Source: Bacteroidales bacterium CF
GTDB lineage: Bacteria > Bacteroidota > Bacteroidia > Bacteroidales > UBA932
Reading direction: 5' to 3'
Assembly: GCA_000473305.1 (NCBI GenBank)
Contig: CP006772.1
Span: forward strand, 372,001-436,000
Length of the DNA: 64,000 nucleotides
Part shown: positions 1 through 64,000 of the stretch, one piece after another
Position numbering within the stretch: position 1 is the stretch's first letter
How the letters are laid out: each line of letters starts with the position of its first letter
Made by a program: the position numbers and the translations under genes
Notes under the pieces: model-generated
Told to the model about the DNA's origin: nothing
Seen by the model: the letters and a program-made list of their open reading frames with translations, nothing else
Database searches by the model: none

Positions 1-5
1 TTCAA

Positions 6-1136
6 TTAAAATAATTGCAAATCATGTGCCAAAACTTTGTTTTCATAGATAATTACATTCTCAAATTTCACTGAAATTTTCGAAGTCCCTTTAGGTACAT
101 TGAAAGAGATAGTGGAGAGTGCCGGAAGCACATATCTTTTTTTATTAAAGACTATTTTAAATGGAACTGATGAGCTGTTTGACATAGTGTAGAAGTCACT
201 CTTTTCGTTGCTGAATACCTTTTTTACACTCAGATACTCCTCTGTAAGCCATATTGCAATCTCCTCCCTTGTGGCAATATTGCCCTGGAAAAATGCCACT
301 GTCCTTCCGGCCTCGAGAGCCTCCCTTATTCCACTGATAGAGCGCTCTTTTGCAAGAACAAGGGTCATCGGCCTCAAAGTGCCGATCTTTTCAAGGTTGT
401 CCTGTTCAATTATTCCGTGAACATCAGTTGCAGCGATGATCGCCAATTTTTTGTCAATTGCCCATGCCATCGCTCTGGGATAGAATTCACTGCTGTTGTA
501 TACCTCAATACCTTTTATCAGCCCCTCTTTAAAGATATCCTCGACAAACGGATTGATCAGAGTAGAGTCGACAGCCCAGCCCGGGTGGTTCCAGATAATG
601 AATGCATCCTGTTTCCTGGCAGCAAGCAAAGACTCTTTTGCATCCTCCACTGCAATTGGATTTGCATCATTTATGAATAGGGCGTTGAAGTGCCCCCATG
701 TTTTAGGCTTGCGGGTGATTTCAGTTCCCTTGATAAGCATAAATCCTAATTTGTCTGCATCGGCCTTGGCTATATCGTAAGATGTGTTCAGGTCGGCATT
801 CAGATTATCCTTATGGGGTCTGTACTCTACATGATCTGTCATTGCAAAGCAGTCGAGACTCTGTTTCCAGGCTTCGAGAACCCTGAAAGTAGGCCAGACA
901 AGACCATCCGAAAACATTGTATGTACATGAAAATCGCACGAGATCACCTCAAAATCCTTGATTTTTGGAAGAGTCAGATTCTCCCTGTGACTTGTCATAT
1001 AGGCAGGGAAATCGACCTTGTTGGGATTCCATGATTCAGCAGAGGTGCGGTCAATTACCTCCTGCGCGTTTATGCTGCCTGATACAATAAGGGAAGCCAT
1101 GAGCAGCTGAAAAACTTTTTTGAAAGATCTGTTCAT
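6..1136 (-). CDS. Secreted PHP-domain phosphoesterase-like protein
   Basis: 376 residues with a cleavable signal peptide (about residues 1-24, ending SINAQ), so exported to the periplasm or beyond. A PHP (polymerase and histidinol phosphatase) metal-binding fold is shown by HVH at residues 70-72, TDH near 100-102, NHPGW near 183 and TDVHG near 240. These are the expected metal ligands for a phosphoesterase with two or three metal ions. The last 90 or so residues look like a beta-rich accessory domain. It lies 21 bases after the VanX-like gene and is probably the last gene of that operon. The substrate is unknown. The family assignment is firm; the catalytic role is inferred. Confidence 0.85.
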   Translation of the reverse strand: MNRSFKKVFQLLMASLIVSGSINAQEVIDRTSAESWNPNKVDFPAYMTSHRENLTLPKIKDFEVISCDFHVHTMFSDGLVWPTFRVLEAWKQSLDCFAMTDHVEYRPHKDNLNADLNTSYDIAKADADKLGFMLIKGTEITRKPKTWGHFNALFINDANPIAVEDAKESLLAARKQDAFIIWNHPGWAVDSTLINPFVEDIFKEGLIKGIEVYNSSEFYPRAMAWAIDKKLAIIAATDVHGIIEQDNLEKIGTLRPMTLVLAKERSISGIREALEAGRTVAFFQGNIATREEIAIWLTEEYLSVKKVFSNEKSDFYTMSNSSSVPFKIVFNKKRYVLPALSTISFNVPKGTSKISVKFENVIIYENKVLAHDLQLF

Positions 1137-1157
1137 TGTGAAATTTTAAGGATATGA

Positions 1158-1865
1158 TTATTTAATAGCGTCAAGTTCCTCGAAGGAGAGATTCATCAGT
1201 TTGTAATTGCCCCTCTGTTTGAGATTGTAATGCCACCATTCTGCATCGTAAAGGGTGAAACCATGGCTCAGCATGACATCTTTGAGGAGAGCTCTGTTGG
1301 CAAGAGATGTAGAGTCAAGGTCTGTGTATTTATGAGAAGCCAGGTCAGTGAAGCTGTCGAACTCTGTCGGCATTTTCAACTCAGCGCCACTTTCAAGATT
1401 TATGATTGAAAGATCCACTGCACAGCCTCTGTTATGAATTGACCCTTTCCAGGGGGCAGCGACAAATGTAGTGTCAGGGTATACTTTGTAGAAATAGAGT
1501 GTAGCTGCATAAGGCCTGTACGCATCATAAATCTTAAGACCAAGTCCCTTTTCTGCCAGAATCTGCTGTATTTTCAACAGTGAGTCAGCAGCAGGTTTCC
1601 TAAGGAAAGCCCGTGGTTGGGTGTAAATTTTTGTCTTGGTGAAATTGTTCGTGTCTGCATATCTGATGTCTAGTACAACCCCCGGGATGTACTTTTGAAG
1701 GTCAACTAGCACATTTGTGCTGTCAGCTTTTATACTTTCGATGTAAGCCTCTTTTGTGTCAACAATGTCCAGTTTGTATGGATTTTCCTTGACATTTTGC
1801 TTGCAGGAGATGCAGGCGGAGAGAAGAAGCAGGGCAACTCCAAAGATTTTAAATAGTTTCCTCAT
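1158..1865 (-). CDS. D-Ala-D-Ala dipeptidase, VanX/DdpX-like lipoprotein (M15D)
   Basis: 235 residues. The N-terminus has a lipobox (LSAC, Cys18), so the enzyme is probably anchored in a membrane on the periplasmic side. The M15D zinc motif is complete: SIHNRGCAVD gives His144 and Asp151, EWWH gives catalytic Glu209 and zinc ligand His212, and DAYRP gives the transition-state Arg117. The family hydrolyses D-alanyl-D-alanine. Without vanH/vanA neighbours and with a lipoprotein signal, a role in scavenging peptidoglycan-derived dipeptide is more likely than glycopeptide resistance. It lies 62 bases after the DAHP synthase gene and 21 before the PHP gene. Confidence 0.9.
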   Translation of the reverse strand: MRKLFKIFGVALLLLSACISCKQNVKENPYKLDIVDTKEAYIESIKADSTNVLVDLQKYIPGVVLDIRYADTNNFTKTKIYTQPRAFLRKPAADSLLKIQQILAEKGLGLKIYDAYRPYAATLYFYKVYPDTTFVAAPWKGSIHNRGCAVDLSIINLESGAELKMPTEFDSFTDLASHKYTDLDSTSLANRALLKDVMLSHGFTLYDAEWWHYNLKQRGNYKLMNLSFEELDAIK

Positions 1866-1927
1866 GCTGTCGGGTTTATTTGGTTGTGAATATCCGGTAA
1901 ATTTACAAAAAATCAGATACAGGCAAT

Positions 1928-2980
1928 CTAAACTTCCTCGCTGCTGTTTATTATTGTCAATTGTTGTCTCACCGACTCCTCATGCATCGCCTCCAGTATC
2001 CTTTTGATGAAATCGGGATCCAGTTGTAGTGATTCAGCACAAGACACCTTCTGGGTTACCAGATGCTCGTAGCGTGTCGGCTGTAATATAGGGATATTGT
2101 TGCTTCTCTTGCATCGCCCTATCTCTCTGGCAACATGCATCCTTCTTGCAATCAATGTCAGAAGCCTGTCATCAATCTCATCAATCTCCCTTCGAAGCTC
2201 CTGCAATAATCCCGGGGTTCCTTCATAATCACGGATTACAATGGAAGAGAGTATATTCTTTAATTCTGAAGGTGTGACTTGTTGCTCCTTGTCGCTCAGT
2301 GCAGATTTAGGATCTATGTGGGACTCTATCATCAGCCCGTCAAAGCCCAGATCCATAGATTGCTGGGCAATCTGAAGTATAAGATCGCGCCTTCCTGCTA
2401 TATGGCTTGGGTCGCACAACATGGGAACTTCAGGAAGCCTCCTTTTTAGTTCAATAGGAATGTACCAATGAGGAATATTCCTGAAAAGTCCTCTCTCATA
2501 TGTGCTGAATCCCCTGTGAACTGCATATATGCGGCTTATTCCACTGTTTTGCAACCGCTCGATTGCTCCTATCCACAGATCCACATCGGGATTAACGGGA
2601 TTCTTGACAAGTACCGCTATGTCACAACCCTTTAATGTATCGGCTATCTCCTGTACGGCAAACGGGTTTGCGGTTGTTCTCGCGCCAATCCAGAGAATAT
2701 CGATGCCGGCCTTGAGAGAGGCTTTGACGTGAGAAGCGTTGGCCACCTCCACACAGGTGAGCATCCCGGTCTCTCTTTTGACCCGCGATAACCATTGCAG
2801 TCCGGCAGCACCTACCCCCTCGAACGATCCCGGTTTGGTGCGCGGTTTCCAGAGGCCGGCCCTGAAAACCTTAATCCCGATCTCCTTAATCCCCAGAGCT
2901 GTCGATAATACCTGCTCCTCGCTCTCTGCACTGCAAGGGCCGGCTATTACAAAAGGTCTTTCGGGATTTATGAGCTCCAT
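1928..2980 (-). CDS. Bifunctional 3-deoxy-7-phosphoheptulonate synthase / chorismate mutase
   Basis: 350 residues. Residues 1-245 are a class I-beta (KDO8P-like) DAHP synthase: AGPCSAES near residue 13, FRAGLWKPRTKP near 40, and DPSHIAGRR near 190. This domain condenses phosphoenolpyruvate and erythrose 4-phosphate, the first step of the shikimate pathway. Residues 255-345 are an AroQ-type all-helical chorismate mutase (LRREIDEIDDRLLTLIARR, then GRCKR), making prephenate for Phe/Tyr. In such fusions the mutase domain commonly serves as the feedback-sensing module. The order synthase then mutase is the usual Bacteroidetes arrangement, opposite to that of Bacillus. It starts 2 bases after the nitroreductase stop. 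Confidence 0.95.
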   Translation of the reverse strand: MELINPERPFVIAGPCSAESEEQVLSTALGIKEIGIKVFRAGLWKPRTKPGSFEGVGAAGLQWLSRVKRETGMLTCVEVANASHVKASLKAGIDILWIGARTTANPFAVQEIADTLKGCDIAVLVKNPVNPDVDLWIGAIERLQNSGISRIYAVHRGFSTYERGLFRNIPHWYIPIELKRRLPEVPMLCDPSHIAGRRDLILQIAQQSMDLGFDGLMIESHIDPKSALSDKEQQVTPSELKNILSSIVIRDYEGTPGLLQELRREIDEIDDRLLTLIARRMHVAREIGRCKRSNNIPILQPTRYEHLVTQKVSCAESLQLDPDFIKRILEAMHEESVRQQLTIINSSEEV

Positions 2981-2982
2981 TT

Positions 2983-3549
2983 TTATTTAATCTTGTAAAT
3001 CAGCTCGTCAAGCGTTCTCTTTGGGACATGGTGGTTCTGGTTTTCGTCCCTCCAATACTTTATGTCGCCATCCTTGATATCGTCAACTATCACGTTCTCT
3101 TTAGGCCTACCAAGTGCAATTACCATAATAGGTTCCAGGTTTTCGGGGAGTTTCAGCAGTTCCGCGAGAGCCTCTTTTTTGAATGAGGCAATCATACACC
3201 CTCCAAATCCCAGATCGACGGCTTGTAAAAGTATGCTTTGCGCAAAGATTCCGTTATCGCAGGAGTAGGTTGAAGTGATGCTTTTGTCATGAAGCAGTAT
3301 GATGTAGGCTGAAGGCCTCTCACCCTCCTCCGGTCCGTTCCACTCTTTCAGATATCCTGCCCAGGCAAGGTTTGGGAATATCAAGCCGTTCATCTTTCTG
3401 TCGTTTGACATATAGAATTTGATCGGCTGTGCATTCCTGGAAGACGGGGAGAGTCTGGCAGCATCGACCATTTTGATAAGTTCTGACTCGCTGATCTCAG
3501 CATCCTGATAGAACCTTCTGTAACTTCTGTTTTTGGCAAAGGGTATCAT
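2983..3549 (-). CDS. Nitroreductase-family FMN oxidoreductase
   Basis: 188 residues of the nitroreductase fold. RSYRRF near the N-terminus and ARLSPSSRNAQP near residue 35 form the FMN-phosphate site; GFGGCMIASF near 115 and ALGRPKE near 148 are the second conserved blocks. The short length is typical of the compact NfsA/FrxA-like branch, which acts as a cytoplasmic homodimer using NAD(P)H. The physiological substrate cannot be read from sequence. It sits between the HAD phosphatase gene (28-base gap) and the aromatic biosynthesis gene (2-base gap), which suggests one transcript. Confidence 0.88.
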   Translation of the reverse strand: MIPFAKNRSYRRFYQDAEISESELIKMVDAARLSPSSRNAQPIKFYMSNDRKMNGLIFPNLAWAGYLKEWNGPEEGERPSAYIILLHDKSITSTYSCDNGIFAQSILLQAVDLGFGGCMIASFKKEALAELLKLPENLEPIMVIALGRPKENVIVDDIKDGDIKYWRDENQNHHVPKRTLDELIYKIK

Positions 3550-3577
3550 TGTGTCGTCTGTATTGATTAATGTCTGT

Positions 3578-4273
3578 TTAAAATATTGAAAGCAACTCGG
3601 AGAGGTTGCCGGCCTTGATAAGTCTCGGATGTTCCCTCTCCTCGGTTATCTCATGTGCCCATATAATGTCAGAAGGGATATAGACCGCCCAGCCACCCAG
3701 TTCGAGTATCGGAAGAATGTCCGACTTGAAAGAGTTCCCAATCATCACCATTTCATGAGGTTCCACGTCGTGCTCCTTGATCAGCTTGCTGTATGTGCCC
3801 TTATCCTTCTCACTCATGATCTCTATTGAGTTGAAATATCTTCCCAGCCCTGAACGTTCAATCTTCGACTCCTGCTCCAGCAGGTCTCCTTTTGTGAATA
3901 GAGAGAGCGGGTATTTTGACGATAGTGAGCTCAGTACATGTTCGGTGTCAGGGTAGAGTTCCAGCTTCTGGCCTATAGTATCCTTCCCTATCTCTATTAG
4001 CTGAAGTATCTCTTTGTTTGTAAGGGTTCCATTACTTATTTCAATTCCGCACTCAACGAGTGATATTATAAAAGGTTTGGAGCCGTAACCCAACAACGGG
4101 AGGTTCCGTTTCTCAACCGCCAGCAGCTTTGAGTTGGCCTCCTCTGGAGAGCAGAATCTCTCCATCATTTTCCCGAATCTCTGTTCAGCCCTTCTGTAGT
4201 TCTTCTCGTTAGCCCACAGGGTGTCATCCGCATCGAAGGCAATCAACTTTATTTTGTCTTTCAGCATATTCAA
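3578..4273 (-). CDS. HAD-superfamily hydrolase (phosphoglycolate-phosphatase-like)
   Basis: 231 residues. Motif I is FDADDTLW with nucleophile Asp14 and acid/base Asp16. Motif II is SLFTKGD, motif III a lysine in SEKDKGTY, and motif IV is MIGNSFKSD. A helical C1-type cap lies between motifs I and II. The protein therefore is a cytoplasmic phosphatase acting on a small phosphorylated metabolite, substrate unknown. First gene of the five-gene minus-strand block that ends with the PHP gene; a TATCTTTG box lies just upstream. The start could also be the ATG two codons further in. Confidence 0.85.
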   Translation of the reverse strand: MNMLKDKIKLIAFDADDTLWANEKNYRRAEQRFGKMMERFCSPEEANSKLLAVEKRNLPLLGYGSKPFIISLVECGIEISNGTLTNKEILQLIEIGKDTIGQKLELYPDTEHVLSSLSSKYPLSLFTKGDLLEQESKIERSGLGRYFNSIEIMSEKDKGTYSKLIKEHDVEPHEMVMIGNSFKSDILPILELGGWAVYIPSDIIWAHEITEEREHPRLIKAGNLSELLSIF

Positions 4274-4285
4274 AAATTATCGACG

Positions 4286-4293
4286 CAAAGATA
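4286..4293 (-). promoter_or_regulatory. Promoter -7 box (TATCTTTG) for the HAD-nitroreductase-aromatic operon
   Basis: On the minus strand this reads TATCTTTG, the Bacteroidetes sigma-ABfr -7 element TAnnTTTG, 12 bases before the HAD start codon. No clear TTTG -33 element is visible at the usual spacing. Confidence 0.5.
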
Positions 4294-4333
4294 CAAGAAA
4301 AAAGGATGCCCGATATTTATTCCGGGCATCCTT
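4294..4333 (-). terminator. Rho-independent terminator after the peptide transporter
   Basis: An 11-bp perfect stem (AAGGATGCCCG and its complement, 4302-4312 with 4323-4333) is followed on the minus strand by a T-rich run. It separates the transporter gene from the HAD gene. Confidence 0.85.
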
Positions 4334-4354
4334 AGACTTTAAAATTTCAGATGA

Positions 4355-5962
4355 CTATTTTGCTACTCGCTCAAGCCATTTGACCATTGAGAGCATTGCA
4401 AGCATTGAGAGTCCGCAAGCTATTGCAAATACCATCCAGCATGTCCACAGTGGAACGGATGTGTAGAGGATACCTCCGATGAAGAGAAGCAGGTTTCCTA
4501 CAGCAGTTGCAGCCAGCCAAGCTCCCTGCATCAATCCCTGAAGATGAGGAGGAGCCACTTTCGATACAAAAGAGAGTCCAAGTGGTGATATGAAGAGCTC
4601 TGCGCATGTCAGTATGAAATACATTCCAACCATAACCCAAGGGGTGAGCTTCATTGCATCCATGTTGGCCGCAGACATTGTTGCAAGGGTTGATTTGTCA
4701 GGAAGAGCCATAGAAACTGTAAGCATGAAAATATATGCAAAAGCGGCTATACCCATTCCGATACCAATCTTCCTAGGAGTTGAAGGCTCTTTGCCTTTTT
4801 TCTTCAGGCTTCCGAAAAACCACATGATCACAGGAGTAAGTACCACTACGAAGAATGGGTTGACAGATTGGAATATCTCGGCACCTTTAATAGATGTAAA
4901 ACCGAGGTCAAAATTAATTACATCAAGGTTGATGTAGTCTCTGGCAAAATATGTCAATGAATAACCATTTTGGTGGAAAGAGAACCAGAAGAATATAACA
5001 ACTCCAAAAACAGCGAACAAAGCGTAAATCCTTTGTTTGATCTCGGTTGCAGCCATTGTAATCTCAGCTTTCTCAACCTTGCCGCCATTCTCTTTTGTAG
5101 CTTTATTTGCAGCAGTATCAGGGAATTTATTCTTGTTAGTCACATAAATGACCAAAGAGATCAATATCGCAAATATTGTTGCAAAGAATGCAAAGTGGAA
5201 TCCTTTGTTGAATACGTCCAGATATTGGTTGCTGAATGCTGTCAGGTCAGATACGGTATTTCCGTTAAGCATTACCTCAGAAGAGTAGGTCTGAAGGCTA
5301 GCCATCTGTTCTGTGTTCATAGCACCCGGATTTGCCAGGAATTTGTGGCATAGTTCAGGAAGCTGTGCGTTGTAGTCAAAGCCGTTGTGCTTCAACCACC
5401 AGTTTCTTACTGCAATAGCAATAAAAGGTGCAAAGAAACCACCGATATTTATAAACATGTAGAAAAGCTGGAATCCGGCATCTCTCATATCTTTCGGCTT
5501 ACCATTGCTGTCAAGTCCGTATTTGGCAATAATATAATCTTTGTACTCCTGTTTGTCATACATCTGTCCGACCAAAGCCTGGAGGTTACCCTTGAAAAGT
5601 CCGTTACCAAATGCAATAACCAGCAAACCGGCGCAAGTGAGGCCCAGGTATAGAGGAAGACTTGGTACAGGAGTCGGGGTAGGGATTGCAATGATAAAAT
5701 AGCCGACAGCCATTAAAATAAGTCCCCAGAGAATTGTCCTTTTGTAATTGCGGGTCCTGTCGGCAATCAAACCTCCTACAAGGGCAAGTACATAGATTGA
5801 AGCGTAAAACGCGGAGTAGATATAACCTGTCGTTGTTTCAGACAGACCAAATTTGGCCGAGATGAACAATGTCAGGATTGCCATCATGATGTAGAAGCCA
5901 AAGCGTTCTCCCATATTTGCGAGAGCCGCGGAGAGCAGTCCTTTCGGATGTGATTTAAACAT
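4355..5962 (-). CDS. POT/PTR2-family peptide:proton symporter (MFS)
   Basis: 535 residues with at least 12 hydrophobic segments. The N-terminal motif reads NMGERFGFY (residues 16-24), matching the ExxERFxYY proton/peptide motif of the POT family except that Asn replaces the first Glu. A GNGLFKGNLQALVGQMY block follows helix 4, and a central cytoplasmic region precedes FWFSFHQNGYSL. The family imports di- and tripeptides with protons across the inner membrane. Single-gene unit with its own terminator; the upstream region is shared with the divergent acyltransferase gene. The Glu to Asn change in the proton-coupling motif is worth noting but family membership is clear. Confidence 0.92.
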   Translation of the reverse strand: MFKSHPKGLLSAALANMGERFGFYIMMAILTLFISAKFGLSETTTGYIYSAFYASIYVLALVGGLIADRTRNYKRTILWGLILMAVGYFIIAIPTPTPVPSLPLYLGLTCAGLLVIAFGNGLFKGNLQALVGQMYDKQEYKDYIIAKYGLDSNGKPKDMRDAGFQLFYMFINIGGFFAPFIAIAVRNWWLKHNGFDYNAQLPELCHKFLANPGAMNTEQMASLQTYSSEVMLNGNTVSDLTAFSNQYLDVFNKGFHFAFFATIFAILISLVIYVTNKNKFPDTAANKATKENGGKVEKAEITMAATEIKQRIYALFAVFGVVIFFWFSFHQNGYSLTYFARDYINLDVINFDLGFTSIKGAEIFQSVNPFFVVVLTPVIMWFFGSLKKKGKEPSTPRKIGIGMGIAAFAYIFMLTVSMALPDKSTLATMSAANMDAMKLTPWVMVGMYFILTCAELFISPLGLSFVSKVAPPHLQGLMQGAWLAATAVGNLLLFIGGILYTSVPLWTCWMVFAIACGLSMLAMLSMVKWLERVAK

Positions 5963-6005
5963 AGAGTGTACTATTTAGATAAGTTAAAAATTCCTCACAA
6001 GTTTA

Positions 6006-6033
6006 CAAAAATACTAAAAAATGGATAACTTTG
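6006..6033. promoter_or_regulatory. Divergent promoter region (peptide transporter / acyltransferase)
   Basis: The 93-base gap between divergent genes contains a minus-strand TATTTTTG (6006-6013) and a plus-strand TAACTTTG (6026-6033), both fitting TAnnTTTG and pointing away from each other. The -33 elements are weak. Confidence 0.45.
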
Positions 6034-6055
6034 TTAAAAATGTAAACCAAGCCAG

Positions 6056-6931
6056 ATGTCTAAATTGCTTTTTTATCCGATTCTGCTATTTATTTATTTG
6101 TTTTCCCTCATCCCCAAAAAAGTTCATTACCTGTTTTCGGATATATCGGCCTGGTTGCTCAGAGATCTTTTCAAATATAGGGTGGATGTCGTGGTGACAA
6201 ACATAGCAAGGTCATTCCCCGAAAAAAAATATAAAGAAATAAAGGCCATAGTGAGGAAGTTTTATCTTAATTTTACAGATAACTTCTTTGAAATGCTTTG
6301 GTCTGTCTCAAAATCGGAGGATAAAATCAGGTCCGGTGTCACTGCGGAAAATTTAGATGTTCTCGCATCTGCCTTTAAACTAGGCGGTTCAGCCCTGATA
6401 GTGCTGGGCCATCAGGCAAATTGGGAAAGGATGCTTGCCATTGACATTTCACCAACCGGTTACCGGAACGAGGATATGAGGATGGTTTACAAGAAGATGA
6501 ACAGTAAACTCTCGGATCTTCTTATCCATTGGATAAGAGGAAGACGTTCGGCAGGCACGCTGGTAGAGATGAACGATATTGCAAGATATATGTTTAAACA
6601 TAAGGATGAGCAACTTTGCTATATTTTCATCGCGGATCAGGCCCCACTGCCGGGGTCGAAATATGTGACAACGTTTCTCAACCAGAAAACACGATTTTTC
6701 AGCGGTCCGGAGCAACTTTCGAGAAAGCTTGAGATGCCTGTGCTTTATCTCAATATTGAGAGAGTAGAAAGAGGAAAATACAGAGCCGGACTCACCTCCA
6801 TCACCGAGCATCCCTCTTCGTTGAATGACGGTGAGATATCGCAACTTTTTGCATCATTGCTGGAGGAGGGGATCATTAAGGCACCGTCGGACTGGCTTTG
6901 GACACACAGGCGTTGGAAAAGAGATAATTAG
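6056..6931 (+). CDS. Lipid A biosynthesis lysophospholipid acyltransferase (LpxL/HtrB family)
   Basis: 291 residues. An N-terminal hydrophobic helix (about 5-20) anchors it to the inner membrane. The acyltransferase H-x4-E/D motif is GHQANWE with His119 and Glu124. DQAPLPGSKYVTTFLN near residue 195 matches the second conserved block of the family (usually DQ..... F.G). These enzymes add a secondary acyl chain to lipid A from acyl-ACP. The C-terminus ends WLWTHRRWK, the typical LpxL signature. DUF4831 follows 26 bases downstream, possibly in the same transcript. Confidence 0.9.
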   Translation: MSKLLFYPILLFIYLFSLIPKKVHYLFSDISAWLLRDLFKYRVDVVVTNIARSFPEKKYKEIKAIVRKFYLNFTDNFFEMLWSVSKSEDKIRSGVTAENLDVLASAFKLGGSALIVLGHQANWERMLAIDISPTGYRNEDMRMVYKKMNSKLSDLLIHWIRGRRSAGTLVEMNDIARYMFKHKDEQLCYIFIADQAPLPGSKYVTTFLNQKTRFFSGPEQLSRKLEMPVLYLNIERVERGKYRAGLTSITEHPSSLNDGEISQLFASLLEEGIIKAPSDWLWTHRRWKRDN

Positions 6932-6957
6932 TGTATAATTTTAAAGTTACCTGAAAT

Positions 6958-8031
6958 ATGAACAATTTATTAAAATGCATTTTACTTACAGCATCTGTCA
7001 TAACAGCCGGAGAAGCTGTATCCCAGACAGTAAGACCGGATGAGAAGATTCCGCTTGGAGCTATTGTTTATTCTCTGCCAAGTACAACCATACATTTTGA
7101 TGTTGTAGCTGACCATGAGTCCTTTGTTGCGGGCCCCTATGCAAAATTTGCACAAAAATATCTCGGAGTGCAGGCAAGAGAGGAGAGTGCCGAGACATAT
7201 AAATTGAAATCAGTAGAGATGACCCCGTATATAGAGGCTGATTACTCCACTAACTATGCAGTCAATCTGGGCAATTCAAAAAACGCCTCGGCAAACTTCC
7301 TGGAGTTCATGAGCCAGGGGTTGATAGTTTGGTCTGATTCCTACGCCGGAAAGAACGAGAAGATGCGTTTCCAGAATGCAAAGAGGGATCTTGATTTCAA
7401 TCAGATACAGACAACACAGAATCTTACAAGCGAGAAGACCACACTTTATAAGACTGTCCAGACAGCCGGAGGCCTTGAGAGAGTTGCCGTGCAACAAAAC
7501 CAGGTCGTAGAAAAAAGCCTTGAAAGAAGGGCGGAGGAGACAGCTTCCTTGATTTTCAAGTTAAGGGCAAAACGTGTTGAGATTATTACCGGTGAAACCG
7601 ATGCGACTTTCAGCGGAGAGGCACTTAAGGCAGCGATAAGCGAGATAAACCGTCTGGAAAACGAATATATGACACTTTTCCTCGGAAAGAGTACAACAGA
7701 TACACAGAAAATGAGCTTTGACATAGTACCATCTCCGGACAATCAGAAACAGATATATATAGCTTTCAGAATATCAGAGACCCAAGGTTTGCTTCCAGCT
7801 ACAAATATTGCAGGAAGACCGGTTGTTCTGGAGCTTTCAAATGAGGATAAGGTTGCTCCGGCACCTAAGATGGAGCTTACCAATGCAAAAGGAAGAGTTA
7901 TATACAGAAGACCGGCAGCTATGGTGGCAAAAGTGCTTGACGGCCAGACAACCCTTATGCAGACAAGAATCCCGGTATATCAGCTGGGAACTTTGCTCTC
8001 TTTCCCTGTAGAGGTCGCTACAGCCAAATAG
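6958..8031 (+). CDS. DUF4831 family exported protein
   Basis: 357 residues with a signal peptide (about 1-22). The sequence IPLGAIVYSLPSTTIHFDV after the signal and the repeated YKTVQTAGGLERVAVQQNQVV and RAEETASLIFKLRAKR blocks match what I know of DUF4831, a Bacteroidetes-restricted family without known function. The conserved RxEExAxxIFxLRxxR stretch is helical, the flanks are beta-rich. It lies between the lipid A acyltransferase and PepD, both 26-34 bases away. Envelope function is inferred from the signal peptide alone. Confidence 0.8.
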   Translation: MNNLLKCILLTASVITAGEAVSQTVRPDEKIPLGAIVYSLPSTTIHFDVVADHESFVAGPYAKFAQKYLGVQAREESAETYKLKSVEMTPYIEADYSTNYAVNLGNSKNASANFLEFMSQGLIVWSDSYAGKNEKMRFQNAKRDLDFNQIQTTQNLTSEKTTLYKTVQTAGGLERVAVQQNQVVEKSLERRAEETASLIFKLRAKRVEIITGETDATFSGEALKAAISEINRLENEYMTLFLGKSTTDTQKMSFDIVPSPDNQKQIYIAFRISETQGLLPATNIAGRPVVLELSNEDKVAPAPKMELTNAKGRVIYRRPAAMVAKVLDGQTTLMQTRIPVYQLGTLLSFPVEVATAK

Positions 8032-8065
8032 TATTAATAATAAACATTTATAAATATTAACTGAA

Positions 8066-9523
8066 ATGAGTATTGCTAATTTAAATCCGACTAGGGTCTG
8101 GAAACATTTTGAATCCCTGACCCAGATTCCTCGTCCTTCAAAAAAAGAGGCCAAGGCAGTCGCTTTTCTTGAAAACTACGGTAAGAGCCTTGGTCTTGAG
8201 ACAATCAAGGATGAATTGGGAAACATTATTATCCGCAAACCTGCGACAAAAGGTATGGAGAACCGTAAGGGTATCATACTACAGGCTCATATCGACATGG
8301 TTCCTCAAAAGAACAGTGACAAGGTTCATGATTTTGAGAAGGATTCTATACAGACAAGGGTAGTTGACGAGTGGGTATATGCAACAGGAACAACTCTTGG
8401 AGCCGATAATGGCATGGGAGTTGCCGTTGCGATGGCTGTTCTTGAGGCAAAGGATCTTGTACACGGTCCGATAGAGGTTCTTATCACAGTTGATGAAGAG
8501 ACCGGAATGACCGGCGCAAGAGGGCTGAAACACGGGATTCTTAAAGGGGATATTCTGATAAACCTTGATTCGGAAGATGAGGGTGAACTTTATGTAGGTT
8601 GCGCCGGCGGACTTGACGCTACTGCAACTTTCAAATATACAACAGTTGCCGTTCCTGCAGACTACGTAGGTCTTGACCTTGCGATTACAGGTATGAAGGG
8701 TGGCCACTCCGGAATGGATATAGTACTGGGCCGCGGAAATGCAAACAAGGCTTTAGTGAGAATTTTACTCCCGCTTATCGAAAAGGCTGATGCCATGATA
8801 TCTTCATTTGAAGGAGGCTCATTGAGAAATGCAATACCCAGAGAGTCTTTTGCAACCATAGCTGTTCCGGAGTCCAAGGTTGCCACTGCAAAGAAGATTG
8901 TCAGCAAACATTTCAAAGAGATGAAATCGGAGCTTTCTGCCCACGAGCCAACCCTCAATGTGGAGATTAAAGCTGCCAAGAAACCGGCCAAAGCAATCGA
9001 TCCTGTTGTTGCAACAAAGGCTGTGAAAGCGATTTACGCTTGCCCTAACGGAGTGGAGCGTATGAGTGATGCTATGCCTGGTCTGGTAGAAACCTCCAAT
9101 AATCTTGCGATTGTTAAGAGTGGTAACGGAAAGATAGATATCAAATGTCTTATGAGAAGCTCTGTTGATTCAGCAAAAGATGTTTATGCAAGTTCTCTCA
9201 AGTCTGTATTTGACCTTGCCGGAGCAGAGGTTAAGCTTACAGGCGGATATCCGGGATGGAAACCAAATATGGATTCCGACATTCTTGCAACGATGAAGAC
9301 TATTTACAAGAAACTTTACGGCAAGGAACCTGAGGTGAAGGCTATCCATGCAGGTCTTGAGTGCGGTATTCTCGGCGGTACCTATCCTAACTGGGATATG
9401 ATATCATGCGGCCCGACCATCAGATCTCCTCACTCACCGGATGAAAGAGTTAACATCAACACTGTCGAGAAGTGGTGGAACTACATTGTTGCAGTTCTGA
9501 AAGATGCTCCCGTGAAAAAATAA
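8066..9523 (+). CDS. pepD: Aminoacyl-histidine dipeptidase PepD (M20)
   Basis: 485 residues, the family length. Metal-binding motifs of the M20 zinc peptidases are in order: LQAHIDMVPQK, TLGADNGMGVAVA, DEETGMTGARG and LNLDSEDEGEL-like LDSEDEG; the last ligand His is in SPHSPDERV near the C-terminus. The insertion between about residues 200 and 400 is the lid/dimerisation domain with GGHSGMDI. It cleaves Xaa-His and other dipeptides in the cytoplasm. No signal peptide. It is followed by a promoter and the rpsF operon. Confidence 0.93.
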   Translation: MSIANLNPTRVWKHFESLTQIPRPSKKEAKAVAFLENYGKSLGLETIKDELGNIIIRKPATKGMENRKGIILQAHIDMVPQKNSDKVHDFEKDSIQTRVVDEWVYATGTTLGADNGMGVAVAMAVLEAKDLVHGPIEVLITVDEETGMTGARGLKHGILKGDILINLDSEDEGELYVGCAGGLDATATFKYTTVAVPADYVGLDLAITGMKGGHSGMDIVLGRGNANKALVRILLPLIEKADAMISSFEGGSLRNAIPRESFATIAVPESKVATAKKIVSKHFKEMKSELSAHEPTLNVEIKAAKKPAKAIDPVVATKAVKAIYACPNGVERMSDAMPGLVETSNNLAIVKSGNGKIDIKCLMRSSVDSAKDVYASSLKSVFDLAGAEVKLTGGYPGWKPNMDSDILATMKTIYKKLYGKEPEVKAIHAGLECGILGGTYPNWDMISCGPTIRSPHSPDERVNINTVEKWWNYIVAVLKDAPVKK

Positions 9524-9554
9524 TTTGCTGAAGTGTAATTATTTTATATCTTTG
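9524..9554 (+). promoter_or_regulatory. Promoter of the rpsF-rpsR-rplI operon
   Basis: TTTG at 9524-9527 and TATCTTTG at 9547-9554 with 19 bases between them, an almost ideal Bacteroidetes promoter, about 38 bases before the rpsF start. Confidence 0.8.
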
Positions 9555-9591
9555 CAGCCCTTTTATAATATAATATTAATTTACAAAGAGT

Positions 9592-9936
9592 ATGTTAAAA
9601 CAGTACGAAACCGTTTTCATTGCAACTCCCGTTTTATCTGAGGTTCAGATAAAGGAAGCGGTAAAGAAGTTTCGTGACTTTATCACCGATAACGAAGGTG
9701 AGATCGTTTACGAAGAAGACTGGGGCCTCAGAAAGCTGGCTTACCCTATCCAAAAGAAAACCACAGGTTTTTATCATCTGATTGAGTTCAAGGCTGATCC
9801 TACATTGATCGCTAAGCTCGAGATTCAGTATCGTCGCGATGAGCGCATTATCCGTTTCCTTACATTTGCTATGGACAAACATTCAGTAGCTTATGCAGAG
9901 AAAAAACGTGCAAACAAAGCAGAAACTAAAAACTAA
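9592..9936 (+). CDS. rpsF: 30S ribosomal protein bS6
   Basis: 114 residues. The N-terminus [16 protein letters not shown] and the block [26 protein letters not shown] are typical of bS6, which binds bS18 and 16S rRNA on the platform of the small subunit. First gene of a three-gene ribosomal operon; a strong promoter box lies just upstream. Unlike the next two genes it has no visible Shine-Dalgarno, only an A-rich leader, as is common in this phylum. Confidence 0.97.
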
Positions 9937-9946
9937 GGAGGAGGAG
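9937..9946 (+). promoter_or_regulatory. Very strong Shine-Dalgarno before rpsR
   Basis: GGAGGAGGAG right after the rpsF stop (9934-9936), ending two bases before the rpsR ATG at 9949. It is fully complementary to the CCTCC near the 3' end of the 16S gene in this window (58511-58515). Most genes here lack such a sequence. Confidence 0.9.
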
Positions 9947-9948
9947 TC

Positions 9949-10218
9949 ATGTCAAGTCAAAACAATGAAATACGCTATCTGAACCCACCAACTGTGGAAG
10001 TTAAGAAAAAGAAGTACTGCCGCTTCAAAAAAGCCGGCATCAAGTACGTGGACTACAAAGACGCTGAGTTTCTAAAGAGATTCCTTAACGAGCAGGGTAA
10101 GATTTTACCAAGGCGCCTTACCGGAACTTCTCTGAAATTCCAGAAGAAGGTGTCTCAGGCAGTCAAGCGCGCAAGGCATCTTGCTTTATTGCCTTATGTA
10201 ACAGATTTATTGAAATAA
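9949..10218 (+). CDS. rpsR: 30S ribosomal protein bS18
   Basis: 89 residues. [26 protein letters not shown] followed by [34 protein letters not shown] is the bS18 core. The protein pairs with bS6 on the platform next to the 3' end of 16S rRNA. It starts 12 bases after rpsF behind an exceptionally strong Shine-Dalgarno sequence, which suggests translational control different from its neighbours. A single Cys (YCRF) is present; the other zinc-type cysteines of some bS18 proteins are absent. Confidence 0.97.
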
Positions 10219-10234
10219 GCTTAGGAGAATTGTT

Positions 10235-10687
10235 ATGGAAATTATACTGAAACAAGATGTTCCCAATCTGGGTCATAAAGACGATATAGTAACCGTGCGT
10301 AACGGTTATGCTGCCAACTACCTGATTCCGCAAGGATTTGCTGTTATGGCAACTTCTTCTGCAAAAAAGGTACATGCCGAGAACCTCAGACAGAGAGCTC
10401 ACAAAGAGGCAAAAATCAGAGAAGAGGCTGCCGCACTGGCTGCCAAACTCGAAGGTTTGCAGGTTAAGCTCGCTACAAAGGTAAGTTCTACCGGTAAGAT
10501 ATTCGGATCGATTAACAATATTCAGGTTGCTGAGGCTCTCGCCAATCTGGGTTATGAGATTGACCGCAGAAATATCACTATAGTCGGTGAAGAAAATGTC
10601 AAGGAGGTCGGGGTTTACGAAGCAACTGTAAAGTGCCATCGTGAAATCAAGGCAAATATAAAAATTGAAGTAGTAGGAGAGGAGTAA
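10235..10687 (+). CDS. rplI: 50S ribosomal protein bL9
   Basis: 150 residues. The N-terminal domain begins MEIILKQDVPNLGHKDDIVTVRNGYAANYLIPQGFAV, the bL9 signature; a long connecting helix (about 45-75) leads to the C-terminal rRNA-binding domain with GKIFGSI. Last gene of the rpsF operon, with AGGAGA (10223-10228) as ribosome-binding site 6 bases before the start. Its stop codon lies within the loop of the terminator hairpin. Confidence 0.97.
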   Translation: MEIILKQDVPNLGHKDDIVTVRNGYAANYLIPQGFAVMATSSAKKVHAENLRQRAHKEAKIREEAAALAAKLEGLQVKLATKVSSTGKIFGSINNIQVAEALANLGYEIDRRNITIVGEENVKEVGVYEATVKCHREIKANIKIEVVGEE

Positions 10688-10702
10688 AATCCTCTCTTCT
10701 TT
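10677..10702 (+). terminator. Terminator of the rpsF operon
   Basis: A 7-bp stem (GAGAGGA with TCCTCTC, 10677-10683 and 10690-10696) overlaps the last codons and stop of rplI and is followed by TTCTTTT. Confidence 0.7.
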
Positions 10703-10725
10703 TATACTTCATTTGTGTTTAAATA

Positions 10726-10757
10726 TTTGGTTGGTCTTTTTTTTAGTTATATCTTTG
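10726..10757 (+). promoter_or_regulatory. Promoter of the first OmpA-like gene
   Basis: TTTG at 10726-10729 and TATCTTTG at 10750-10757, spaced 20 bases, 50 bases before the start codon. Confidence 0.75.
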
Positions 10758-10806
10758 TTATAACTATTACTTATTTGGATTATTAAACTTTTAAACAAAA
10801 ATTTAT

Positions 10807-11976
10807 ATGAAGAAAATTCTTACTTTGGTCATGATGCTCGCGGTTGTGTCTGTATTTGCACAACAGCAAGAGACAAAAACCGATGTAAAGTATAACCAAT
10901 ACCTTACTAATGGTTTTTGGGACAATTGGTTTATTGGTGTAGGTGGTGGTGCTCAGGTTTATTTCGGAGAGCACGACGGTGCAATTGATTTAGGAGACCG
11001 TATTGCTCCTGCATTTGACATAACATTAGGAAAGTGGATTACTCCACTATTCGGAGTTCGCGGTCAATTTGCCGGTATCGGCGTTAAAGGAGGAATGGTT
11101 CAGAACAGAGGTCATTTTATTGAGGAAGCCTATGACGGATGTGCTAACTGCTATACTGAGAAATTCAATATGTTCAATCTTCACGGTGATTTTCTGTGGA
11201 ACATTTCAAACACTCTTGGCGGTTACAGGACTGACCGTACATGGTCATTTATCCCTTTTGCAGGTTTTGGCTGGGCTAAATCATGGAAAAAGGATGTAAA
11301 TCCGCAATACAACGAGGTTGGTGCAACCGTAGGTCTTATCAATAAGATTCGTCTTTCAGATGCAGTTGATTTCAACATCGAGCTTAAAGCACTTCTTGTA
11401 AACGACAGATTTGACGGTTATGAGGTAGGACAGGGTATTGAGGAACTTACAACAGCAACCGTAGGATTTGCATACAACTTTATGAAACGTGATTTTACAA
11501 AATATGTAAAACCTGTTCCATGTGATTATACTCCTTATACAAGCAAGATTTCTGATCTGGAGAAGAAAATTGCCGATGCTGATGCAAAAGCATCTCAATT
11601 GGCAAACGATCTAAATGCAGAAAAGGCAAAAGGTCCTAAGATCATTACCAATACAGAGTATCTTGCAGGTAAGATGGCTGTTTGGTTCCCGATTAACGGA
11701 ACAAAACTCACAGACAAAGATCTTATCAACTTGGGAGACTACGCTGAAGTGATTAAGAAATCAGGTCTGACTTACAAGATTTCAGGCTATGCTGACAAAC
11801 AGACTGGCAGCAAGAAGGTTAACCAGAAACTTAGCGAACAACGTGCAAACAAAGTTTACGATGCACTCGTGAATAAATTCGGCGTTGATCCTGCAAAATT
11901 GGAGAAAGTCGCTAACGGAGATCAACAACAACCTTACGGAAAAGCTCCGCTTAATCGCGTAGTTGTTATCGAATAA
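10807..11976 (+). CDS. OmpA-family outer membrane protein, paralogue 1
   Basis: 389 residues. Signal peptide 1-19 (ending VFAQQ). Residues 20-230 look like an eight-strand beta-barrel (TNGFWDNWFIGVGGGAQVYFGEHD, ending GFAYNFMKRDFTKY). A Pro-rich hinge PVPCDYTPYTSKI and a coiled-coil (about 245-275) lead to an OmpA C-terminal peptidoglycan-binding domain (about 290-389) with GYADKQTG and NQKLSEQRANKVYDALV. This would tether the outer membrane to the cell wall. First of three adjacent paralogues; has its own promoter and terminator. Confidence 0.92.
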   Translation: MKKILTLVMMLAVVSVFAQQQETKTDVKYNQYLTNGFWDNWFIGVGGGAQVYFGEHDGAIDLGDRIAPAFDITLGKWITPLFGVRGQFAGIGVKGGMVQNRGHFIEEAYDGCANCYTEKFNMFNLHGDFLWNISNTLGGYRTDRTWSFIPFAGFGWAKSWKKDVNPQYNEVGATVGLINKIRLSDAVDFNIELKALLVNDRFDGYEVGQGIEELTTATVGFAYNFMKRDFTKYVKPVPCDYTPYTSKISDLEKKIADADAKASQLANDLNAEKAKGPKIITNTEYLAGKMAVWFPINGTKLTDKDLINLGDYAEVIKKSGLTYKISGYADKQTGSKKVNQKLSEQRANKVYDALVNKFGVDPAKLEKVANGDQQQPYGKAPLNRVVVIE

Positions 11977-11995
11977 ACGTAAAGTATTAATAATG

Positions 11996-12024
11996 AAGCC
12001 CGTCTGAGCGATGGGCTTTTTTTT
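11996..12024 (+). terminator. Terminator after OmpA paralogue 1
   Basis: Stem AAGCCC (11996-12001) with GGGCTT (12013-12018), then eight T residues to 12024. Confidence 0.85.
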
Positions 12025-12034
12025 ACAATTATTT

Positions 12035-12066
12035 TTTGCCAGTTATGCAAAAAATAGTTAACTTTC
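12035..12066 (+). promoter_or_regulatory. Probable promoter of OmpA paralogue 2
   Basis: TTTG (12035-12038) and TAACTTTC (12059-12066), 20 bases apart; the -7 box differs from TAnnTTTG only in its last base. Confidence 0.5.
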
Positions 12067-12086
12067 ACACAATAAACCGGATGATT

Positions 12087-13217
12087 ATGAAAAAAAGTAT
12101 TTTAACCTTGGTGTTTTTGATGTTCGCAGGGGCTATTTTCGCCCAGGAACAGGCAAAGAGGGGGCCGTTTCTGACTAACGGGTTCTGGGACAACTGGTTC
12201 ATATCTGCAGGAGTCGGAGGAAATTTATACGTTGGAGAGAATGATGATCAAATCTCAATAGGTGACAGAATCTCAACAGCAGTAGATATATCGCTTGGTA
12301 AATGGTTCACACCTTATTCTGGTCTCAGATTCCAGTATGCCGGTATAGATGCTAAAGGTTACGGCCCAAATGCACTTTATGCGGACAACAACGGAAATGA
12401 ATCTTTTAATGTGATGAATCTTCATGCCGATTATATGCTCAATCTCTCAAATGTTATAGGAGGATATAAGGAGAACAGGTTCTGGCAGTTTGTACCATAC
12501 GTTGGTGCAGGATGGGCAAAATCATGGAAGAAGGATGTTAATCCTCAGTACAACGAAGTTGGTTTTGCCTGGGGTTTGGTTAACAAACTAAGACTTTCTG
12601 ATGCCATTGATGCAAACCTTGAACTAAGAGCACTTTATGTAAACCAGCGTTTCGAAGGAACAACAGGTGGCAGACGCGGTGAGGGTATGGCATCAGCTAC
12701 TGTCGGACTCACATATAAATTTAACAGACGTGATTTTACAACATATGTTGAACCGGTACCTTGCGACTACACTCCTTATACTACCAAAATTTCAGATCTT
12801 GAACAAAAAATTGCCAATGCTGACGCTAAAGCAAAGAAACTTGCTTCAGATTTGAATATTGAGAAGAACAAAGCTCCGCAAGTAGTTACAAATACTGAGT
12901 ATCTTTCAGGTAAAATGTCAGTATGGTTCCAGATTAACAGTTCTAAGATATCTACTACAGATATGGTTAACTTAGGTTTCTATGCCGAGATGATGAAGAA
13001 ATCCGGAGAAAACTACAAGATTATGGGTTCAGCCGATAAAGAGACAGGAAACAAGAAAATTAATCAAAAACTGAGTGAGCAACGTGCAAAGAATGTGTAT
13101 GATGCTTTGGTTAATAAATTTGGTGTTAATCCTTCTCAGTTAGAGATTATTGCAAAGGGTGACACAGACGAACCATATAACAAGCCGGTACTTAACAGGG
13201 TTGTTGTTATTGAATAG
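12087..13217 (+). CDS. OmpA-family outer membrane protein, paralogue 2
   Basis: 376 residues from the chosen ATG (MKKSILTLVFLMFAGAIFAQE), which begins a normal signal peptide. A reading frame open further upstream to 12036 would put 17 polar residues before it and is less likely. Same architecture as its neighbour: barrel starting FLTNGFWDNWFISAGVGGNLYVGEND, hinge PVPCDYTPYTTKI, short coiled coil, then an OmpA-like domain with GSADKETG and NQKLSEQRAKNVYDALV. Highly similar to paralogue 1, especially in the C-terminal half, so a recent tandem duplication is likely. Independent promoter and terminator. Confidence 0.92.
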   Translation: MKKSILTLVFLMFAGAIFAQEQAKRGPFLTNGFWDNWFISAGVGGNLYVGENDDQISIGDRISTAVDISLGKWFTPYSGLRFQYAGIDAKGYGPNALYADNNGNESFNVMNLHADYMLNLSNVIGGYKENRFWQFVPYVGAGWAKSWKKDVNPQYNEVGFAWGLVNKLRLSDAIDANLELRALYVNQRFEGTTGGRRGEGMASATVGLTYKFNRRDFTTYVEPVPCDYTPYTTKISDLEQKIANADAKAKKLASDLNIEKNKAPQVVTNTEYLSGKMSVWFQINSSKISTTDMVNLGFYAEMMKKSGENYKIMGSADKETGNKKINQKLSEQRAKNVYDALVNKFGVNPSQLEIIAKGDTDEPYNKPVLNRVVVIE

Positions 13218-13236
13218 GTATATAAGCTTCAATAAT

Positions 13237-13272
13237 AGAGGGTGCGAAATATTCGTGCCCTCTTTTATTTTT
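13237..13272 (+). terminator. Terminator after OmpA paralogue 2
   Basis: AGAGGGTGCG pairs with CGTGCCCTCT (two G-T pairs), followed by TTTATTTTT. Confidence 0.8.
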
Positions 13273-13283
13273 GGCACTATCTG

Positions 13284-13314
13284 TTGGCGGTTATATATTT
13301 ATTTATTACTTTTC
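13284..13314 (+). promoter_or_regulatory. Probable promoter of OmpA paralogue 3
   Basis: TTG (13284-13286) and TACTTTTC (13307-13314), 20 bases apart; again TAnnTTT followed by C, as at paralogue 2. Confidence 0.45.
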
Positions 13315-13334
13315 GCAGCAAATACCTAATTATT

Positions 13335-14468
13335 ATGAAAAAAGAATTTTTGACACTCGTTTTATTATTGGTTACCCCCATCTTGTTCGCTCAAAAAGAG
13401 GTAACAAGAGGCCCTTTTGTGACAAATGGCTTTGGAGATAACTGGTTTGTCTCTGTGGGTTTTGGAGGCAATGTTTATGCAGGAGAGAATGACAGCGAAC
13501 TGGGGTTGGGAGACCGTATTTCCACAGCACTTGATATAACTTTAGGCAAGTGGCTTACTCCTTCAATGGGTTTACGAATCCAATATGCCGGATTAAGTGC
13601 TAAGGGAAAAGCTACTGCCAATTCTATGTTTGCAGATGCACTGGGAAATGAGAAGTTTAATATTATGAATCTCCATGCGGATTATATGTTGAATATTAAT
13701 AATGCATTTTTCGGATACAGGGCAGACAGGACATGGGAACTTATACCATTCCTCGGTTTTGGTTGGGCACAAGCTACTAAATCGGGTGTTGACTCTAAGA
13801 GCAATGAGTTGGCAGCTTCTGCCGGCCTGCTAAACAAGTTCCGTTTATCTGACGCTGTTGATTTTAATCTCGAACTCAGAGGTATGATGGCCAATCAAAG
13901 GCTAGATGGTGTTGAGGGTGGTACAAGAGCTGAAGGAATGGCCTCTGCAACCGTAGGTTTCTCTTATAAGTTCGGAAAAAGGACTTTTGAGCCAAAAGAG
14001 GAGAGGTTTATCCCGGATTATTCACCATACACAAATAAAATATCGGAGCTAGAGAAACAGATAACAGACGAGAAGATTCAAAAGAAGGCAATCCTTGATG
14101 AGCTGAACCAGGAGAGGAGCAAAGCTCCTGAGACTATCGCAAAAATAGAGTATCTCTCATATCCTCTCTCAGTCTATTTTGCTGTTGGTAGTTCAAAAGT
14201 TCCTCATGAAGATCTGTTTAACCTTAACAACTATGCCGAGATAATAAAGAAATCCGGAAAGTTATTCAAAATATTAGGCTCTCCTGATAAGCTTACCGGT
14301 AATCCTAATACAAACAAAAAGCTGAGTGAAGATAGAGCAAGTGCAGTATATGAGGCTTTGGTATATAAGTTCGGAGTAAATCCTAAGCAACTTGAGATTG
14401 TTGACAAGCCGGATCCGGGCAAGAGTCTTGATGTTACTGTTATAGGCAGAGCTGTTATTTTTGAATAA
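13335..14468 (+). CDS. OmpA-family outer membrane protein, paralogue 3
   Basis: 377 residues from ATG 13335 (MKKEFLTLVLLLVTPILFAQK, a signal peptide). An in-frame GTG at 13242 would add 31 residues before it, overlap the terminator of paralogue 2 and is rejected. Barrel starts FVTNGFGDNWFVSVGFGGNVYAGEND. The hinge has changed to PKEERFIPDYSPYTNKI, without the Cys shared by the other two. The C-terminal OmpA-like domain keeps GSPDKLTG and NKKLSEDRASAVYEALV but is the most divergent of the three. It ends GRAVIFE. The gene is followed by the BlaI promoter. Confidence 0.9.
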   Translation: MKKEFLTLVLLLVTPILFAQKEVTRGPFVTNGFGDNWFVSVGFGGNVYAGENDSELGLGDRISTALDITLGKWLTPSMGLRIQYAGLSAKGKATANSMFADALGNEKFNIMNLHADYMLNINNAFFGYRADRTWELIPFLGFGWAQATKSGVDSKSNELAASAGLLNKFRLSDAVDFNLELRGMMANQRLDGVEGGTRAEGMASATVGFSYKFGKRTFEPKEERFIPDYSPYTNKISELEKQITDEKIQKKAILDELNQERSKAPETIAKIEYLSYPLSVYFAVGSSKVPHEDLFNLNNYAEIIKKSGKLFKILGSPDKLTGNPNTNKKLSEDRASAVYEALVYKFGVNPKQLEIVDKPDPGKSLDVTVIGRAVIFE

Positions 14469-14486
14469 CGATACATAAATAAGCAC

Positions 14487-14545
14487 AACTAAATAGATTA
14501 GTTTAGTAACTATAAAATATAGTTGCACAACTAAAATTAATAGTT
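14487..14545. promoter_or_regulatory. Candidate operator: three AACTA...TAGTT inverted repeats
   Basis: Three perfect inverted repeats in 59 bases: AACTAA/TTAGTT (14487-14492, 14498-14503), AACTATA/TATAGTT (14508-14514, 14518-14524) and AACTA/TAGTT (14529-14533, 14541-14545). The 11-mer GCACAACTAAA also occurs twice, 42 bases apart. They surround the promoter of the blaI-like gene and would suit a dimeric winged-helix repressor. Confidence 0.6.
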
Positions 14546-14552
14546 ATATTTG
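14523..14552 (+). promoter_or_regulatory. Promoter of the blaI-M56 pair
   Basis: TTG at 14523-14525 and TATATTTG at 14545-14552, 19 bases apart, lying within the inverted-repeat cluster, so bound repressor would block it. Confidence 0.7.
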
Positions 14553-14571
14553 TATTGTAATCCATCAGACA

Positions 14572-14946
14572 ATGGCAACAATACATAAATTAACGGTTAA
14601 GGAAGAGGAGATAATGTCTCGCTTCTGGGAAAAAGGGGCTCTTTTTGTAAGAGAGCTCCTTGATTTTTATACAGATAACAAGCCTCATTTCAACACTTTG
14701 TCTACAATTGTGAGAGGTTTGGAAGAGAAGGGGTTTCTTAATCATCACTCCTTCGGAAACACATACCAGTACTATCCGGTAATCTCCAGGGACGATTATA
14801 AAAAAGGCGCCCTGGACAATGTCGTAAGAAAGTATTTCAAGAGCTCATATCTCGGAGTTGTCTCATCTCTTATCGAAGAGGAGGAGGTCTCGCTGGAAGA
14901 TCTGAAGAAGCTTATAAGACAGGTTGAGGAATCATCTAAAAAATAG
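14572..14946 (+). CDS. BlaI/MecI/CopY-family transcriptional repressor
   Basis: 124 residues. LTVKEEEIMSRFWEKGALFVRELLDFY begins the winged helix, with LSTIVRGLEEKGFLNHHSFGNTYQYYPVISRDDYKK as recognition helix and wing (about 38-75). The C-terminal helices (85-124) form the dimer. The family represses its own operon until cleaved or displaced by a signal from a partner M56 sensor, which here follows 5 bases downstream. Inverted repeats over the promoter are probable operators. Nothing links it directly to beta-lactam resistance; many Bacteroidetes have such pairs. Confidence 0.92.
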   Translation: MATIHKLTVKEEEIMSRFWEKGALFVRELLDFYTDNKPHFNTLSTIVRGLEEKGFLNHHSFGNTYQYYPVISRDDYKKGALDNVVRKYFKSSYLGVVSSLIEEEEVSLEDLKKLIRQVEESSKK

Positions 14947-14951
14947 AAGAA

Positions 14952-16595
14952 ATGGGGGAATTATTTGTATATATTTTGAAGTCCTCCCTTTGCCTTGCGG
15001 CATTTTACCTCTTCTTCAAGCTTATGCTCAGCAGGGAGACGCTTTATAAATTCAACCGGATTGTGCTGCTCTCTCTCTTTGCAATTGCTCTTATTATTCC
15101 ATTTATTCATATCTCTTTTGCCAAAGATGTTCCATATTCCGGACTGGCTTTGAATATTGACCAACTGATAGCAATGGCTGCTAGTGAGGACAACGTCGCT
15201 GTTGCTGAAAAGAGTAGTGTTGATGTATGGATACTCGGAATATTCATAATCTACATAGTGGGAGTTCTCTTCTTTTTTGTAAGGATGGCCGTTTCCCTTG
15301 CAAGGATTATTATGACGGTAAAATCTTCAGATACACAGAGGCAGTCAGTTGAAGGTGTGAGATTGATTATTCACAAAAAGGATATGGCCCCGTTCTCCTG
15401 GATGAAATATATAGTAATTTCAGAAAAGGATTTCTGTGAGAGCAGCAGGGAGATTATAACACATGAACTTGCCCATATAGAGGGGAAGCACTCCCTTGAT
15501 CTTATTCTTGCTGAAGTGATTACTATAATGCATTGGTTCAACCCGGCAGCATATCTTCTGAAGCAGGAACTCAGGAACATACACGAGTATCAGGCCGATG
15601 AGGCCGTTATTGACAAAGGCATCGATGCAAAACAATATCAACTTTTATTAATTAAAAAAGCTGTTGGCGACAGGCTCTACACTATGGCCAACAGCTTTAA
15701 TCACAGTAAACTAAAAAACAGGATTACCATGATCTCAAAGAAAAAATCAAATCGTATGGCAGCCATCAAGGCTATGTTTGTGCTGCCTTTGTCTGCATTG
15801 GCTGTTGTTGCCTTTGCATCCGAGAAAATGACCTCCGGAATGGAGGTGATTTCCAACGCCAAAATTACTGAAATTTTTGCACAGGACACTATTAAAAAGG
15901 CGGCTGAAGTAAAAGTGAAGAGTGATAAGTTAGTGAAAAGTGAAGAGGGAATAGTGAAAAGTGAGAGGACTTATACTATAACTGTAAATGGGGACAATCA
16001 GGTAGAACCCTCAACAAGCAAGGTTATAACCTATATGGTGAGGGATACAGTAAACGTGAGCATTGTTGGGTACGATACTACAAAAAAGGGTTTAAGGCAT
16101 GATGTCATAAGCATAAGTGACTCGGATAGCAAGGACACAGTGCGGACTTTTGTGACTTATGTGAATGATAATAATAAAGAGGCGCAGCCACTAATTATCG
16201 TTGACGGAAAAGAGGTAAATGCAAAACTGATGAAGGCAATTGACCCGAAAGCCATAGAATCTGTCAGTGTGCTTAAAGATAAAACTGGAATTGTACTTTA
16301 TGGAGAGAAAGGAAAGAACGGGGTTGTCATAATTACTCTAAAGGATCTGGATTCTGGGAGTTTGGATGAAAAAACTGATAAAACGAAAACTACTATACGA
16401 ATCAGAGGAATTGCAGATATGCCGGAAGAGGAGCAGCCTACTTATGTTGTAAATGGCAAGGTGATGAGCCCAAAAGAAGCTCAGACAATCAAATCAGAAC
16501 AGATTAAGTCAATCTCAATTCTCAAGGGTGATGGAGCAAAGGAAAAATATGGAGATAAGGTTAAGAATGGTGTCATAGAAATCACACTGAAATAA
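14952..16595 (+). CDS. BlaR1-like M56 membrane metallopeptidase with two TonB-receptor-plug-like repeats
   Basis: 547 residues. Four hydrophobic segments (about 8-25, 36-54, 92-112 and 270-285) surround a cytoplasmic zinc protease domain with HELAH at residues 171-175 and ENxHxxxAD-like NIHEYQADE near 215. After the last membrane segment, a periplasmic tail carries two related modules, near 412-460 (PLIIVDGKEVNAK...IESVSVLKD...YGEKGKNGVVIITLK) and 495-547 (YVVNGKVMS...IKSISILKG...YGDKVKNGVIEITLK). Both closely resemble the plug of SusC-type receptors (compare [30 protein letters not shown] in the SusC protein here). A role in sensing envelope state and cleaving the BlaI-like repressor is inferred. 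Confidence 0.88.
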   Translation: MGELFVYILKSSLCLAAFYLFFKLMLSRETLYKFNRIVLLSLFAIALIIPFIHISFAKDVPYSGLALNIDQLIAMAASEDNVAVAEKSSVDVWILGIFIIYIVGVLFFFVRMAVSLARIIMTVKSSDTQRQSVEGVRLIIHKKDMAPFSWMKYIVISEKDFCESSREIITHELAHIEGKHSLDLILAEVITIMHWFNPAAYLLKQELRNIHEYQADEAVIDKGIDAKQYQLLLIKKAVGDRLYTMANSFNHSKLKNRITMISKKKSNRMAAIKAMFVLPLSALAVVAFASEKMTSGMEVISNAKITEIFAQDTIKKAAEVKVKSDKLVKSEEGIVKSERTYTITVNGDNQVEPSTSKVITYMVRDTVNVSIVGYDTTKKGLRHDVISISDSDSKDTVRTFVTYVNDNNKEAQPLIIVDGKEVNAKLMKAIDPKAIESVSVLKDKTGIVLYGEKGKNGVVIITLKDLDSGSLDEKTDKTKTTIRIRGIADMPEEEQPTYVVNGKVMSPKEAQTIKSEQIKSISILKGDGAKEKYGDKVKNGVIEITLK

Positions 16596-16622
16596 TTCTG
16601 GCTGATTCCATAATGTCACAGG

Positions 16623-16653
16623 GAGCCGTCACACATTGACGGCTCTTTATTTA
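16623..16653 (+). terminator. Terminator of the blaI-M56 pair
   Basis: GAGCCGTCA (16623-16631) pairs perfectly with TGACGGCTC (16637-16645), followed by TTTATTTATT. Confidence 0.85.
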
Positions 16654-16762
16654 TTATATATATCACAATTAATCTGTTTTTTGACTAACTTTATATTAAA
16701 GCCTTGAGGATTTATGATAATGGCTTAAGTAAAAATAGGGGAGATTAAAAGAAAATAATTAT

Positions 16763-16770
16763 TACCTTTG
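16763..16770 (+). promoter_or_regulatory. Promoter -7 box of glyA
   Basis: TACCTTTG fits TAnnTTTG, 40 bases before the glyA start; no clear -33 box. The rest of the 215-base gap is AT-rich with nothing recognised beyond the upstream terminator. Confidence 0.55.
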
Positions 16771-16810
16771 AACCCTGTTTTGTAACAATTTATAGTTAAA
16801 ATATAACACA

Positions 16811-18091
16811 ATGAAACAAGATCTTCAGATTTCAGAATTGATCAAAAAAGAGGAGAACCGCCAGCTTCATGGTATTGAACTTATTGCCTCAGAGAACTTT
16901 GTCAGCCCACAAGTGCTTGCAGCACTCGGATCTGTGCTTACAAACAAGTATGCAGAGGGATATCCTGGAGCAAGATACTATGGAGGATGTGAAGTTGTGG
17001 ATCAGGTTGAGCAACTTGCAATTGACAGAATTTGCCAACTATTTGGTGCAGAGTATGCTAACGTTCAGCCACACTCCGGTGCTCAGGCTAACATGGCTGT
17101 ATTCATGGCTTGTCTGAAACCAGGAGATACTTTTATGGGACTTGATTTATCTCACGGAGGACACTTAACACACGGTTCACCCGTTAACGTCTCAGGTATA
17201 TGGTACAATGCCATCTCATACCAACTTAACGAAGAGACCGGTTTGGTTGATTACGACGAGATGGAGAGGAAGGCTCTTGAACATAAGCCGAAGTTAATAG
17301 TCGGTGGTGCTTCGGCATACTCGAGAGAGTGGGACTGGGCAAGAATGAGAACAATTGCAGACAAGATAGGAGCCATCCTGATGGTGGACATGGCACATCC
17401 TGCCGGTCTGATTGCAGCAGGACTGCTTGAAAACCCTGTAAAATACGCACATATTGTAACATCTACAACACATAAAACCCTTAGAGGACCTCGTGGAGGT
17501 ATAATACTTATTGGGAAAGATTTCCCTAATCCTTTCGGTATCCTGACTCCTAAGGGTGAGGTGAAGATGATGTCAGCTGTTATTAACTCAAGCGTTTTCC
17601 CGGGTATACAGGGCGGACCACTGGAGCACTGCATAGCTGCCAAGGCTGTCTCATTCTTTGAGGCTCTCCAGCCTGAATTCAAGGCATATCAGCTTCAGGT
17701 GAAGAACAATGCTGCGGCAATGGCATCTTCATTTATAGAGAGAGGTTACAAGGTTGTGTCGGGAGGCACAGACAATCACCTTATGCTTATAGATTTAAGG
17801 AGTAAGTTCCCTGATCTTACAGGAAAGGTCGCAGAAAAGCTACTTGTCTCTGCAGATATCACTGTTAACAAGAATATGGTTCCATTCGACAGTCGCAGTC
17901 CATTCCAGACTTCAGGTATAAGGGTAGGTACCCCAGCTGTTACATCAAGAGGTCTTCTCGAGAAGGATATGCCTTATATTGTTGAGCTGATTGACAAGGT
18001 TCTTTCAAATCCGGATAATGCGACAGTAATTGCAGAGGTTAAGGAATCTGCACGTAAGAAGATGCACGGACTCCCACTCAATATCTGGTAG
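16811..18091 (+). CDS. glyA: Serine hydroxymethyltransferase
   Basis: 426 residues, full length. [18 protein letters not shown] near the N-terminus, YPGARYYGG near 55, DMAHPAGL near 197, and the PLP-lysine motif [13 protein letters not shown] with Lys222. It interconverts serine and glycine with tetrahydrofolate, feeding one-carbon units that the FTCD enzyme at 40.6 kb also supplies. Single-gene unit behind a TACCTTTG box; convergent with the OstA-like gene, 17 bases apart. Confidence 0.97.
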
Positions 18092-18108
18092 CAAACAGAG
18101 ACAGTAAA

Positions 18109-20295
18109 CTATCTCTTTTTCGGGAAGTATATCCCGTTTTGGACAAAGAGAGGTTTTTCTGCAAAATTTATGATATGGGCCTGAGAGCTTTTGATTATGC
18201 GGTTGCAGACATCAAATCGGTTCTTAGGCCTTCTCTTTTCCAGCCAATTGAAACCCTTTAGTCTCTGTTTCTCCATGGCAAGGTTGAAGAGTGGGTATGC
18301 GTTGCTTGTAATAGTTCCAAAATAGCGGATTCGCTCAATATTTTTGTCTTTGAGCCTTGCACTCATAGCCTTGCACTCTTTCTCGTTCATTGTGGTAAGG
18401 ATGCTGTCCTCTGCAAAGAAGAAGAGCATAGAGGCACTTCCAAGAGCATCAAACCTGCTTAATTCACCCTTCTCGAAGAAAATAATTATATCTGCTCCTT
18501 TAATCTGGTCGAAATGGAGAGAGTCCTCCTTAACGGCAACAAATGCAGAGGAGTTCAACTCTGCTTTACGCAGGGATCTCCCCGATAATACAATCTGTAT
18601 ACTGTCGGCTGAGAGTTGCTTGTTTTCATTCCAGAGTAATGGTTCTTTATATAACCTTATGAGTGAGTCTAGCGTGTTGAATTGCAGTGAGTCGCAAGCA
18701 CCCTGCAGACTATTTCTGTGAAAACGCACGTTCTTCAATGCTGTCAGGAATTTAACCCGGACAGTGTCTATCGGATTAATTGCCGTAGAATCGGCCTTTT
18801 TTGCGAGTAATGAGTCAACCTTTGAAGTTGTCAGAGAATCTTTCAATAAGGTTATTGAAGAATCCCTCTGATTTATAGCAATCCTGTGATTTGGGGTGTC
18901 TGAATTTCTCTTTACAAGCGTGTCCGCCTTGTTGATTAAGAGTGAGTCCGCTCTCTTATTGATTAGTGAATCAGTTTGCTTGAGCAGAAGAGTATCGGAG
19001 TTTTTCAAAACCAATGTATCCGCTGCTGCTTTACTCTTTTTTGACCTTCGTTTTGTCTCCTTTCCGGAAGATTTTTCTCCTTGCTTCTTCTTGTCAGGCA
19101 GAGCTTTGTTCTCCTGAGATGATGATGCAGGCGGGGTCAAGGATTTTCCGGGTAGTTTATCCCCCGGTCTGGCCGGCATATCGGCCGGTCCGGAATCCGC
19201 TTTTCCTCCTTTGGCCGGGTTTTCATTGCCCTTCATTTTTTTGGCGGCGTACATCTCCGATATGGGGTCTTTTTTGCTGAGTTCATACCTTTTTGATGCT
19301 GTTTTAACGACTGATGAGTCTACATCTTTATGAAGGAGTACACTATACGTTATTGTGTCTGCGGCAAAGAACAGTGTGTCACTTACGCCGTTCTCAACAG
19401 TATAGGTTGCCACACTAGGGTTTTGTTCGAGAACTATCTTCTCCGGTTTCCGGTTGTATGTAAGCTGATCTGCAAAGAACAGGGCAGACTGGGCTGTGTC
19501 AAGTATCTGAACATCTTTTCGCATTTTTGCGTTACCGGTCTTGCGGTCGTAGTCAAGTTCGTTTGCCCAGATCTCATTGTTTTTGCTCTTGATATAGACA
19601 TCCTTGTCAAAATGCAGATACTCCTTGTTCCTGTCATACCATCCACCGTTTGCAATCAGGAAACCATCCCCCTGCCAGGCATACGTCTTTGTTAAAAAGA
19701 GAGCTTTGTTCTCTTTTGAGAGAAAGGCAAGAGAGTCGGTACTCATCAATACCGAGTCTGATTGCATCTCAACCTTCATCTGGAAGAGAAAGCGATTCTC
19801 CCTGGAGTAGTAGTAACCATTAGTACTCTCAATGGTACTGCTGTCTTTATTCATAAGGCAACCACCATTGTAAAACATTCCGATACTGTCTTTTGTATAA
19901 TAGTCTATATAGTGTGTGCGGAGCTTGCCTCCCTCCTTGTCAATCAGTTCGACCAGTTGACCGCGCACCTGTGCCAACGACTGGTCGGCCAGGTATTTTA
20001 TATTGTCACTGATCAGAGTGGTGTTTTTCTGGATAATTTTTACATTTCCGATGGCATCCACAATATTGGCCTGAGTATCCCAAATGGCAGAGTCACAAAG
20101 TATAAGTGTGTTGTTGTGGAGAAACTGGGCGGGTCCCGAAACCTTGCGGAATTCTCTGCCCATAAATGTAGTAAGGATGGCTGATTTTGCATCTATCAGC
20201 CTTACGAGGCTCTCTTCCGGTCTCTGATTCTGTTGCTGGGCAAAAAGACAGGGAGAAAGCAGGGATAGTACTATTGTAAAAAGTATTCTGCGCAT
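18109..20295 (-). CDS. OstA/LptA-like LPS-transport protein with a low-complexity linker
   Basis: 728 residues with a signal peptide (1-20). Residues 30-320 are beta-strand repeats of the OstA/LptA-type jellyroll (ANIVDAIGNVKI, LISDNIKYLADQSLAQVRGQL, YYSRENRFLFQMKV, ANELDYDRKTGNAKM). Residues 350-500 are Lys/Pro-rich then a run of DSL/DTL repeats of period 8-9 (for example DTLLLKQTDSLINKRADSLL). Residues 510-690 return to beta-rich OstA-like sequence. It ends KRR. Two OstA regions joined by a linker suggest a periplasmic bridge for LPS. It overlaps the SurA-like gene by one base, giving a three-gene outer-membrane biogenesis operon. Confidence 0.82.
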   Translation of the reverse strand: MRRILFTIVLSLLSPCLFAQQQNQRPEESLVRLIDAKSAILTTFMGREFRKVSGPAQFLHNNTLILCDSAIWDTQANIVDAIGNVKIIQKNTTLISDNIKYLADQSLAQVRGQLVELIDKEGGKLRTHYIDYYTKDSIGMFYNGGCLMNKDSSTIESTNGYYYSRENRFLFQMKVEMQSDSVLMSTDSLAFLSKENKALFLTKTYAWQGDGFLIANGGWYDRNKEYLHFDKDVYIKSKNNEIWANELDYDRKTGNAKMRKDVQILDTAQSALFFADQLTYNRKPEKIVLEQNPSVATYTVENGVSDTLFFAADTITYSVLLHKDVDSSVVKTASKRYELSKKDPISEMYAAKKMKGNENPAKGGKADSGPADMPARPGDKLPGKSLTPPASSSQENKALPDKKKQGEKSSGKETKRRSKKSKAAADTLVLKNSDTLLLKQTDSLINKRADSLLINKADTLVKRNSDTPNHRIAINQRDSSITLLKDSLTTSKVDSLLAKKADSTAINPIDTVRVKFLTALKNVRFHRNSLQGACDSLQFNTLDSLIRLYKEPLLWNENKQLSADSIQIVLSGRSLRKAELNSSAFVAVKEDSLHFDQIKGADIIIFFEKGELSRFDALGSASMLFFFAEDSILTTMNEKECKAMSARLKDKNIERIRYFGTITSNAYPLFNLAMEKQRLKGFNWLEKRRPKNRFDVCNRIIKSSQAHIINFAEKPLFVQNGIYFPKKR

Positions 20296-21680
20296 TATTT
20301 TTTAATCCAACCTTCTCTCTCAAAAGGGCAGTTTTCAAACATCGGGTCAATCTTTATAAAAGTTGTGGCTTGTTTTTGTTTGATAAACGCGTCAAGTGCC
20401 TTATTGATACTCTCGTTCTTAGCCATCTCCTGAAGAACGGAGAAGTCGTCTTTAAAAGTTGCTGTATGAGATGGTATTATCTTGTCCAGGCGAATAATCT
20501 TGTACACTAAATTCCCTTCCCTTCCCTCATTATCCCTTGACTCAAAAGGAGCTGACACTTCACCCGGTTGAAGAGATTTGAGGATGGCATGATCTGCGGG
20601 TTTTAACTGGTCAATCTCAAAATAAACCGAACCTGTATTCTCATCAGCAACCACTCCGCCGTTTACAAAACTCTTCTGATCCTGCGAGAATCTCCTGGCT
20701 GCCTGTTCAAACTTTAGACTGTCTGAAGTAATCAGATTCCTGAGACTGTCCAGTGTTTTGAAGGCCCTATCCTTATCGGTTGTAGTGTACATGGGTTTTA
20801 GGAGGATATGCCTTGCATTGAACATATCTCCCTCTTTTTTTATCAGCTGGATTATATGGAATCCATCGGGAGTCTCAACTATCTGTGACACCTGACCGGC
20901 TTTAAGGGCCATTGCCGCATCCGAGAACTGGGACCAGTAGAGTTGCTTCGAAGCCATACCAAGTTCACCGCCTCTGGATGCACTACCGGGATCCTGTGAG
21001 TACATTGTTGCCAGGGTGCTGAATTTTGTTCCCTTCATTATCCTCTCCCTGAATTCAATCAGCCTCTCCTTAACAGCCATTACTGCTGCCTCTTTCTCCG
21101 GGTAAAGTACAATCTGGCTGTACTGGTACTGAGTTGAAATTATAGGAAGGCTGTCTTTTGGAAGCTTCTTGTAAAACTTTTCAATATCGGACGGAGTAAG
21201 TTCCGGTGCTTTCTTTGCAACCTCAGACTGCATATTGTTCACAAGAGAGAGGTCTGTAAGTGTTTCACGCCACTCCTCACGTATTTTATACATAGGCTTC
21301 TTGAAGTACTCTTCAGTAGCTTTTTCTCCGCCAAGTTTGGTCATTACCTCCTGGAGTCTCTGATTAAGATTCTGTTCGACCATCTCCCGGCTTGCGGTAA
21401 GGCTGTCGAGTCTTGCCTGAGTCAGAAAAAGCTTTTGAACCAACATTTTTTCAAGGACCTGGCATCTCAGGTTTTTATCTGAGGGCACTCCCTGAAAAAG
21501 CATCATTTGAGCCTCTGACTCTATCGCAGAGAGCTGTATCATGTCGTTTCCTATGAGTGCAACTGTCTTGTCTATAAGGCCGCCCTTGTATACCTGGGCT
21601 GAAACCGGTGTGTTTGTTAGGCCGCAAAGGATGATGGTTATAGCGAGCAGTCTGGACCACTCTTTCTTTATAGTTGTCAT
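20295..21680 (-). CDS. SurA-like periplasmic peptidyl-prolyl isomerase
   Basis: 461 residues. Signal peptide (1-28), a SurA-type N-terminal chaperone region (IDKTVALIGNDMIQLSAIES), then two parvulin modules: about 175-280 (YQYSQIVLYPEKEA...SQDPGSASRGGELGMASK...IVETPDGFHIIQLI) and 285-390 (ARHILLKPMYTTTD...FSQDQKSFVNGGVVADENTG). The family chaperones unfolded outer membrane proteins. It overlaps the upstream parvulin lipoprotein by four bases (ATGA) and the OstA-like gene by one, so translation is probably coupled. Confidence 0.92.
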   Translation of the reverse strand: MTTIKKEWSRLLAITIILCGLTNTPVSAQVYKGGLIDKTVALIGNDMIQLSAIESEAQMMLFQGVPSDKNLRCQVLEKMLVQKLFLTQARLDSLTASREMVEQNLNQRLQEVMTKLGGEKATEEYFKKPMYKIREEWRETLTDLSLVNNMQSEVAKKAPELTPSDIEKFYKKLPKDSLPIISTQYQYSQIVLYPEKEAAVMAVKERLIEFRERIMKGTKFSTLATMYSQDPGSASRGGELGMASKQLYWSQFSDAAMALKAGQVSQIVETPDGFHIIQLIKKEGDMFNARHILLKPMYTTTDKDRAFKTLDSLRNLITSDSLKFEQAARRFSQDQKSFVNGGVVADENTGSVYFEIDQLKPADHAILKSLQPGEVSAPFESRDNEGREGNLVYKIIRLDKIIPSHTATFKDDFSVLQEMAKNESINKALDAFIKQKQATTFIKIDPMFENCPFEREGWIKK

Positions 21681-22528
21681 TTATCGATATTTTTTTTCAA
21701 AGTATTTTTCTCAAGTGCCTCTTTAAGAAGTCCCTTCTCAAGTTCCGAAATAAGTTCCTGTTTCCGTTTTATAAGTATTATCTCTTTTATCCTTGGTAAA
21801 TAGTACTCAAACGGAGGTATTTCTCCCGGCGCAATCCTTTCGGGAAAATATACGAAGTATTTGTAAAGACTATCACTGGTCTCTATGTATGAACTGCTAT
21901 TGGCAGCCCTTTCACAGGATTGGACATCATAAGGGATTATGCCGGCAACGGCTGAGATGTCCACCCAATTGTTCCCGAAATTATCGTATTTGTCTGCAGA
22001 GTTGTAGCACAACCTCTCCAATTCGTCAATCTCTTCGATGCCGTTCTCTTTGTAAAGGTTTTTAATGGCTGCGATGTTTGGAGAATTCGGGGATATCTTT
22101 ATTACCCTTGCTTTGACTACAGCGCTGTTTGTTGTGAAATTTGTCGAGTGTTTGGTATAGTACACCCGGCACTCATCATCAGTTATTGTAGTATCGAGGC
22201 GGGATTCAATAAACAGATTCTCGTATCTGTAAACAAGGAGGGAATTCCTGTAGTCCTCAAGCTCCTGGTCAACATCTTTCTCGCTTTTGGACAACTCGCT
22301 TTCGGCCTTTTGAAGTAACAGGTGTTGGGTGGCCCATGTATTTATGTACTGTTCAAGCATCCTGATACTGTCCTCAGGATTTGTCCCCTCCGGGATGAGC
22401 TCACGTATATCCGATTCAAGCAGTTTTTGCCCACCCACTTCGGCCACAACCTTGTCTGATGAGAAGTTTATATACTTGCATGACAGAAAAGCAGGAAGCA
22501 GAATTGTCAATAGCAGATATTTTTTCAT
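21677..22528 (-). CDS. Lipoprotein related to SurA/PpiD N-terminal chaperone domains
   Basis: 283 residues with a lipobox (LLPAFLSCKYI, Cys17). VVAEVGGQKLLESDIRELIPEGTNPEDSIRMLEQYINTWATQHLLLQKAE is the SurA/PpiD-like N-terminal fold, followed by DQELEDYRNSLLVYRYENLFIE. I do not see a full parvulin catalytic core, so it is probably a chaperone rather than an isomerase. First gene of the operon with SurA-like and OstA-like genes; the order implies assembly of outer membrane proteins and LPS together. Confidence 0.8.
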   Translation of the reverse strand: MKKYLLLTILLPAFLSCKYINFSSDKVVAEVGGQKLLESDIRELIPEGTNPEDSIRMLEQYINTWATQHLLLQKAESELSKSEKDVDQELEDYRNSLLVYRYENLFIESRLDTTITDDECRVYYTKHSTNFTTNSAVVKARVIKISPNSPNIAAIKNLYKENGIEEIDELERLCYNSADKYDNFGNNWVDISAVAGIIPYDVQSCERAANSSSYIETSDSLYKYFVYFPERIAPGEIPPFEYYLPRIKEIILIKRKQELISELEKGLLKEALEKNTLKKNIDK

Positions 22529-22576
22529 TTTACCATTAATTAATCATGATATTTGAGCCATTACCCCTCTTAAACA

Positions 22577-22605
22577 AAGACCCTGCCATAAATTACGGCA
22601 GGTCT
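22577..22605. other. Hairpin between divergent promoters
   Basis: CCTGCC and GGCAGG with one bulged base and extra GA/TC pairs, loop about nine bases. It lies between the divergent starts at 22528 and 22671. On either strand the following T-run is short, so I call it a hairpin rather than a terminator. Confidence 0.4.
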
Positions 22606-22670
22606 ATTCTTTATGAAGAGTCTACAAAGGTATACAAAAAATGGTTATCTTCGAGGTCAAATCCACAACG

Positions 22671-24695
22671 ATGAAAAACATAGCATTTCTCACACTTTTA
22701 CTTATGATTATACCTCTTTATTCGTGCAAACAAAATAGCGGACAGGAGACCAAGGCGGAGGTAATAACAGAAGCCGCTATCAACTCTATTGTTGATACTA
22801 TTTCCAAACACAATCCTAACCTGGATTCCCCGGAAAGGTTGAGAACCGGTGTCAGGCAGGCGGCAATGCAATGGAAGATTGAATATGGAGATTCTGATGT
22901 ATTTAAGAATTTCTGCATAGAGAACTATGCTGAGACTCCTGAAAAGAGAAGGGCACTTTTCGACAGGCTGTCAGTTGCCCTGGAGGCTTTGTGGGGAGGG
23001 TTCAACAAAATAAGTGTGGAGTTGAAGAAACCCATGCATCTGGTAGGTGACACCCTTGCTCATATTGACTATATACTTGGGGCTTATGATCCTTCAAGCC
23101 ACCTGTCGGAAGATTTTTATGACAATAAGATAGCCTATCTGACTATATTGAATTTCCCTTTCTATACTCTTGAGGAGAAGGAGAAAAATGCAGGGCAGTG
23201 GACAAGGCTGGATTGGGCCTATGCAAGGATGGGCGATATCTTTATTCCCAAAGCATCTGCGGCAGTGCTTCAGCTTGTTGCTGACGCCGAGATGAAAGGG
23301 GAGAGTTATATTGCAGACTATAACATTATGATGGGTCATCTGGTCAATAATGAAGGCAAAAAGATGTTTCCTGCGGATATGAAGTTGCTTAGCCACTGGA
23401 ATTTAAGGGATGAACTCAAGTCAAACTACGCACCCGGAGCTGAAAATTTCGAAAAACAGAAGATGATTTACAGGGTGATGCTGGATATTGTTGAGCAGAC
23501 AATTCCTCTGGAGGTTATTAATAATCCTGAATATGACTGGAATCCGTATACAAATATTATTTATAAGGATGGAAAGGAGACAAAGGCCAATCCTGAAGGA
23601 ACAAGACGCTATGAGATGCTTCTCGAGCAGTTCAGGGCACAACAGGCTGTGGATAAATATGCAACAGCTTATCCAAATGCGCTTCTGAGGGCTTTTGACC
23701 AGAGCATGCAGATCAAGCAGGAGGATATCGAGAATATGTTTATTGAGTATATCAGCTCTCCAAAGGTCAAAAAGATTGCAGGTATGATTAAGGAGAGGCT
23801 GGGCCGTCCGCTTGAACCTTTTGATATATGGTATGACGGATTCAAGACCAGAAGTGCCATAAATGAGGATGAGCTGACACAAAAGACACAACGACTATAT
23901 CCAAATGCAGAGGCTTATGACAAAGCCATCCCTTCAATGCTTGTGAAATTGGGATTTCCACAGGAAAAGGCTGCCTTTTTAGGTGATGCAATTGTAGTAG
24001 AGCCGGCAAGAGGTTCGGGCCATGCATGGGGTGCCATGAGCAGGGATGATTATGCAAGATTGAGAACAAGGCTCTCTGCAAAAGGCATGGACTATAAAGG
24101 ATTCAACATCGCTGTGCATGAGATGGGGCACAATGTGGAGCAGACTATCAGCATGAGGGATGTTGATTTTTATATAATGAACGGTGTGCCAAATACGGCC
24201 TTCACCGAGGCAAATGCATTTGTTTTCCAGAAAAGGGACCTTCAGCTTCTTGGCTATGGCAAGACAAACGAAGCTCAGGCGAAGATGAATGAGCTGGATA
24301 TTTTCTGGGGTGCCTATGAGATTATGGGTGTGGCTCTTGTTGATATCAATGTGTGGAAATGGATGTATGCACATCCGGAGTGTACTGCAGAACAGCTTAA
24401 AGATGCTGTGATAGCCGCAGCCAAGGATGTATGGAATAAATACTACGAGCCGGTTCTTGGTGGAAAGGATTCACCAATTCTGGCCATATACTCACATATG
24501 ATCAACTCTCCGCTTTACCTTGCGAATTACCCGCTGGGACACATAATCGAGTACCAATTGGAACAATTCTACAAAGGGAAGAATCTTGCAAAGGAGATAA
24601 TGAGAATCTACTCTCTCGGCAATTTAGCACCGCAGGAGTGGATGGTTCAGGCTGTAGGAGAGAGAATCTCGACAAAGGCTATGCTCAGAGAGTAA
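22671..24695 (+). CDS. Putative zinc metallopeptidase lipoprotein (HEMGH motif), family not identified
   Basis: 674 residues from ATG 22671 (MKNIAFLTLLLMIIPLYSCKQ, lipobox Cys19); an in-frame ATG ten codons earlier would spoil the signal. The N-terminal 450 residues are mostly helical. HEMGH lies at residues 483-487, followed by a possible third ligand Glu in AFTEANAF near 512, the layout of gluzincin proteases. C-terminal part is helical (SPILAIYSHMINSPLYLANYPLGHIIEYQLEQFY). I do not recognise a named family; long helical HEXXH lipoproteins of this kind occur in Bacteroidetes. It overlaps the convergent radical SAM gene by 11 bases. Confidence 0.72.
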   Translation: MKNIAFLTLLLMIIPLYSCKQNSGQETKAEVITEAAINSIVDTISKHNPNLDSPERLRTGVRQAAMQWKIEYGDSDVFKNFCIENYAETPEKRRALFDRLSVALEALWGGFNKISVELKKPMHLVGDTLAHIDYILGAYDPSSHLSEDFYDNKIAYLTILNFPFYTLEEKEKNAGQWTRLDWAYARMGDIFIPKASAAVLQLVADAEMKGESYIADYNIMMGHLVNNEGKKMFPADMKLLSHWNLRDELKSNYAPGAENFEKQKMIYRVMLDIVEQTIPLEVINNPEYDWNPYTNIIYKDGKETKANPEGTRRYEMLLEQFRAQQAVDKYATAYPNALLRAFDQSMQIKQEDIENMFIEYISSPKVKKIAGMIKERLGRPLEPFDIWYDGFKTRSAINEDELTQKTQRLYPNAEAYDKAIPSMLVKLGFPQEKAAFLGDAIVVEPARGSGHAWGAMSRDDYARLRTRLSAKGMDYKGFNIAVHEMGHNVEQTISMRDVDFYIMNGVPNTAFTEANAFVFQKRDLQLLGYGKTNEAQAKMNELDIFWGAYEIMGVALVDINVWKWMYAHPECTAEQLKDAVIAAAKDVWNKYYEPVLGGKDSPILAIYSHMINSPLYLANYPLGHIIEYQLEQFYKGKNLAKEIMRIYSLGNLAPQEWMVQAVGERISTKAMLRE

Positions 24696-25611
24696 AGCGG
24701 GCGGACTGTCTTGTTCCCCGCTCTTCAAGACGTTTTTCAAGAAGCCTCAGGAGTTCTGTGTTTCTCACGGAGCCCCATGGGCTCTCTTTTATAAACCGGG
24801 GCGGGACTTCACCGGCAAACCTCTCTATATAGATATCCGGTCTGAGCAGTTCCAGAAAATCGACGAAGAAATCGATGTACTCTTCAAGAGAGAACTGGAT
24901 GAAATCTTCCGGGTGTTCCCTGAACTCTTTTTCCATCGGTGTCCCTTTGATAATCTGCAACTGATGGAATTTTGCCGAGTGGACAGGCAATTTGTTGACT
25001 TCGTGAGCGACAGCCAGCATCTCCTCTTTACTCTCTCCAGGAAGACCGAAAATAAAATGGGCTCCGGTCATGAGTCCTCTCTCTGTGCTTTTTCTTATAG
25101 ATTCGACAGACTGCCCGTATGTATGACAACGGTTAATTCTCTTTAGTGTCCGGTCATATACTGATTCAATGCCGTACTCTATAATTACGATTTTATCCCT
25201 TGACAATCCGGCAAGATAGTCCAACTTCTCATCATCCACACAATCGGGTCTGGTCCCGATGACAATGCCTGCAACATCAGGGTGAGACAATGCCTCTCCG
25301 TATAACCTTTTCAGATCTGAAAGAGGAGCGTGTGTGTTTGAATACGGCTGAAAATATGCAAGATATCGGCTTGCAGTGCGGTATCTTCTTCTGTGAAACT
25401 CAATACCCTCCTCAATCTGCCATTTAATGCTCTTGTCAGGAGAGCTATACGCCGGATGGAAAGCCGCATTGTCGCAATAGGTACAACCTCCCGTGCCCAG
25501 GCTGCCGTCTCTGTTGGGGCAGGAGAATCCGGCATCAATTACAATTTTCTGTAGTCTCTCACCGTACCTCTCCTTAAAATATCCTACATAGGAGTTGTAA
25601 CGTTTTTCCAC
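24685..25611 (-). CDS. TIGR01212-family radical SAM protein (YhcC-like)
   Basis: 308 residues, starting with GTG. The cluster motif is C-x(11)-C-x2-C (FSCPNRDGSLGTGGCTYCDN), the spacing of the YhcC/TIGR01212 group rather than the usual CxxxCxxC. GTRPDCVDDEKLDYL and IEYGIESVYDRTLKRINR match the Elp3-like core, and HFIFGLPGESKEEML the SAM-binding region. Function unknown; relatives are considered possible RNA or small-molecule modifiers. The start codon overlaps the YhcH stop by one base, so the two are cotranscribed. Confidence 0.9.
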   Translation of the reverse strand: MEKRYNSYVGYFKERYGERLQKIVIDAGFSCPNRDGSLGTGGCTYCDNAAFHPAYSSPDKSIKWQIEEGIEFHRRRYRTASRYLAYFQPYSNTHAPLSDLKRLYGEALSHPDVAGIVIGTRPDCVDDEKLDYLAGLSRDKIVIIEYGIESVYDRTLKRINRCHTYGQSVESIRKSTERGLMTGAHFIFGLPGESKEEMLAVAHEVNKLPVHSAKFHQLQIIKGTPMEKEFREHPEDFIQFSLEEYIDFFVDFLELLRPDIYIERFAGEVPPRFIKESPWGSVRNTELLRLLEKRLEERGTRQSARFTL

Positions 25612-26057
25612 TACATTTTTACCTTAAAAACGGCCTTTTTTATCTTTCCTTCTCCGATTAATGGTGCATGGGCATCATGCGGAAATATAACAGCAAGGTT
25701 GTCAGGTGCCAGGCTGACGAAGTTTTCCGGCATCTCCTCAAGAAAAGCGATATCTTTTTCAGGGTCGTACGAGATATTCTCCCCATCGCATCTGCTTCTG
25801 TCGCGGATTCCGATAGTTTCGCTCCCTTCCAGAAGAATATGAATGTCAATATATGTATCGTGTACCTCAAGCTTAGGTATCTCTATGCCTTTTCCCTCGC
25901 CCTCCCAGATAGTGAAATATATATCCTTTCCCACCACCGGATACTCACCGGGTTCCATTTCGTGAAGATTGTGCTTTATAATGTAGCTGAAAACTTTTTC
26001 AAACTTGGAGTGAAGATTGAGATATCTTTCGAAACCTCTCAATGAATCAAGTATCAT
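25611..26057 (-). CDS. YhcH/YjgK/YiaL family protein (DUF386)
   Basis: 148 residues of the double-stranded beta-helix type. LEVHDTYIDIHILLEGSETIGI and the motif VIFPHDAHAPLIGEGKIKKAVFKV are typical of the family; His and Glu residues there could bind a metal. Relatives in E. coli sit in sugar-acid and sialic-acid pathways, where some act as anomerases. Here there is no such pathway next to it, only a radical SAM gene with which it is translationally coupled. The substrate is therefore not known. Confidence 0.88.
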   Translation of the reverse strand: MILDSLRGFERYLNLHSKFEKVFSYIIKHNLHEMEPGEYPVVGKDIYFTIWEGEGKGIEIPKLEVHDTYIDIHILLEGSETIGIRDRSRCDGENISYDPEKDIAFLEEMPENFVSLAPDNLAVIFPHDAHAPLIGEGKIKKAVFKVKM

Positions 26058-26073
26058 AATGTAAATTTTGATG

Positions 26074-26091
26074 CAAATATAGTTATCTTTG
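26074..26091. promoter_or_regulatory. Divergent promoter boxes (YhcH / NlpC-P60)
   Basis: Minus-strand TATATTTG (26074-26081) and plus-strand TATCTTTG (26084-26091) lie two bases apart in a 63-base gap, so the two directions may compete. Confidence 0.6.
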
Positions 26092-26120
26092 TCTATGTAA
26101 TTTTAATAAACCTACCAAAG

Positions 26121-27329
26121 ATGAAAAAGGTGCTATTTGTTGTTCTGGCTTTTTTCTTTGTTTCTGTTTGCAAAGGAGACGAGAAGTCAGATAAGGTGAA
26201 ACAACTGTTCGACAAGATCTCCTCAGAGATCAAGGCACAGTATGCTCCTGACAGAAGAGTCAAGACATATGAGCCATTTCTGGAATTTACAAAAGACGGA
26301 ATTATACTCAGAGGTTCGACTACTGAGCCTGAGGCAAAAAAAGCACTCTTGAAAGCCATTGCAGATAATAAGCTGAATGTTGCAGACAGTATGAAGGTTC
26401 TTCCTGACCCTTCACTCGGAGATAAAATATATGGAATAACAGCTTTGTCAGTTATAAACTTCAGATACGGACCTGATTACGATGCAGAGTCGGCAACACA
26501 GACCGTTATGGGTACCCCGCTGAGAATACTGGAAAAGAAAGGCGGTTGGACAAGAGCCGTCACACCGGAGGGATACATTGCATGGGTAACATCCGGGAGC
26601 ATACAGCCGATGAACGAGGCTGAATATATGACATGGAGCACATCGCCCAGACTTATAATCACAACCTATTACACACTTTTCCGTGAATCTCCGTCAGAGA
26701 GTGCCGCTGTAGTCATGGACGGAGTTATGGGTAATATTGTAAGGGCAGACGGTGAATCGGGCGATTATTACAAGGTTATACTTCCTAACGGAAAGTCTGC
26801 GTTCGTTCCTAAGGTTCATGCTACATGCTTTGAAAAGTGGATTGACTCAAGAAATCCTACTCAGACAAATATTATCAACACTGCGAGACAATTTGTCGGA
26901 TTCCCTTATATGTGGGCGGGCACATCCATCAAAGCAATGGATTGTTCAGGGTTTACAAAGACAACATATTATCTGAACGGTCTCATACTTGAAAGAGATG
27001 CCTCACAACAGGCCAGATTCGGTGACAGCATAAGCGTTGCAAACAATTTTGCAGCTTTGCAGACAGGGGATCTTCTATTTTTCGGATCAAAGGCGACAAA
27101 GGAGAAGAGAGAGAGAATTTCACACGTAGGCATCTATATCGGCAATGGTGAATTTATCCATTCTGCCACCTCTGTAAGGATTAACTCTTTACTCCCCGAA
27201 GCAGCAAATTATTATGAAGGTTCCACCAGACTGGTAAGGGTAAGGAGAATTATAACACAGATTGACAAAATAGAGGGAGAGGGTATTCTGACAATTAAGA
27301 ATCATCCTTGGTATTTTCCAAAAAAATAA
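26121..27329 (+). CDS. SH3b - NlpC/P60 cysteine peptidase (C40), murein peptide hydrolase
   Basis: 402 residues with a signal peptide (1-18). Residues 100-160 and 175-230 are two bacterial SH3-like domains (VINFRYGPDYDAES...VMGTPLRILEKKGGWTRAVTPEGYIAWV). Residues 250-385 are NlpC/P60, with catalytic Cys275 in AMDCSGF and His near 334 in ISHVGIYIGNGEFIHSA. Such proteins cleave gamma-D-Glu-diamino acid bonds in cell-wall peptides, like YkfC of Bacillus. The dipeptide epimerase follows 11 bases downstream and would process the released L-Ala-D-Glu. Confidence 0.93.
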   Translation: MKKVLFVVLAFFFVSVCKGDEKSDKVKQLFDKISSEIKAQYAPDRRVKTYEPFLEFTKDGIILRGSTTEPEAKKALLKAIADNKLNVADSMKVLPDPSLGDKIYGITALSVINFRYGPDYDAESATQTVMGTPLRILEKKGGWTRAVTPEGYIAWVTSGSIQPMNEAEYMTWSTSPRLIITTYYTLFRESPSESAAVVMDGVMGNIVRADGESGDYYKVILPNGKSAFVPKVHATCFEKWIDSRNPTQTNIINTARQFVGFPYMWAGTSIKAMDCSGFTKTTYYLNGLILERDASQQARFGDSISVANNFAALQTGDLLFFGSKATKEKRERISHVGIYIGNGEFIHSATSVRINSLLPEAANYYEGSTRLVRVRRIITQIDKIEGEGILTIKNHPWYFPKK

Positions 27330-27340
27330 ACTAAACTCAA

Positions 27341-28495
27341 ATGAAAGAGACGATTACAAGTTCGAGAAGAGATTTTCTCAAAAAGGCAGGTATTATCACC
27401 GCTGCAGCCGCTGTCATCAATCCTTTTGACCTGTTGGCTAATACCGGATATCAGAAAAAAGGCTCAAGCAAGAAAATGGAGCTGACATTCAGGACATTTG
27501 ATGCCCAGATGAGACATGTCTTTACTATTGCAAATAGTTCAAGAACCACAACTCCGATTGTTCTTACAGAGATTTCATATGACGGGTTCGTTGGTTACGG
27601 AGAGGCTGCCATGCCGCCGTATCTGGGTGAAACACAGGCCTCTGTCATTGAGTTTTTGAAAAAGGTTGATCTCTCACGTTTCAGCTCACCGTTTGAGTTA
27701 CAGGATATATTGACATATGTAGACTCCATAACAACAAACAACACTGCCGCTAAAGCATCTGTTGATATTGCACTCCATGACCTTGTAGGTAAGATTATGG
27801 GGCAGCCTTGGTGGAAGATATGGGGTTTCAATTCAGCTACAACGCCTTGTACATCATTTACAGTAGGCCTTGATAAGGAAGATGTTGTCAAAGAGAAGAC
27901 AAAAGAGGCTTCTCCTTACAAGGTTATAAAGGTAAAACTGGGCAGGGATGAGGCAACAGACAAGATGATGATCAATACTATACGTTCGGTCACCGATACT
28001 ACTATATGTGTTGATGCGAATCAGGGCTGGAAAGACAAGTACTATGCACTCGAGATGATAAACTGGCTCAATGAGAGAAATGTCAGTATGATTGAGCAAC
28101 CGATGTCGAAGTATATGCTGGATGAGACCGCATGGCTTACAGAGAGAAGTCCGCTGCCTATAATCGCAGATGAGGCTTGCCAGAGGCTGACAGACATACC
28201 TAAGCTCAAGGGCGCATATCACGGAATAAATATTAAGCTTATGAAATGTACCGGTATGAGAGAGGCCAGGGAGATGGTGTCTCTTGCCAAGGCATTGCAT
28301 ATGAGGCTTATGGTCGGTTGTATGACTGAGACTTCATGTGCTATCTCTGCTGCAGCACAGATTGCACCGGAGACCGAGTGGGCCGACCTTGACGGCAATC
28401 TTCTCATCGCAAACGATGTATATAAAGGTATGATAATCGTTGACGGTAAGGTAACTTTGAGCGACAAGCCGGGAATAGGAATAGAGAAACTTTAA
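27341..28495 (+). CDS. Dipeptide epimerase (enolase superfamily), probable L-Ala-D/L-Glu epimerase
   Basis: 384 residues. SSRRDFLKKAGIITAAAAV at the N-terminus is a twin-arginine-type signal, so the enzyme may be exported folded. The muconate-lactonising subgroup motifs are present: KVKLG (catalytic lysines near 202-204), DANQGW near 227, EQP near 253, and IADEAC near 277 as metal ligands, with MLMVGCMTETS near 330. It would convert L-Ala-D-Glu to L-Ala-L-Glu after the preceding NlpC/P60 enzyme releases it. The Tat signal is unusual for a family often cytoplasmic, but the pairing with a secreted peptidase explains it. Confidence 0.9.
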   Translation: MKETITSSRRDFLKKAGIITAAAAVINPFDLLANTGYQKKGSSKKMELTFRTFDAQMRHVFTIANSSRTTTPIVLTEISYDGFVGYGEAAMPPYLGETQASVIEFLKKVDLSRFSSPFELQDILTYVDSITTNNTAAKASVDIALHDLVGKIMGQPWWKIWGFNSATTPCTSFTVGLDKEDVVKEKTKEASPYKVIKVKLGRDEATDKMMINTIRSVTDTTICVDANQGWKDKYYALEMINWLNERNVSMIEQPMSKYMLDETAWLTERSPLPIIADEACQRLTDIPKLKGAYHGINIKLMKCTGMREAREMVSLAKALHMRLMVGCMTETSCAISAAAQIAPETEWADLDGNLLIANDVYKGMIIVDGKVTLSDKPGIGIEKL

Positions 28496-28510
28496 TTTAA
28501 CACGAATAAT

Positions 28511-28789
28511 ATGGCAAGTTTAAGAGTAATAAAGAAAGACATTGATTACCTCCTTACAGAGGTGATATCTGATTGTTGGACATTTATGTATTTCAACCAG
28601 GGTAAGAAAGAGGACCAGGCTGTTGAAATCATAACTTCAGCTGTCGATTTCAGGAATGACCTTTATAACAGAGTGAATCACTACGATAAGAAAAATGCAC
28701 GTAAGGCATTCAAAGAGATAAACATGGACCTTCTTAAAGGTGTTGATGATCTGTTTGTTCGTATAAGCAAGCTGACAGAGGCTAAATAA
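28511..28789 (+). CDS. Small conserved helical protein of unknown function
   Basis: 92 residues, no signal peptide, predicted all-helical: ASLRVIKKDIDYLLTEVISDCWTFMYFNQGKKEDQAVEIITSAVDFRNDLYNRVNHYDKKNARKAFKEI and so on. I recall similar short proteins across Bacteroidetes but no function. It lies 15 bases after the epimerase and may be cotranscribed. Its last codons overlap the stop of the convergent YgjP-like gene by eight bases. Confidence 0.75.
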   Translation: MASLRVIKKDIDYLLTEVISDCWTFMYFNQGKKEDQAVEIITSAVDFRNDLYNRVNHYDKKNARKAFKEINMDLLKGVDDLFVRISKLTEAK

Positions 28790-29510
28790 CTGTAAGAGAA
28801 GAGGTATTATTTTTACGGAGCTGGCTTGCCAGCTCTTTTTCTTTTCCCTCACACAGAGTGTTGAGCAATTTGTGGAAAGAGGCTCCGTGGTTGTGATATT
28901 TCAAATGACACAACTCATGAAGAATCACATAATCAGCTAATTCCGGGCTTAATCTCATGAGTTGAATGTTGAGATTTATGTTTCCTTTGTTTGAACAGCT
29001 GCCCCAGTTTGTCTTGTTGTTCTTCATGAACACTCTGTTTAAGCTGAATCCGTGAGCAGAGGCAAGTTCCATACATCTGGCCGGAAGGTACCGGGATGCT
29101 ATTTTACGTAAAGCCCTTATTGTTGCCTGAAGTATGGCTGCCTTGTTGCATCCCTCCGGGTAATTTATCTCTGTGTGATCCGGATAGTATTTTATATTGA
29201 TACTCTCCCTCTTTTCTCTCCTGTCGATTTGATGATAGACAATCCGGTTGCCGATCAGAGGAAGATCATTACCCTCTCCGAGAGGGATTATCCTTGATTG
29301 CAGCTTTTCACGGTGTTTTTCGAGAGTAGCCATTATCCAATCCTCTTTTTCAGTAACAAAATCCCCTGCACGGGAGAAGCTGGTGAAAAATGGGATTGAG
29401 ACCCTTATCCCCTTGGACGGACTGACTGTCAGTCTGATATTCTTATTGCCACTCTTCTTTGTAATGACAATCTCTCCAAAGAGATGGTGGTTGTATTTTT
29501 TTGTTAACAC
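28782..29510 (-). CDS. YgjP-like M48-type metallopeptidase (DUF45)
   Basis: 242 residues. The zincin motif is VILHELCHLKYHNHGASFHKLL, with HELCH and a downstream His as third ligand. N-terminal part is beta-rich (IRLTVSPSKGIRVSIPFF). The family is found as WLM/SprT-like cytoplasmic proteins; some SprT relatives cut DNA-protein crosslinks, but YgjP itself is uncharacterised. MKNNKTNWGSCSNKGNINLN is the conserved substrate-side block. Divergent from rpsO. Confidence 0.9.
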   Translation of the reverse strand: MLTKKYNHHLFGEIVITKKSGNKNIRLTVSPSKGIRVSIPFFTSFSRAGDFVTEKEDWIMATLEKHREKLQSRIIPLGEGNDLPLIGNRIVYHQIDRREKRESINIKYYPDHTEINYPEGCNKAAILQATIRALRKIASRYLPARCMELASAHGFSLNRVFMKNNKTNWGSCSNKGNINLNIQLMRLSPELADYVILHELCHLKYHNHGASFHKLLNTLCEGKEKELASQLRKNNTSSLTVI

Positions 29511-29562
29511 GTAAGATTATTATACAGTTATGGCAAACATTTCACAAAAGTACCCAAAAATG

Positions 29563-29592
29563 TTGTCGACTGAAATTATTTGTATATCTTTG
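29563..29592 (+). promoter_or_regulatory. Promoter of rpsO
   Basis: TTG at 29563-29565 and TATCTTTG at 29585-29592, 19 bases apart, 45 bases before the rpsO start. Confidence 0.75.
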
Positions 29593-29636
29593 CCACCCCA
29601 AATAATGGGAAAAACAAATTCAATTGCTTTAAAATT

Positions 29637-29909
29637 ATGAATTATTTAACATCAGAAAAAAAGCAAGAGATTTTCGGACAATACGGAAAGTCTAATGCTG
29701 ATACCGGCTCACCGGAGAGTCAGGTAGCTTTATTTTCCTACCGTATCGCTCACCTTACAAACCACTTGAAAAACAATAAGAAAGACTACGCTACTCAGCG
29801 TTCTCTCTTGAAAATGGTTGGTAAGAGACGTCGTCTCCTTGATTATCTAAAGGCGACAGACATCGAGAGATACAGGAATATCGTCAAGGCCTTGAACCTT
29901 CGTAAATAA
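29637..29909 (+). CDS. rpsO: 30S ribosomal protein uS15
   Basis: 90 residues from ATG 29637 (MNYLTSEKKQEIFGQYGKS). A frame open to 29580 would start inside the promoter. GSPESQVALFSYRIAHLTNHLKNNKKDY and LLKMVGKRRRLLDYL are the 16S-binding helices. As in many bacteria it is followed by pnp; here a terminator and separate promoter lie between them. Confidence 0.97.
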   Translation: MNYLTSEKKQEIFGQYGKSNADTGSPESQVALFSYRIAHLTNHLKNNKKDYATQRSLLKMVGKRRRLLDYLKATDIERYRNIVKALNLRK

Positions 29910-29918
29910 AGCAAAAAT

Positions 29919-29947
29919 AAAGGGTGCGAAAACGGCACCCTTTTTTT
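29919..29947 (+). terminator. Terminator of rpsO
   Basis: AAAGGGTGC pairs with GCACCCTTT around a seven-base loop, followed by a run of T. Confidence 0.88.
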
Positions 29948-29950
29948 ATT

Positions 29951-29981
29951 TTTGACATTCCGCCATAACTGATTAAATTTG
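29951..29981 (+). promoter_or_regulatory. Promoter of pnp
   Basis: TTTG (29951-29954) and TAAATTTG (29974-29981), 19 bases apart, directly after the rpsO terminator. Confidence 0.7.
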
Positions 29982-29995
29982 CAGGATTTTATATG

Positions 29996-30082
29996 CATTA
30001 TGCCAAAATAAGGCAACCCGGGGCATAATGTATAGCTGTTATAAATAATTAATAATCAACTCTCATAGGGAGAGCGGGTTGC
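29996..30082 (+). promoter_or_regulatory. Structured 5' leader of pnp
   Basis: About 105 bases of leader. CATTATGCC (29996-30004) pairs with GGCATAATG (30022-30030). GCAACCCG (30013-30020), in the loop of that hairpin, is perfectly complementary to CGGGTTGC (30075-30082) just before the start codon. The two pairings can form a pseudoknot or compete. E. coli pnp is autoregulated through a leader hairpin; a similar role here is inference. Confidence 0.45.
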
Positions 30083-30094
30083 ACATAAGATTAT

Positions 30095-32278
30095 ATGAAT
30101 GTAGTAAAAAAGACCATCCAGTTAAGAGATGGCAGAGTAATCGAAATTGAAACAGGAAAACTTGCAAAGCAGGCAGATGGTTCTGTAGTTGTCAAACTTG
30201 GCAAGACAATGTTGCTGGCAACAGTTGTGGCAGCAAAAGATGCCAAGGAGGATGTGGATTTTATGCCTCTTTCAGTTGAATATAAAGAGAAATATGCTTC
30301 AGCGGGCCGTTATCCCGGGGGATTTCTTAAACGTGAAGGCCGTGCAAATGACTCCGAAATTTTAGTATCCCGTTTAATTGACCGTGCTCTCAGGCCACTT
30401 TTCCCGGATGATTTTCATGCAGAGGTATTTGTAAACGTTAATCTGATTTCTGCAGAGAAGGAGATTATGCCGGATGCCCTTGCAGGCCTTGCAGCTTCAG
30501 CAGCACTGGCAGTAAGTGATATTCCGTTCAACGGGCCTATCTCTGAAGTCAGAGTTGCCAGGATAGGTGGCAATCTTGTAATCAACCCGTCATTTACAGA
30601 GTTGAAGGATGCAGATATAGATATTATGGTAGCTGCCACTCTCGACAACATCATGATGGTTGAGGGAGAGATGAAGGAGGTTAGTGAGAAGGATATGCTT
30701 GAGGCCATAAAATTTGCGCATGAAGAGATAAAGATACAATGCCAGGCACAGATAGAGCTTATGGAAGAGGTAGGCAAGACAGTGAAGAGAGCCTACTGCC
30801 ATGAGACGCAAGATGAAGAGCTGCGAGAAGCGGTTCAGAAGTTCTGCTACGACAAGTGCTATGCAATAGCAAAATCGGGTTCAGGAAAACACGAGAGAAC
30901 AGATGCATTTGATGCTCTCAAGGCAGAGTTTGTAGCAACACTATCAGAAGAGGATGCTGCTGCCAAGAAGATTATGATTGACAGATATTACCATGCAGTT
31001 GAAAAAGAGGCAATGCGTAATATGATCCTTGATGAGGGAATTCGTCTCGACGGCAGGAATACAAAACAGATCAGACCAATCTGGTGCGAGGTTGATTATC
31101 TTCCGGCAACACACGGATCTGCAATCTTCACCAGGGGTGAGACACAGTCTCTCACAACAGTAACTTTGGGAACCAAGCTTGACATGAAGGCGATTGACGA
31201 GGTACTTGTTGAGGGGACAGAGCAGTTTGTACTCCATTACAACTTCCCTCCTTTCTCTACAGGTGAGGCTAAGCCGTACAGGGGAACAGGCCGCAGGGAG
31301 ATAGGTCACGGAAATCTTGCTCTCAGGGCTCTGAAGTTTGTAGTCCCTAAGGGTGAGGAGAATCCTTATGCAGTACGCGTTGTTTCAGATATTCTTGAGT
31401 CAAACGGATCATCTTCAATGGCTACAGTTTGTGCCGGCACATTAGCTTTGATGGATGCAGGTGTCAAGATAAAGAAACCGGTTTCCGGAATTGCGATGGG
31501 TCTTATCACAAAGAACGGTAAGTTCGCAGTACTGTCAGACATTCTTGGTGACGAGGATCACCTCGGAGATATGGACTTCAAGGTTACCGGAACAAAAGAC
31601 GGTATTACCGCTACACAGATGGATATAAAGGTAGACGGTCTGTCATACGAGATACTGGAGCAGGCTCTGGAGCAGGCTCGTCAGGGTCGTATGCATATTA
31701 TGGGTGAGATGATGAAGTGTATAAGCGAACCACGTGAGGATTACAAGCCACATGTGCCAAGAATAATACAGATTGTCATTCCTCAGGAGTTCATCGGTGC
31801 AGTTATCGGTACAGGCGGCAAGGTTATTCAGGAGATACAGCGCACAACAGGAACTACCATCACCATTACAGAGGAGAATGAGACAGGTGTTGTTGATATA
31901 TTCGGAGAGGACAAGGAGAGCATGGATAAGGCACTTACATGGATCAAGAATATAACCACAGTTCCTGAAGCAGGAGAAGTATATAAAGGTAAGGTTGTCT
32001 CAATCCTTGAATTCGGTGCTTTTGTGCAGATTCTTCCGGGCAAGGAGGGGCTGCTTCATATTTCTGAACTCGACTGGAAAAAGGTAGACAAGGTAGAGGA
32101 TGAGGTAAAAGTCGGAGACGAGGTAGAGGTTAAACTTCTTGAGATAGATTCAAAAACCGGTAAAATGAGGCTTTCACGTAAAGCTCTGCTTCCAAAACCG
32201 GAAGGTTATGTTGAACCGGAAAGAAAACCAAGAAAAGAGGGCGAAAGGAAGCCTTTTAAAGGTCCGAAGAAATACTAA
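30095..32278 (+). CDS. pnp: Polyribonucleotide nucleotidyltransferase (PNPase)
   Basis: 727 residues. Two RNase PH domains (about 5-220 and 320-545), the second with the active-site region [20 protein letters not shown] and [17 protein letters not shown] domain (about 560-620, [23 protein letters not shown]) and an S1 domain (about 630-700, [33 protein letters not shown]) follow. The C-terminus is basic ([21 protein letters not shown]). It degrades RNA 3' to 5' by phosphorolysis. Own promoter and structured leader. Confidence 0.97.
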
Positions 32279-32301
32279 CAAATTATAACATTTTTATTAC
32301 T

Positions 32302-32335
32302 AAAAGGTCGTTATGTGTAGCATAACGGCCTTTTT
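32302..32335 (+). terminator. Terminator of pnp
   Basis: AAAAGGTCGTTATG pairs with CATAACGGCCTTTT (one G-T), short loop, then T-run. Confidence 0.88.
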
Positions 32336-32474
32336 GTTTACAAACCGTTATTTTGTCAGATTTTCTCTATCCCGCAACAGTTCTTGCATACCTTAAGATT
32401 TATTTGCTAAACAGAAAATTAAATTATAAATTCGAACTCGTCACCATCTATAACTTATTAAACTATCTTAATCT

Positions 32475-35400
32475 ATGAAGAAAACGATCTTGTTTGTCGT
32501 TGTTTTGTTGCTTTGCAACGTAGCTATGGCTCAGATGAAAGTTACAGGTAAAGTAACTTCATCAGAAGACGGTTCTCCTATTCCTTTTGCTAACATCCAG
32601 ATAAAGGGTGTGAGGAATATCGGAGCAACCACTGATCTCGATGGTAAATTCACTTTCGAGAGTATCTCGAAAGATGCCATCCTTGTTGTCACCTATATCG
32701 GATTCACTACTCAGGAGGTTCCGGTACAGGGAAGGTCCGAAGTGAATATTGCGCTTGTCTCAGACGCGCTGAATCTTGAAGAGGTAATGGTTGTTGCCTA
32801 TGGTACCGTTAAAAAGGGTACTTTTACCGGAGCAGCCAGTCTTGTTAAAGCTGACGCTATAAAAGATGTACCAAGCCTCTCTTTTGAAAATGCCCTTAAT
32901 GGTAAAGTCGCAGGTATGCAGATTACCACTACTTCAGGTCAGGCCGGTTCAACATCATCTATACGTATCCGTGGTATCGGCTCTATGAACGCTTCAAACG
33001 AACCTCTTTACGTTATTGACGGTGTTCCAGTTGTATCCGGTGACTCGGGGCAGATGGGCGATTATATTTATACCTCGAATAACGTTATGAGCTCACTCAA
33101 CCCTAATGATATTGAGTCAATTACAGTACTGAAGGATGCAGCGGCATCTGCACTCTACGGTTCACGTGCTGCAAATGGTGTGATTGTAGTAACTACCAAG
33201 AAGGGCAAAGAGGGTAAACCGGTTATAAGTTTCAAAGCATCTGTCGGAGTATCTCCTACATGGGCTACCTCAAACTTTGATGCGGCTTCTACAGAGCAAC
33301 AGGTTGAGATGTATTATGAAAACTTCTGGAATGCAGGAGTTTACTATCAGAACATGACACAAGAGGCTGCAAGTATATCTGCTCTTAAGCAGCTTAGCAA
33401 GAGATTTAATAAACATGGTTATACATTCTCTGCCTCTGATAACACTGTTAAAACTCTCACTATCGGGGGTGACAGGGCCGGAAAATATTATAACTGGGAC
33501 GATCAACTCTTCCGTACTGCTGTTTATCAGACATACGACATGTCAGTAAGCGGTGCATCAGAGAGGTCAAACTATTATTCATCTCTCTCTTACACAAAAG
33601 AACAGGGTCGTGTTAAAATCAACGATTTCGACCGTATTTCAGGCAGGGTTAACCTTAATCAGAAAATCAGCAACAGTATAGAGTTTGCTACAAATATCAA
33701 TATAGCAAAGAGTGAGAAGAGCGGATACAATGACACACGTTCAACAGGAGCAAACTACTTCCTGCAATCTCGCAACTTATTGTGGGGTCTGTACTGGCCT
33801 ACTGATTACCTTACCGGCGATCCTTGGACTGCGAGATATGGTAGTTATGCATATAACCCTGTTTATTACAACAATGAGTGGGAAAACTGGTCAAAAATGT
33901 TGAAGATAAGTGCCAATGAGACACTTACAGTTAAGTTACTTCCAGAACTTGTTTTAAAGAGTGTATTCTCTTATGATAACACAAATACGATGGATCATAT
34001 TTACTACAGTGCCCTCCACTTTAATGGGTCTTCTACATCAGGGTCTGTTACCGAGATGACCACAAATGAGACAAAGCTGGTATCTTCAACAACTCTAAAT
34101 TATAATAAGGTATTTGCCGAGAAACATACTTTAGGTGTATTGATTGGTTGGGAAGCAGAAGACAACAGGACATATTTCCACAGGTCTTCAGGTACGAACC
34201 TTCCTACAAGTGCACTACATACAGTATCAACTGCGGGTAAACTTGATGCTGCAGGATATAACTGGGGCAGCACTATGATGTCTGCTCTCTCTCGTATCGA
34301 GTACAATTATGTGAATAAGTATTATTTCTCTGCATCTTTCCGTCGTGATGGTTCTTCAAGACTTGGCGAGACTACACGTTGGGGTAACTTCTGGTCTGTC
34401 GCAGGTTCATGGAAGATTGACAGTGAGAAGTTCATGGACAACATTGATTACATAAGCAATCTTCGCCTTAGAGCCTCATATGGTGTTAACGGTACATTGC
34501 CTTCGTCACTTAACGGATGGCGTTCGCTGACCTCATACAATAACAACTATATGCAGACACCTGGTGGTGGTGTCAGCACTATCGCTGATGCAAACCTCTC
34601 TTGGGAGACAAGTTATACCTCAAATATAGCTCTCGAATTCGGTCTCTTTGACCAGAGACTTACCGGTTCGATTGAATACTTCAACAGAGATTCAAAAGAT
34701 CTGCTTCAGGATGTTCCAATCTCTCTTGTTACCGGTTTTGGAACGACACTTAAGAATATCGGTGAAATCAATAATAAAGGTATTGAGATTGAACTGAATG
34801 GAGATATCATCAGAAACAAGACACTCACATGGAGTGCCGGTCTGACTGCATCTACAGTGAAGTCTACTGTTGAAAAACTATATGGCGGACAGGACATTAT
34901 CTGGTATGACCCTACCGGAGGAGATGCGAGAGCTAAGTATATTTACAGAGAAGGAGAATCAACACTTGCACTATATGGCCTTGAGTGGGCTGGTGTAGAG
35001 GATGAGACCGGAAAGAACCTATGGTATCTGAACAATGACGAGACTCCGGATCTTACAGTTAAAGGCCGTGCCGCAACTTATGACTATTCAAAAGCCAGTG
35101 AGACAATTATCGGTAACATCCATCCTAAACTCTTCGGAGGAATCCATACAGATGTTAAATGGAACAACTTTACAGCAGGCCTGAACTTTACATATAAGAT
35201 TGGCGGTTATACTTATGACGGTGCCGGTAAGGATGTAACAGACGACGGTTACTACTGGGAGAGAATCATGTCAAAAGACCAATATGAAAACAGATGGACT
35301 CCTGAAAACAAGACTGCATCTCTTCCAATGCGTGCAGCTATTGATATGGAAGATGTAAACCAGAAGAGCAGCCGCCATATGCATAAGGCAGATTTCTTGA

Positions 35401-35612
35401 GGTTGAAGACAATCAATGTAGGTTACAATCTTCCTAAGAATCTGACAAGTAAGATTAATGTCTCTAATGTCAGGGTATACTTTAACGGTTCAAACCTCTG
35501 GACAATGGCGGCATATGATGTATACGACCCTGAAGTCAATGAATATGGCACAAGAGGTTGGGAAACTCCTATATGCAAGACATATACTTTCGGTGTTGAA
35601 TTTACTTTCTAA
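32475..35612 (+). CDS. SusC/RagA-family TonB-linked outer membrane transporter
   Basis: 1045 residues. Signal peptide 1-19 (VAMAQ). Residues 20-100 are the carboxypeptidase-regulatory-like N-terminal domain ([24 protein letters not shown]...[10 protein letters not shown]). [23 protein letters not shown] precedes the plug (115-240; [41 protein letters not shown]). The 22-strand barrel fills the rest, ending [10 protein letters not shown]. With the SusD-like lipoprotein downstream it imports an oligomeric nutrient; without adjacent glycoside hydrolases, sensor or anti-sigma pair, the substrate could be glycan or peptide. The 140-base leader shows no clear promoter box. Confidence 0.95.
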   Translation: [1045 protein letters not shown]

Positions 35613-35629
35613 AATAAAATGACTCTACA

Positions 35630-37102
35630 ATGAAAAAGATAAATATACTTTTCACAATACTAGGCATTGTACTGCTTTCATCATGCGAAGGTTTTCTTGA
35701 TGTTAAGCCGACAAACTCTGCTGATGCCTCGACATCTATTACAACAGCGGCCGATGCCAAGGTAATCATAAGTGGATTGATGAGCAAGATGGTCTCATCT
35801 AACTATTACGGAAGAAACTTCTTCCTATACGGAGATGCCAAAGGTGGTGACTTTGCCATTCGCTCACAGGGACGCGGGATGGATGCGCTTTATGTTTTCA
35901 ACCACTCTGCCTCTTCAAATTCATTTTCTGGTTACTGGTCACAGATGTACCACTGCATACTTCAGATTAACAACCTTCTTGAGAATATTGATAAGATTGA
36001 GGCTGCAGGAAAAGGTTCTGCGGCACTCAGTGACTACAAAGGACAGGCTCTCACAGCAAGGGCTCTCATCTATTTTGACCTTGTACGCTTGTATGGGAAA
36101 CCCTACAACATGGATAACGCATCTTTGGGCGTTCCGCTGATTCTTGAAACATTGGACGCTTCTGCACAACCTACAAGGGCAACTGTTGCCCAGGTATATG
36201 AGCAGATTGTTACAGACCTTACAGCAGCTGCTCCTTTGATGGGTAAAACTAAAGTTCTCGGCTTCCTGAACTACTATGCAAACCAAGCCATACTGGCAAG
36301 GGTATATCTGAACATGGGCAACAACGCTGCTGCCCTGACAGCTGCTCAGGCGGTTATTACAAGCGGAAAATATACTCTCTATTCAAATGCAAACTGGGTT
36401 AGCTCGTGGTCTGCGGAGAATGGTTCAGAGTCTATATTTGAACTTGGGGTATACCTTAGTGAGGCAGATCTTGGAACAGCATCCCTCGGCTTCTATCTTC
36501 TCCGCAGCGGTATCCAAAAAGGTGCGATGGGCTGGTTCATGGCAAGTGATGAATTCCTGGCAAGACTCAATCAGGATCCATCAGATGTTCGCTGGGGAAT
36601 CATGGATTACGATGAAACATACACAGATACAGGAGTAAAGAGATATGGCTCATGCCGTAAATATTCGGGTGCTAATCTGACAGGTGATAAGGGTTCAATG
36701 TCAGCTGTAAATATCAAAGTTATACGTTTATCAGAAATGTACCTGATAGCAGCCGAGGCAGCCTTCCCTACAAACAAGCAACTGGCAGCCGACTATCTGA
36801 AAGAGATCCGTAAGAGATCTCCGAACCTTGCAGCACCGACAGCTACAAATATTACTATGCAGATGATTAAGGACGAGAAGAGCAAGGAGCTATTTGCAGA
36901 GGGTCAGAGATATTTCGACAGGATACGTTGGAACGAGTCTATAACATTTAACGATGATTTTATCTCTCCTGCAGTTATTATTACTCACAGAGATAAAACA
37001 ATTGACAGGACCTTTTACAAGACAATACTTCCTATTCCAAAAACTGAGATAGATGCAAATCCGGCATTGGCTTCACAGCAGAATCCGGGCTATGCGCAAT
37101 AA
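35630..37102 (+). CDS. SusD/RagB-family nutrient-binding outer membrane lipoprotein
   Basis: 490 residues with lipobox LLSSCEG (Cys19). SusD-like N-terminal segment, TPR-type helices (ILQINNLLENIDKIEA, GQALTARALIYFDLVRLYGKPY, NQAILARVYLNMGNNAAALTAAQAVI) and a C-terminal RagB/SusD domain with VIRLSEMYLIAAEAAF and ELFAEGQRYFDRIRW. It would cap the SusC barrel and bind the substrate at the cell surface. It starts 17 bases after the SusC gene; a terminator follows, so this is a minimal two-gene uptake unit. Confidence 0.95.
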   Translation: MKKINILFTILGIVLLSSCEGFLDVKPTNSADASTSITTAADAKVIISGLMSKMVSSNYYGRNFFLYGDAKGGDFAIRSQGRGMDALYVFNHSASSNSFSGYWSQMYHCILQINNLLENIDKIEAAGKGSAALSDYKGQALTARALIYFDLVRLYGKPYNMDNASLGVPLILETLDASAQPTRATVAQVYEQIVTDLTAAAPLMGKTKVLGFLNYYANQAILARVYLNMGNNAAALTAAQAVITSGKYTLYSNANWVSSWSAENGSESIFELGVYLSEADLGTASLGFYLLRSGIQKGAMGWFMASDEFLARLNQDPSDVRWGIMDYDETYTDTGVKRYGSCRKYSGANLTGDKGSMSAVNIKVIRLSEMYLIAAEAAFPTNKQLAADYLKEIRKRSPNLAAPTATNITMQMIKDEKSKELFAEGQRYFDRIRWNESITFNDDFISPAVIITHRDKTIDRTFYKTILPIPKTEIDANPALASQQNPGYAQ

Positions 37103-37126
37103 AGCAGAGATTTAGAATGATTCAAG

Positions 37127-37154
37127 GAGGCCGGTTTTTTGCCGGCCTCTTTTT
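37127..37154 (+). terminator. Terminator of the SusC/SusD pair
   Basis: GAGGCCGG (37127-37134) pairs with CCGGCCTC (37142-37149), then TTTTT. Confidence 0.9.
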
Positions 37155-37157
37155 ATA

Positions 37158-37186
37158 TTTGAAATGTTTAATTTTATTTATATTTG
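37158..37186 (+). promoter_or_regulatory. Promoter of the hut operon
   Basis: TTTG (37158-37161) and TATATTTG (37179-37186), spaced 17 bases, slightly short; 40 bases before hutH. Confidence 0.5.
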
Positions 37187-37225
37187 TATCCATTTTGAAT
37201 AAAAAAATTACAATATCTAATTAAT

Positions 37226-38713
37226 ATGGACTATTTTCATATAACTCTCAATGAACAAACTCTTGGCGACATAGAGCCGCTTTTCAATCCCGAAGTAAAA
37301 ATAAGATTATCAGAAGATGCAATCGGGAGGATAACTAAATGCCGGGATTACCTTGAGAGAAAGATGAAAGAGCAGAAGAGTCCGATATATGGAATTACTA
37401 CGGGATTCGGGTCGTTGTGCAACATATCTATTGACAAGGATCAACTCTCTCAGTTACAAAGAAATCTTGTAGTCTCTCACTCCTGCGGGATAGGAGAGGA
37501 GGTCCCTTCTGAAATAGTACGCCTGATGATGTTGCTGAAGATCAGATCTCTCTCTTTTGGCTATTCAGGAGTAAGACTCGAAACAGTAGAGCGTCTGGTG
37601 GATATGTTCAACAACAAGGTTTATCCGGTTGTCTACAGGCAAGGTTCGCTTGGAGCTTCAGGAGACCTAGCCCCATTGGCAAATATGTCTTTGCCGCTTC
37701 TTGGTCTTGGAGAGGTTAATTATAACGGAAAAAGATGCAGTTCAGAAGAGGTAAACAGGATATTTAACTGGAGTCCTCTGGTACTGGGATCGAAAGAGGG
37801 GCTGGCACTTCTAAATGGTACACAGTTCATGCTCGCATATAGTCTGTGGAATCTGAGAAGGGCAAAAAACATGGTTGCTCTTGCGGACAAGATTGCGGCA
37901 CTTTCACTTGATGCATATGACGGCAGGGTCGAGCCCTTTACAGAGGCTGTGCATTTAATAAGGCCTCACAAGGGGCAGCTTGATACTGCATTCAATATGA
38001 GAAAGTATTTAGATGGAAGTGAAATAGCCTTCAGAGAGAAGCAACATGTTCAGGACCCGTACTCATTCCGCTGCGTCCCTCAGGTGCACGGTGCCGTCAG
38101 GGATGCTTTGGAATATATTGAAAAGGCATTTACCACAGAGTTGAATAGTGCAACGGATAATCCCTCTGTCGTACCGGATGAGGATCTGATAATATCGGCC
38201 GGAAATTTCCACGGAGAACCTCTTGCCATTCCATTGGATCTTTTATCAATCGCTTTGGCTGAATTGGGGAGTATTTCAGAAAGAAGAACCTATCAACTGA
38301 TTGGTGGCAAGAGAGGTTTGCCATCTTTTCTGGTTGCCCACCCGGGTTTGAATTCGGGTTTTATGATTCCTCAGTATGCACAGGCTTCTGTTGTAAGTGA
38401 AAACAAACAGCTGGCAACGCCTGCATGCGTTGATACAATAGACTCCTCCCAGGGACAAGAGGATCATGTCAGTATGGGTGCCAATGCTGCCACAAAATGT
38501 TACAGAGTGGTAGAAAACCTTGAGAAGATACTTGCAATAGAGTTGATGAACGGGGTTCAGGCTCTCGAATTCAGAAGACCTCTGAAAAGTTCTCCGATAA
38601 TCGAGGAGCTGGTTGCCGAATACCGGAAGAGAGTTCCATTTATTGCTGAGGATGTGGTTATGTACACACATATTCATGATTCCATCAGGTTTATAAGAGA
38701 GCATACAAAATGA
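37226..38713 (+). CDS. hutH: Histidine ammonia-lyase
   Basis: 495 residues. The MIO cofactor triad Ala144-Ser145-Gly146 lies in GSLGASGDLAPLANM. YGITTGFGSL near 60 and QDPYSFRCVPQVHGA near 275, and DNPSVV near 310, are family blocks. It deaminates L-histidine to urocanate in the cytoplasm. First gene of a four-gene histidine catabolism cluster; overlaps hutI by four bases. The next enzyme, urocanate hydratase (hutU), is not in this cluster. Confidence 0.95.
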   Translation: MDYFHITLNEQTLGDIEPLFNPEVKIRLSEDAIGRITKCRDYLERKMKEQKSPIYGITTGFGSLCNISIDKDQLSQLQRNLVVSHSCGIGEEVPSEIVRLMMLLKIRSLSFGYSGVRLETVERLVDMFNNKVYPVVYRQGSLGASGDLAPLANMSLPLLGLGEVNYNGKRCSSEEVNRIFNWSPLVLGSKEGLALLNGTQFMLAYSLWNLRRAKNMVALADKIAALSLDAYDGRVEPFTEAVHLIRPHKGQLDTAFNMRKYLDGSEIAFREKQHVQDPYSFRCVPQVHGAVRDALEYIEKAFTTELNSATDNPSVVPDEDLIISAGNFHGEPLAIPLDLLSIALAELGSISERRTYQLIGGKRGLPSFLVAHPGLNSGFMIPQYAQASVVSENKQLATPACVDTIDSSQGQEDHVSMGANAATKCYRVVENLEKILAIELMNGVQALEFRRPLKSSPIIEELVAEYRKRVPFIAEDVVMYTHIHDSIRFIREHTK

Positions 38714-39972
38714 AACGTCTGTTTATAAATATTGGCAAACTGATACAAGTTGAGCAGGGAGATCTTGTTCAGCGGCGTTGCGGAAAAGAGATGTCCTCGC
38801 TCGGGATAATTGAGAATGGTTATCTTTTGACAGATGATGATCTGATTTCAGATTTCGGAATGATGTCTCAGCTGACAGATGAGAGGCTGAAATGTATGAT
38901 GCCGGATGAGAGTGTTGATGTTTGCGGACGAATGGTCCTTCCGACATTCTGCGATTCTCATACACATCTTGTATATGCCGGGAGCAGGGAGATTGAATTC
39001 TTTGACAAGCTGAAAGGGCTTTCATATAGTGAAATAGCGGCGAGAGGAGGTGGAATACTCAACTCTGCAAAGCTGCTGCACGAGGCTGCCGAGGATGATC
39101 TTCTCAAACAGGCCCTCTTAAGGGCAAGAGAGATAGTCTCCTTCGGAACAGGAGCTGTCGAGATTAAAAGCGGATACGGGCTCTCTCTGGAAGATGAGTT
39201 GAAAATGCTGAGAGTTGCGCGCAGGATTGGCGAATTCACTCCGCTGACTGTAAAAACGACCTTTCTCGGGGCGCACGCAGTACCTGCCAGATATACAGGC
39301 CGGAGAGAAGAGTATGTCGATGAGATAATAAGCGAGATGATTCCTGTCATCGCAACGGAGGAGTTGGCAGATTACATAGATGTCTTTACAGAGGAGGGAT
39401 TCTTCTCGGTTGAGGATACGGACAGGATCCTGAATGCCGGCATGAAGTACGGACTCAGGCCAAAAGTTCATGCAAACCAGATGAGCTTTTCAGGAGGCGT
39501 GCAAGTCGGCGTCAAGTACAATGCGATATCGGTAGATCATCTTGAATATACTGGTGAAGAGGAGTTCCGTGTTCTGAAAGAGTCTGAGACAATGGCCACA
39601 CTTCTGCCCGGTGCAACTCAGTTTCTTGAAATGGATTATGCTCCTGCCAGGGAGATGATTGACTACGGACTCCCTGTTGCAATAGCAACAAATTATAACC
39701 CCGGCTCGTGTCCTTCTGGTGATATGCGCTATATGATGTTCCTGGGTGCACTTAAAATGAAGATGACTCCGAATGAACTGATAAATGCCACAACAATTAA
39801 CGGTGCCTATGCTATGGGGCTGGAGGAGACACATGGCACAATTGCTGTGGGGAAAAAGGCAAATTTCCTGATTACTGCACCAATACCTTCAATTGAATTT
39901 ATTCCGTATGCGTATACCTCATCATGGATAGATAAAATATATTTAAACGGAAGATTATGGCAAAATTTGTAA
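38710..39972 (+). CDS. hutI: Imidazolonepropionase
   Basis: 420 residues of the amidohydrolase fold. DSHTHLVYAGSRE near residue 80 supplies metal-binding histidines; TFLGAHAVP near 195, KVHANQ near 255, and SVDHLEY near 275 supply further ligands; the ATNYNPGSCPS motif is typical. It hydrolyses imidazolone-5-propionate to N-formimino-L-glutamate, the substrate of the FTCD enzyme two genes on. The MBL gene overlaps its end by 16 bases. Confidence 0.95.
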   Translation: MKRLFINIGKLIQVEQGDLVQRRCGKEMSSLGIIENGYLLTDDDLISDFGMMSQLTDERLKCMMPDESVDVCGRMVLPTFCDSHTHLVYAGSREIEFFDKLKGLSYSEIAARGGGILNSAKLLHEAAEDDLLKQALLRAREIVSFGTGAVEIKSGYGLSLEDELKMLRVARRIGEFTPLTVKTTFLGAHAVPARYTGRREEYVDEIISEMIPVIATEELADYIDVFTEEGFFSVEDTDRILNAGMKYGLRPKVHANQMSFSGGVQVGVKYNAISVDHLEYTGEEEFRVLKESETMATLLPGATQFLEMDYAPAREMIDYGLPVAIATNYNPGSCPSGDMRYMMFLGALKMKMTPNELINATTINGAYAMGLEETHGTIAVGKKANFLITAPIPSIEFIPYAYTSSWIDKIYLNGRLWQNL

Positions 39973-40601
39973 CGCCACTCGGCAAAATTGATGTCACCAT
40001 TATCGGACACGCTTCTGTACTGATAGAATGGAACGGTCGCAAGATAATGACAGACCCGTACAGTGAAATAGCAGATTACACCAGGCAGCCTGTAGCAGAC
40101 CTGATACTGATCACCCATGATCACTACGATCATCTTGATACAACAGCCCTCAAACCTGTCACCGGCAAAGAGACAGTGATAATCTCCACTCCTGCAGTTG
40201 CCCGCCTTCTCCCCGGTGTGAAGCCATTGAAGCAGGGAGAAAGCTTCACCTATGAGGGTTTACTTATAACAGCCACATATGCATATAATATCGAGCAAAA
40301 GAATGAGGAGGGAAAGGTATTCCATCCAAGGGGCGCCGGAAACGGTTATATGCTCGATTTCGGAGGATTCAGGTTATATTTTGCCGGAGATACTGAGCTT
40401 ATACCTGAGATGAGGGAGCTTGGCCCCATTGATGTCGCTTTTCTTCCAAAGAACCTGCCTTTCACAATGAGTGACGACATGTTCATAGAGGCGGTAAAAG
40501 TTATAAAACCTCACAATGTATGCCCGTATCACTTCTTCCAGCTTGATGTGGAAGGGTTGGAGAGGAGAATGCCAGAAGGTGTAAAAATGTTTATTAAATA
40601 G
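39957..40601 (+). CDS. MBL-fold metal-dependent hydrolase inserted in the hut operon
   Basis: 214 residues. THDHYDHLD near residue 58 is the HxHxDH metallo-beta-lactamase motif, GHASVLIEWNGRKIMTDPY its N-terminal strand, and YFAGDTELIPEMRELGPIDVAFLP carries the later Asp ligand. It resembles the UlaG/UPF0173 branch, cytoplasmic hydrolases of small molecules. It overlaps hutI and is 11 bases from ftcD, so it is in the operon, but no known histidine pathway step needs such an enzyme. Role unknown. Confidence 0.85.
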   Translation: MAKFVTPLGKIDVTIIGHASVLIEWNGRKIMTDPYSEIADYTRQPVADLILITHDHYDHLDTTALKPVTGKETVIISTPAVARLLPGVKPLKQGESFTYEGLLITATYAYNIEQKNEEGKVFHPRGAGNGYMLDFGGFRLYFAGDTELIPEMRELGPIDVAFLPKNLPFTMSDDMFIEAVKVIKPHNVCPYHFFQLDVEGLERRMPEGVKMFIK

Positions 40602-40612
40602 AATCATATAAA

Positions 40613-42316
40613 ATGGTAAGAAGATTAATAGAGTGTGTCCCTAACTTCAGCGAGGGGAAGAATATGCTGGTGATAAAGCAGATTACCGATGCAGTGGAAA
40701 GTGTTGAAGGTGTAAAGCTTTTAAATGTTGATCCCGGAAATGCAACCAACAGGACAGTTGTTACATTTGTCGGCGAACCTGAGTTGGTTGTTGAGGCTGC
40801 TTTCAGAGCAATCAGGAAAGCGTCTGAGGTTATAGATATGAGCCATCATCACGGAGAACATCCCAGGATGGGGGCCACTGATGTCTGCCCTCTTATACCG
40901 ATTGCCGGTGTATCAATGGAGGAGTGCGCAGAGATGGCAAGAGCACTTGCAAAAAGAGTAGGGGAAGAGTTGTCAATACCGGTATATTGCTATGAAAGCT
41001 CAGCATTCAAACCTGAACGCAGAAATCTGGCCAATTGCCGCTCTGGTGAATACGAGGGACTCTCAAGAAAATTTGCAGATCCTCAGTGGAAACCCGATTT
41101 CGGTCCAGATAAATTTGAAGGTAGAGTTGTTCACACAGGCGCGACAGCAATTGGAGCAAGGGATTTTCTCGTGGCAATAAATTATAATCTGAATACCACC
41201 TCTACCAGGAGAGCCAATGCGATAGCATACGATGTCAGGGAGAAGGGGCGCAAATTAAGAGAGGGAAATCCGATCACAGGTAAGGTTGTAAAGGATGAAA
41301 ACGGCAAAGATGTGTGGATTCCGGGCACACTCAAAGGGTGCAAGGCAATCGGCTGGTATATAGGGGAATATGGTATTGCTCAGGTCTCCATGAATGTTAC
41401 AAATATTACCCAGACACCTGTTCACGTTGCGTTTGAAGAGGTTGTAGCCAAGGCTGCAGCTAGAGGTATCAGGGTAACCGGCTCCGAGATTGTGGGGCTG
41501 ATACCAAAAAAGGTTCTTATAGATGCCGGGAAATTCTATCTGGAAAAACAGCAGCGTTCTCTTGGAATTTCAGAGGATGAGATAATTAAGATTGCTGTCA
41601 AGTCTATGGGACTTGATGATCTCAGACCTTTTGACCCTAAGGAGAAGGTAATTGAATATCTGATTGAGGATAAAGCCAAAAAGAGACTTGTAGACTTGAC
41701 TGCTGCAGATTTTGTCTCAGAGACAGCTTCAGAGTCACCTGCTCCCGGTGGGGGATCTGTCTCTGCCTATATGGGGTCGCTCGGAGCTGCCCTGGGAACA
41801 ATGGTGGCAAATCTGTCGGCACATAAGCCCGGATGGGATGACAGATGGGAATATTTTTCTCAATGGGCCGACAAAGGACAAGAGATACTTGCCGAGCTGC
41901 TGTTTCTGGTTGATGAGGACACAAATGCCTTTAACCGTATTCTTGAGGCTTTCTCAATGCCGAAAAGTTCTGATGCCGAAAAGGCTTTGAGAACTGAAGC
42001 AATTCAGGCAGCAACTCAATATGCCACCGAGGTGCCTTTAAGGACTATGAGGGTTGCTTATTCAGCTTTTGATCTTCTGGAGGCGATGGTAAAGGATGGC
42101 AATCCAAACTCTCTCTCTGATGCAGGAGTTGGTGCACTGGCTATCAGGGCAGCTGTTTACGGTGCATATATGAATGTTTTGATTAACTCTGCCGACTTAA
42201 AGGACATAAATATTTCTGAAAATCTAAAATCTGAGGCTGAGGCTATTTTTGAGCAGACTCGGGAAAGAGAAGACAGTATTACAGATTCGCTATTTAAAAC
42301 ATTAAAATCTCGCTGA
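40613..42316 (+). CDS. ftcD: Bifunctional glutamate formimidoyltransferase / formimidoyl-THF cyclodeaminase
   Basis: 567 residues. Residues 1-300 are formimidoyltransferase (LIECVPNFSEGKN; DMSHHHGEHPRMGATDVCPLIPI with catalytic His near 82). Residues 360-567 are the helical cyclodeaminase domain (SETASESPAPGGGSVSAYMGSLGAALGTMVANL). It moves the formimino group from formiminoglutamate to tetrahydrofolate and then releases ammonia, giving 5,10-methenyl-THF and glutamate. Bifunctional fusion as in animals and many Bacteroidetes. Last gene of the hut cluster. Confidence 0.95.
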   Translation: MVRRLIECVPNFSEGKNMLVIKQITDAVESVEGVKLLNVDPGNATNRTVVTFVGEPELVVEAAFRAIRKASEVIDMSHHHGEHPRMGATDVCPLIPIAGVSMEECAEMARALAKRVGEELSIPVYCYESSAFKPERRNLANCRSGEYEGLSRKFADPQWKPDFGPDKFEGRVVHTGATAIGARDFLVAINYNLNTTSTRRANAIAYDVREKGRKLREGNPITGKVVKDENGKDVWIPGTLKGCKAIGWYIGEYGIAQVSMNVTNITQTPVHVAFEEVVAKAAARGIRVTGSEIVGLIPKKVLIDAGKFYLEKQQRSLGISEDEIIKIAVKSMGLDDLRPFDPKEKVIEYLIEDKAKKRLVDLTAADFVSETASESPAPGGGSVSAYMGSLGAALGTMVANLSAHKPGWDDRWEYFSQWADKGQEILAELLFLVDEDTNAFNRILEAFSMPKSSDAEKALRTEAIQAATQYATEVPLRTMRVAYSAFDLLEAMVKDGNPNSLSDAGVGALAIRAAVYGAYMNVLINSADLKDINISENLKSEAEAIFEQTREREDSITDSLFKTLKSR

Positions 42317-42374
42317 TAAATGACTGGAAATTGAAATTTGAGTCCTATCTTTATGGCAGATTAACTGAAGTTTT

Positions 42375-44012
42375 ATGCGGAATATCCTGGTGCTTTTGTT
42401 TTCGTTTTTCATACTGTCCTGTAACTCAATGAAAAAAGAAAACGACAAGCTCTTTTCTCAGATGCAATCCTGGGAGAAGTTACTTATTATAGATTCTGAC
42501 GCTTTACTGGATAGTCTCATGACTATTGACAAGTCTTTGATGTCCGATGAGAATGAGGCCTACTATTATTTGTTGACCAGTATGGCTAAGGAGAGGAGTG
42601 GAAGGTCATTCCGGGATAAGGATGAGGAGAATATGGAAAAATCCCTGGAATGGTACAGGACTCATGACAGAGAGGGTGAATATTATTGCAAGGCTCTCTT
42701 ATATAAGGGAATAGTCATCACGTCAAGCAACAGCAAAAGAGACACCATTGCTTATGAATATATCCTGAAGGCAGATTCTGTATATCAGGAGAAGCATGTC
42801 AACGATAAATACACACTTGCCAAATGCTATGAATACAAGAGCAGGATACTGAAGGCCCAGAATGCGTATCCTCTTGCAGAGATATATCTTGGAAAGGCAT
42901 TGAAGGCTACAGCAGACTTAAATGATTCGATAGGGATATTGAGGTTGAAGACCAGGCTTTTCAGATTATACCTATCCATGGGTAAACTCTCTAAAGCTTT
43001 TCAGAATATTTCGGAATTTCAATTTGAGCAGAACCCCTCCCCTTTGATCCAATACGAGTTAAGTTACGCCTTTTATATCTTTTATAGTAGTGCCAAGGAT
43101 ACAGAGATGGCTGTCACCTACCTCAAAAGAATGATTGAGATAGCAAGGAAAAATGATCTCAAGGATATCGATTATGCAAACTTGAACTACAGACTTGCAA
43201 TATATTACGAACTGCACGGTCCTAAGGATAGTACCAATACCTTTTATCTGAAAGCATTGGATGAAACTAATGACTCTCTTACCAGTCAAGGCCCGACATA
43301 TTTTTCTAAGTATGCCTCCTTCCTTGAGAAAAATGGTCAGCATGAGATGGCATATAAATTTCAAAAGGAGGGGTATGACAGACTGCGGAAGTATTCGGCT
43401 AAAAATACCCACCAAAAACTCCTTGAGATTGACAATAAGAGCGAGCTGATAAAACTCTCTTCAAAATTGGAAAAGGCAGAGAAATATTATATGTATATGC
43501 TTTCTCTTACACTTATTCTATTCCTGGTGATTATCTACCTGCTTTTAAGAAACAGATTCCTGAAAAATTCAAACATCAGTGCAGCAGATATAGAAAGTAA
43601 GGATTGGCTGATAGCTGAGATCAGTAAGGCTAATTCTTCTGCAATGCCGCGCTTTATAGAGGAGGTTTTTGATGAATCCGAGAAATGCCGTCGTCACAAC
43701 CCTGATTTTGCAGATAAGATTCAGAAATCGGTCAAGACAGCCAGGGACGAGATGAAGCTTCAATACTCACAGATTGTCGACGATCCAAGATTTATAGCTG
43801 CATTTCCTTATGTGAATTATCTAAAGCCGGTTTGCTCGCCGATTGATATACTTATGCTCGTTTTGATAAAGAGCGGCCTCACATCCAAAGAGATTGCACA
43901 GGTACTTTCAATACAGTATTCAAGCGTAAGGGCACGAAGGTCCAAAATAAAGGATGCAATAACGGAGTCAGGAGATATCCCGGAAGAGCAAAAGCAAGCT
44001 ATGCTTTTTTAA
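42375..44012 (+). CDS. Membrane-anchored TPR protein with C-terminal LuxR-like HTH
   Basis: 545 residues. N-terminal lipobox-like signal (FSFFILSCNSM, Cys16). Residues 40-360 are tetratricopeptide-like helices. A membrane helix lies at about 375-393 (MYMLSLTLILFLVIIYLLL). The cytoplasmic tail has a coiled helix, then a helix-turn-helix near 490-530 (ILMLVLIKSGLTSKEIAQVLSIQYSSVRARRSKI). The pattern is a one-component sensor with a periplasmic TPR domain and intracellular DNA-binding domain, common in Bacteroidetes. Lies 58 bases after ftcD and 18 before the PLP enzyme, suggesting that it controls one of them. The combination of lipobox and internal TM is unusual. Confidence 0.72.
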   Translation: MRNILVLLFSFFILSCNSMKKENDKLFSQMQSWEKLLIIDSDALLDSLMTIDKSLMSDENEAYYYLLTSMAKERSGRSFRDKDEENMEKSLEWYRTHDREGEYYCKALLYKGIVITSSNSKRDTIAYEYILKADSVYQEKHVNDKYTLAKCYEYKSRILKAQNAYPLAEIYLGKALKATADLNDSIGILRLKTRLFRLYLSMGKLSKAFQNISEFQFEQNPSPLIQYELSYAFYIFYSSAKDTEMAVTYLKRMIEIARKNDLKDIDYANLNYRLAIYYELHGPKDSTNTFYLKALDETNDSLTSQGPTYFSKYASFLEKNGQHEMAYKFQKEGYDRLRKYSAKNTHQKLLEIDNKSELIKLSSKLEKAEKYYMYMLSLTLILFLVIIYLLLRNRFLKNSNISAADIESKDWLIAEISKANSSAMPRFIEEVFDESEKCRRHNPDFADKIQKSVKTARDEMKLQYSQIVDDPRFIAAFPYVNYLKPVCSPIDILMLVLIKSGLTSKEIAQVLSIQYSSVRARRSKIKDAITESGDIPEEQKQAMLF

Positions 44013-44030
44013 AACACCCAATTATTAAGA

Positions 44031-45215
44031 ATGATGGATAACAAAAAATGCGGTTTTGACACAAAACTGATTCACAGCGACTATTTCGAAGATCAATTCG
44101 GTAGCGCTACAGTCCCCATTTACCAGACATCTACCTTTAAATTCAAGAATGCACAGGATGGAGCAGACTGTTTTTCAGGCAAGAGTGACGGTTATATTTA
44201 TACTCGAATAGCCAATCCGACGATAAGATCATTTGAAAAGTGCATTGCCGGTCTTGAGAACGGATATGATGGTATTGCAACAAGTTCGGGTATGGGCGCT
44301 GTTACATCTGTTTATATGTCACTACTGGCGGCAGGAAGTCATATTGTAAGTTCAGATGCTGTCTACGGCCCTGCCAGAGGAGTCCTGGAGCAGGATTTCT
44401 CGCGCTTCGGGGTGGAGGCGACTTTTGTAAATACCACAAAACCGGAGAATATAAAGGCAGCAATCAGACCCAACACGAAGGTTCTGTATATTGAGACTCC
44501 GGCAAATCCTACAATGGATATAACTGATATCTCAGAGTGTTCAAGAATTGCAAAGGAGCATGGGTTGATACTGGTAGTAGACAATACATTCAGCTCCCCG
44601 TATATTCAAAGACCGCTCGATTTGGGTGCCGATGTGGTTTTACACTCAATTACTAAGTTCATCAACGGACATGCTGATATAGTCGGTGGCGTGATTGTGG
44701 CAAAAGAGAAGGATTTATACAAGAAGATAAGACACTCAATGGTCTACATGGGGTGTAATATGGATCCTACACAGGCTTATATGGTTTTGAGAGGGGTAAA
44801 GACTTTGGGCATAAGAGTGGACAGGGCTCAGGAAAATGCAATGAAAGTTGCCGGGTTTCTTGAGAAGCATCCAAAGATCTCCTGGATTAAATATCCGGGA
44901 CTACCTTCTCATCCACAGTATGAACTCGCAAAAAAACAGATGTCCGGGCCGGGTTCTATGATGAGTTTCGGAATCAAGGGTGGTGTTGAGGCCGGAAGGA
45001 GACTTATGGACAATGTACATCTCGCATTACTGGCTGTATCATTGGGCGGAGTTGAGACATTGATTCAACATCCGGCGTCAATGACACATGCTGCGGTCAG
45101 CAGCGCGGACAAGCTTGCTGCAGGAATTACTGATGATCTTGTGAGATTCTCGGTAGGTATAGAGAATGTTGAGGATATAATCGCAGATCTGACTCAGGCT
45201 CTGGAAAAGATATAA
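44031..45215 (+). CDS. Cys/Met-metabolism PLP enzyme (methionine or cystathionine gamma-lyase)
   Basis: 394 residues. TRIANPTIRSFEKCIAGLENG and SSGMGAVTSVYMSLLAAGSHIVSSDAVYG are the substrate/PLP phosphate region; VVDNTFSSPYIQRPLDLGADVVLHSITKFINGHADIVGG holds the PLP-Lys (SITK). Enzymes of the family act on C-S bonds of cystathionine, homocysteine or methionine. At the position where methionine gamma-lyases often have YGC, this protein has YGP, so the specificity is unclear. Start may be the second Met. Ends at a bidirectional terminator shared with nifJ. Confidence 0.88.
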   Translation: MMDNKKCGFDTKLIHSDYFEDQFGSATVPIYQTSTFKFKNAQDGADCFSGKSDGYIYTRIANPTIRSFEKCIAGLENGYDGIATSSGMGAVTSVYMSLLAAGSHIVSSDAVYGPARGVLEQDFSRFGVEATFVNTTKPENIKAAIRPNTKVLYIETPANPTMDITDISECSRIAKEHGLILVVDNTFSSPYIQRPLDLGADVVLHSITKFINGHADIVGGVIVAKEKDLYKKIRHSMVYMGCNMDPTQAYMVLRGVKTLGIRVDRAQENAMKVAGFLEKHPKISWIKYPGLPSHPQYELAKKQMSGPGSMMSFGIKGGVEAGRRLMDNVHLALLAVSLGGVETLIQHPASMTHAAVSSADKLAAGITDDLVRFSVGIENVEDIIADLTQALEKI

Positions 45216-45238
45216 TTTTCCGGCCATTAAAGGATATA

Positions 45239-45270
45239 AAAAGGCTGCCCGTACCTCAGGCAGCCTTTCT
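45239..45270. terminator. Bidirectional terminator between PLP enzyme and nifJ
   Basis: GGCTGCC (45243-45249) pairs with GGCAGCC (45259-45265), with A-run on the left and TTT on the right. Serves both convergent genes. Confidence 0.85.
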
Positions 45271-45288
45271 TGCTATATGTCGGCTAGA

Positions 45289-48200
45289 TTATACTCCGGC
45301 CAATTTCTTGTACGAATTGTATCTCCATTTTGCGTACTCTTCAGTGAGTCTGAACAACTCCTCAGATTCCTGAGGGAATGTCTTGGCAAGAGAGCTGTAA
45401 CGTACCTCTCCTTTGAGGAATTCCTGGAATTTAGTCCAATCTGGCTCTTTGCTATCCAGTGTGAAAGGATTTTTACCTTCAGCCTCGAGAGCAGGGTTAA
45501 ACCTGTAAAGATGCCAGTAACCACATTCAACAGCCACCTTCTCCTCTTTCTGCGAAGCACCCATGCCGTATTTCAGACCATGGTTGATACAAGGTGAGTA
45601 AGCGATGATCAGAGATGGTCCGTCATATGCCTCAGCCTCTTTCAGTACATTGAAGAGCTGGTTGTGGCTTGCACCCATTGCAACCTGTGCAACGTATACA
45701 TAGCCGTAGCTCATGGCCATCATTCCAAGGTCTTTCTTGCGGACCCTCTTTCCTGATGTTGCAAATTTGGCAACAGCACCAGCGGGTGTTGATTTTGAAG
45801 ATTGTCCTCCGGTATTTGAGTAAACCTCTGTGTCAAGTACAAGTACGTTCACATTTTCTCCGGATGCAAGTACATGGTCAAGTCCACCGTATCCGATATC
45901 GTATGCCCATCCGTCACCACCGAAGATCCATTGAGAACGTGCTACCATGAAATCTTTCAGAGATGTGAGCTCCTTGCAAATGTCACATTTGCATGATGAG
46001 ATAAGAGGTAAAAGCTTATCGGCAACCTCTCTGCTGCCTGCAGCGTCATTTCTCTTAGAGAGCCACTCGCCGAACAAAACTTTCATTTCAGCAGAACATG
46101 AGTTGCATTCGAGACCGTCAGCCATAAGTTTGGCAACCCTGTCACGTACCCTTTCTGCTCCCATATACATACCCAAGCCGAATTCTGCATTGTCTTCAAA
46201 GAGTGAGTTTGCCCATGAAGGACCATAGCCGTCTTTGTTTGTAGTGTATGGGGATGCAGGGAATGAACCGCCGTAAATGGATGAGCAACCTGTTGCATTG
46301 GCTATCATCATGTGATCTCCGAACAATTGGGTTACAGCCTTTACATAAGGAGTCTCACCGCAGCCTGCACATGCGCCGGAGAACTCAAACAGTGGTTGTG
46401 AGAACATAAGGTTCTTGACATTCTGTGTCTTAGGCTGAACTGTGTCTTTATACCCGATAACAGAGTGCAGATAATCAAAGTTCTCCTGCTCGTGGAGTTG
46501 TGTCTCAATAGGTTTCATGACAAGAGCTTTTGTCTTGGCAGGACATACATCTGCGCAGTTTCCGCAACCTGTACAATCCAGGACAGATACCTGTATTGTA
46601 AAGCTGTGCTCTTTGAAAGCTCCGTTTCCGGTAACCTTCTTAATGCCGGCAGGAGCCGAAGCCTGCTCTTCAGCTGTCATCAGGAACGGACGGATAGCTG
46701 CGTGAGGGCAAACATAAGCACACTGATTACACTGAATACAGTTTTCATTTTGCCATTCAGGAACATGGACAGCAATACCTCTCTTTTCGTAAGCGGCAGT
46801 TCCAGAAGGGATTGTGCCATCTTCCAGATGTAAGAAAGCACTTACAGGAAGATCGTTTCCATTCTGAGCATTTACAGGGTCTGCAACATTCCTTACCCAA
46901 TCCGGAGCAAGTCTGTCGAAGTTTGATGGACGGAATTTTGCCGAGAGGTTTTTCCATTCACAAGGAACATCAACCTGAACATATTCTGCACCTCTTTCGA
47001 TGGCAGCATAGTTCATCTTGAGAATAGCCTCACCTTTTCTGCCGTATGATTTTTCTGCAGCTTTCTTCATCTCCTTAACGGCTTGCTCGTAAGGAACAAT
47101 ATCCGCTATTTTGAAGAAGGCTGACTGAAGAATTGTATTTGTCCTGTTTCCAAGTCCAATCTCTTCGGCAATGCTTGTTGCATTTATAATGTATAGCTTA
47201 AGCTCTTTCTTTGCAATTGTGGCTTTTATAAAATCAGGCAACTTCTCTTTTGTCTCCTCAGCAGACCAGAGTGTGTTAAGAAGCAATGTGCCTCCCTTCT
47301 TAATACCTTTCAGAACGTCGTATTTGTGAAGGTAAGATGTTACGTGGCATGCAACAAAATCAGGAGTTGAAACCAGATAGGGTGACTGAATCGGTGAATC
47401 CCCGAATCTCAGGTGAGAACAGGTGTATCCGCCTGATTTTTTTGAATCGTAGTCGAAATATGCCTGAACATATTTAGGAGTGGTTTCACCGATAATCTTG
47501 ATTGTATTCTTATTTGCACCTACAGTACCGTCAGAACCAAGACCATAGAATTTGCACTCTTTGACGCCCGGTTTTGCAAGGCTAATCTCCTCTTTCACAG
47601 GAAGAGACTTGAAACTGATATCATCAACTATACCAATTGTAAATCCGTTCTTAGGCTCTTTGAGCTTGAGGTTTTCAAATACTGATATGATTTGCGCAGG
47701 GCTTGTATCTTTTGATGAGAGGCCATAGCGTCCGCCAACAATAAGAGGCATCTTTCCGCCCTTGTCTGCAATGACAGATTTAACGTCCAGGTAGAGTGGC
47801 TCTCCTGTAGAACCGGGTTCTTTTGTCCTGTCGAGAACTGCAATTTTCTTAACGCTCTTAGGCAGAACCCTGAAGAAGTACTTAGCAGAGAAAGGTCTGT
47901 ATAGACGAACTGTAAGAAGTCCGACTTTTTCGCCTTTTTCTTTAAGGTGGTCGATAGTCTCTTTGATTGTCTCACAAACCGAACCCATTGCAATGATAAT
48001 ATTCTCTGCCTCAGGATCTCCGTAGTAATCAAAAGGAAGATAGTGACGGCCTGTCAGCTCGCTGATCTCGCCCATGTATCTTGCTACGATATCAGGAACT
48101 GCATCGTAGTAAGGATTGCAGGCTTCTCTCGCCTGGAAGAATACGTCCGGATTCTGGGCAGTACCCTTTGTTACCGGCTTGTTAGGATTAAGAGCCCTGT

Positions 48201-48819
48201 TTCTGAAAGCAGCGAGAGATTTGTCGCTTATCATCTCTTTAAGGGCATCCGGGTCCAGAGCCTCTATTTTTTGTATCTCGTGAGAAGTTCTGAAGCCATC
48301 AAAAAAGTGTACAAAAGGAATTCTTGATTTGAGTGTTGACAGATGTGCCACTGCACCTAAATCCATAGCTTCCTGTACACTACTCGAGGCAATCATGGAA
48401 AATCCGGTCTGTCTGGTAGCCATTACATCGGAATGGTCTCCGAAGATTGATAAAGCCTGAGCAGCTAAAGTTCTGGCAGATACGTGAAAAACTGTCGGAA
48501 GCATCTCTCCTGCTATTTTGTACATGTTTGGAATCATCAGAAGTAAGCCTTGAGATGCAGTAAATGTTGTGGCCAGTACACCTGCCTGGAGTGCTCCGTG
48601 CAGAGCACCTGCTGCTCCGCCTTCACTTTGCATTTCAACGACCTTTACATTTTCTCCGAAAAGGTTCTTCTTTCCGAAGGCATTCCATTCGTCCACATAC
48701 TCCGCCATTGTAGATGAAGGAGTGATAGGATAGATTGCTGCAAGTTCGCTGAAAAGGTAGGCAACGTGTGCTGCGGCGTAGTTACCATCACAGGTAATGA
48801 ATTTTTTTTCCTTTGCCAT
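45289..48819 (-). CDS. nifJ: Pyruvate:ferredoxin (flavodoxin) oxidoreductase
   Basis: 1176 residues, single-chain form. Domain I begins YPITPSSTMAEYVDEW, the pyruvate/TPP domain. Domain V carries two 4Fe-4S clusters, CIQCNQCAYVCPH near 690 and CTGCGNCADVCPAK near 745. A third cluster uses Cys residues near CAGCGETPY (815) and CNSC. The TPP motif GGDGWAYDIGYGGLDHV lies near 965. It oxidises pyruvate to acetyl-CoA, CO2 and reduced ferredoxin, consistent with an anaerobic fermenter. Expressed from a leader that holds a short reading frame. Confidence 0.96.
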   Translation of the reverse strand: MAKEKKFITCDGNYAAAHVAYLFSELAAIYPITPSSTMAEYVDEWNAFGKKNLFGENVKVVEMQSEGGAAGALHGALQAGVLATTFTASQGLLLMIPNMYKIAGEMLPTVFHVSARTLAAQALSIFGDHSDVMATRQTGFSMIASSSVQEAMDLGAVAHLSTLKSRIPFVHFFDGFRTSHEIQKIEALDPDALKEMISDKSLAAFRNRALNPNKPVTKGTAQNPDVFFQAREACNPYYDAVPDIVARYMGEISELTGRHYLPFDYYGDPEAENIIIAMGSVCETIKETIDHLKEKGEKVGLLTVRLYRPFSAKYFFRVLPKSVKKIAVLDRTKEPGSTGEPLYLDVKSVIADKGGKMPLIVGGRYGLSSKDTSPAQIISVFENLKLKEPKNGFTIGIVDDISFKSLPVKEEISLAKPGVKECKFYGLGSDGTVGANKNTIKIIGETTPKYVQAYFDYDSKKSGGYTCSHLRFGDSPIQSPYLVSTPDFVACHVTSYLHKYDVLKGIKKGGTLLLNTLWSAEETKEKLPDFIKATIAKKELKLYIINATSIAEEIGLGNRTNTILQSAFFKIADIVPYEQAVKEMKKAAEKSYGRKGEAILKMNYAAIERGAEYVQVDVPCEWKNLSAKFRPSNFDRLAPDWVRNVADPVNAQNGNDLPVSAFLHLEDGTIPSGTAAYEKRGIAVHVPEWQNENCIQCNQCAYVCPHAAIRPFLMTAEEQASAPAGIKKVTGNGAFKEHSFTIQVSVLDCTGCGNCADVCPAKTKALVMKPIETQLHEQENFDYLHSVIGYKDTVQPKTQNVKNLMFSQPLFEFSGACAGCGETPYVKAVTQLFGDHMMIANATGCSSIYGGSFPASPYTTNKDGYGPSWANSLFEDNAEFGLGMYMGAERVRDRVAKLMADGLECNSCSAEMKVLFGEWLSKRNDAAGSREVADKLLPLISSCKCDICKELTSLKDFMVARSQWIFGGDGWAYDIGYGGLDHVLASGENVNVLVLDTEVYSNTGGQSSKSTPAGAVAKFATSGKRVRKKDLGMMAMSYGYVYVAQVAMGASHNQLFNVLKEAEAYDGPSLIIAYSPCINHGLKYGMGASQKEEKVAVECGYWHLYRFNPALEAEGKNPFTLDSKEPDWTKFQEFLKGEVRYSSLAKTFPQESEELFRLTEEYAKWRYNSYKKLAGV

Positions 48820-49119
48820 AGCTATTTTATTTAATTTATAAAGATTTTTAATTTAGATGAATTCAATTGGAACATAGTGTAAAAAATCAAAATGGCCGGT
48901 AATATTAAAATATTACAGACCAAGGTTATATCTTCAACATATTGATTGTGGTAAAGTCCCTTGAAGAGGACTTTACCGATATGAGCTCTGTCTCAAGCTC
49001 GAACTCCTTTATGGTTTGAATAGGTTTTAGCATTTTATATACTTTTACAAAAATAATCAAAAAAATTAAGATTCTAAAGTTTATTTTAGCTAATTTCATC
49101 CCATTAAAAAGAGATAAAA
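48820..49119. other. Intergenic leader region, nifJ / exported protein
   Basis: The 300-base gap between divergent genes. The half next to nifJ has the small ORF and hairpin described at 48926-49033. The rest is AT-rich with a run of TTTTAATTT-like sequence and no clear -33/-7 pair for the plus-strand gene at 49120. Confidence 0.6.
48926..49033 (-). CDS. Possible 35-residue small ORF in the nifJ leader
   Basis: Reads MLKPIQTIKEFELETELISV then KSSSRDFTTINMLKI. It contains most of a 10-bp perfect hairpin (GGTAAAGTCC with its complement, 48950-48959 and 48968-48977). A minus-strand TATTTTTG box lies 15 bases upstream (49048-49055). No recognised homologue; 106 bases separate it from nifJ. The codon choice looks protein-like, but a regulatory RNA or chance ORF is equally possible. 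Confidence 0.3.
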   Translation of the reverse strand: MLKPIQTIKEFELETELISVKSSSRDFTTINMLKI

Positions 49120-49818
49120 ATGAAGATGAATAAAAGGTTGTTGATCCTACTTCTTATTATAATACAACTCCCTGTTTTCGCTCAGGATGGCGTGTTAAAG
49201 GCCCGTGACGGTAAGATTTTCGACAGCGAGGCTTTCCTGAAACACAGGTATGCAATGCCAACTTTCAGTAACGGGAAAATTATCCTAAAAGATAAAACTA
49301 CATATACCGGGAAATTCAATGTCGACAATTGTTCCCAGACATTAAGAATGATAGGTGAAAAGGGAGATACTCTTACTGTAGCATCTGAGGGTCTTGTAGT
49401 ATCAATGAGCGCCGGAGGATATCTTTTCTATAAGATTAAAAACAGATATATTCAGATTCTGGATACGGACGGAGAGACAAGTCTGGGTCTTGCAAAGCAG
49501 GTGACTTTCGGCCGAAAGGCGCTAACAGGTGCGTTTGGTATGTCTGATGATGTGGCTATGATGGATAATGTTGTCTCAACAGAAGACAATTTTTATTATC
49601 AGATAGAAAAGGGGCTGTGGTCCGGCTCTGTTCCTTTCAACTACAGGGAAATAGTATATATAGTAAGCAAGGGAAGGCTTTACTCTTTCACAAATTCAAC
49701 TCTGAAAAAGTTCTTTCCGGACAAGTATGCAGATATAGAGAAATATATAAAAGAGCAGAAACTGGACATCTCTAAACGAGAAGATGCGTCTCTGCTCTAT
49801 AAATTCGTAATTCGCTGA
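49120..49818 (+). CDS. Exported protein of unknown function
   Basis: 232 residues with a signal peptide (MKMNKRLLILLLIIIQLPVFAQ, about 1-22). The rest is mainly beta-strand: YAMPTFSNGKIILKDKTTYTGKFNVDNCSQTLRMIGEKGDTLTVASEGLVVSMSAGG, then a helical end (LKKFFPDKYADIEKYIKEQ). No lipobox or known motif. Probably periplasmic or outer-membrane associated. Convergent with fabD, 10 bases apart, with no terminator visible between. Confidence 0.7.
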   Translation: MKMNKRLLILLLIIIQLPVFAQDGVLKARDGKIFDSEAFLKHRYAMPTFSNGKIILKDKTTYTGKFNVDNCSQTLRMIGEKGDTLTVASEGLVVSMSAGGYLFYKIKNRYIQILDTDGETSLGLAKQVTFGRKALTGAFGMSDDVAMMDNVVSTEDNFYYQIEKGLWSGSVPFNYREIVYIVSKGRLYSFTNSTLKKFFPDKYADIEKYIKEQKLDISKREDASLLYKFVIR

Positions 49819-49828
49819 GGACTATCTC

Positions 49829-50704
49829 TTATTGATAACCGTTGGTTGTGCTCTCGGGCAGGATTTTCTTAATCATGTTCTGAAGGACATTGCCGGGACC
49901 GAGTTCAATAAACTCCCTTCCTCCGTCACTCCATATGTTTTCTACAGATTGTCTCCATCTTACAGGAGCTGTCAATTGCAGGATAAGATTCCTCTTAATC
50001 TCATCGGGACAAGTATGAGGTTGAGCATCTACATTTTGATAAATCGGGCAGATAGGTTTGCTGAACACGGTTGAGTCAATTGCTGCAGCGAGCTCCTGTC
50101 TTGCCGGTTCCATGAGTGGAGAGTGGAAAGCTCCGCCAACCGCCAGTATGATAGCTCTCTTTGCGCCGGCAGCCTTAAGCGATTCACAAGCCTGGTTAAT
50201 AGCAGAAAGAGAACCGGAAATAACAAGCTGCCCAATTGTGTTATAGTTTGCAGGGACTACCACTCCGGGTGTCTCAGCGCAGACTTTCTCTACTGTTGCA
50301 TCATCAAGTCCCAGTATTGCAGCCATCGTTGATGGTTCAATCTCACATGCCTTCTGCATTGCTTTAGCTCTTGCAGAAACAAGACGCAGTCCGTCTTCGA
50401 AACTTAATGCCTTTGCCGCAACGAGAGCTGAAAACTCGCCGAGCGAGTGACCGGCAACCATTTGCGGGCTAAAATCATTGTGGCAGATTGATAGTATAAC
50501 AGAGTGGATAAAAATTGCAGGTTGAGTCACCTTTGTTTGTTTGAGCTCCTCGTCACTCCCCTCGAACATTGTATCTGTTATGCGGAATCCGAGGATGTCA
50601 TCAGCTTTCTCAAAGAGTTCTCTGGCTTGAGGATATGAGTTGTAAAGCCCCTTTCCCATACCACTGAACTGTGCCCCTTGACCGGGGAAAACAAATGCTT
50701 TCAT
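49829..50704 (-). CDS. fabD: Malonyl-CoA:ACP transacylase
   Basis: 291 residues from ATG 50704 (MKAFVFPGQGAQFSGMG); eight codons open upstream are unlikely to be used. FPGQGAQ and GHSLGEFSAL (catalytic Ser near 90, oxyanion His/Arg in SARAKAMQ) are family motifs; AVGGAFHSPLM holds the catalytic His near 195. It loads malonyl groups on ACP for fatty acid synthesis. Isolated from other fab genes; a TATCTTTG box precedes it. Confidence 0.95.
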   Translation of the reverse strand: MKAFVFPGQGAQFSGMGKGLYNSYPQARELFEKADDILGFRITDTMFEGSDEELKQTKVTQPAIFIHSVILSICHNDFSPQMVAGHSLGEFSALVAAKALSFEDGLRLVSARAKAMQKACEIEPSTMAAILGLDDATVEKVCAETPGVVVPANYNTIGQLVISGSLSAINQACESLKAAGAKRAIILAVGGAFHSPLMEPARQELAAAIDSTVFSKPICPIYQNVDAQPHTCPDEIKRNLILQLTAPVRWRQSVENIWSDGGREFIELGPGNVLQNMIKKILPESTTNGYQ

Positions 50705-50725
50705 ATGATATAAAATATTAAGCAG

Positions 50726-50733
50726 CAAAGATA
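50726..50733 (-). promoter_or_regulatory. Promoter -7 box of fabD
   Basis: Reads TATCTTTG on the minus strand, 21 bases before the start codon. No clear -33 box. Confidence 0.55.
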
Positions 50734-50758
50734 CATTTTTTAATCAATATTAAAATTG

Positions 50759-50766
50759 TACCTTTG
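50759..50766 (+). promoter_or_regulatory. Promoter -7 box of tRNA-Arg
   Basis: TACCTTTG, 13 bases before the tRNA; it faces away from the fabD box 25 bases to the left. Confidence 0.5.
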
Positions 50767-50779
50767 CTGCTCAATACAA

Positions 50780-50853
50780 GGCCTAGTAGTTCAGTTGAAT
50801 AGAACGTCAGATTCCGGTTCTGAAAGTCGGGGGTTTGAATCCCTCCTAGGTCA
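50780..50853 (+). tRNA. tRNA-Arg (anticodon CCG)
   Basis: 74 bases. Acceptor GGCCTAG/CTAGGTC, D-stem GTTC/GAAC, anticodon stem TCAGA/TCTGA with loop TTCCGGT, so anticodon CCG reading CGG. T-stem GGGGG/CCCTC with one G-T. Discriminator A. CCA not encoded. Confidence 0.93.
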
Positions 50854-51172
50854 CTGCAATTTGCTCAAAATTAAGCTCTTTAATCAAGGGGCGATAATTC
50901 AAAGACTATAACTTTTCGGTTGTACGGAGATTCCCTGTTTTCGGAGTCTCCTGTTTGCTGCTACCCCAAACATTTGAATCTTAGAACATTGAATTCAATA
51001 CGACCAATAAGCCACAGTATGAATAAGAACTTAAATCCTGTTAAAATAAAATTACTTGATTTGCCAATCACATAATAGATGCACGAGGCAGATGTTTCGT
51101 TGCATCAAAAAAGGGAAAATTTTTAAAATTTTCCCTTTTAAGTCTTTTTATCGATTTCTAAAAAGCCTGTGA
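50854..51172. other. Non-coding gap, tRNA-Arg to carboxyltransferase gene
   Basis: 319 bases without a convincing reading frame. It holds small hairpins: GGAGA/TCTCC near 50926-50950 and GATGCACGA/TCGTTGCATC at 51079-51106, then the strong terminator at 51109-51139. Confidence 0.6.
51109..51139. terminator. Terminator of the carboxyltransferase gene
   Basis: A 15-bp perfect inverted repeat with a one-base centre (AAAAGGGAAAATTTT, 51109-51123, and 51125-51139). The A/T ends make it work on both strands; the minus-strand gene ends 34 bases away. Confidence 0.8.
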
Positions 51173-52954
51173 TTACTCAACAAAAGCAATTATCTCACCT
51201 TTTTGTACTGTCTCTCCGTGTTTTGCGCAGATTGCAACAATCTTGCCTTCAAAGGCAGGCTTGATCTCTTCAAGTCCGTAAAAAGCCTGAACAAAGCACA
51301 TCGGCTTGTTAGCCTCAACCTTTTCACCTATGTTTGGAGCAGATGATTTGTCGATAATATCGTATTGCCAGATAAGTTGTCCTTTAACTGTTGACTGTAC
51401 AGGTTTTGCATTAGGGTTGGCTGCTATGATCTTCTCAACGTCAACCTTAGGCATTTCAACTACAGGTCTTGTAATTACTATAGGAGCATTTGCCTTTGCC
51501 TTGGCAGCCTCAAGCTCTGCTGTGAAACGTTGTTTGGCAACACCGCTCTTGTAGTCACGATACTGTCTTTCGTGCATTGCAAACTCGAACAATTCCTCTT
51601 CGTCCTCTCCGAGATCCCAGTTGTTCTCCTTCATCTCTTTCCTGAAGCGGTCCAGTTCATTAGGGAATGCATCCTGTGGATTTCCATTGTAGAACTCCAT
51701 TCCTTTCTCTTTAGCAAGCTGTATGATCTCAGGTGCAAGTTCGCCCGGAAGCTTACCGGTCTTGCCGAGAATCATGTTCCATGTATCTTTGTCAATGGTT
51801 GACCATCTTGGTTCTCCCTTGAGCGTATGCATCAGGTTCATGAGAGCTGTATTCTTCACATACTGGCTGAATGGAGTAACTAAAGGAGGGTAGCCGAGTC
51901 TAGGCCATACATACTCAACCTCCTGGAAGAGCATTACAACCAGCTCGTCAAGTTTGAGCTCTTTTTTGCCCTGGTTTCTTAGAGATGAGTTTATAGCGCC
52001 GTGGAAGCCCTTCAGGTCTGCCATCATTGATCCCATCATACCTCCGGGAAGGCCGCAACCTACAAGAAGAGAGGTGCTGACTTTGTTGCTCGGATCCATG
52101 AAATATCCGAGGTAGTCATCCATGAATGATTGAGTAAGACTTCTTGCCTCCATGTAAGCGTCCATGTTGATATCCTTAACAAGGAAACCTGCATCTTTAA
52201 GCATTGCCTGAATAGTTATCACGTCCGGGTGAACCATGCCCCATGCGATAGGCTCCATGGCAACGTCAATGTAGTCAGCACCTGCGCGGGCAACTTCAAG
52301 CATTGAAGCAACTGAGAAACCGGGACCGCTGTGACCGTGATATTCAACAACGATATGCGGATATTTATCCTTTATTGCTTTTGTAAGTCTTCCGAGGAAT
52401 GCAGGACGGCCAATACCGGCCATATCCTTAAGACAAATCTCATCAGCTCCGAATGCAACAACCTTGTCAACAAGGCTCATGTAATATTCAACAGTGTGAA
52501 CAGGAGAGGATGTGATACTCAGCGCAATCTGTGATATCATACCGCCTTTCTTCGCATACTTTGCAGAAAGCTCAAGGTTTCTTGGGTCATTCAGACCGCA
52601 GAAGGAGCGGGAAATGTTTGTTCCCTGTTTTGCCTTAACTTTGTACATGAGTTCGCGAACGTCAGCCGGCACCGGATTCATACGCAGTGCATTAAGACCT
52701 CTTTCGAGCATGTGGGTCTGAATACCCACTTTGTTGAAAGGTGCTGTCCATTCTCTTACGGCCTTGTTTGGATTTTCTCCAAAAAGAAGGTTTACCTGTT
52801 CAAAAGCACCACCGTTTGTTTCAACGCGGTCGAAGCAACCCATGTCAATAATGACAGGAGCAATCTGTTTTAACTGGTGAACCATCGGAACATATTTTCC
52901 TGATGATTGCCACATGTCTCTGTATAACAGAGAGAATTTAATTTCGCGAGCCAT
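51173..52954 (-). CDS. OadA/PycB-like carboxyltransferase subunit with atypical biotinyl domain
   Basis: 593 residues. Residues 1-300 are the DRE-TIM-like carboxyltransferase barrel (SLLYRDMWQSSGKYVP, ETNGGAFEQVN, SFCGLNDPRN, CLKDMAGIGRP, VEYHGHSGPGFSVASM), with a PycA/OadA conserved region to about 460. A linker (APIVITRPVVEMPKVD) leads to a biotinyl/lipoyl-type domain (510-593). Where biotin carriers have (E)AMKM, this one reads CFVQAFYGLEEIKPA, with no lysine at the turn. It may decarboxylate or transfer CO2 using a separate biotin protein. No such protein or membrane subunits (OadB/G) are adjacent. Confidence 0.85.
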   Translation of the reverse strand: MAREIKFSLLYRDMWQSSGKYVPMVHQLKQIAPVIIDMGCFDRVETNGGAFEQVNLLFGENPNKAVREWTAPFNKVGIQTHMLERGLNALRMNPVPADVRELMYKVKAKQGTNISRSFCGLNDPRNLELSAKYAKKGGMISQIALSITSSPVHTVEYYMSLVDKVVAFGADEICLKDMAGIGRPAFLGRLTKAIKDKYPHIVVEYHGHSGPGFSVASMLEVARAGADYIDVAMEPIAWGMVHPDVITIQAMLKDAGFLVKDINMDAYMEARSLTQSFMDDYLGYFMDPSNKVSTSLLVGCGLPGGMMGSMMADLKGFHGAINSSLRNQGKKELKLDELVVMLFQEVEYVWPRLGYPPLVTPFSQYVKNTALMNLMHTLKGEPRWSTIDKDTWNMILGKTGKLPGELAPEIIQLAKEKGMEFYNGNPQDAFPNELDRFRKEMKENNWDLGEDEEELFEFAMHERQYRDYKSGVAKQRFTAELEAAKAKANAPIVITRPVVEMPKVDVEKIIAANPNAKPVQSTVKGQLIWQYDIIDKSSAPNIGEKVEANKPMCFVQAFYGLEEIKPAFEGKIVAICAKHGETVQKGEIIAFVE

Positions 52955-52991
52955 ATATCATTAATTTAATCTTATAAACAACTTTGGACCG

Positions 52992-52999
52992 CAAAAGTA
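52992..52999 (-). promoter_or_regulatory. Promoter -7 box of the carboxyltransferase gene
   Basis: TACTTTTG on the minus strand, 38 bases before the start codon. Confidence 0.5.
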
Positions 53000-53076
53000 A
53001 GAAATATTTGCAGAATATAGGTATCGAATTGAAACATTTTGCTTAAGAATCGAAATCTTTATTTTTTTTGAGACTA

Positions 53077-53110
53077 TTTGTGTTTTTATTGAAAAAAATC
53101 ACTACTTTTG
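53077..53110 (+). promoter_or_regulatory. Promoter of tRNA-His
   Basis: TTTG (53077-53080) and TACTTTTG (53103-53110), 22 bases apart, 23 bases before the tRNA. Confidence 0.6.
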
Positions 53111-53133
53111 CAGCCCGATTTGTTCGGAATTAT

Positions 53134-53208
53134 GGTGGTTGTAGCTCAGTTGGTTAGAGCACTAGTTTGTGGCACTAGGGGTCGTGGGTTCGAATCCCAT
53201 CTTCCACC
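53134..53208 (+). tRNA. tRNA-His (anticodon GTG), acceptor stem with two T-T mismatches
   Basis: Includes the extra 5' G (53134) paired with C73 (53208), typical of tRNA-His. D-stem GCTC/GAGC, anticodon stem CTAGT/ACTAG with loop TTGTGGC, T-stem GTGGG/CCCAT. The acceptor arms are GTGGTTG and CTTCCAC: positions 5-68 and 6-67 are T against T. The gene is followed two bases later by a nested hairpin cluster. Confidence 0.85.
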
Positions 53209-53209
53209 C

Positions 53210-53340
53210 AAAGAAAAAGCCGGCGCAGAAAAGCGCCGGTTTTTTTATTGCCCCTCTGCCAAGCTTGCTTGAGCAGAGAAGGGCAATAAAAAACATCCGA
53301 CAGGCGGAATCCCTAACGCCTGTCGGAAGGCTTTTTCTTT
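53210..53340. repeat. Nested palindrome cluster after tRNA-His (REP-like, includes terminator)
   Basis: An outer 12-bp stem (AAAGAAAAAGCC, 53210-53221, with 53329-53340) encloses three hairpins: 53220-53239 (7 bp, terminator), 53242-53292 (12 bp plus inner CTCTGC/GCAGAG), and 53297-53326 (10 bp, CCGACAGGCG). The second hairpin is centred on the shared core GCCAAGCTTGCTTGAGCAG (53258-53276). Confidence 0.8.
53220..53246 (+). terminator. Terminator of tRNA-His
   Basis: CCGGCGC pairs with GCGCCGG around AGAAAA, followed by seven T residues. Confidence 0.85.
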
Positions 53341-53364
53341 GAAGGGCCCCCGCCCGGGGGTTCG

Positions 53365-53387
53365 CACTTTGGCGCAGTTTGAGGTAA
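53365..53387. repeat. Left arm of a 23-bp perfect inverted repeat
   Basis: Starts CACTTTGGCGCAG, ends GAGGTAA. The exact reverse complement lies at 53471-53493 and includes the stop codon of the transposase gene. Between the arms are 83 AT-rich bases. Confidence 0.85.
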
Positions 53388-53470
53388 ATGTCAGATATTG
53401 AATGTGTTAAAAATCGATAACTTTTGAGTTTTAAAAGAAGTCAAAATATAAACAACAAACATTTAGGTAC

Positions 53471-53493
53471 TTACCTCAAACTGCGCCAAAGTG
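53471..53493. repeat. Right arm of the 23-bp inverted repeat, overlapping the transposase stop
   Basis: Perfect complement of 53365-53387. The first three bases are the transposase stop codon, so the arm encodes its last residues. Confidence 0.85.
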
Positions 53494-54274
53494 TCCTTCT
53501 CACAAACTCATAACTTTCATGTGTAACCGATGCGATTTGTCTGTAAGAAGCTCCTGATTCTTTTCTCAAAGAGATAATCAGCTCTTCCATCTCACCTTCG
53601 CTGATCTGAAATATATTCCGTCCTTTCAGTAAAGTATTTAGACATTTGATTACAAATCCGTCAGTTACACGAGTCCAGATATCATGTCTTTTATCTCTTA
53701 TATCATCAAGATCAGATTTGTAATACATTATTGCTTGATCTAATGATTTTCTGTTAGGATAAATTTTTGTTAAGAATTCAGTGTCAATTTTAATATACTT
53801 TCTTAAAGGATTCTTGTTGTTTAAATGAAAGTGATAGGAGCTCCATAAATATTCAGACGGGCACTTACACATACCTGACTTAATAGGGTTATTTAAAATA
53901 TATAGGATACTATTCTCTATCCATTTGTCAGAATGTTTGCATGCACTGCTAAAGGGTGTCTTGAACAATTTGTCTGATAGACCATTCTTCCTGTTATACC
54001 ATTGAACATAACCCTTTAACAGGTCACTTACAAAGTTCGTCAGGTTGTTTGTTACTAATTGTAGATGCACATGGTTATCCATTAATACAAATGCAAGTAT
54101 CTTTGTATCATACTTATACGCCACATTGTTGCATCTGATTAGAAATTCAATACGATCCCTGTCATCGTAGAAAACATTATACCTGCAGTTCCCTCTCAAA
54201 TAAACATGAATATTTCCCGACTGAATGCGAGCTTTTCTCCCGAATACTTTTTTCTTCCCTTCCATCTCTTTCAC
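53471..54274 (-). CDS. REP-associated tyrosine transposase (RAYT, Y1 HUH family)
   Basis: 267 residues. The HUH metal motif is DNHVHLQ with His68 and His70, and YVQWYNRKNGLSDKLFKTPFSSACKHSDKWIE contains the catalytic tyrosine (probably Tyr93) and the conserved downstream block. NIHVYLRGNCRYNVFYDDRDRIEFL is the typical N-terminal strand. Residues 215-267 form a DnaA-C/HTH-like tail (SGASYRQIASVTHESYEFVRR) usual in this branch. Such proteins cut and join single-stranded DNA at REP hairpins and are normally single-copy domesticated genes rather than mobile IS elements. REP-like hairpins with a shared core lie on both sides, supporting the assignment. Confidence 0.9.
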   Translation of the reverse strand: MKEMEGKKKVFGRKARIQSGNIHVYLRGNCRYNVFYDDRDRIEFLIRCNNVAYKYDTKILAFVLMDNHVHLQLVTNNLTNFVSDLLKGYVQWYNRKNGLSDKLFKTPFSSACKHSDKWIENSILYILNNPIKSGMCKCPSEYLWSSYHFHLNNKNPLRKYIKIDTEFLTKIYPNRKSLDQAIMYYKSDLDDIRDKRHDIWTRVTDGFVIKCLNTLLKGRNIFQISEGEMEELIISLRKESGASYRQIASVTHESYEFVRRTLWRSLR

Positions 54275-54386
54275 TAATTGTACATAAAGTTAAATCAATT
54301 TTTATTGATTAACAAAGCCGAGTATAAGCCTAAGACAATAAAAATGACCATTTAAGCTAAATTCCTGGTGTCTTACGTCAGCAAGA

Positions 54387-54425
54387 CAACCCACCCCGCC
54401 AAGCTTGCTTGAGCAGCGAAGGTTG
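54387..54425. repeat. Second REP-like hairpin, shares a 19-base core with 53258-53276
   Basis: Core GCCAAGCTTGCTTGAGCAG at 54398-54416, in the same orientation as the first copy, then xGAAGG. Outer stem CAACC/GGTTG (54387-54391, 54421-54425) and inner CGC/GCG. Lies 113 bases outside the transposase start. Confidence 0.8.
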
Positions 54426-54452
54426 CCATGAGATTCCATCTAGACCTTCCAA

Positions 54453-54806
54453 CTACCAATTACGGAAAATATCAATCTCCTCAGGACTCAAAGCTGCACC
54501 AGGATTACTTTTAATAAATCCTTTAGGAGGCATGCCGCCCTTAGAAACCTCCTGATAGCATTTTTGAGCAAGTTTCACCTGTTTTTCGTATGAGTAACTT
54601 TGCCATTTGTCAAAGTTTACCTTCATCTTGGCCATTCCGTTGCCCTTGTCAGAGTGGCAGGCAACACAGCTTCGGTTGATTATCTGACTCACATCTTTAG
54701 TAAGAGCTTTCCCCTTTTCCTGTTGTTGAGCAGAAATTATAAAACCATAGAACAAACAAAAAATGAGAGTAAAAACACCGGTCAAAAGAAAATTTTTCAT
54801 ATTCAT
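54453..54806 (-). CDS. Small exported haem-binding (cytochrome c-like) protein
   Basis: 117 residues with signal peptide (about 1-27, ending ISAQQ). One c-type haem site CVACHSDKG (Cys near 51, 54, His 55) and a probable Met ligand in GGMPPKGF. The pattern fits the haem-binding domain family found in Bacteroidetes. It would carry electrons or sense redox/gas in the periplasm. It lies downstream of no other respiratory gene. Confidence 0.8.
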   Translation of the reverse strand: MNMKNFLLTGVFTLIFCLFYGFIISAQQQEKGKALTKDVSQIINRSCVACHSDKGNGMAKMKVNFDKWQSYSYEKQVKLAQKCYQEVSKGGMPPKGFIKSNPGAALSPEEIDIFRNW

Positions 54807-54892
54807 ACAATGTTTAGAGAGGTTTTATATAAAGATAAAAAAAAAGTTGGCCAAAATGACCAACTTCTCGCTTAAAACCAGATGGATTTAAT

Positions 54893-55555
54893 TTATTTCA
54901 CATACTTCTTTATCGCATCTCTCCAAATCAAATAAGCCTCTCCGGAAAGGTGCAACCCGTCTTTGGTGTATTTAGGGTCTAGCTCGTCACTGTCCTTACA
55001 TTTGAAAAGAGGATAAAGATTTATGAATGTTATACCCTTTTCATTGCACATCTTCTCAATCATTGAATTGTAAAGTTTAATCTCTTCACCTCTTGTTCTG
55101 TGTTTAGGATAATTGGTAAAGGTGCTGTTGACAGGAAGTCCGCTCTGTATATAAAGTTTTGTTGTAGGGCACTCTTTTGTAAGTTTGTCCACAATCTTCA
55201 CAAGCCCCCTGTATGTAGAATCAACGGTATAATCTCTTGATAGATTGTTTACCCCTATCATCAAAAAAATCTTTTTAGGTTGCCCCTCGATTATCGGGTC
55301 AAGCCTGTCGTAGACACCTTGCACTATGTCCCCGCTTATACCGCGGTTCTTGATGTGACTGTCATTGAATAACTCAGCCCATTCGCAGTAATGTATTATG
55401 CTGTTGCCAAGAAAGACAATATCTGATTTCTCGATAGGAAGCACCTCAAAAAGTGATGCCCGGTGGTAGTAAAGAGGGGTGTATTTAGCCTCTTGTCCCC
55501 ACATCATGCAAGCCATGCCAATTATCATGGTTGCGGTCAATAATATTTTTTTCAT
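54893..55555 (-). CDS. Secreted SGNH/GDSL-family hydrolase
   Basis: 220 residues with signal peptide (about 1-20). SGNH blocks: FLGNSIIHYCEW (block I, Ser near 53), GISGDIVQGV (Gly block), IGVNNLS (Asn block), and DGLHLSGEAYLIWRDAI (Asp/His block). These are the catalytic residues of GDSL esterases. Acts on esters of carbohydrates or lipids; related Bacteroidetes proteins include sialate or acetylxylan esterases. Substrate unknown. Confidence 0.9.
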   Translation of the reverse strand: MKKILLTATMIIGMACMMWGQEAKYTPLYYHRASLFEVLPIEKSDIVFLGNSIIHYCEWAELFNDSHIKNRGISGDIVQGVYDRLDPIIEGQPKKIFLMIGVNNLSRDYTVDSTYRGLVKIVDKLTKECPTTKLYIQSGLPVNSTFTNYPKHRTRGEEIKLYNSMIEKMCNEKGITFINLYPLFKCKDSDELDPKYTKDGLHLSGEAYLIWRDAIKKYVK

Positions 55556-55585
55556 TTGTATATGTTGAAGTTAAACTTTTATATA

Positions 55586-56110
55586 TCAGTATATCAGATA
55601 TCCTGCTAATCCGGCAAGAATTATAATATATATTGGATTTACTTTGCCCCACTGCGTTATAGCAAAAGCCGCACCAAATATTAACCAGCTAGTCCAGTCA
55701 ATAAAGTTTTCTTCAGTAACCAACAGAGTTGCTGCAGCACCTATCAATCCAAGAACCACAGGCTTAATTCCTGACAATGCAGCATCAAACCATTTATTTT
55801 TTTTGAACTGAGTATAAAGGAAAGCTATCAGAAAAATTATTATAAACGAAGGCAGCGAAACAGCAAAGGTTGCTATTGCTGAGCCGAAGGCATTTCCTGT
55901 TACTGAATATCCTACATATGTGGCGCTGTTGATGCCGATAGGGCCGGGTGTCATTTGAGATATCGCAATCATGTCTGTAAAACTTGAAGCATCAACCCAC
56001 TGATGTTTGACCACAACTTCATTCTGTATCAGGGAAATCATTGCATACCCTCCACCAAAGGTGAAAAGACCAATCTTGAAGAATGTTATGAAGAGCTGAA
56101 TGTAGATCAT
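55586..56110 (-). CDS. Chromate transporter-family (CHR) half-protein 2
   Basis: 174 residues, six or so membrane segments. Contains FTFGGGYAMISLIQNEVVVKHQW near residue 16 and AISQMTPGPIGINSATYVGY near 48, both CHR signatures. Half-size CHR proteins act as heterodimers; the partner is the upstream gene, with which it shares an ATGA start-stop overlap. Substrate may be chromate/sulfate or another anion. Confidence 0.9.
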   Translation of the reverse strand: MIYIQLFITFFKIGLFTFGGGYAMISLIQNEVVVKHQWVDASSFTDMIAISQMTPGPIGINSATYVGYSVTGNAFGSAIATFAVSLPSFIIIFLIAFLYTQFKKNKWFDAALSGIKPVVLGLIGAAATLLVTEENFIDWTSWLIFGAAFAITQWGKVNPIYIIILAGLAGYLIY

Positions 56111-56643
56111 CTTTTAATTAAATAATGGTAGAAGATTCCTAATAGGGCACCTGCTATAAGGATGTAAATCGGAGATATCCGGAAAGCAACTATTAGCAGG
56201 AGAGTGATTACCGGTATCAAAGAGGTGTACCTGTTAAGATTCATCCCTTTTGACATACCTATAAGTGGAACGGCAATCAAAGCCACAACAGCCGGTCTAA
56301 TACCCTTAAAGACACTTTGTACAACCTCATTATCCTTAAATGAGTCGAAAAACATTGCAATCAGGAGTATTGCAACAAACGACGGCAATGCACTTCCTAA
56401 GGCAGCAATGACGCTTCCGCCCTTGCCTTTAACCCGAAGACCGATAAAAACAGACATATTAATAACAAATACTCCGGGAGCAGATTGGGAAATGGCAAGG
56501 ACATCCAGAAACTCCTTTTCGTCAAGCCACTTCTTTTTGTTGACAACCTCCGACTTTATCAGGGGTAGCATAGCATATCCTCCACCGATTGTGAATGCCC
56601 CGATTTTGGCAAAAGTGGAAAATATATCAAGGTAAATATTCAT
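56107..56643 (-). CDS. Chromate transporter-family (CHR) half-protein 1
   Basis: 178 residues from ATG 56643 (MNIYLDIFSTFAKIGAFTIGGGYAM). Seven extra codons upstream are unlikely since the partner starts at the equivalent place. FTIGGGYAMLPLIKSEVVNKKKW and ISQSAPGVFVINMSVFIGLRV correspond to the same motifs as the partner, in the opposite-topology copy. Together the two form the anion transporter. Confidence 0.9.
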   Translation of the reverse strand: MNIYLDIFSTFAKIGAFTIGGGYAMLPLIKSEVVNKKKWLDEKEFLDVLAISQSAPGVFVINMSVFIGLRVKGKGGSVIAALGSALPSFVAILLIAMFFDSFKDNEVVQSVFKGIRPAVVALIAVPLIGMSKGMNLNRYTSLIPVITLLLIVAFRISPIYILIAGALLGIFYHYLIKR

Positions 56644-56827
56644 AACAATACAAAAATAGCTCAATTTTCATTGAGCCTGAAAAAAATCATTCCCAAGTAG
56701 CAGTATGATGTTGATTTGATAGATTATGTAACCCGTGAGAATGACGCCAATCAGGAATTGGTAATTCTTAAAGTAAAAGGGGTGCTTTAATTTTGAATGA
56801 AATTTTATAAATTTTTAGAAGAATAAT

Positions 56828-56858
56828 TTTGTAAGATAAAAAAAGTCGCATATCTTTG
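56828..56858 (+). promoter_or_regulatory. Promoter of the 16S rRNA gene
   Basis: TTTG (56828-56831) and TATCTTTG (56851-56858), exactly 19 bases apart, about 137 bases before the mature 16S start. Confidence 0.8.
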
Positions 56859-56896
56859 CAGCCCGTTTCGAAAATGAAACGCTGAATAGAAAGTTC

Positions 56897-56925
56897 TTTG
56901 ATAGCATTTATAAAGAGTAATAAGG
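56897..56925 (+). other. Left arm of the 16S precursor processing stalk
   Basis: TTTGATAGCAT (56897-56907) and GAGTAATAAGG (56915-56925) are complementary to ATGCTATCAAA (58555-58565) and CCTTATTACTC (58544-58554), 22 bp with a seven-base bulge. The stalk encloses the whole 16S gene. Confidence 0.85.
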
Positions 56926-56994
56926 TAGAGGTTTTTTTAAAATCTCGTCAACAAAAATCTTAGTTGGGACAAGCTAAAAGTTTAAAAAATTTTT

Positions 56995-58518
<1,524 letters not shown>

Positions 58519-58574
58519 TTGGAGCTGTACCAACTAAAGTTGGCCTTATTACTCATGCTATCAAATTCTTATAT

Positions 58575-58648
58575 AGTCCCGTAGCTCAGTTGGTTAGAGC
58601 ACTACACTGATAATGTAGGGGTCAGCGGTTCAACTCCGCTCGGGACTA
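58575..58648 (+). tRNA. tRNA-Ile (anticodon GAT)
   Basis: 74 bases. Acceptor AGTCCCG/CGGGACT, anticodon stem CTACA/TGTAG with loop CTGATAA (GAT), T-stem AGCGG/CCGCT. It lies 56 bases after the 16S gene, the usual ITS position. Confidence 0.95.
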
Positions 58649-58650
58649 CT

Positions 58651-58671
58651 AAAAAAGTTCTTTAACATTAG
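58651..58671 (+). promoter_or_regulatory. boxA-like antitermination motif after tRNA-Ile
   Basis: GTTCTTTAACATTA (58657-58670) resembles boxA (TGCTCTTTAACA) and the GTTCTTTGA upstream of the 16S gene. In normal operons this lies before the 23S gene. Confidence 0.55.
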
Positions 58672-58679
58672 AATTAGTC

Positions 58680-58761
58680 GGGAATTAATGCTTCACTTCG
58701 TTCCGCATTGAATTCATTTTGCAAATGCGAGGGAATTAATGCTTCACTTCGTTCCGCATTG
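58680..58761. repeat. Two copies of a 31-bp direct repeat
   Basis: GGGAATTAATGCTTCACTTC (first 20 of 31 bases) is repeated exactly at 58680-58710 and 58731-58761, 51 bases apart. The 20-base gap plus CGCATT/AATGCG can form a hairpin. Confidence 0.85.
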
Positions 58762-58801
58762 TTTCCCCTCTCGTTCGGCAAAGTAACAAGAGAGCAAAAG
58801 A

Positions 58802-58886
58802 AAATAAATGCTAAAGCATTTATTTAAAATTTCTCAGATTTATAGAAATTAAGCAAGCTTATTTCTATAAAATCTTCGAAATTTTA
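58802..58886. repeat. AT-rich hairpins in the rRNA spacer
   Basis: AAATAAATGC/GCATTTATTT (58802-58825) and a long imperfect stem from TAAAATTTC to GAAATTTTA (about 58825-58886) with the apex AAGCAAGCTT (58851-58860), which is the reverse complement of AAGCTTGCTT in the REP-like cores at 53-54 kb. Confidence 0.6.
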
Positions 58887-58919
58887 GACTTCGTCTCTTT
58901 TTCTTTTGGAAAACAGTGT

Positions 58920-58927
58920 TATCTTTG
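58920..58927 (+). promoter_or_regulatory. Promoter -7 box of tRNA-Ala
   Basis: TATCTTTG, 13 bases before the tRNA, the same distance as at tRNA-Arg. No -33 box at the right spacing. Confidence 0.55.
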
Positions 58928-58940
58928 CACTCTCTAACCC

Positions 58941-59014
58941 GGGGAATTAGCTCAGTTGGCTAGAGCACCTGCTTTGCAAGCAGGGGGTCAAGGGTTCGAC
59001 TCCCTTATTCTCCA
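58941..59014 (+). tRNA. tRNA-Ala (anticodon TGC)
   Basis: Acceptor GGGGAAT/ATTCTCC, D-stem GCTC/GAGC, anticodon stem CCTGC/GCAGG with loop TTTGCAA, T-stem AAGGG/CCCTT, discriminator A. Confidence 0.95.
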
Positions 59015-59015
59015 C

Positions 59016-59051
59016 AAAAAAGCTCGTCTAAATTTTAGACGAGCTTTTTTA
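59016..59051. terminator. Terminator after tRNA-Ala
   Basis: A 26-bp perfect palindrome (59021-59046, beginning AGCTCGTCTAAAA) with A-run before and T-run after. It can serve tRNA-Ala and, on the other strand, the M48 gene. Confidence 0.9.
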
Positions 59052-59130
59052 TTTTTAGTTAAATTTAGTGGCACTGATTTTTGCATTTGTTTGGTAATCT
59101 CATGAATGTACGTAAGTAATATATAGTCAG

Positions 59131-59943
59131 TCACTTAGAAAAATCTGTGCCACTAAATTTAGCAGCTTCCGGCAAGACTGATTTTATATACTGGATTCTG
59201 TTTTCATCAGAAGGGTGAGTGCTGATGAATTCAGGTTGTTTGGAGCCGGTAGAACTCATTGTTTCCCAGAACTTAGGGGCGACATTGATGTCGTATCCGG
59301 CCATGGCCATAATGATAAGGCCGAGACGGTCTGCCTCATACTCATGCTTTCTTGAATAGGGGAGAAGGACTCCGAGTTGCGACCCTAGTCCGTAAGCCAG
59401 TCCGAATACCGCCTGTGTCTTCTGGTTCTCTGTGCCGATGTATGAGGAGACAGCCTGTCCGACAGCTCCTACAAGAACCTCCTGGCTCATTCTTTCGTTT
59501 CCGTGTTTTGCAAGAGCATGGGCAATTTCGTGCCCCATAACAACGGCAACTAGATCCGGAGTGTTGGTTATTTTCATGATTCCTTCATAGAAAACTATGT
59601 TGCCGTTTGGCAGACAAAATGCGTTTACAGCCTCATCCTTAAAGACCTCAAATTTCCAGTTCAGCCCTTCAAGAGCACTTTCCCAGCCGTTTTGCCTGCA
59701 ATATTTTGAAACGGCACCGGTGAGTCTCACGCCCACATCATTTACCATTTTGTTGTACTTTGCGTTATCTGTCGGCTTTGCTTTCGTTTTCAATTCGGTA
59801 TATGCCTGATTGCTTAGAGATGTTATATCTCCCTGACTGTAAAGAAGAATCTGTTTCCTGCCGGTAATCATTACCTGTCCGCATGAACTGAGAATCAAAG
59901 AGAGCATGAGAGTGGAAACAATAAGATTAAATTTTAGTTTCAT
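59131..59943 (-). CDS. M48-family metallopeptidase lipoprotein (LoiP/YggG-like)
   Basis: 270 residues. Lipobox LILSSCGQ (Cys21). TGRKQILLYSQGDITSLSNQAY and VGVRLTGAVSKYC precede the motif VVMGHEIAHALAKHGNERMSQ with HEIAH near 140; the third ligand Glu is in RKHEYEADRLGLIIMAMAGY near 210. FISTHPSDENRIQYIK ends the fold. A periplasmic zinc protease of the Oma1/YggG type, used for envelope quality control. Complete, single gene. Confidence 0.92.
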   Translation of the reverse strand: MKLKFNLIVSTLMLSLILSSCGQVMITGRKQILLYSQGDITSLSNQAYTELKTKAKPTDNAKYNKMVNDVGVRLTGAVSKYCRQNGWESALEGLNWKFEVFKDEAVNAFCLPNGNIVFYEGIMKITNTPDLVAVVMGHEIAHALAKHGNERMSQEVLVGAVGQAVSSYIGTENQKTQAVFGLAYGLGSQLGVLLPYSRKHEYEADRLGLIIMAMAGYDINVAPKFWETMSSTGSKQPEFISTHPSDENRIQYIKSVLPEAAKFSGTDFSK

Positions 59944-59977
59944 GGCAATTAAAATCTATATATTATGCAAATATACC

Positions 59978-60898
59978 TTAAAATATATAGAGTACAGAGA
60001 GGGCAGAGACGACAGAAATGAAAATCCATAATAAAAGACCCTGTACCAATGGTTTTAGACCCGTTGATACTACCATTTCACGCGTAAGGCTTGCACCTAT
60101 CAGAAACAGGGTGATCTTCAATCCCGTTTTTGAGACGTCTACTATATATGGCGATAGAGTTTGTAATGCCGGAATTGTTGAGTTTAGAACTGTTGCTCCG
60201 ACGAAAAAGAGAATAAACCAGGGAATTTTTATCTTTTTACTCTCGCTATTGAAAAGAAAAACAGTAAATAGTGAGAGGGGAATAATCCAAAGCGCTCTTA
60301 CAAGTTTGATTGTAGTTGCTGTCTGAAGGGCTTCATTCCCATATTTGCTCGCTGCTCCCACAACAGAACTTGTGTCGTGAATTGCTATAGCAGCCCATGT
60401 CCCGAATTCATGCTGGGAAAGGCCCAGAAACTTCCCGATTACAGGGAAGATCAAGAGTGCCAAAGAGTTAAGAATGAATATTGTTCCAAGAGCCGTCCCG
60501 GTTTGTCTGTCATCCGGTTTTATAACGGACGCTATTGCTGCTATGGCACTTCCCCCGCAGATTGCCGTTCCGGATGAGATAAGATAGGAGCTCTTTTTGT
60601 CTACTTTAAGAAATCTACCGATTAAAAGACCGGCACAAAGTGTAACAGTGATAGAAAAGAGTGTATAGACAAACCCCTCTTTCCCGGCTACCAGAGCCTG
60701 AGATGCATTCATTCCGAATCCAAGGCCTACAACAGAAATCTTAAGGAGTTTGTTTGTGATGATTTTCCCGGTTTCCGGGAAAGGGTGTTTGAAGAGCCAT
60801 GTCAATGCGATTCCCATCAGAAGGGCTATCGGGGTATCAATAAACGGCATGGTGCAAAGGAGAATTGCAAAAATGAAAATAAATCTGCGAGCGTTCAT
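59978..60898 (-). CDS. YeiH-family putative sulfate/anion exporter
   Basis: 306 residues from ATG 60898 (MNARRFIFIFAILLCTMPF); eight codons open upstream are probably untranslated. About nine or ten membrane segments, with GTAICGGSAIAAIASVIKPDDRQTGTAL, FGTWAAIAIHDTSSVVGAA and GLGFGMNASQALVAG, which are the conserved blocks of the family. E. coli YeiH is linked with LysR-type YeiE; here a LysR gene lies directly upstream in the same direction. Confidence 0.9.
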   Translation of the reverse strand: MNARRFIFIFAILLCTMPFIDTPIALLMGIALTWLFKHPFPETGKIITNKLLKISVVGLGFGMNASQALVAGKEGFVYTLFSITVTLCAGLLIGRFLKVDKKSSYLISSGTAICGGSAIAAIASVIKPDDRQTGTALGTIFILNSLALLIFPVIGKFLGLSQHEFGTWAAIAIHDTSSVVGAASKYGNEALQTATTIKLVRALWIIPLSLFTVFLFNSESKKIKIPWFILFFVGATVLNSTIPALQTLSPYIVDVSKTGLKITLFLIGASLTREMVVSTGLKPLVQGLLLWIFISVVSALSVLYIF

Positions 60899-60968
60899 TA
60901 CATTTGGTATTTGAAGCCACAAAAGTATTTTAATATGAGCGCATTGTCAAATTGATAATTTTAATGGC

Positions 60969-61868
60969 CTATAACTGTATGTTATAGTGTTTTTCCACAT
61001 AATTGAAAAACAGCTTTGTAACTCCGGCAGGTTCTCCTCCCTGCGGCATGATAAAGTAGAAATGACGTGTAAATTGCAGTCTTGGAGTTCTAATGATCCG
61101 GAAAATCCCCTTTGCAAGTTCTCTCTCAATGGCGAATTTTGAAACAACTCCTGCTCCCTGGCCGTTTTCGATGAAAGACTTGATACTCTCTGTGCTTCCA
61201 AGATACATGGCTATGTTCAGTTTCTTGAGAGTGATGCCCCTGTTTTGAATTATCTTTCCAATTATGTCAAGAGTGCCGGAGCCCCTCTCTCTCAGTACAA
61301 GCGGAATATTGCAGAACTCCTCATTGCTGACCTCCTCAGGAATCTCCTTGTTTGAACAGGAGGTGAAGACAAGAAGTTCATCGTTGAGAAAAGGGGTGTA
61401 ATGAATATCAGGATTGGAGGGTTTGCCCTCAACTATACCGAGCTCAATTTCACCTTTAAGTGCCTTTTTCTCAATATACTCCGTATTTCCGGAAATCATT
61501 GAAAGTTTTATGCCGGGATATTTCTTTATAAAACCGGCAAGTGCGGGAGGAATGACATATTGTGCAATAGTTGTGCTTGCACCGATGCGAAACACCCCCT
61601 CTGCGTTGCCCTTAAGCTGGCTGATTTCAAATTTGGCCTCGTTGTGTAAAGCGAGAATCTGGGTTGCATAAGACAAAAGAAGCTCTCCTGCGGGAGTGAG
61701 GAATGTTTTATTTCCGACGCGGTCAAAGAGTCTGACCTCTAATTCCGATTCCAGCTCCTTGATATGTCTTGTGACTGCAGGCTGAGTAATAAACATCTCC
61801 TCTGATGCTTTTGTGAAGCTCAGCTTTGTTGCAACTGACAGAAAGACCTGAAGTCGGAAATCAAGCAT
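60969..61868 (-). CDS. LysR-family transcriptional regulator
   Basis: 299 residues. Winged helix at residues 1-60 (QVFLSVATKLSFTKASEEMFITQPAVTRHIKELESELEVRLFDR), then the periplasmic-binding-like effector domain (90-295, FRIGASTTIAQYVIPPALAGF). CysB/CysL-like in shape. The 70-base gap to the anion permease gene suggests that it controls that gene; the reading direction is the same, unlike the divergent pair in E. coli. It lies 7 bases after the unknown lipoprotein. Confidence 0.92.
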   Translation of the reverse strand: MLDFRLQVFLSVATKLSFTKASEEMFITQPAVTRHIKELESELEVRLFDRVGNKTFLTPAGELLLSYATQILALHNEAKFEISQLKGNAEGVFRIGASTTIAQYVIPPALAGFIKKYPGIKLSMISGNTEYIEKKALKGEIELGIVEGKPSNPDIHYTPFLNDELLVFTSCSNKEIPEEVSNEEFCNIPLVLRERGSGTLDIIGKIIQNRGITLKKLNIAMYLGSTESIKSFIENGQGAGVVSKFAIERELAKGIFRIIRTPRLQFTRHFYFIMPQGGEPAGVTKLFFNYVEKHYNIQL

Positions 61869-61875
61869 TTAAGGA

Positions 61876-62424
61876 TTACTCTTTTAATTTGCCGTCTCTT
61901 GCCATGACGGTGAGGATTTTGCTGTTATTACGATTGTCCGGGATTACACTATTATTAGTGACAGTTCCTAACTTGATAGCCAGTTCTCCTGAGAATTCTC
62001 CCATAATAGGGTCGGTGTATACCCAATTACACAAGCTTGAGAAATGTGCCGGCCAGAAGTATCCGGTGTAGATAAGATATCTGTCTACTACAACACCAAA
62101 TGCAAGACCGCCTACAGGGACTTGAAGTTTTGATAATTTCCTCTTTCCCTCCTCTGTAAGGCCGAAAGTGTAAGTGCTCTTATTGTAATAGGTGATGTCT
62201 GAATATTTGATTAATGGGGTTGGCAACAAAACGACTGTGGAATCGATAATCTGTTCGCCGGAGCTGATTTTGTAGCTCTTCAGCAAATATATCTCAACAA
62301 CAAAGTTGAATTTTTCATGTTCACTACATGCAGTGCATCCTCCACTCACAGCAGGATTCTTCTCACAGCTTGCAAGAGTGAATGCTGTAAATGCAAATAG
62401 TGCTATTGTGATTAATCTTTTCAA
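61876..62424 (-). CDS. Lipoprotein of unknown function
   Basis: 182 residues. Lipobox TLASCEKN (Cys20), then a CTAC pair (GGCTACSEHEKF). Beta-rich body with TYYNKSTYTFGLTEEGKRKLSKLQVPVGGLAFGVVVDRYLIYTGYFWPAHFSSLCNWVYTDPIMGEF. No known domain. Located just before the LysR gene (7 bases), so probably cotranscribed with it and the permease. Confidence 0.7.
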   Translation of the reverse strand: MKRLITIALFAFTAFTLASCEKNPAVSGGCTACSEHEKFNFVVEIYLLKSYKISSGEQIIDSTVVLLPTPLIKYSDITYYNKSTYTFGLTEEGKRKLSKLQVPVGGLAFGVVVDRYLIYTGYFWPAHFSSLCNWVYTDPIMGEFSGELAIKLGTVTNNSVIPDNRNNSKILTVMARDGKLKE

Positions 62425-62561
62425 GACCTGATTGTTTTTTTAGAATCGACAAATTTCCTATGTCTTTCAAAGCTAATAAATTATTCAACACAATGTTGTC
62501 TTCTATGATAATTTTCAACCACATAAAAGGAAAAGCGCGGTGGTTGTGAAAAGATTGAATG

Positions 62562-63485
62562 TCAGAGTTCCAGCATGCGTTTGATAGGAATCCAGGCTCT
62601 GTCGCGGATTTCAGCAGGAACTTTGATCTCCGGGCCTTCGCTCTCCAATGCCTTAAGGACCTTTTCGAGAGTTGCCTTTTTCATGTGACCACAAACGGCT
62701 TTTGAGTTGATTGGTATGAACTCTTTGCCCGGAATGGTTTTCTGCATATGGTGGATGATCTCCTTCTCTGTTGCAATTATGAACTGTTTCTTATCTGACT
62801 TTGCAGCATGTTTTACCATACCGCTTGTAGAGTAAAAATAGGCATTAGGCATATTGAGAATCTCTTCGTCTCCTGAACAGCTACTTTCGGGATGTATCAG
62901 AATATCTGCCTCCGGATATAATGCAGCCATCTCTTTTACCATCTGAGAGTTAAAGCGGTCATGTACGCAGCAGTCGCCAAACCATAACTCCATATTCCTG
63001 CCGGTCTTGATGTTGATATATTTGCCCAGATGTCTGTCAGGTACAAAGAGTATTTTCTTGTCTGCAGGGATTGATTCTACAACCTTCAACGCATTGGCAG
63101 AGGTGCAACAAATGTCAGTATGTGCCTTTACCTCGGCAGTAGTGTTTACGTAGGCGACCACAACACCGTCCGGATTCGCTGCCTTCCACTCTGCAAGATC
63201 CTCTCCTGTTATACTCTCGGCAAGAGAGCAACCTGCGGCCGGATCAGGAACAATGACCTTTTTGTCCGGAGAGATAATTGAGGCGGTCTCTGCCATGAAA
63301 TTTACACCGCAGAAAAGAATGATTCCGGCATCGGTTTTCCCGGCCTCTTGTGACAAACCTAGCGAATCACCCAGAAAATCACAGATGTCCTGAATTTCCG
63401 GATTTGTATAATAGTGGGCAAGTATAACGGCGTTTTTCTCCTTTTTCAGTTGAAGTATACGCTCTATTATCTCTTTCTTATCCAT
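62562..63485 (-). CDS. nadA: Quinolinate synthase
   Basis: 307 residues from ATG 63485 (MDKKEIIERILQLKKEKNAVILAHYY). A start at 63509 would overlap nadC. It has a 4Fe-4S cluster with Cys in the conserved places (CCTSANALKV, ESSCSGDEEIL, AVCGHMKKAT). HYYTNPEIQDICDFLGDSLGLSQEA is the iminoaspartate/DHAP site. It condenses iminoaspartate with dihydroxyacetone phosphate to quinolinate, on the path to NAD. Seven bases after nadC. Confidence 0.96.
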   Translation of the reverse strand: MDKKEIIERILQLKKEKNAVILAHYYTNPEIQDICDFLGDSLGLSQEAGKTDAGIILFCGVNFMAETASIISPDKKVIVPDPAAGCSLAESITGEDLAEWKAANPDGVVVAYVNTTAEVKAHTDICCTSANALKVVESIPADKKILFVPDRHLGKYINIKTGRNMELWFGDCCVHDRFNSQMVKEMAALYPEADILIHPESSCSGDEEILNMPNAYFYSTSGMVKHAAKSDKKQFIIATEKEIIHHMQKTIPGKEFIPINSKAVCGHMKKATLEKVLKALESEGPEIKVPAEIRDRAWIPIKRMLEL

Positions 63486-63492
63486 GAAAAAT

Positions 63493-64000
63493 CTATTTGT
63501 TTGGTACAATGTTCATGCTTATATCCAAAGCTGTAACGGAGTGTGTGAGAGCACCGACGCTTATGTAGTCCACACCAGTGGCCGCAACCTCCTTCAATCT
63601 CCGGACGTTCATGTTGCCTGAGGCTTCTGTCTCCGCTCTTCTGTCAATAACTTTAACAGCTTCAGCCATGGCTTCATTGCTCATGTTATCAAGCATAATT
63701 ATATCTGCTCCTGCAGCGAGAGCTTCTCTTGTCTCATTCAGGTCGGTTACCTCCACCTCAATCTTTATCCCTGCCTGAATTGAGGCCCTTACCTGTTTGA
63801 CGGCATTGGTGATTCCACCCGCAACCTTAATATGGTTATCCTTTATAAGGGCCATATCGTAAAGTCCCATACGGTGATTTGTCGCGCCACCGGCCTTTAC
63901 AGCCATCTTGTCAAGCAATCTCATCCCCGGAGCAGTCTTGCGTGTGTCGAGCAATCTGGTCTTAGTGCCTTCAAGTTCCTTTACAAAGATTGCTGTGGCA
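63493..64000 (-). CDS. nadC: Nicotinate-nucleotide pyrophosphorylase (partial, runs off the window end)
   Basis: The frame is open to the last base; the visible part begins ATAIFVKELEGTKTR then LLDTRKTAPGMRLLDKMAVKAGGATNHRMGLYD. It includes KDNHIKVAGG, VEVEVTDLNETREALAAGADIIMLDNM and GVDYISVGALTHSVTALDISM, the QPRTase active site. The gene converts quinolinate and PRPP to nicotinate mononucleotide. The 5' part (about the first 105-110 residues) lies beyond position 64000. Operon with nadA. Confidence 0.95.
   Translation of the reverse strand, partial: ATAIFVKELEGTKTRLLDTRKTAPGMRLLDKMAVKAGGATNHRMGLYDMALIKDNHIKVAGGITNAVKQVRASIQAGIKIEVEVTDLNETREALAAGADIIMLDNMSNEAMAEAVKVIDRRAETEASGNMNVRRLKEVAATGVDYISVGALTHSVTALDISMNIVPNK

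Follow-up and report, generated by a model that had tools for sequence, protein, structure and literature searches.

The stretch of DNA analyzed here, referred to as the window, comprises 64,000 nucleotides of the genome of Bacteroidales bacterium CF. Among its features are a tRNA-His gene, a cloverleaf-like structure directly behind it, a repeat unit with two inverted arms, and a gene for a RAYT-like Y1 HUH transposase (Table 1). The transposase gene adjoins one such unit, whose first arm is formed by the final codons of the gene.

Table 1. Features at the transposase locus and the nearby family B unit, with positions in the window (a dot marks a feature given without strand)
Feature	Position	Strand	Remarks
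tRNA-His(GTG)	53135..53209	+	
Cloverleaf-like structure	53210..53341	+	Outer stem and three hairpins; separate from the RAYT system
Repeat unit A	53365..53493	.	Two inverted arms and interior
Arm A, inverted partner	53365..53387	+	Exact over 23 nt; arms 83 nt apart
Arm A, copy overlapping RAYT 3' end	53471..53493	-	Encodes LWRSLR and stop (residues 262-267)
RAYT-like Y1 HUH transposase	53471..54274	-	267 aa from GTG; 264 aa from ATG at 54265
Hairpin 2 with second 19-mer	54385..54430	.	Between cytochrome-c-like gene and RAYT
Family B unit	59068..59153	.	Arms 59068-59086 (+) and 59135-59153 (-)

The earlier note read the product of this gene as a Y1 HUH protein, and a match to Y1_Tnp (PF01797; 29.6 bits versus a cut-off of 23) bears this out; the NCBIfam equivalog NF047646 reaches 42.9 bits, under its cut-off of 80. 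The HUH motif is NHVH (H68/H70) and the Y motif is YILNNP (tyrosine Y125), with LFKTPF in place of the WQ motif. H68, H70, and Y125 are conserved without exception across the 29 aligned homologues. The predicted model (mean pLDDT, 87.2) has TnpAREP 4er8 as its best structural match (Z 16.0, rmsd 2.8, 148 residues), followed by IS608 (Z 11.0), and 4er8 is also the sole PDB sequence match of the protein. This structural comparison spans residues 5-182 and is silent on the tail outside it, where the predicted model and the alignment place a C-terminal helical domain with a helix-turn-helix (about residues 205-266) that is missing from the 165-residue 4er8 chain. When tails were scanned against Pfam, 3 of 10 homologous tails lay above the cut-offs (HTH_3, HTH_7, HTH_23, or Sigma70_r4), and the tail encoded in the window matched HTH_58 alone (E 0.0022, below its cut-off). 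As modeled, the protein joins a TnpAREP fold to a predicted helix-turn-helix at its C-terminus; its relatives include TIRYT-type homologues. No near-identical whole-element copies of the IS200/IS605 style are among the matches listed for the genome: of four matches there, three are listed, namely the gene itself and two others with 38% and 46% identity.

Overlooked in the earlier note was a 23-nt inverted repeat, made up of the final 23 nt of the RAYT gene (stop codon included) and an inverted partner downstream, together with its copies elsewhere in the genome. Allowing up to 3 mismatches, the 23-nt arm (arm A) occurs at 17 genome places (reversed control, 0) and its 21-nt core at 21. Ten inverted pairs form units that span 124-137 nt when measured with 21-nt arms. 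Eight of the 10 units lie wholly outside ORFs of at least 120 aa; the other two enter the RAYT gene itself (22 nt) and a 237-aa ORF (60 nt). As a single strand, unit A of the window folds as a long hairpin (-33.3 kcal/mol, DNA parameters), and folding arm A alone, or arm B of the second family described below, gives no hairpin. The GT[AG]G foot of published REPs is missing from arm A. The window RAYT has its unit downstream, and no arm A unit lies upstream of it.

The layout recurs among relatives. A RAYT homologue was detected in 75 of 149 genomes of the family, and 40 loci were taken from the best 41 matches listed, some of them partial (G089:C22 was omitted). De novo repeats around these 40 loci frequently follow the order unit, gene, unit, with the first arm at or after the stop codon. 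Flank and unit tests covered 39 of the loci (L111 has no flank), with control ORFs chosen mechanically from the same repeat-rich loci and cleared of duplicates in the unit test alone (183 remaining). A repeat common to both flanks was present at 24 of 39 RAYT loci versus 8 of 184 control ORFs, or at 23 of 38 once the window's own locus, where the hit is a 19-mer discussed below, is set aside. An initial inverted-repeat test (score of at least 14) gave 20 of 40 RAYT loci and 20 of 203 controls; because that version required no long spacer and picked up short hairpins as well, the test was redone with spacers of 40-130 nt. A unit then lay beside the gene, on either side, at 23 of 39 RAYT loci versus 20 of 183 controls, and on both sides at 13 of 39 versus 2 of 183. 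No unit was found beside the gene at the remaining 16 loci, including L084, the best match beyond the window's own genome among the homologue matches listed. Of 17 downstream units, 11 reach into the gene with their first arm, two of them by the stop codon only; counted back from the last base of the stop codon, the arm starts 21 nt away at L085 and 22 nt away at L095 (23 nt in the window), and its letters differ. Arm similarity tracks protein similarity (r = 0.74; 0 of 5000 permutations; n = 23), a correlation that includes shared ancestry, and one private arm family has 29 places in G003 and none in 11 other genomes.

Different RAYTs within the same genome likewise carry different arms. The second RAYT (L104) has a different arm, B, in its 3' end, which begins GTGG and forms units with GTGG...CCAC ends. 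Arm B occurs at 97 genome places with up to 3 mismatches (reversed control, 1); at no more than 1 mismatch it has 70 places here and 40 in a sister genome, and 23 further members of the genus have none. Yet another arm, C, belongs to a third homologue, L119, and recurs at L101, L103, L106, and L107; it has 10 places in this genome and is present in 7 of 25 genus genomes. Tandem repeats inside the reading frame were seen in the RAYT genes of L119, L121, and L107.

Given these data, we consider it likely that the window encodes a TnpAREP-fold RAYT with a helix-turn-helix and holds its cognate repeat, a unit of ~124-137 nt with ~22-nt inverted arms and a variable interior. Weighing against this reading are the 16 loci that lack a unit, the downstream-only unit of the window RAYT, the missing GT[AG]G foot of arm A and the failure of arms A and B to form hairpins, the NF047646 score, and, as described below, the arm A copies in G030 and G048 and the want of a clean empty site. 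Sequence comparison establishes that the repeats form a family, come in pairs, and lie mostly outside genes, that arm families match RAYT lineages, and that many related genes have the same layout. The protein would bind the arms via the helix-turn-helix (as duplex), via the HUH pocket (as single-stranded arms), or both, and Y125 would nick arm DNA when a unit becomes exposed as a single strand, as might happen on the lagging strand. Units could thereby be copied or moved into intergenic sites while the transposase gene would remain at one site, kept by selection. Since neither arm A nor arm B folds by itself, what is recognized may be the complete unit in its long-hairpin form or duplex DNA held by the tail.

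It is rather unlikely, in our estimate, that the protein is instead a domesticated DNA-binding regulator whose helix-turn-helix reads the arms, the repeats serving as binding sites or as structures at mRNA 3' ends, with little or no transposition occurring now. The predicted tail and the lack of an own hairpin in arms A and B would suit such a regulator, as would purifying selection on the RAYT gene (dN/dS of 0.11 versus the sister genome G157). Unit A is present at the equivalent locus of G157 (L132). At three comparable sites both genomes have an A unit, which also favors a regulator and suggests that the A family may be old and slow. Against a regulator stand the catalytic residues, invariant in all 29 aligned homologues, and copy numbers that differ strongly between near relatives. 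Arm A has 21 places in the genome of the window (G000), 8 in G157, 11 in G030 (reversed control, 1), and 7, some of them weak, in G048; single places occur in G010, G111, G154, and G161 (three of the four at 3 mismatches), and none in 17 other genomes. Furthermore, G157 lacks a 5.6-kb block that in G000 contains three A units, which counts against a regulator and, together with the copy numbers, suggests turnover of units. The comparison of G000 with G157 gave no cleanly empty A-unit site, so that we can only infer mobility of the units. In G157, G030, and G048, 5 of 8 inspected A units lie outside ORFs. Among the matches listed, no RAYT of G030 or G048 carries arm A, and the copies there may therefore be orphans. 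We also observed that dS of the RAYT versus G157 (L132) is 0.24, below the 0.42-0.87 of its neighbors, making gene exchange possible, and that in G157 an ORF resembling an IS110-type transposase by eye (L135:6767-7768) adjoins a shortened A unit.

A further alternative to a RAYT acting on its own repeat is that the units are miniature elements (MITEs) of an unrelated transposase, one of which simply happened to insert at the RAYT gene. Being short and ending in inverted arms, the units do resemble MITEs, and family B is often found at ORF ends: in a sample of 30 of the 97 arms, all exact, 9 lay no more than 60 nt from the stop of an ORF versus 7 of 120 control positions, and 17 of the 30 lay outside ORFs versus 13 of 120. 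We nevertheless regard this origin as very unlikely, since the arms vary from one RAYT to another and often lie on either side of the gene, the arm families follow RAYT lineages, and a search that was not systematic tied no other transposase to the units. Several B arms (positions 1501-1519 of their loci) give new ends to ORFs of L033, L041, L048, and others, reading GTDFSK or GTDFSN in one frame and, in another frame, WH followed by a stop. Within the window, the family B unit overlaps the 3' end of an ORF at 59131-59943 (metalloprotease-like by eye), and its second arm supplies the C-terminus SGTDFSK of that ORF. Arms also become new C-terminal tails of host genes.

The overlap at the RAYT gene itself invites a more specific reading of the RAYT and its cognate repeat. 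The final seven codons (LWRSLR and stop) are arm A, and they close the last helix of the predicted helix-turn-helix, LWRSLR being the second half of that helix. Arm A would then encode the end of the RAYT's own DNA-reading helix, locking reader and substrate together. We think this unlikely, and the 3' overlap is less special because family B favors gene ends generally. If the lock were true, an arm change would alter the reader, and new RAYT/repeat pairs would be possible in one step.

More distant relatives connect the protein to a published group. Our scan of genome contigs gave only distant homologues, at 80 loci. Two alignments were made: A2, in which the window protein and those of 28 loci bring the total to 29, and A3, with the window and 29 of the 80 loci. 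In a tree with a midpoint root and an unsettled bootstrap, the RAYTs of the family group together (100/100) versus homologues from other phyla. The distant set for flank analysis comprised 66 of the 80 loci (14 were excluded by hand, mostly near contig ends), of which 65 were testable; a repeat common to both flanks was present at 42 of these 65 versus 11 of 281 controls. GGG[AT]C[AG]G was on both flanks at 43 of 65 loci, and the exact published GGGGWSAS, described in print as common to some TIRs, at 15 of 65. Neither motif was on both flanks at any of the 39 loci of the window's family. These shared flank repeats and the GGG[AT]C[AG]G motif in the distant homologues tie the RAYT protein, through sequence resemblance, to the published TIRYT group.

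Published systems are compared here as they appear in excerpts of the cited papers. The TIRYT/TIRtron group and TnpAY1 subclass 2.1 share with the window RAYT a Y1 HUH domain with a C-terminal helix-turn-helix (PMC3733652, PMC6006769), and the inverted repeats on either side of TIRYT genes belong to moderately abundant families (PMC3733652); a 3' overlap is marked (3'ov) in figure legends of the same paper. Unlike TIRYT as excerpted, many loci of the window's family have complete two-arm units, on both sides at the 13 of 39 given above, and unlike subclass 2.1, for which Y[IV]HLNP and YIELNP are printed in the excerpt of PMC6006769, the Y motif here is YILNNP. Subclass 2.4 of TnpAY1 (Bacteroidetes and Cyanobacteria), known to us by description in that paper, fits in its motifs, YIxNNP and NH[IFV]H, and in having in-frame repeats within the gene; the GTGG...CCAC ends of family B also resemble its "double foot" type (PMC6006769). 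However, the insertions described there are generally between HUH and Y, where the window has an arm at the 3' end, and the window RAYT differs from the 2.4 description in its lack of a WQ motif and in its helix-turn-helix tail. The subclass of the window RAYT is unsettled, as YILNNP fits the printed 2.4 motif while the TIRYT tie stands. The REPtron/REPIN systems of gammaproteobacterial RAYTs, as excerpted, are alike in pairing one RAYT with its own repeat family, in flanking the gene with it, and in arranging repeats as inverted, mostly intergenic pairs (PMC8266576, PMC6006769; see also PMC3116915). They are unlike the A family in that arm A has neither the GT[AG]G foot nor its own hairpin and the arms are wider apart (83 nt).

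RAYT, REPIN, and TIRtron are thus already known; the apparent novelty is a clade of RAYTs with helix-turn-helix tails, many of which have a two-arm family to themselves, with several lineages per genome. No description of such a clade or its families was found in the titles and abstract openings of the open literature, subscription papers and preprints aside. Experimental RAYT/REP work, as represented in the excerpt of PMC8266576, is on Gammaproteobacteria, and PMC10878065 mentions RAYT and Bacteroides. Whether the helix-turn-helix class has repeats is a question posed in the excerpt of PMC6006769, on which our observations bear. In the genus and family of the window, RAYTs with helix-turn-helix tails are numerous, and the many that have their own repeat family make natural pairs in which to study how an HUH enzyme selects its repeat.

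The repeat first proposed for this gene was a different one. The earlier note described a RAYT/REP layout with the gene flanked by hairpins that share a 19-base core; the layout stands insofar as a RAYT-like Y1 gene has scattered, paired, mostly extragenic repeats, and the repeat it named was wrong. The two exact copies of GCCAAGCTTGCTTGAGCAG are indeed there, at 53258-53276 and 54398-54416, both on the + strand and continuing with AGAAGG and CGAAGG, respectively. Within the window they are the only matches with up to 3 mismatches, and 100 shuffles gave none. A hairpin on each side was also claimed; the first is strong (-29.5 kcal/mol), and the second is weak on the + strand (-11.4 kcal/mol) and folds better on the - strand (-24.9 kcal/mol). 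Their apex, AAG-CTTG-CTT, we take to be a stable CUUG-type tetraloop, and its reported reversed occurrence in the rRNA spacer was recovered as the reverse complement AAGCAAGCTT in a foldable stretch at 58851-58860.

Tens of copies of the 19-mer had been hoped for from a whole-genome search, which returned just these two in the single contig of 2,657,245 bases, an outcome that the note itself had named as refuting its proposal; one further place, at 3 mismatches, is in a coding-like stretch. At the same locus of G157, where the RAYT is present, the 19-mer occurs once, and the second site has a different loop. A variant of the hairpin, CCAAGCTCGCTTGAGC, follows tRNA-His in G152 and G077 at 3,019-base loci without a RAYT by tblastn, an absence that applies to these loci, as G077 has RAYTs elsewhere. 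That the flanking 19-mers are REPs of this gene is exceedingly improbable: two exact copies in one orientation do flank it, and in the shared-flank test alone its locus scores 22 via the 19-mer, but the genome has two copies, G157 a single one despite its RAYT, and the first hairpin is part of the post-tRNA structure. The copy number, the location of copy 1, and the different copy 2 loop in G157 together lead us to conclude that the 19-mer is not the repeat of this RAYT.

Copy 1 starts 49 nt past the end of tRNA-His, in the middle hairpin of the cloverleaf-like structure, which folds at -79.5 kcal/mol. Similar structures follow tRNA-His in G157, G152, and G077 and tRNA-Ser in G089. When the five were aligned, 9 of 42 consensus pairs had both partners altered in one sequence or more, and the RNAalifold covariation term for this alignment (+0.56) gives no net support. 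A covariance model built from the five finds four places in the genome, each directly at a tRNA 3' end (His, Ser[TGA], Met[CAT], and Ser[GCT]); the window copy among them is itself a model member, and two of the four are also read on the other strand. A scan of 50000-64000 against Rfam returned 16S rRNA and four tRNAs alone above the gathering threshold, with the post-tRNA copy of the window unmatched.

Cloverleaf-like post-tRNA structures were noted at 53210-53341 and in L234, L235, L236, L124, L127, L128, L132, and L136. Those after tRNA-Ser(TGA) run on as tandem arrays, with a 128-nt period and 3.5 copies in L234 and a 134-nt period and 2.3 copies in L136 (G100). A further palindrome, roughly GGGATCACCGAGC...GCGAGGTAATCCC, lies downstream of the post-tRNA structures in several genomes (L234, L236, L126, and L132). 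In L128 (G077), a different two-arm unit, of the TTGACACTTTTCCCCTGGGG type, lies 3' of tRNA-His at the position held here by unit A and the RAYT.
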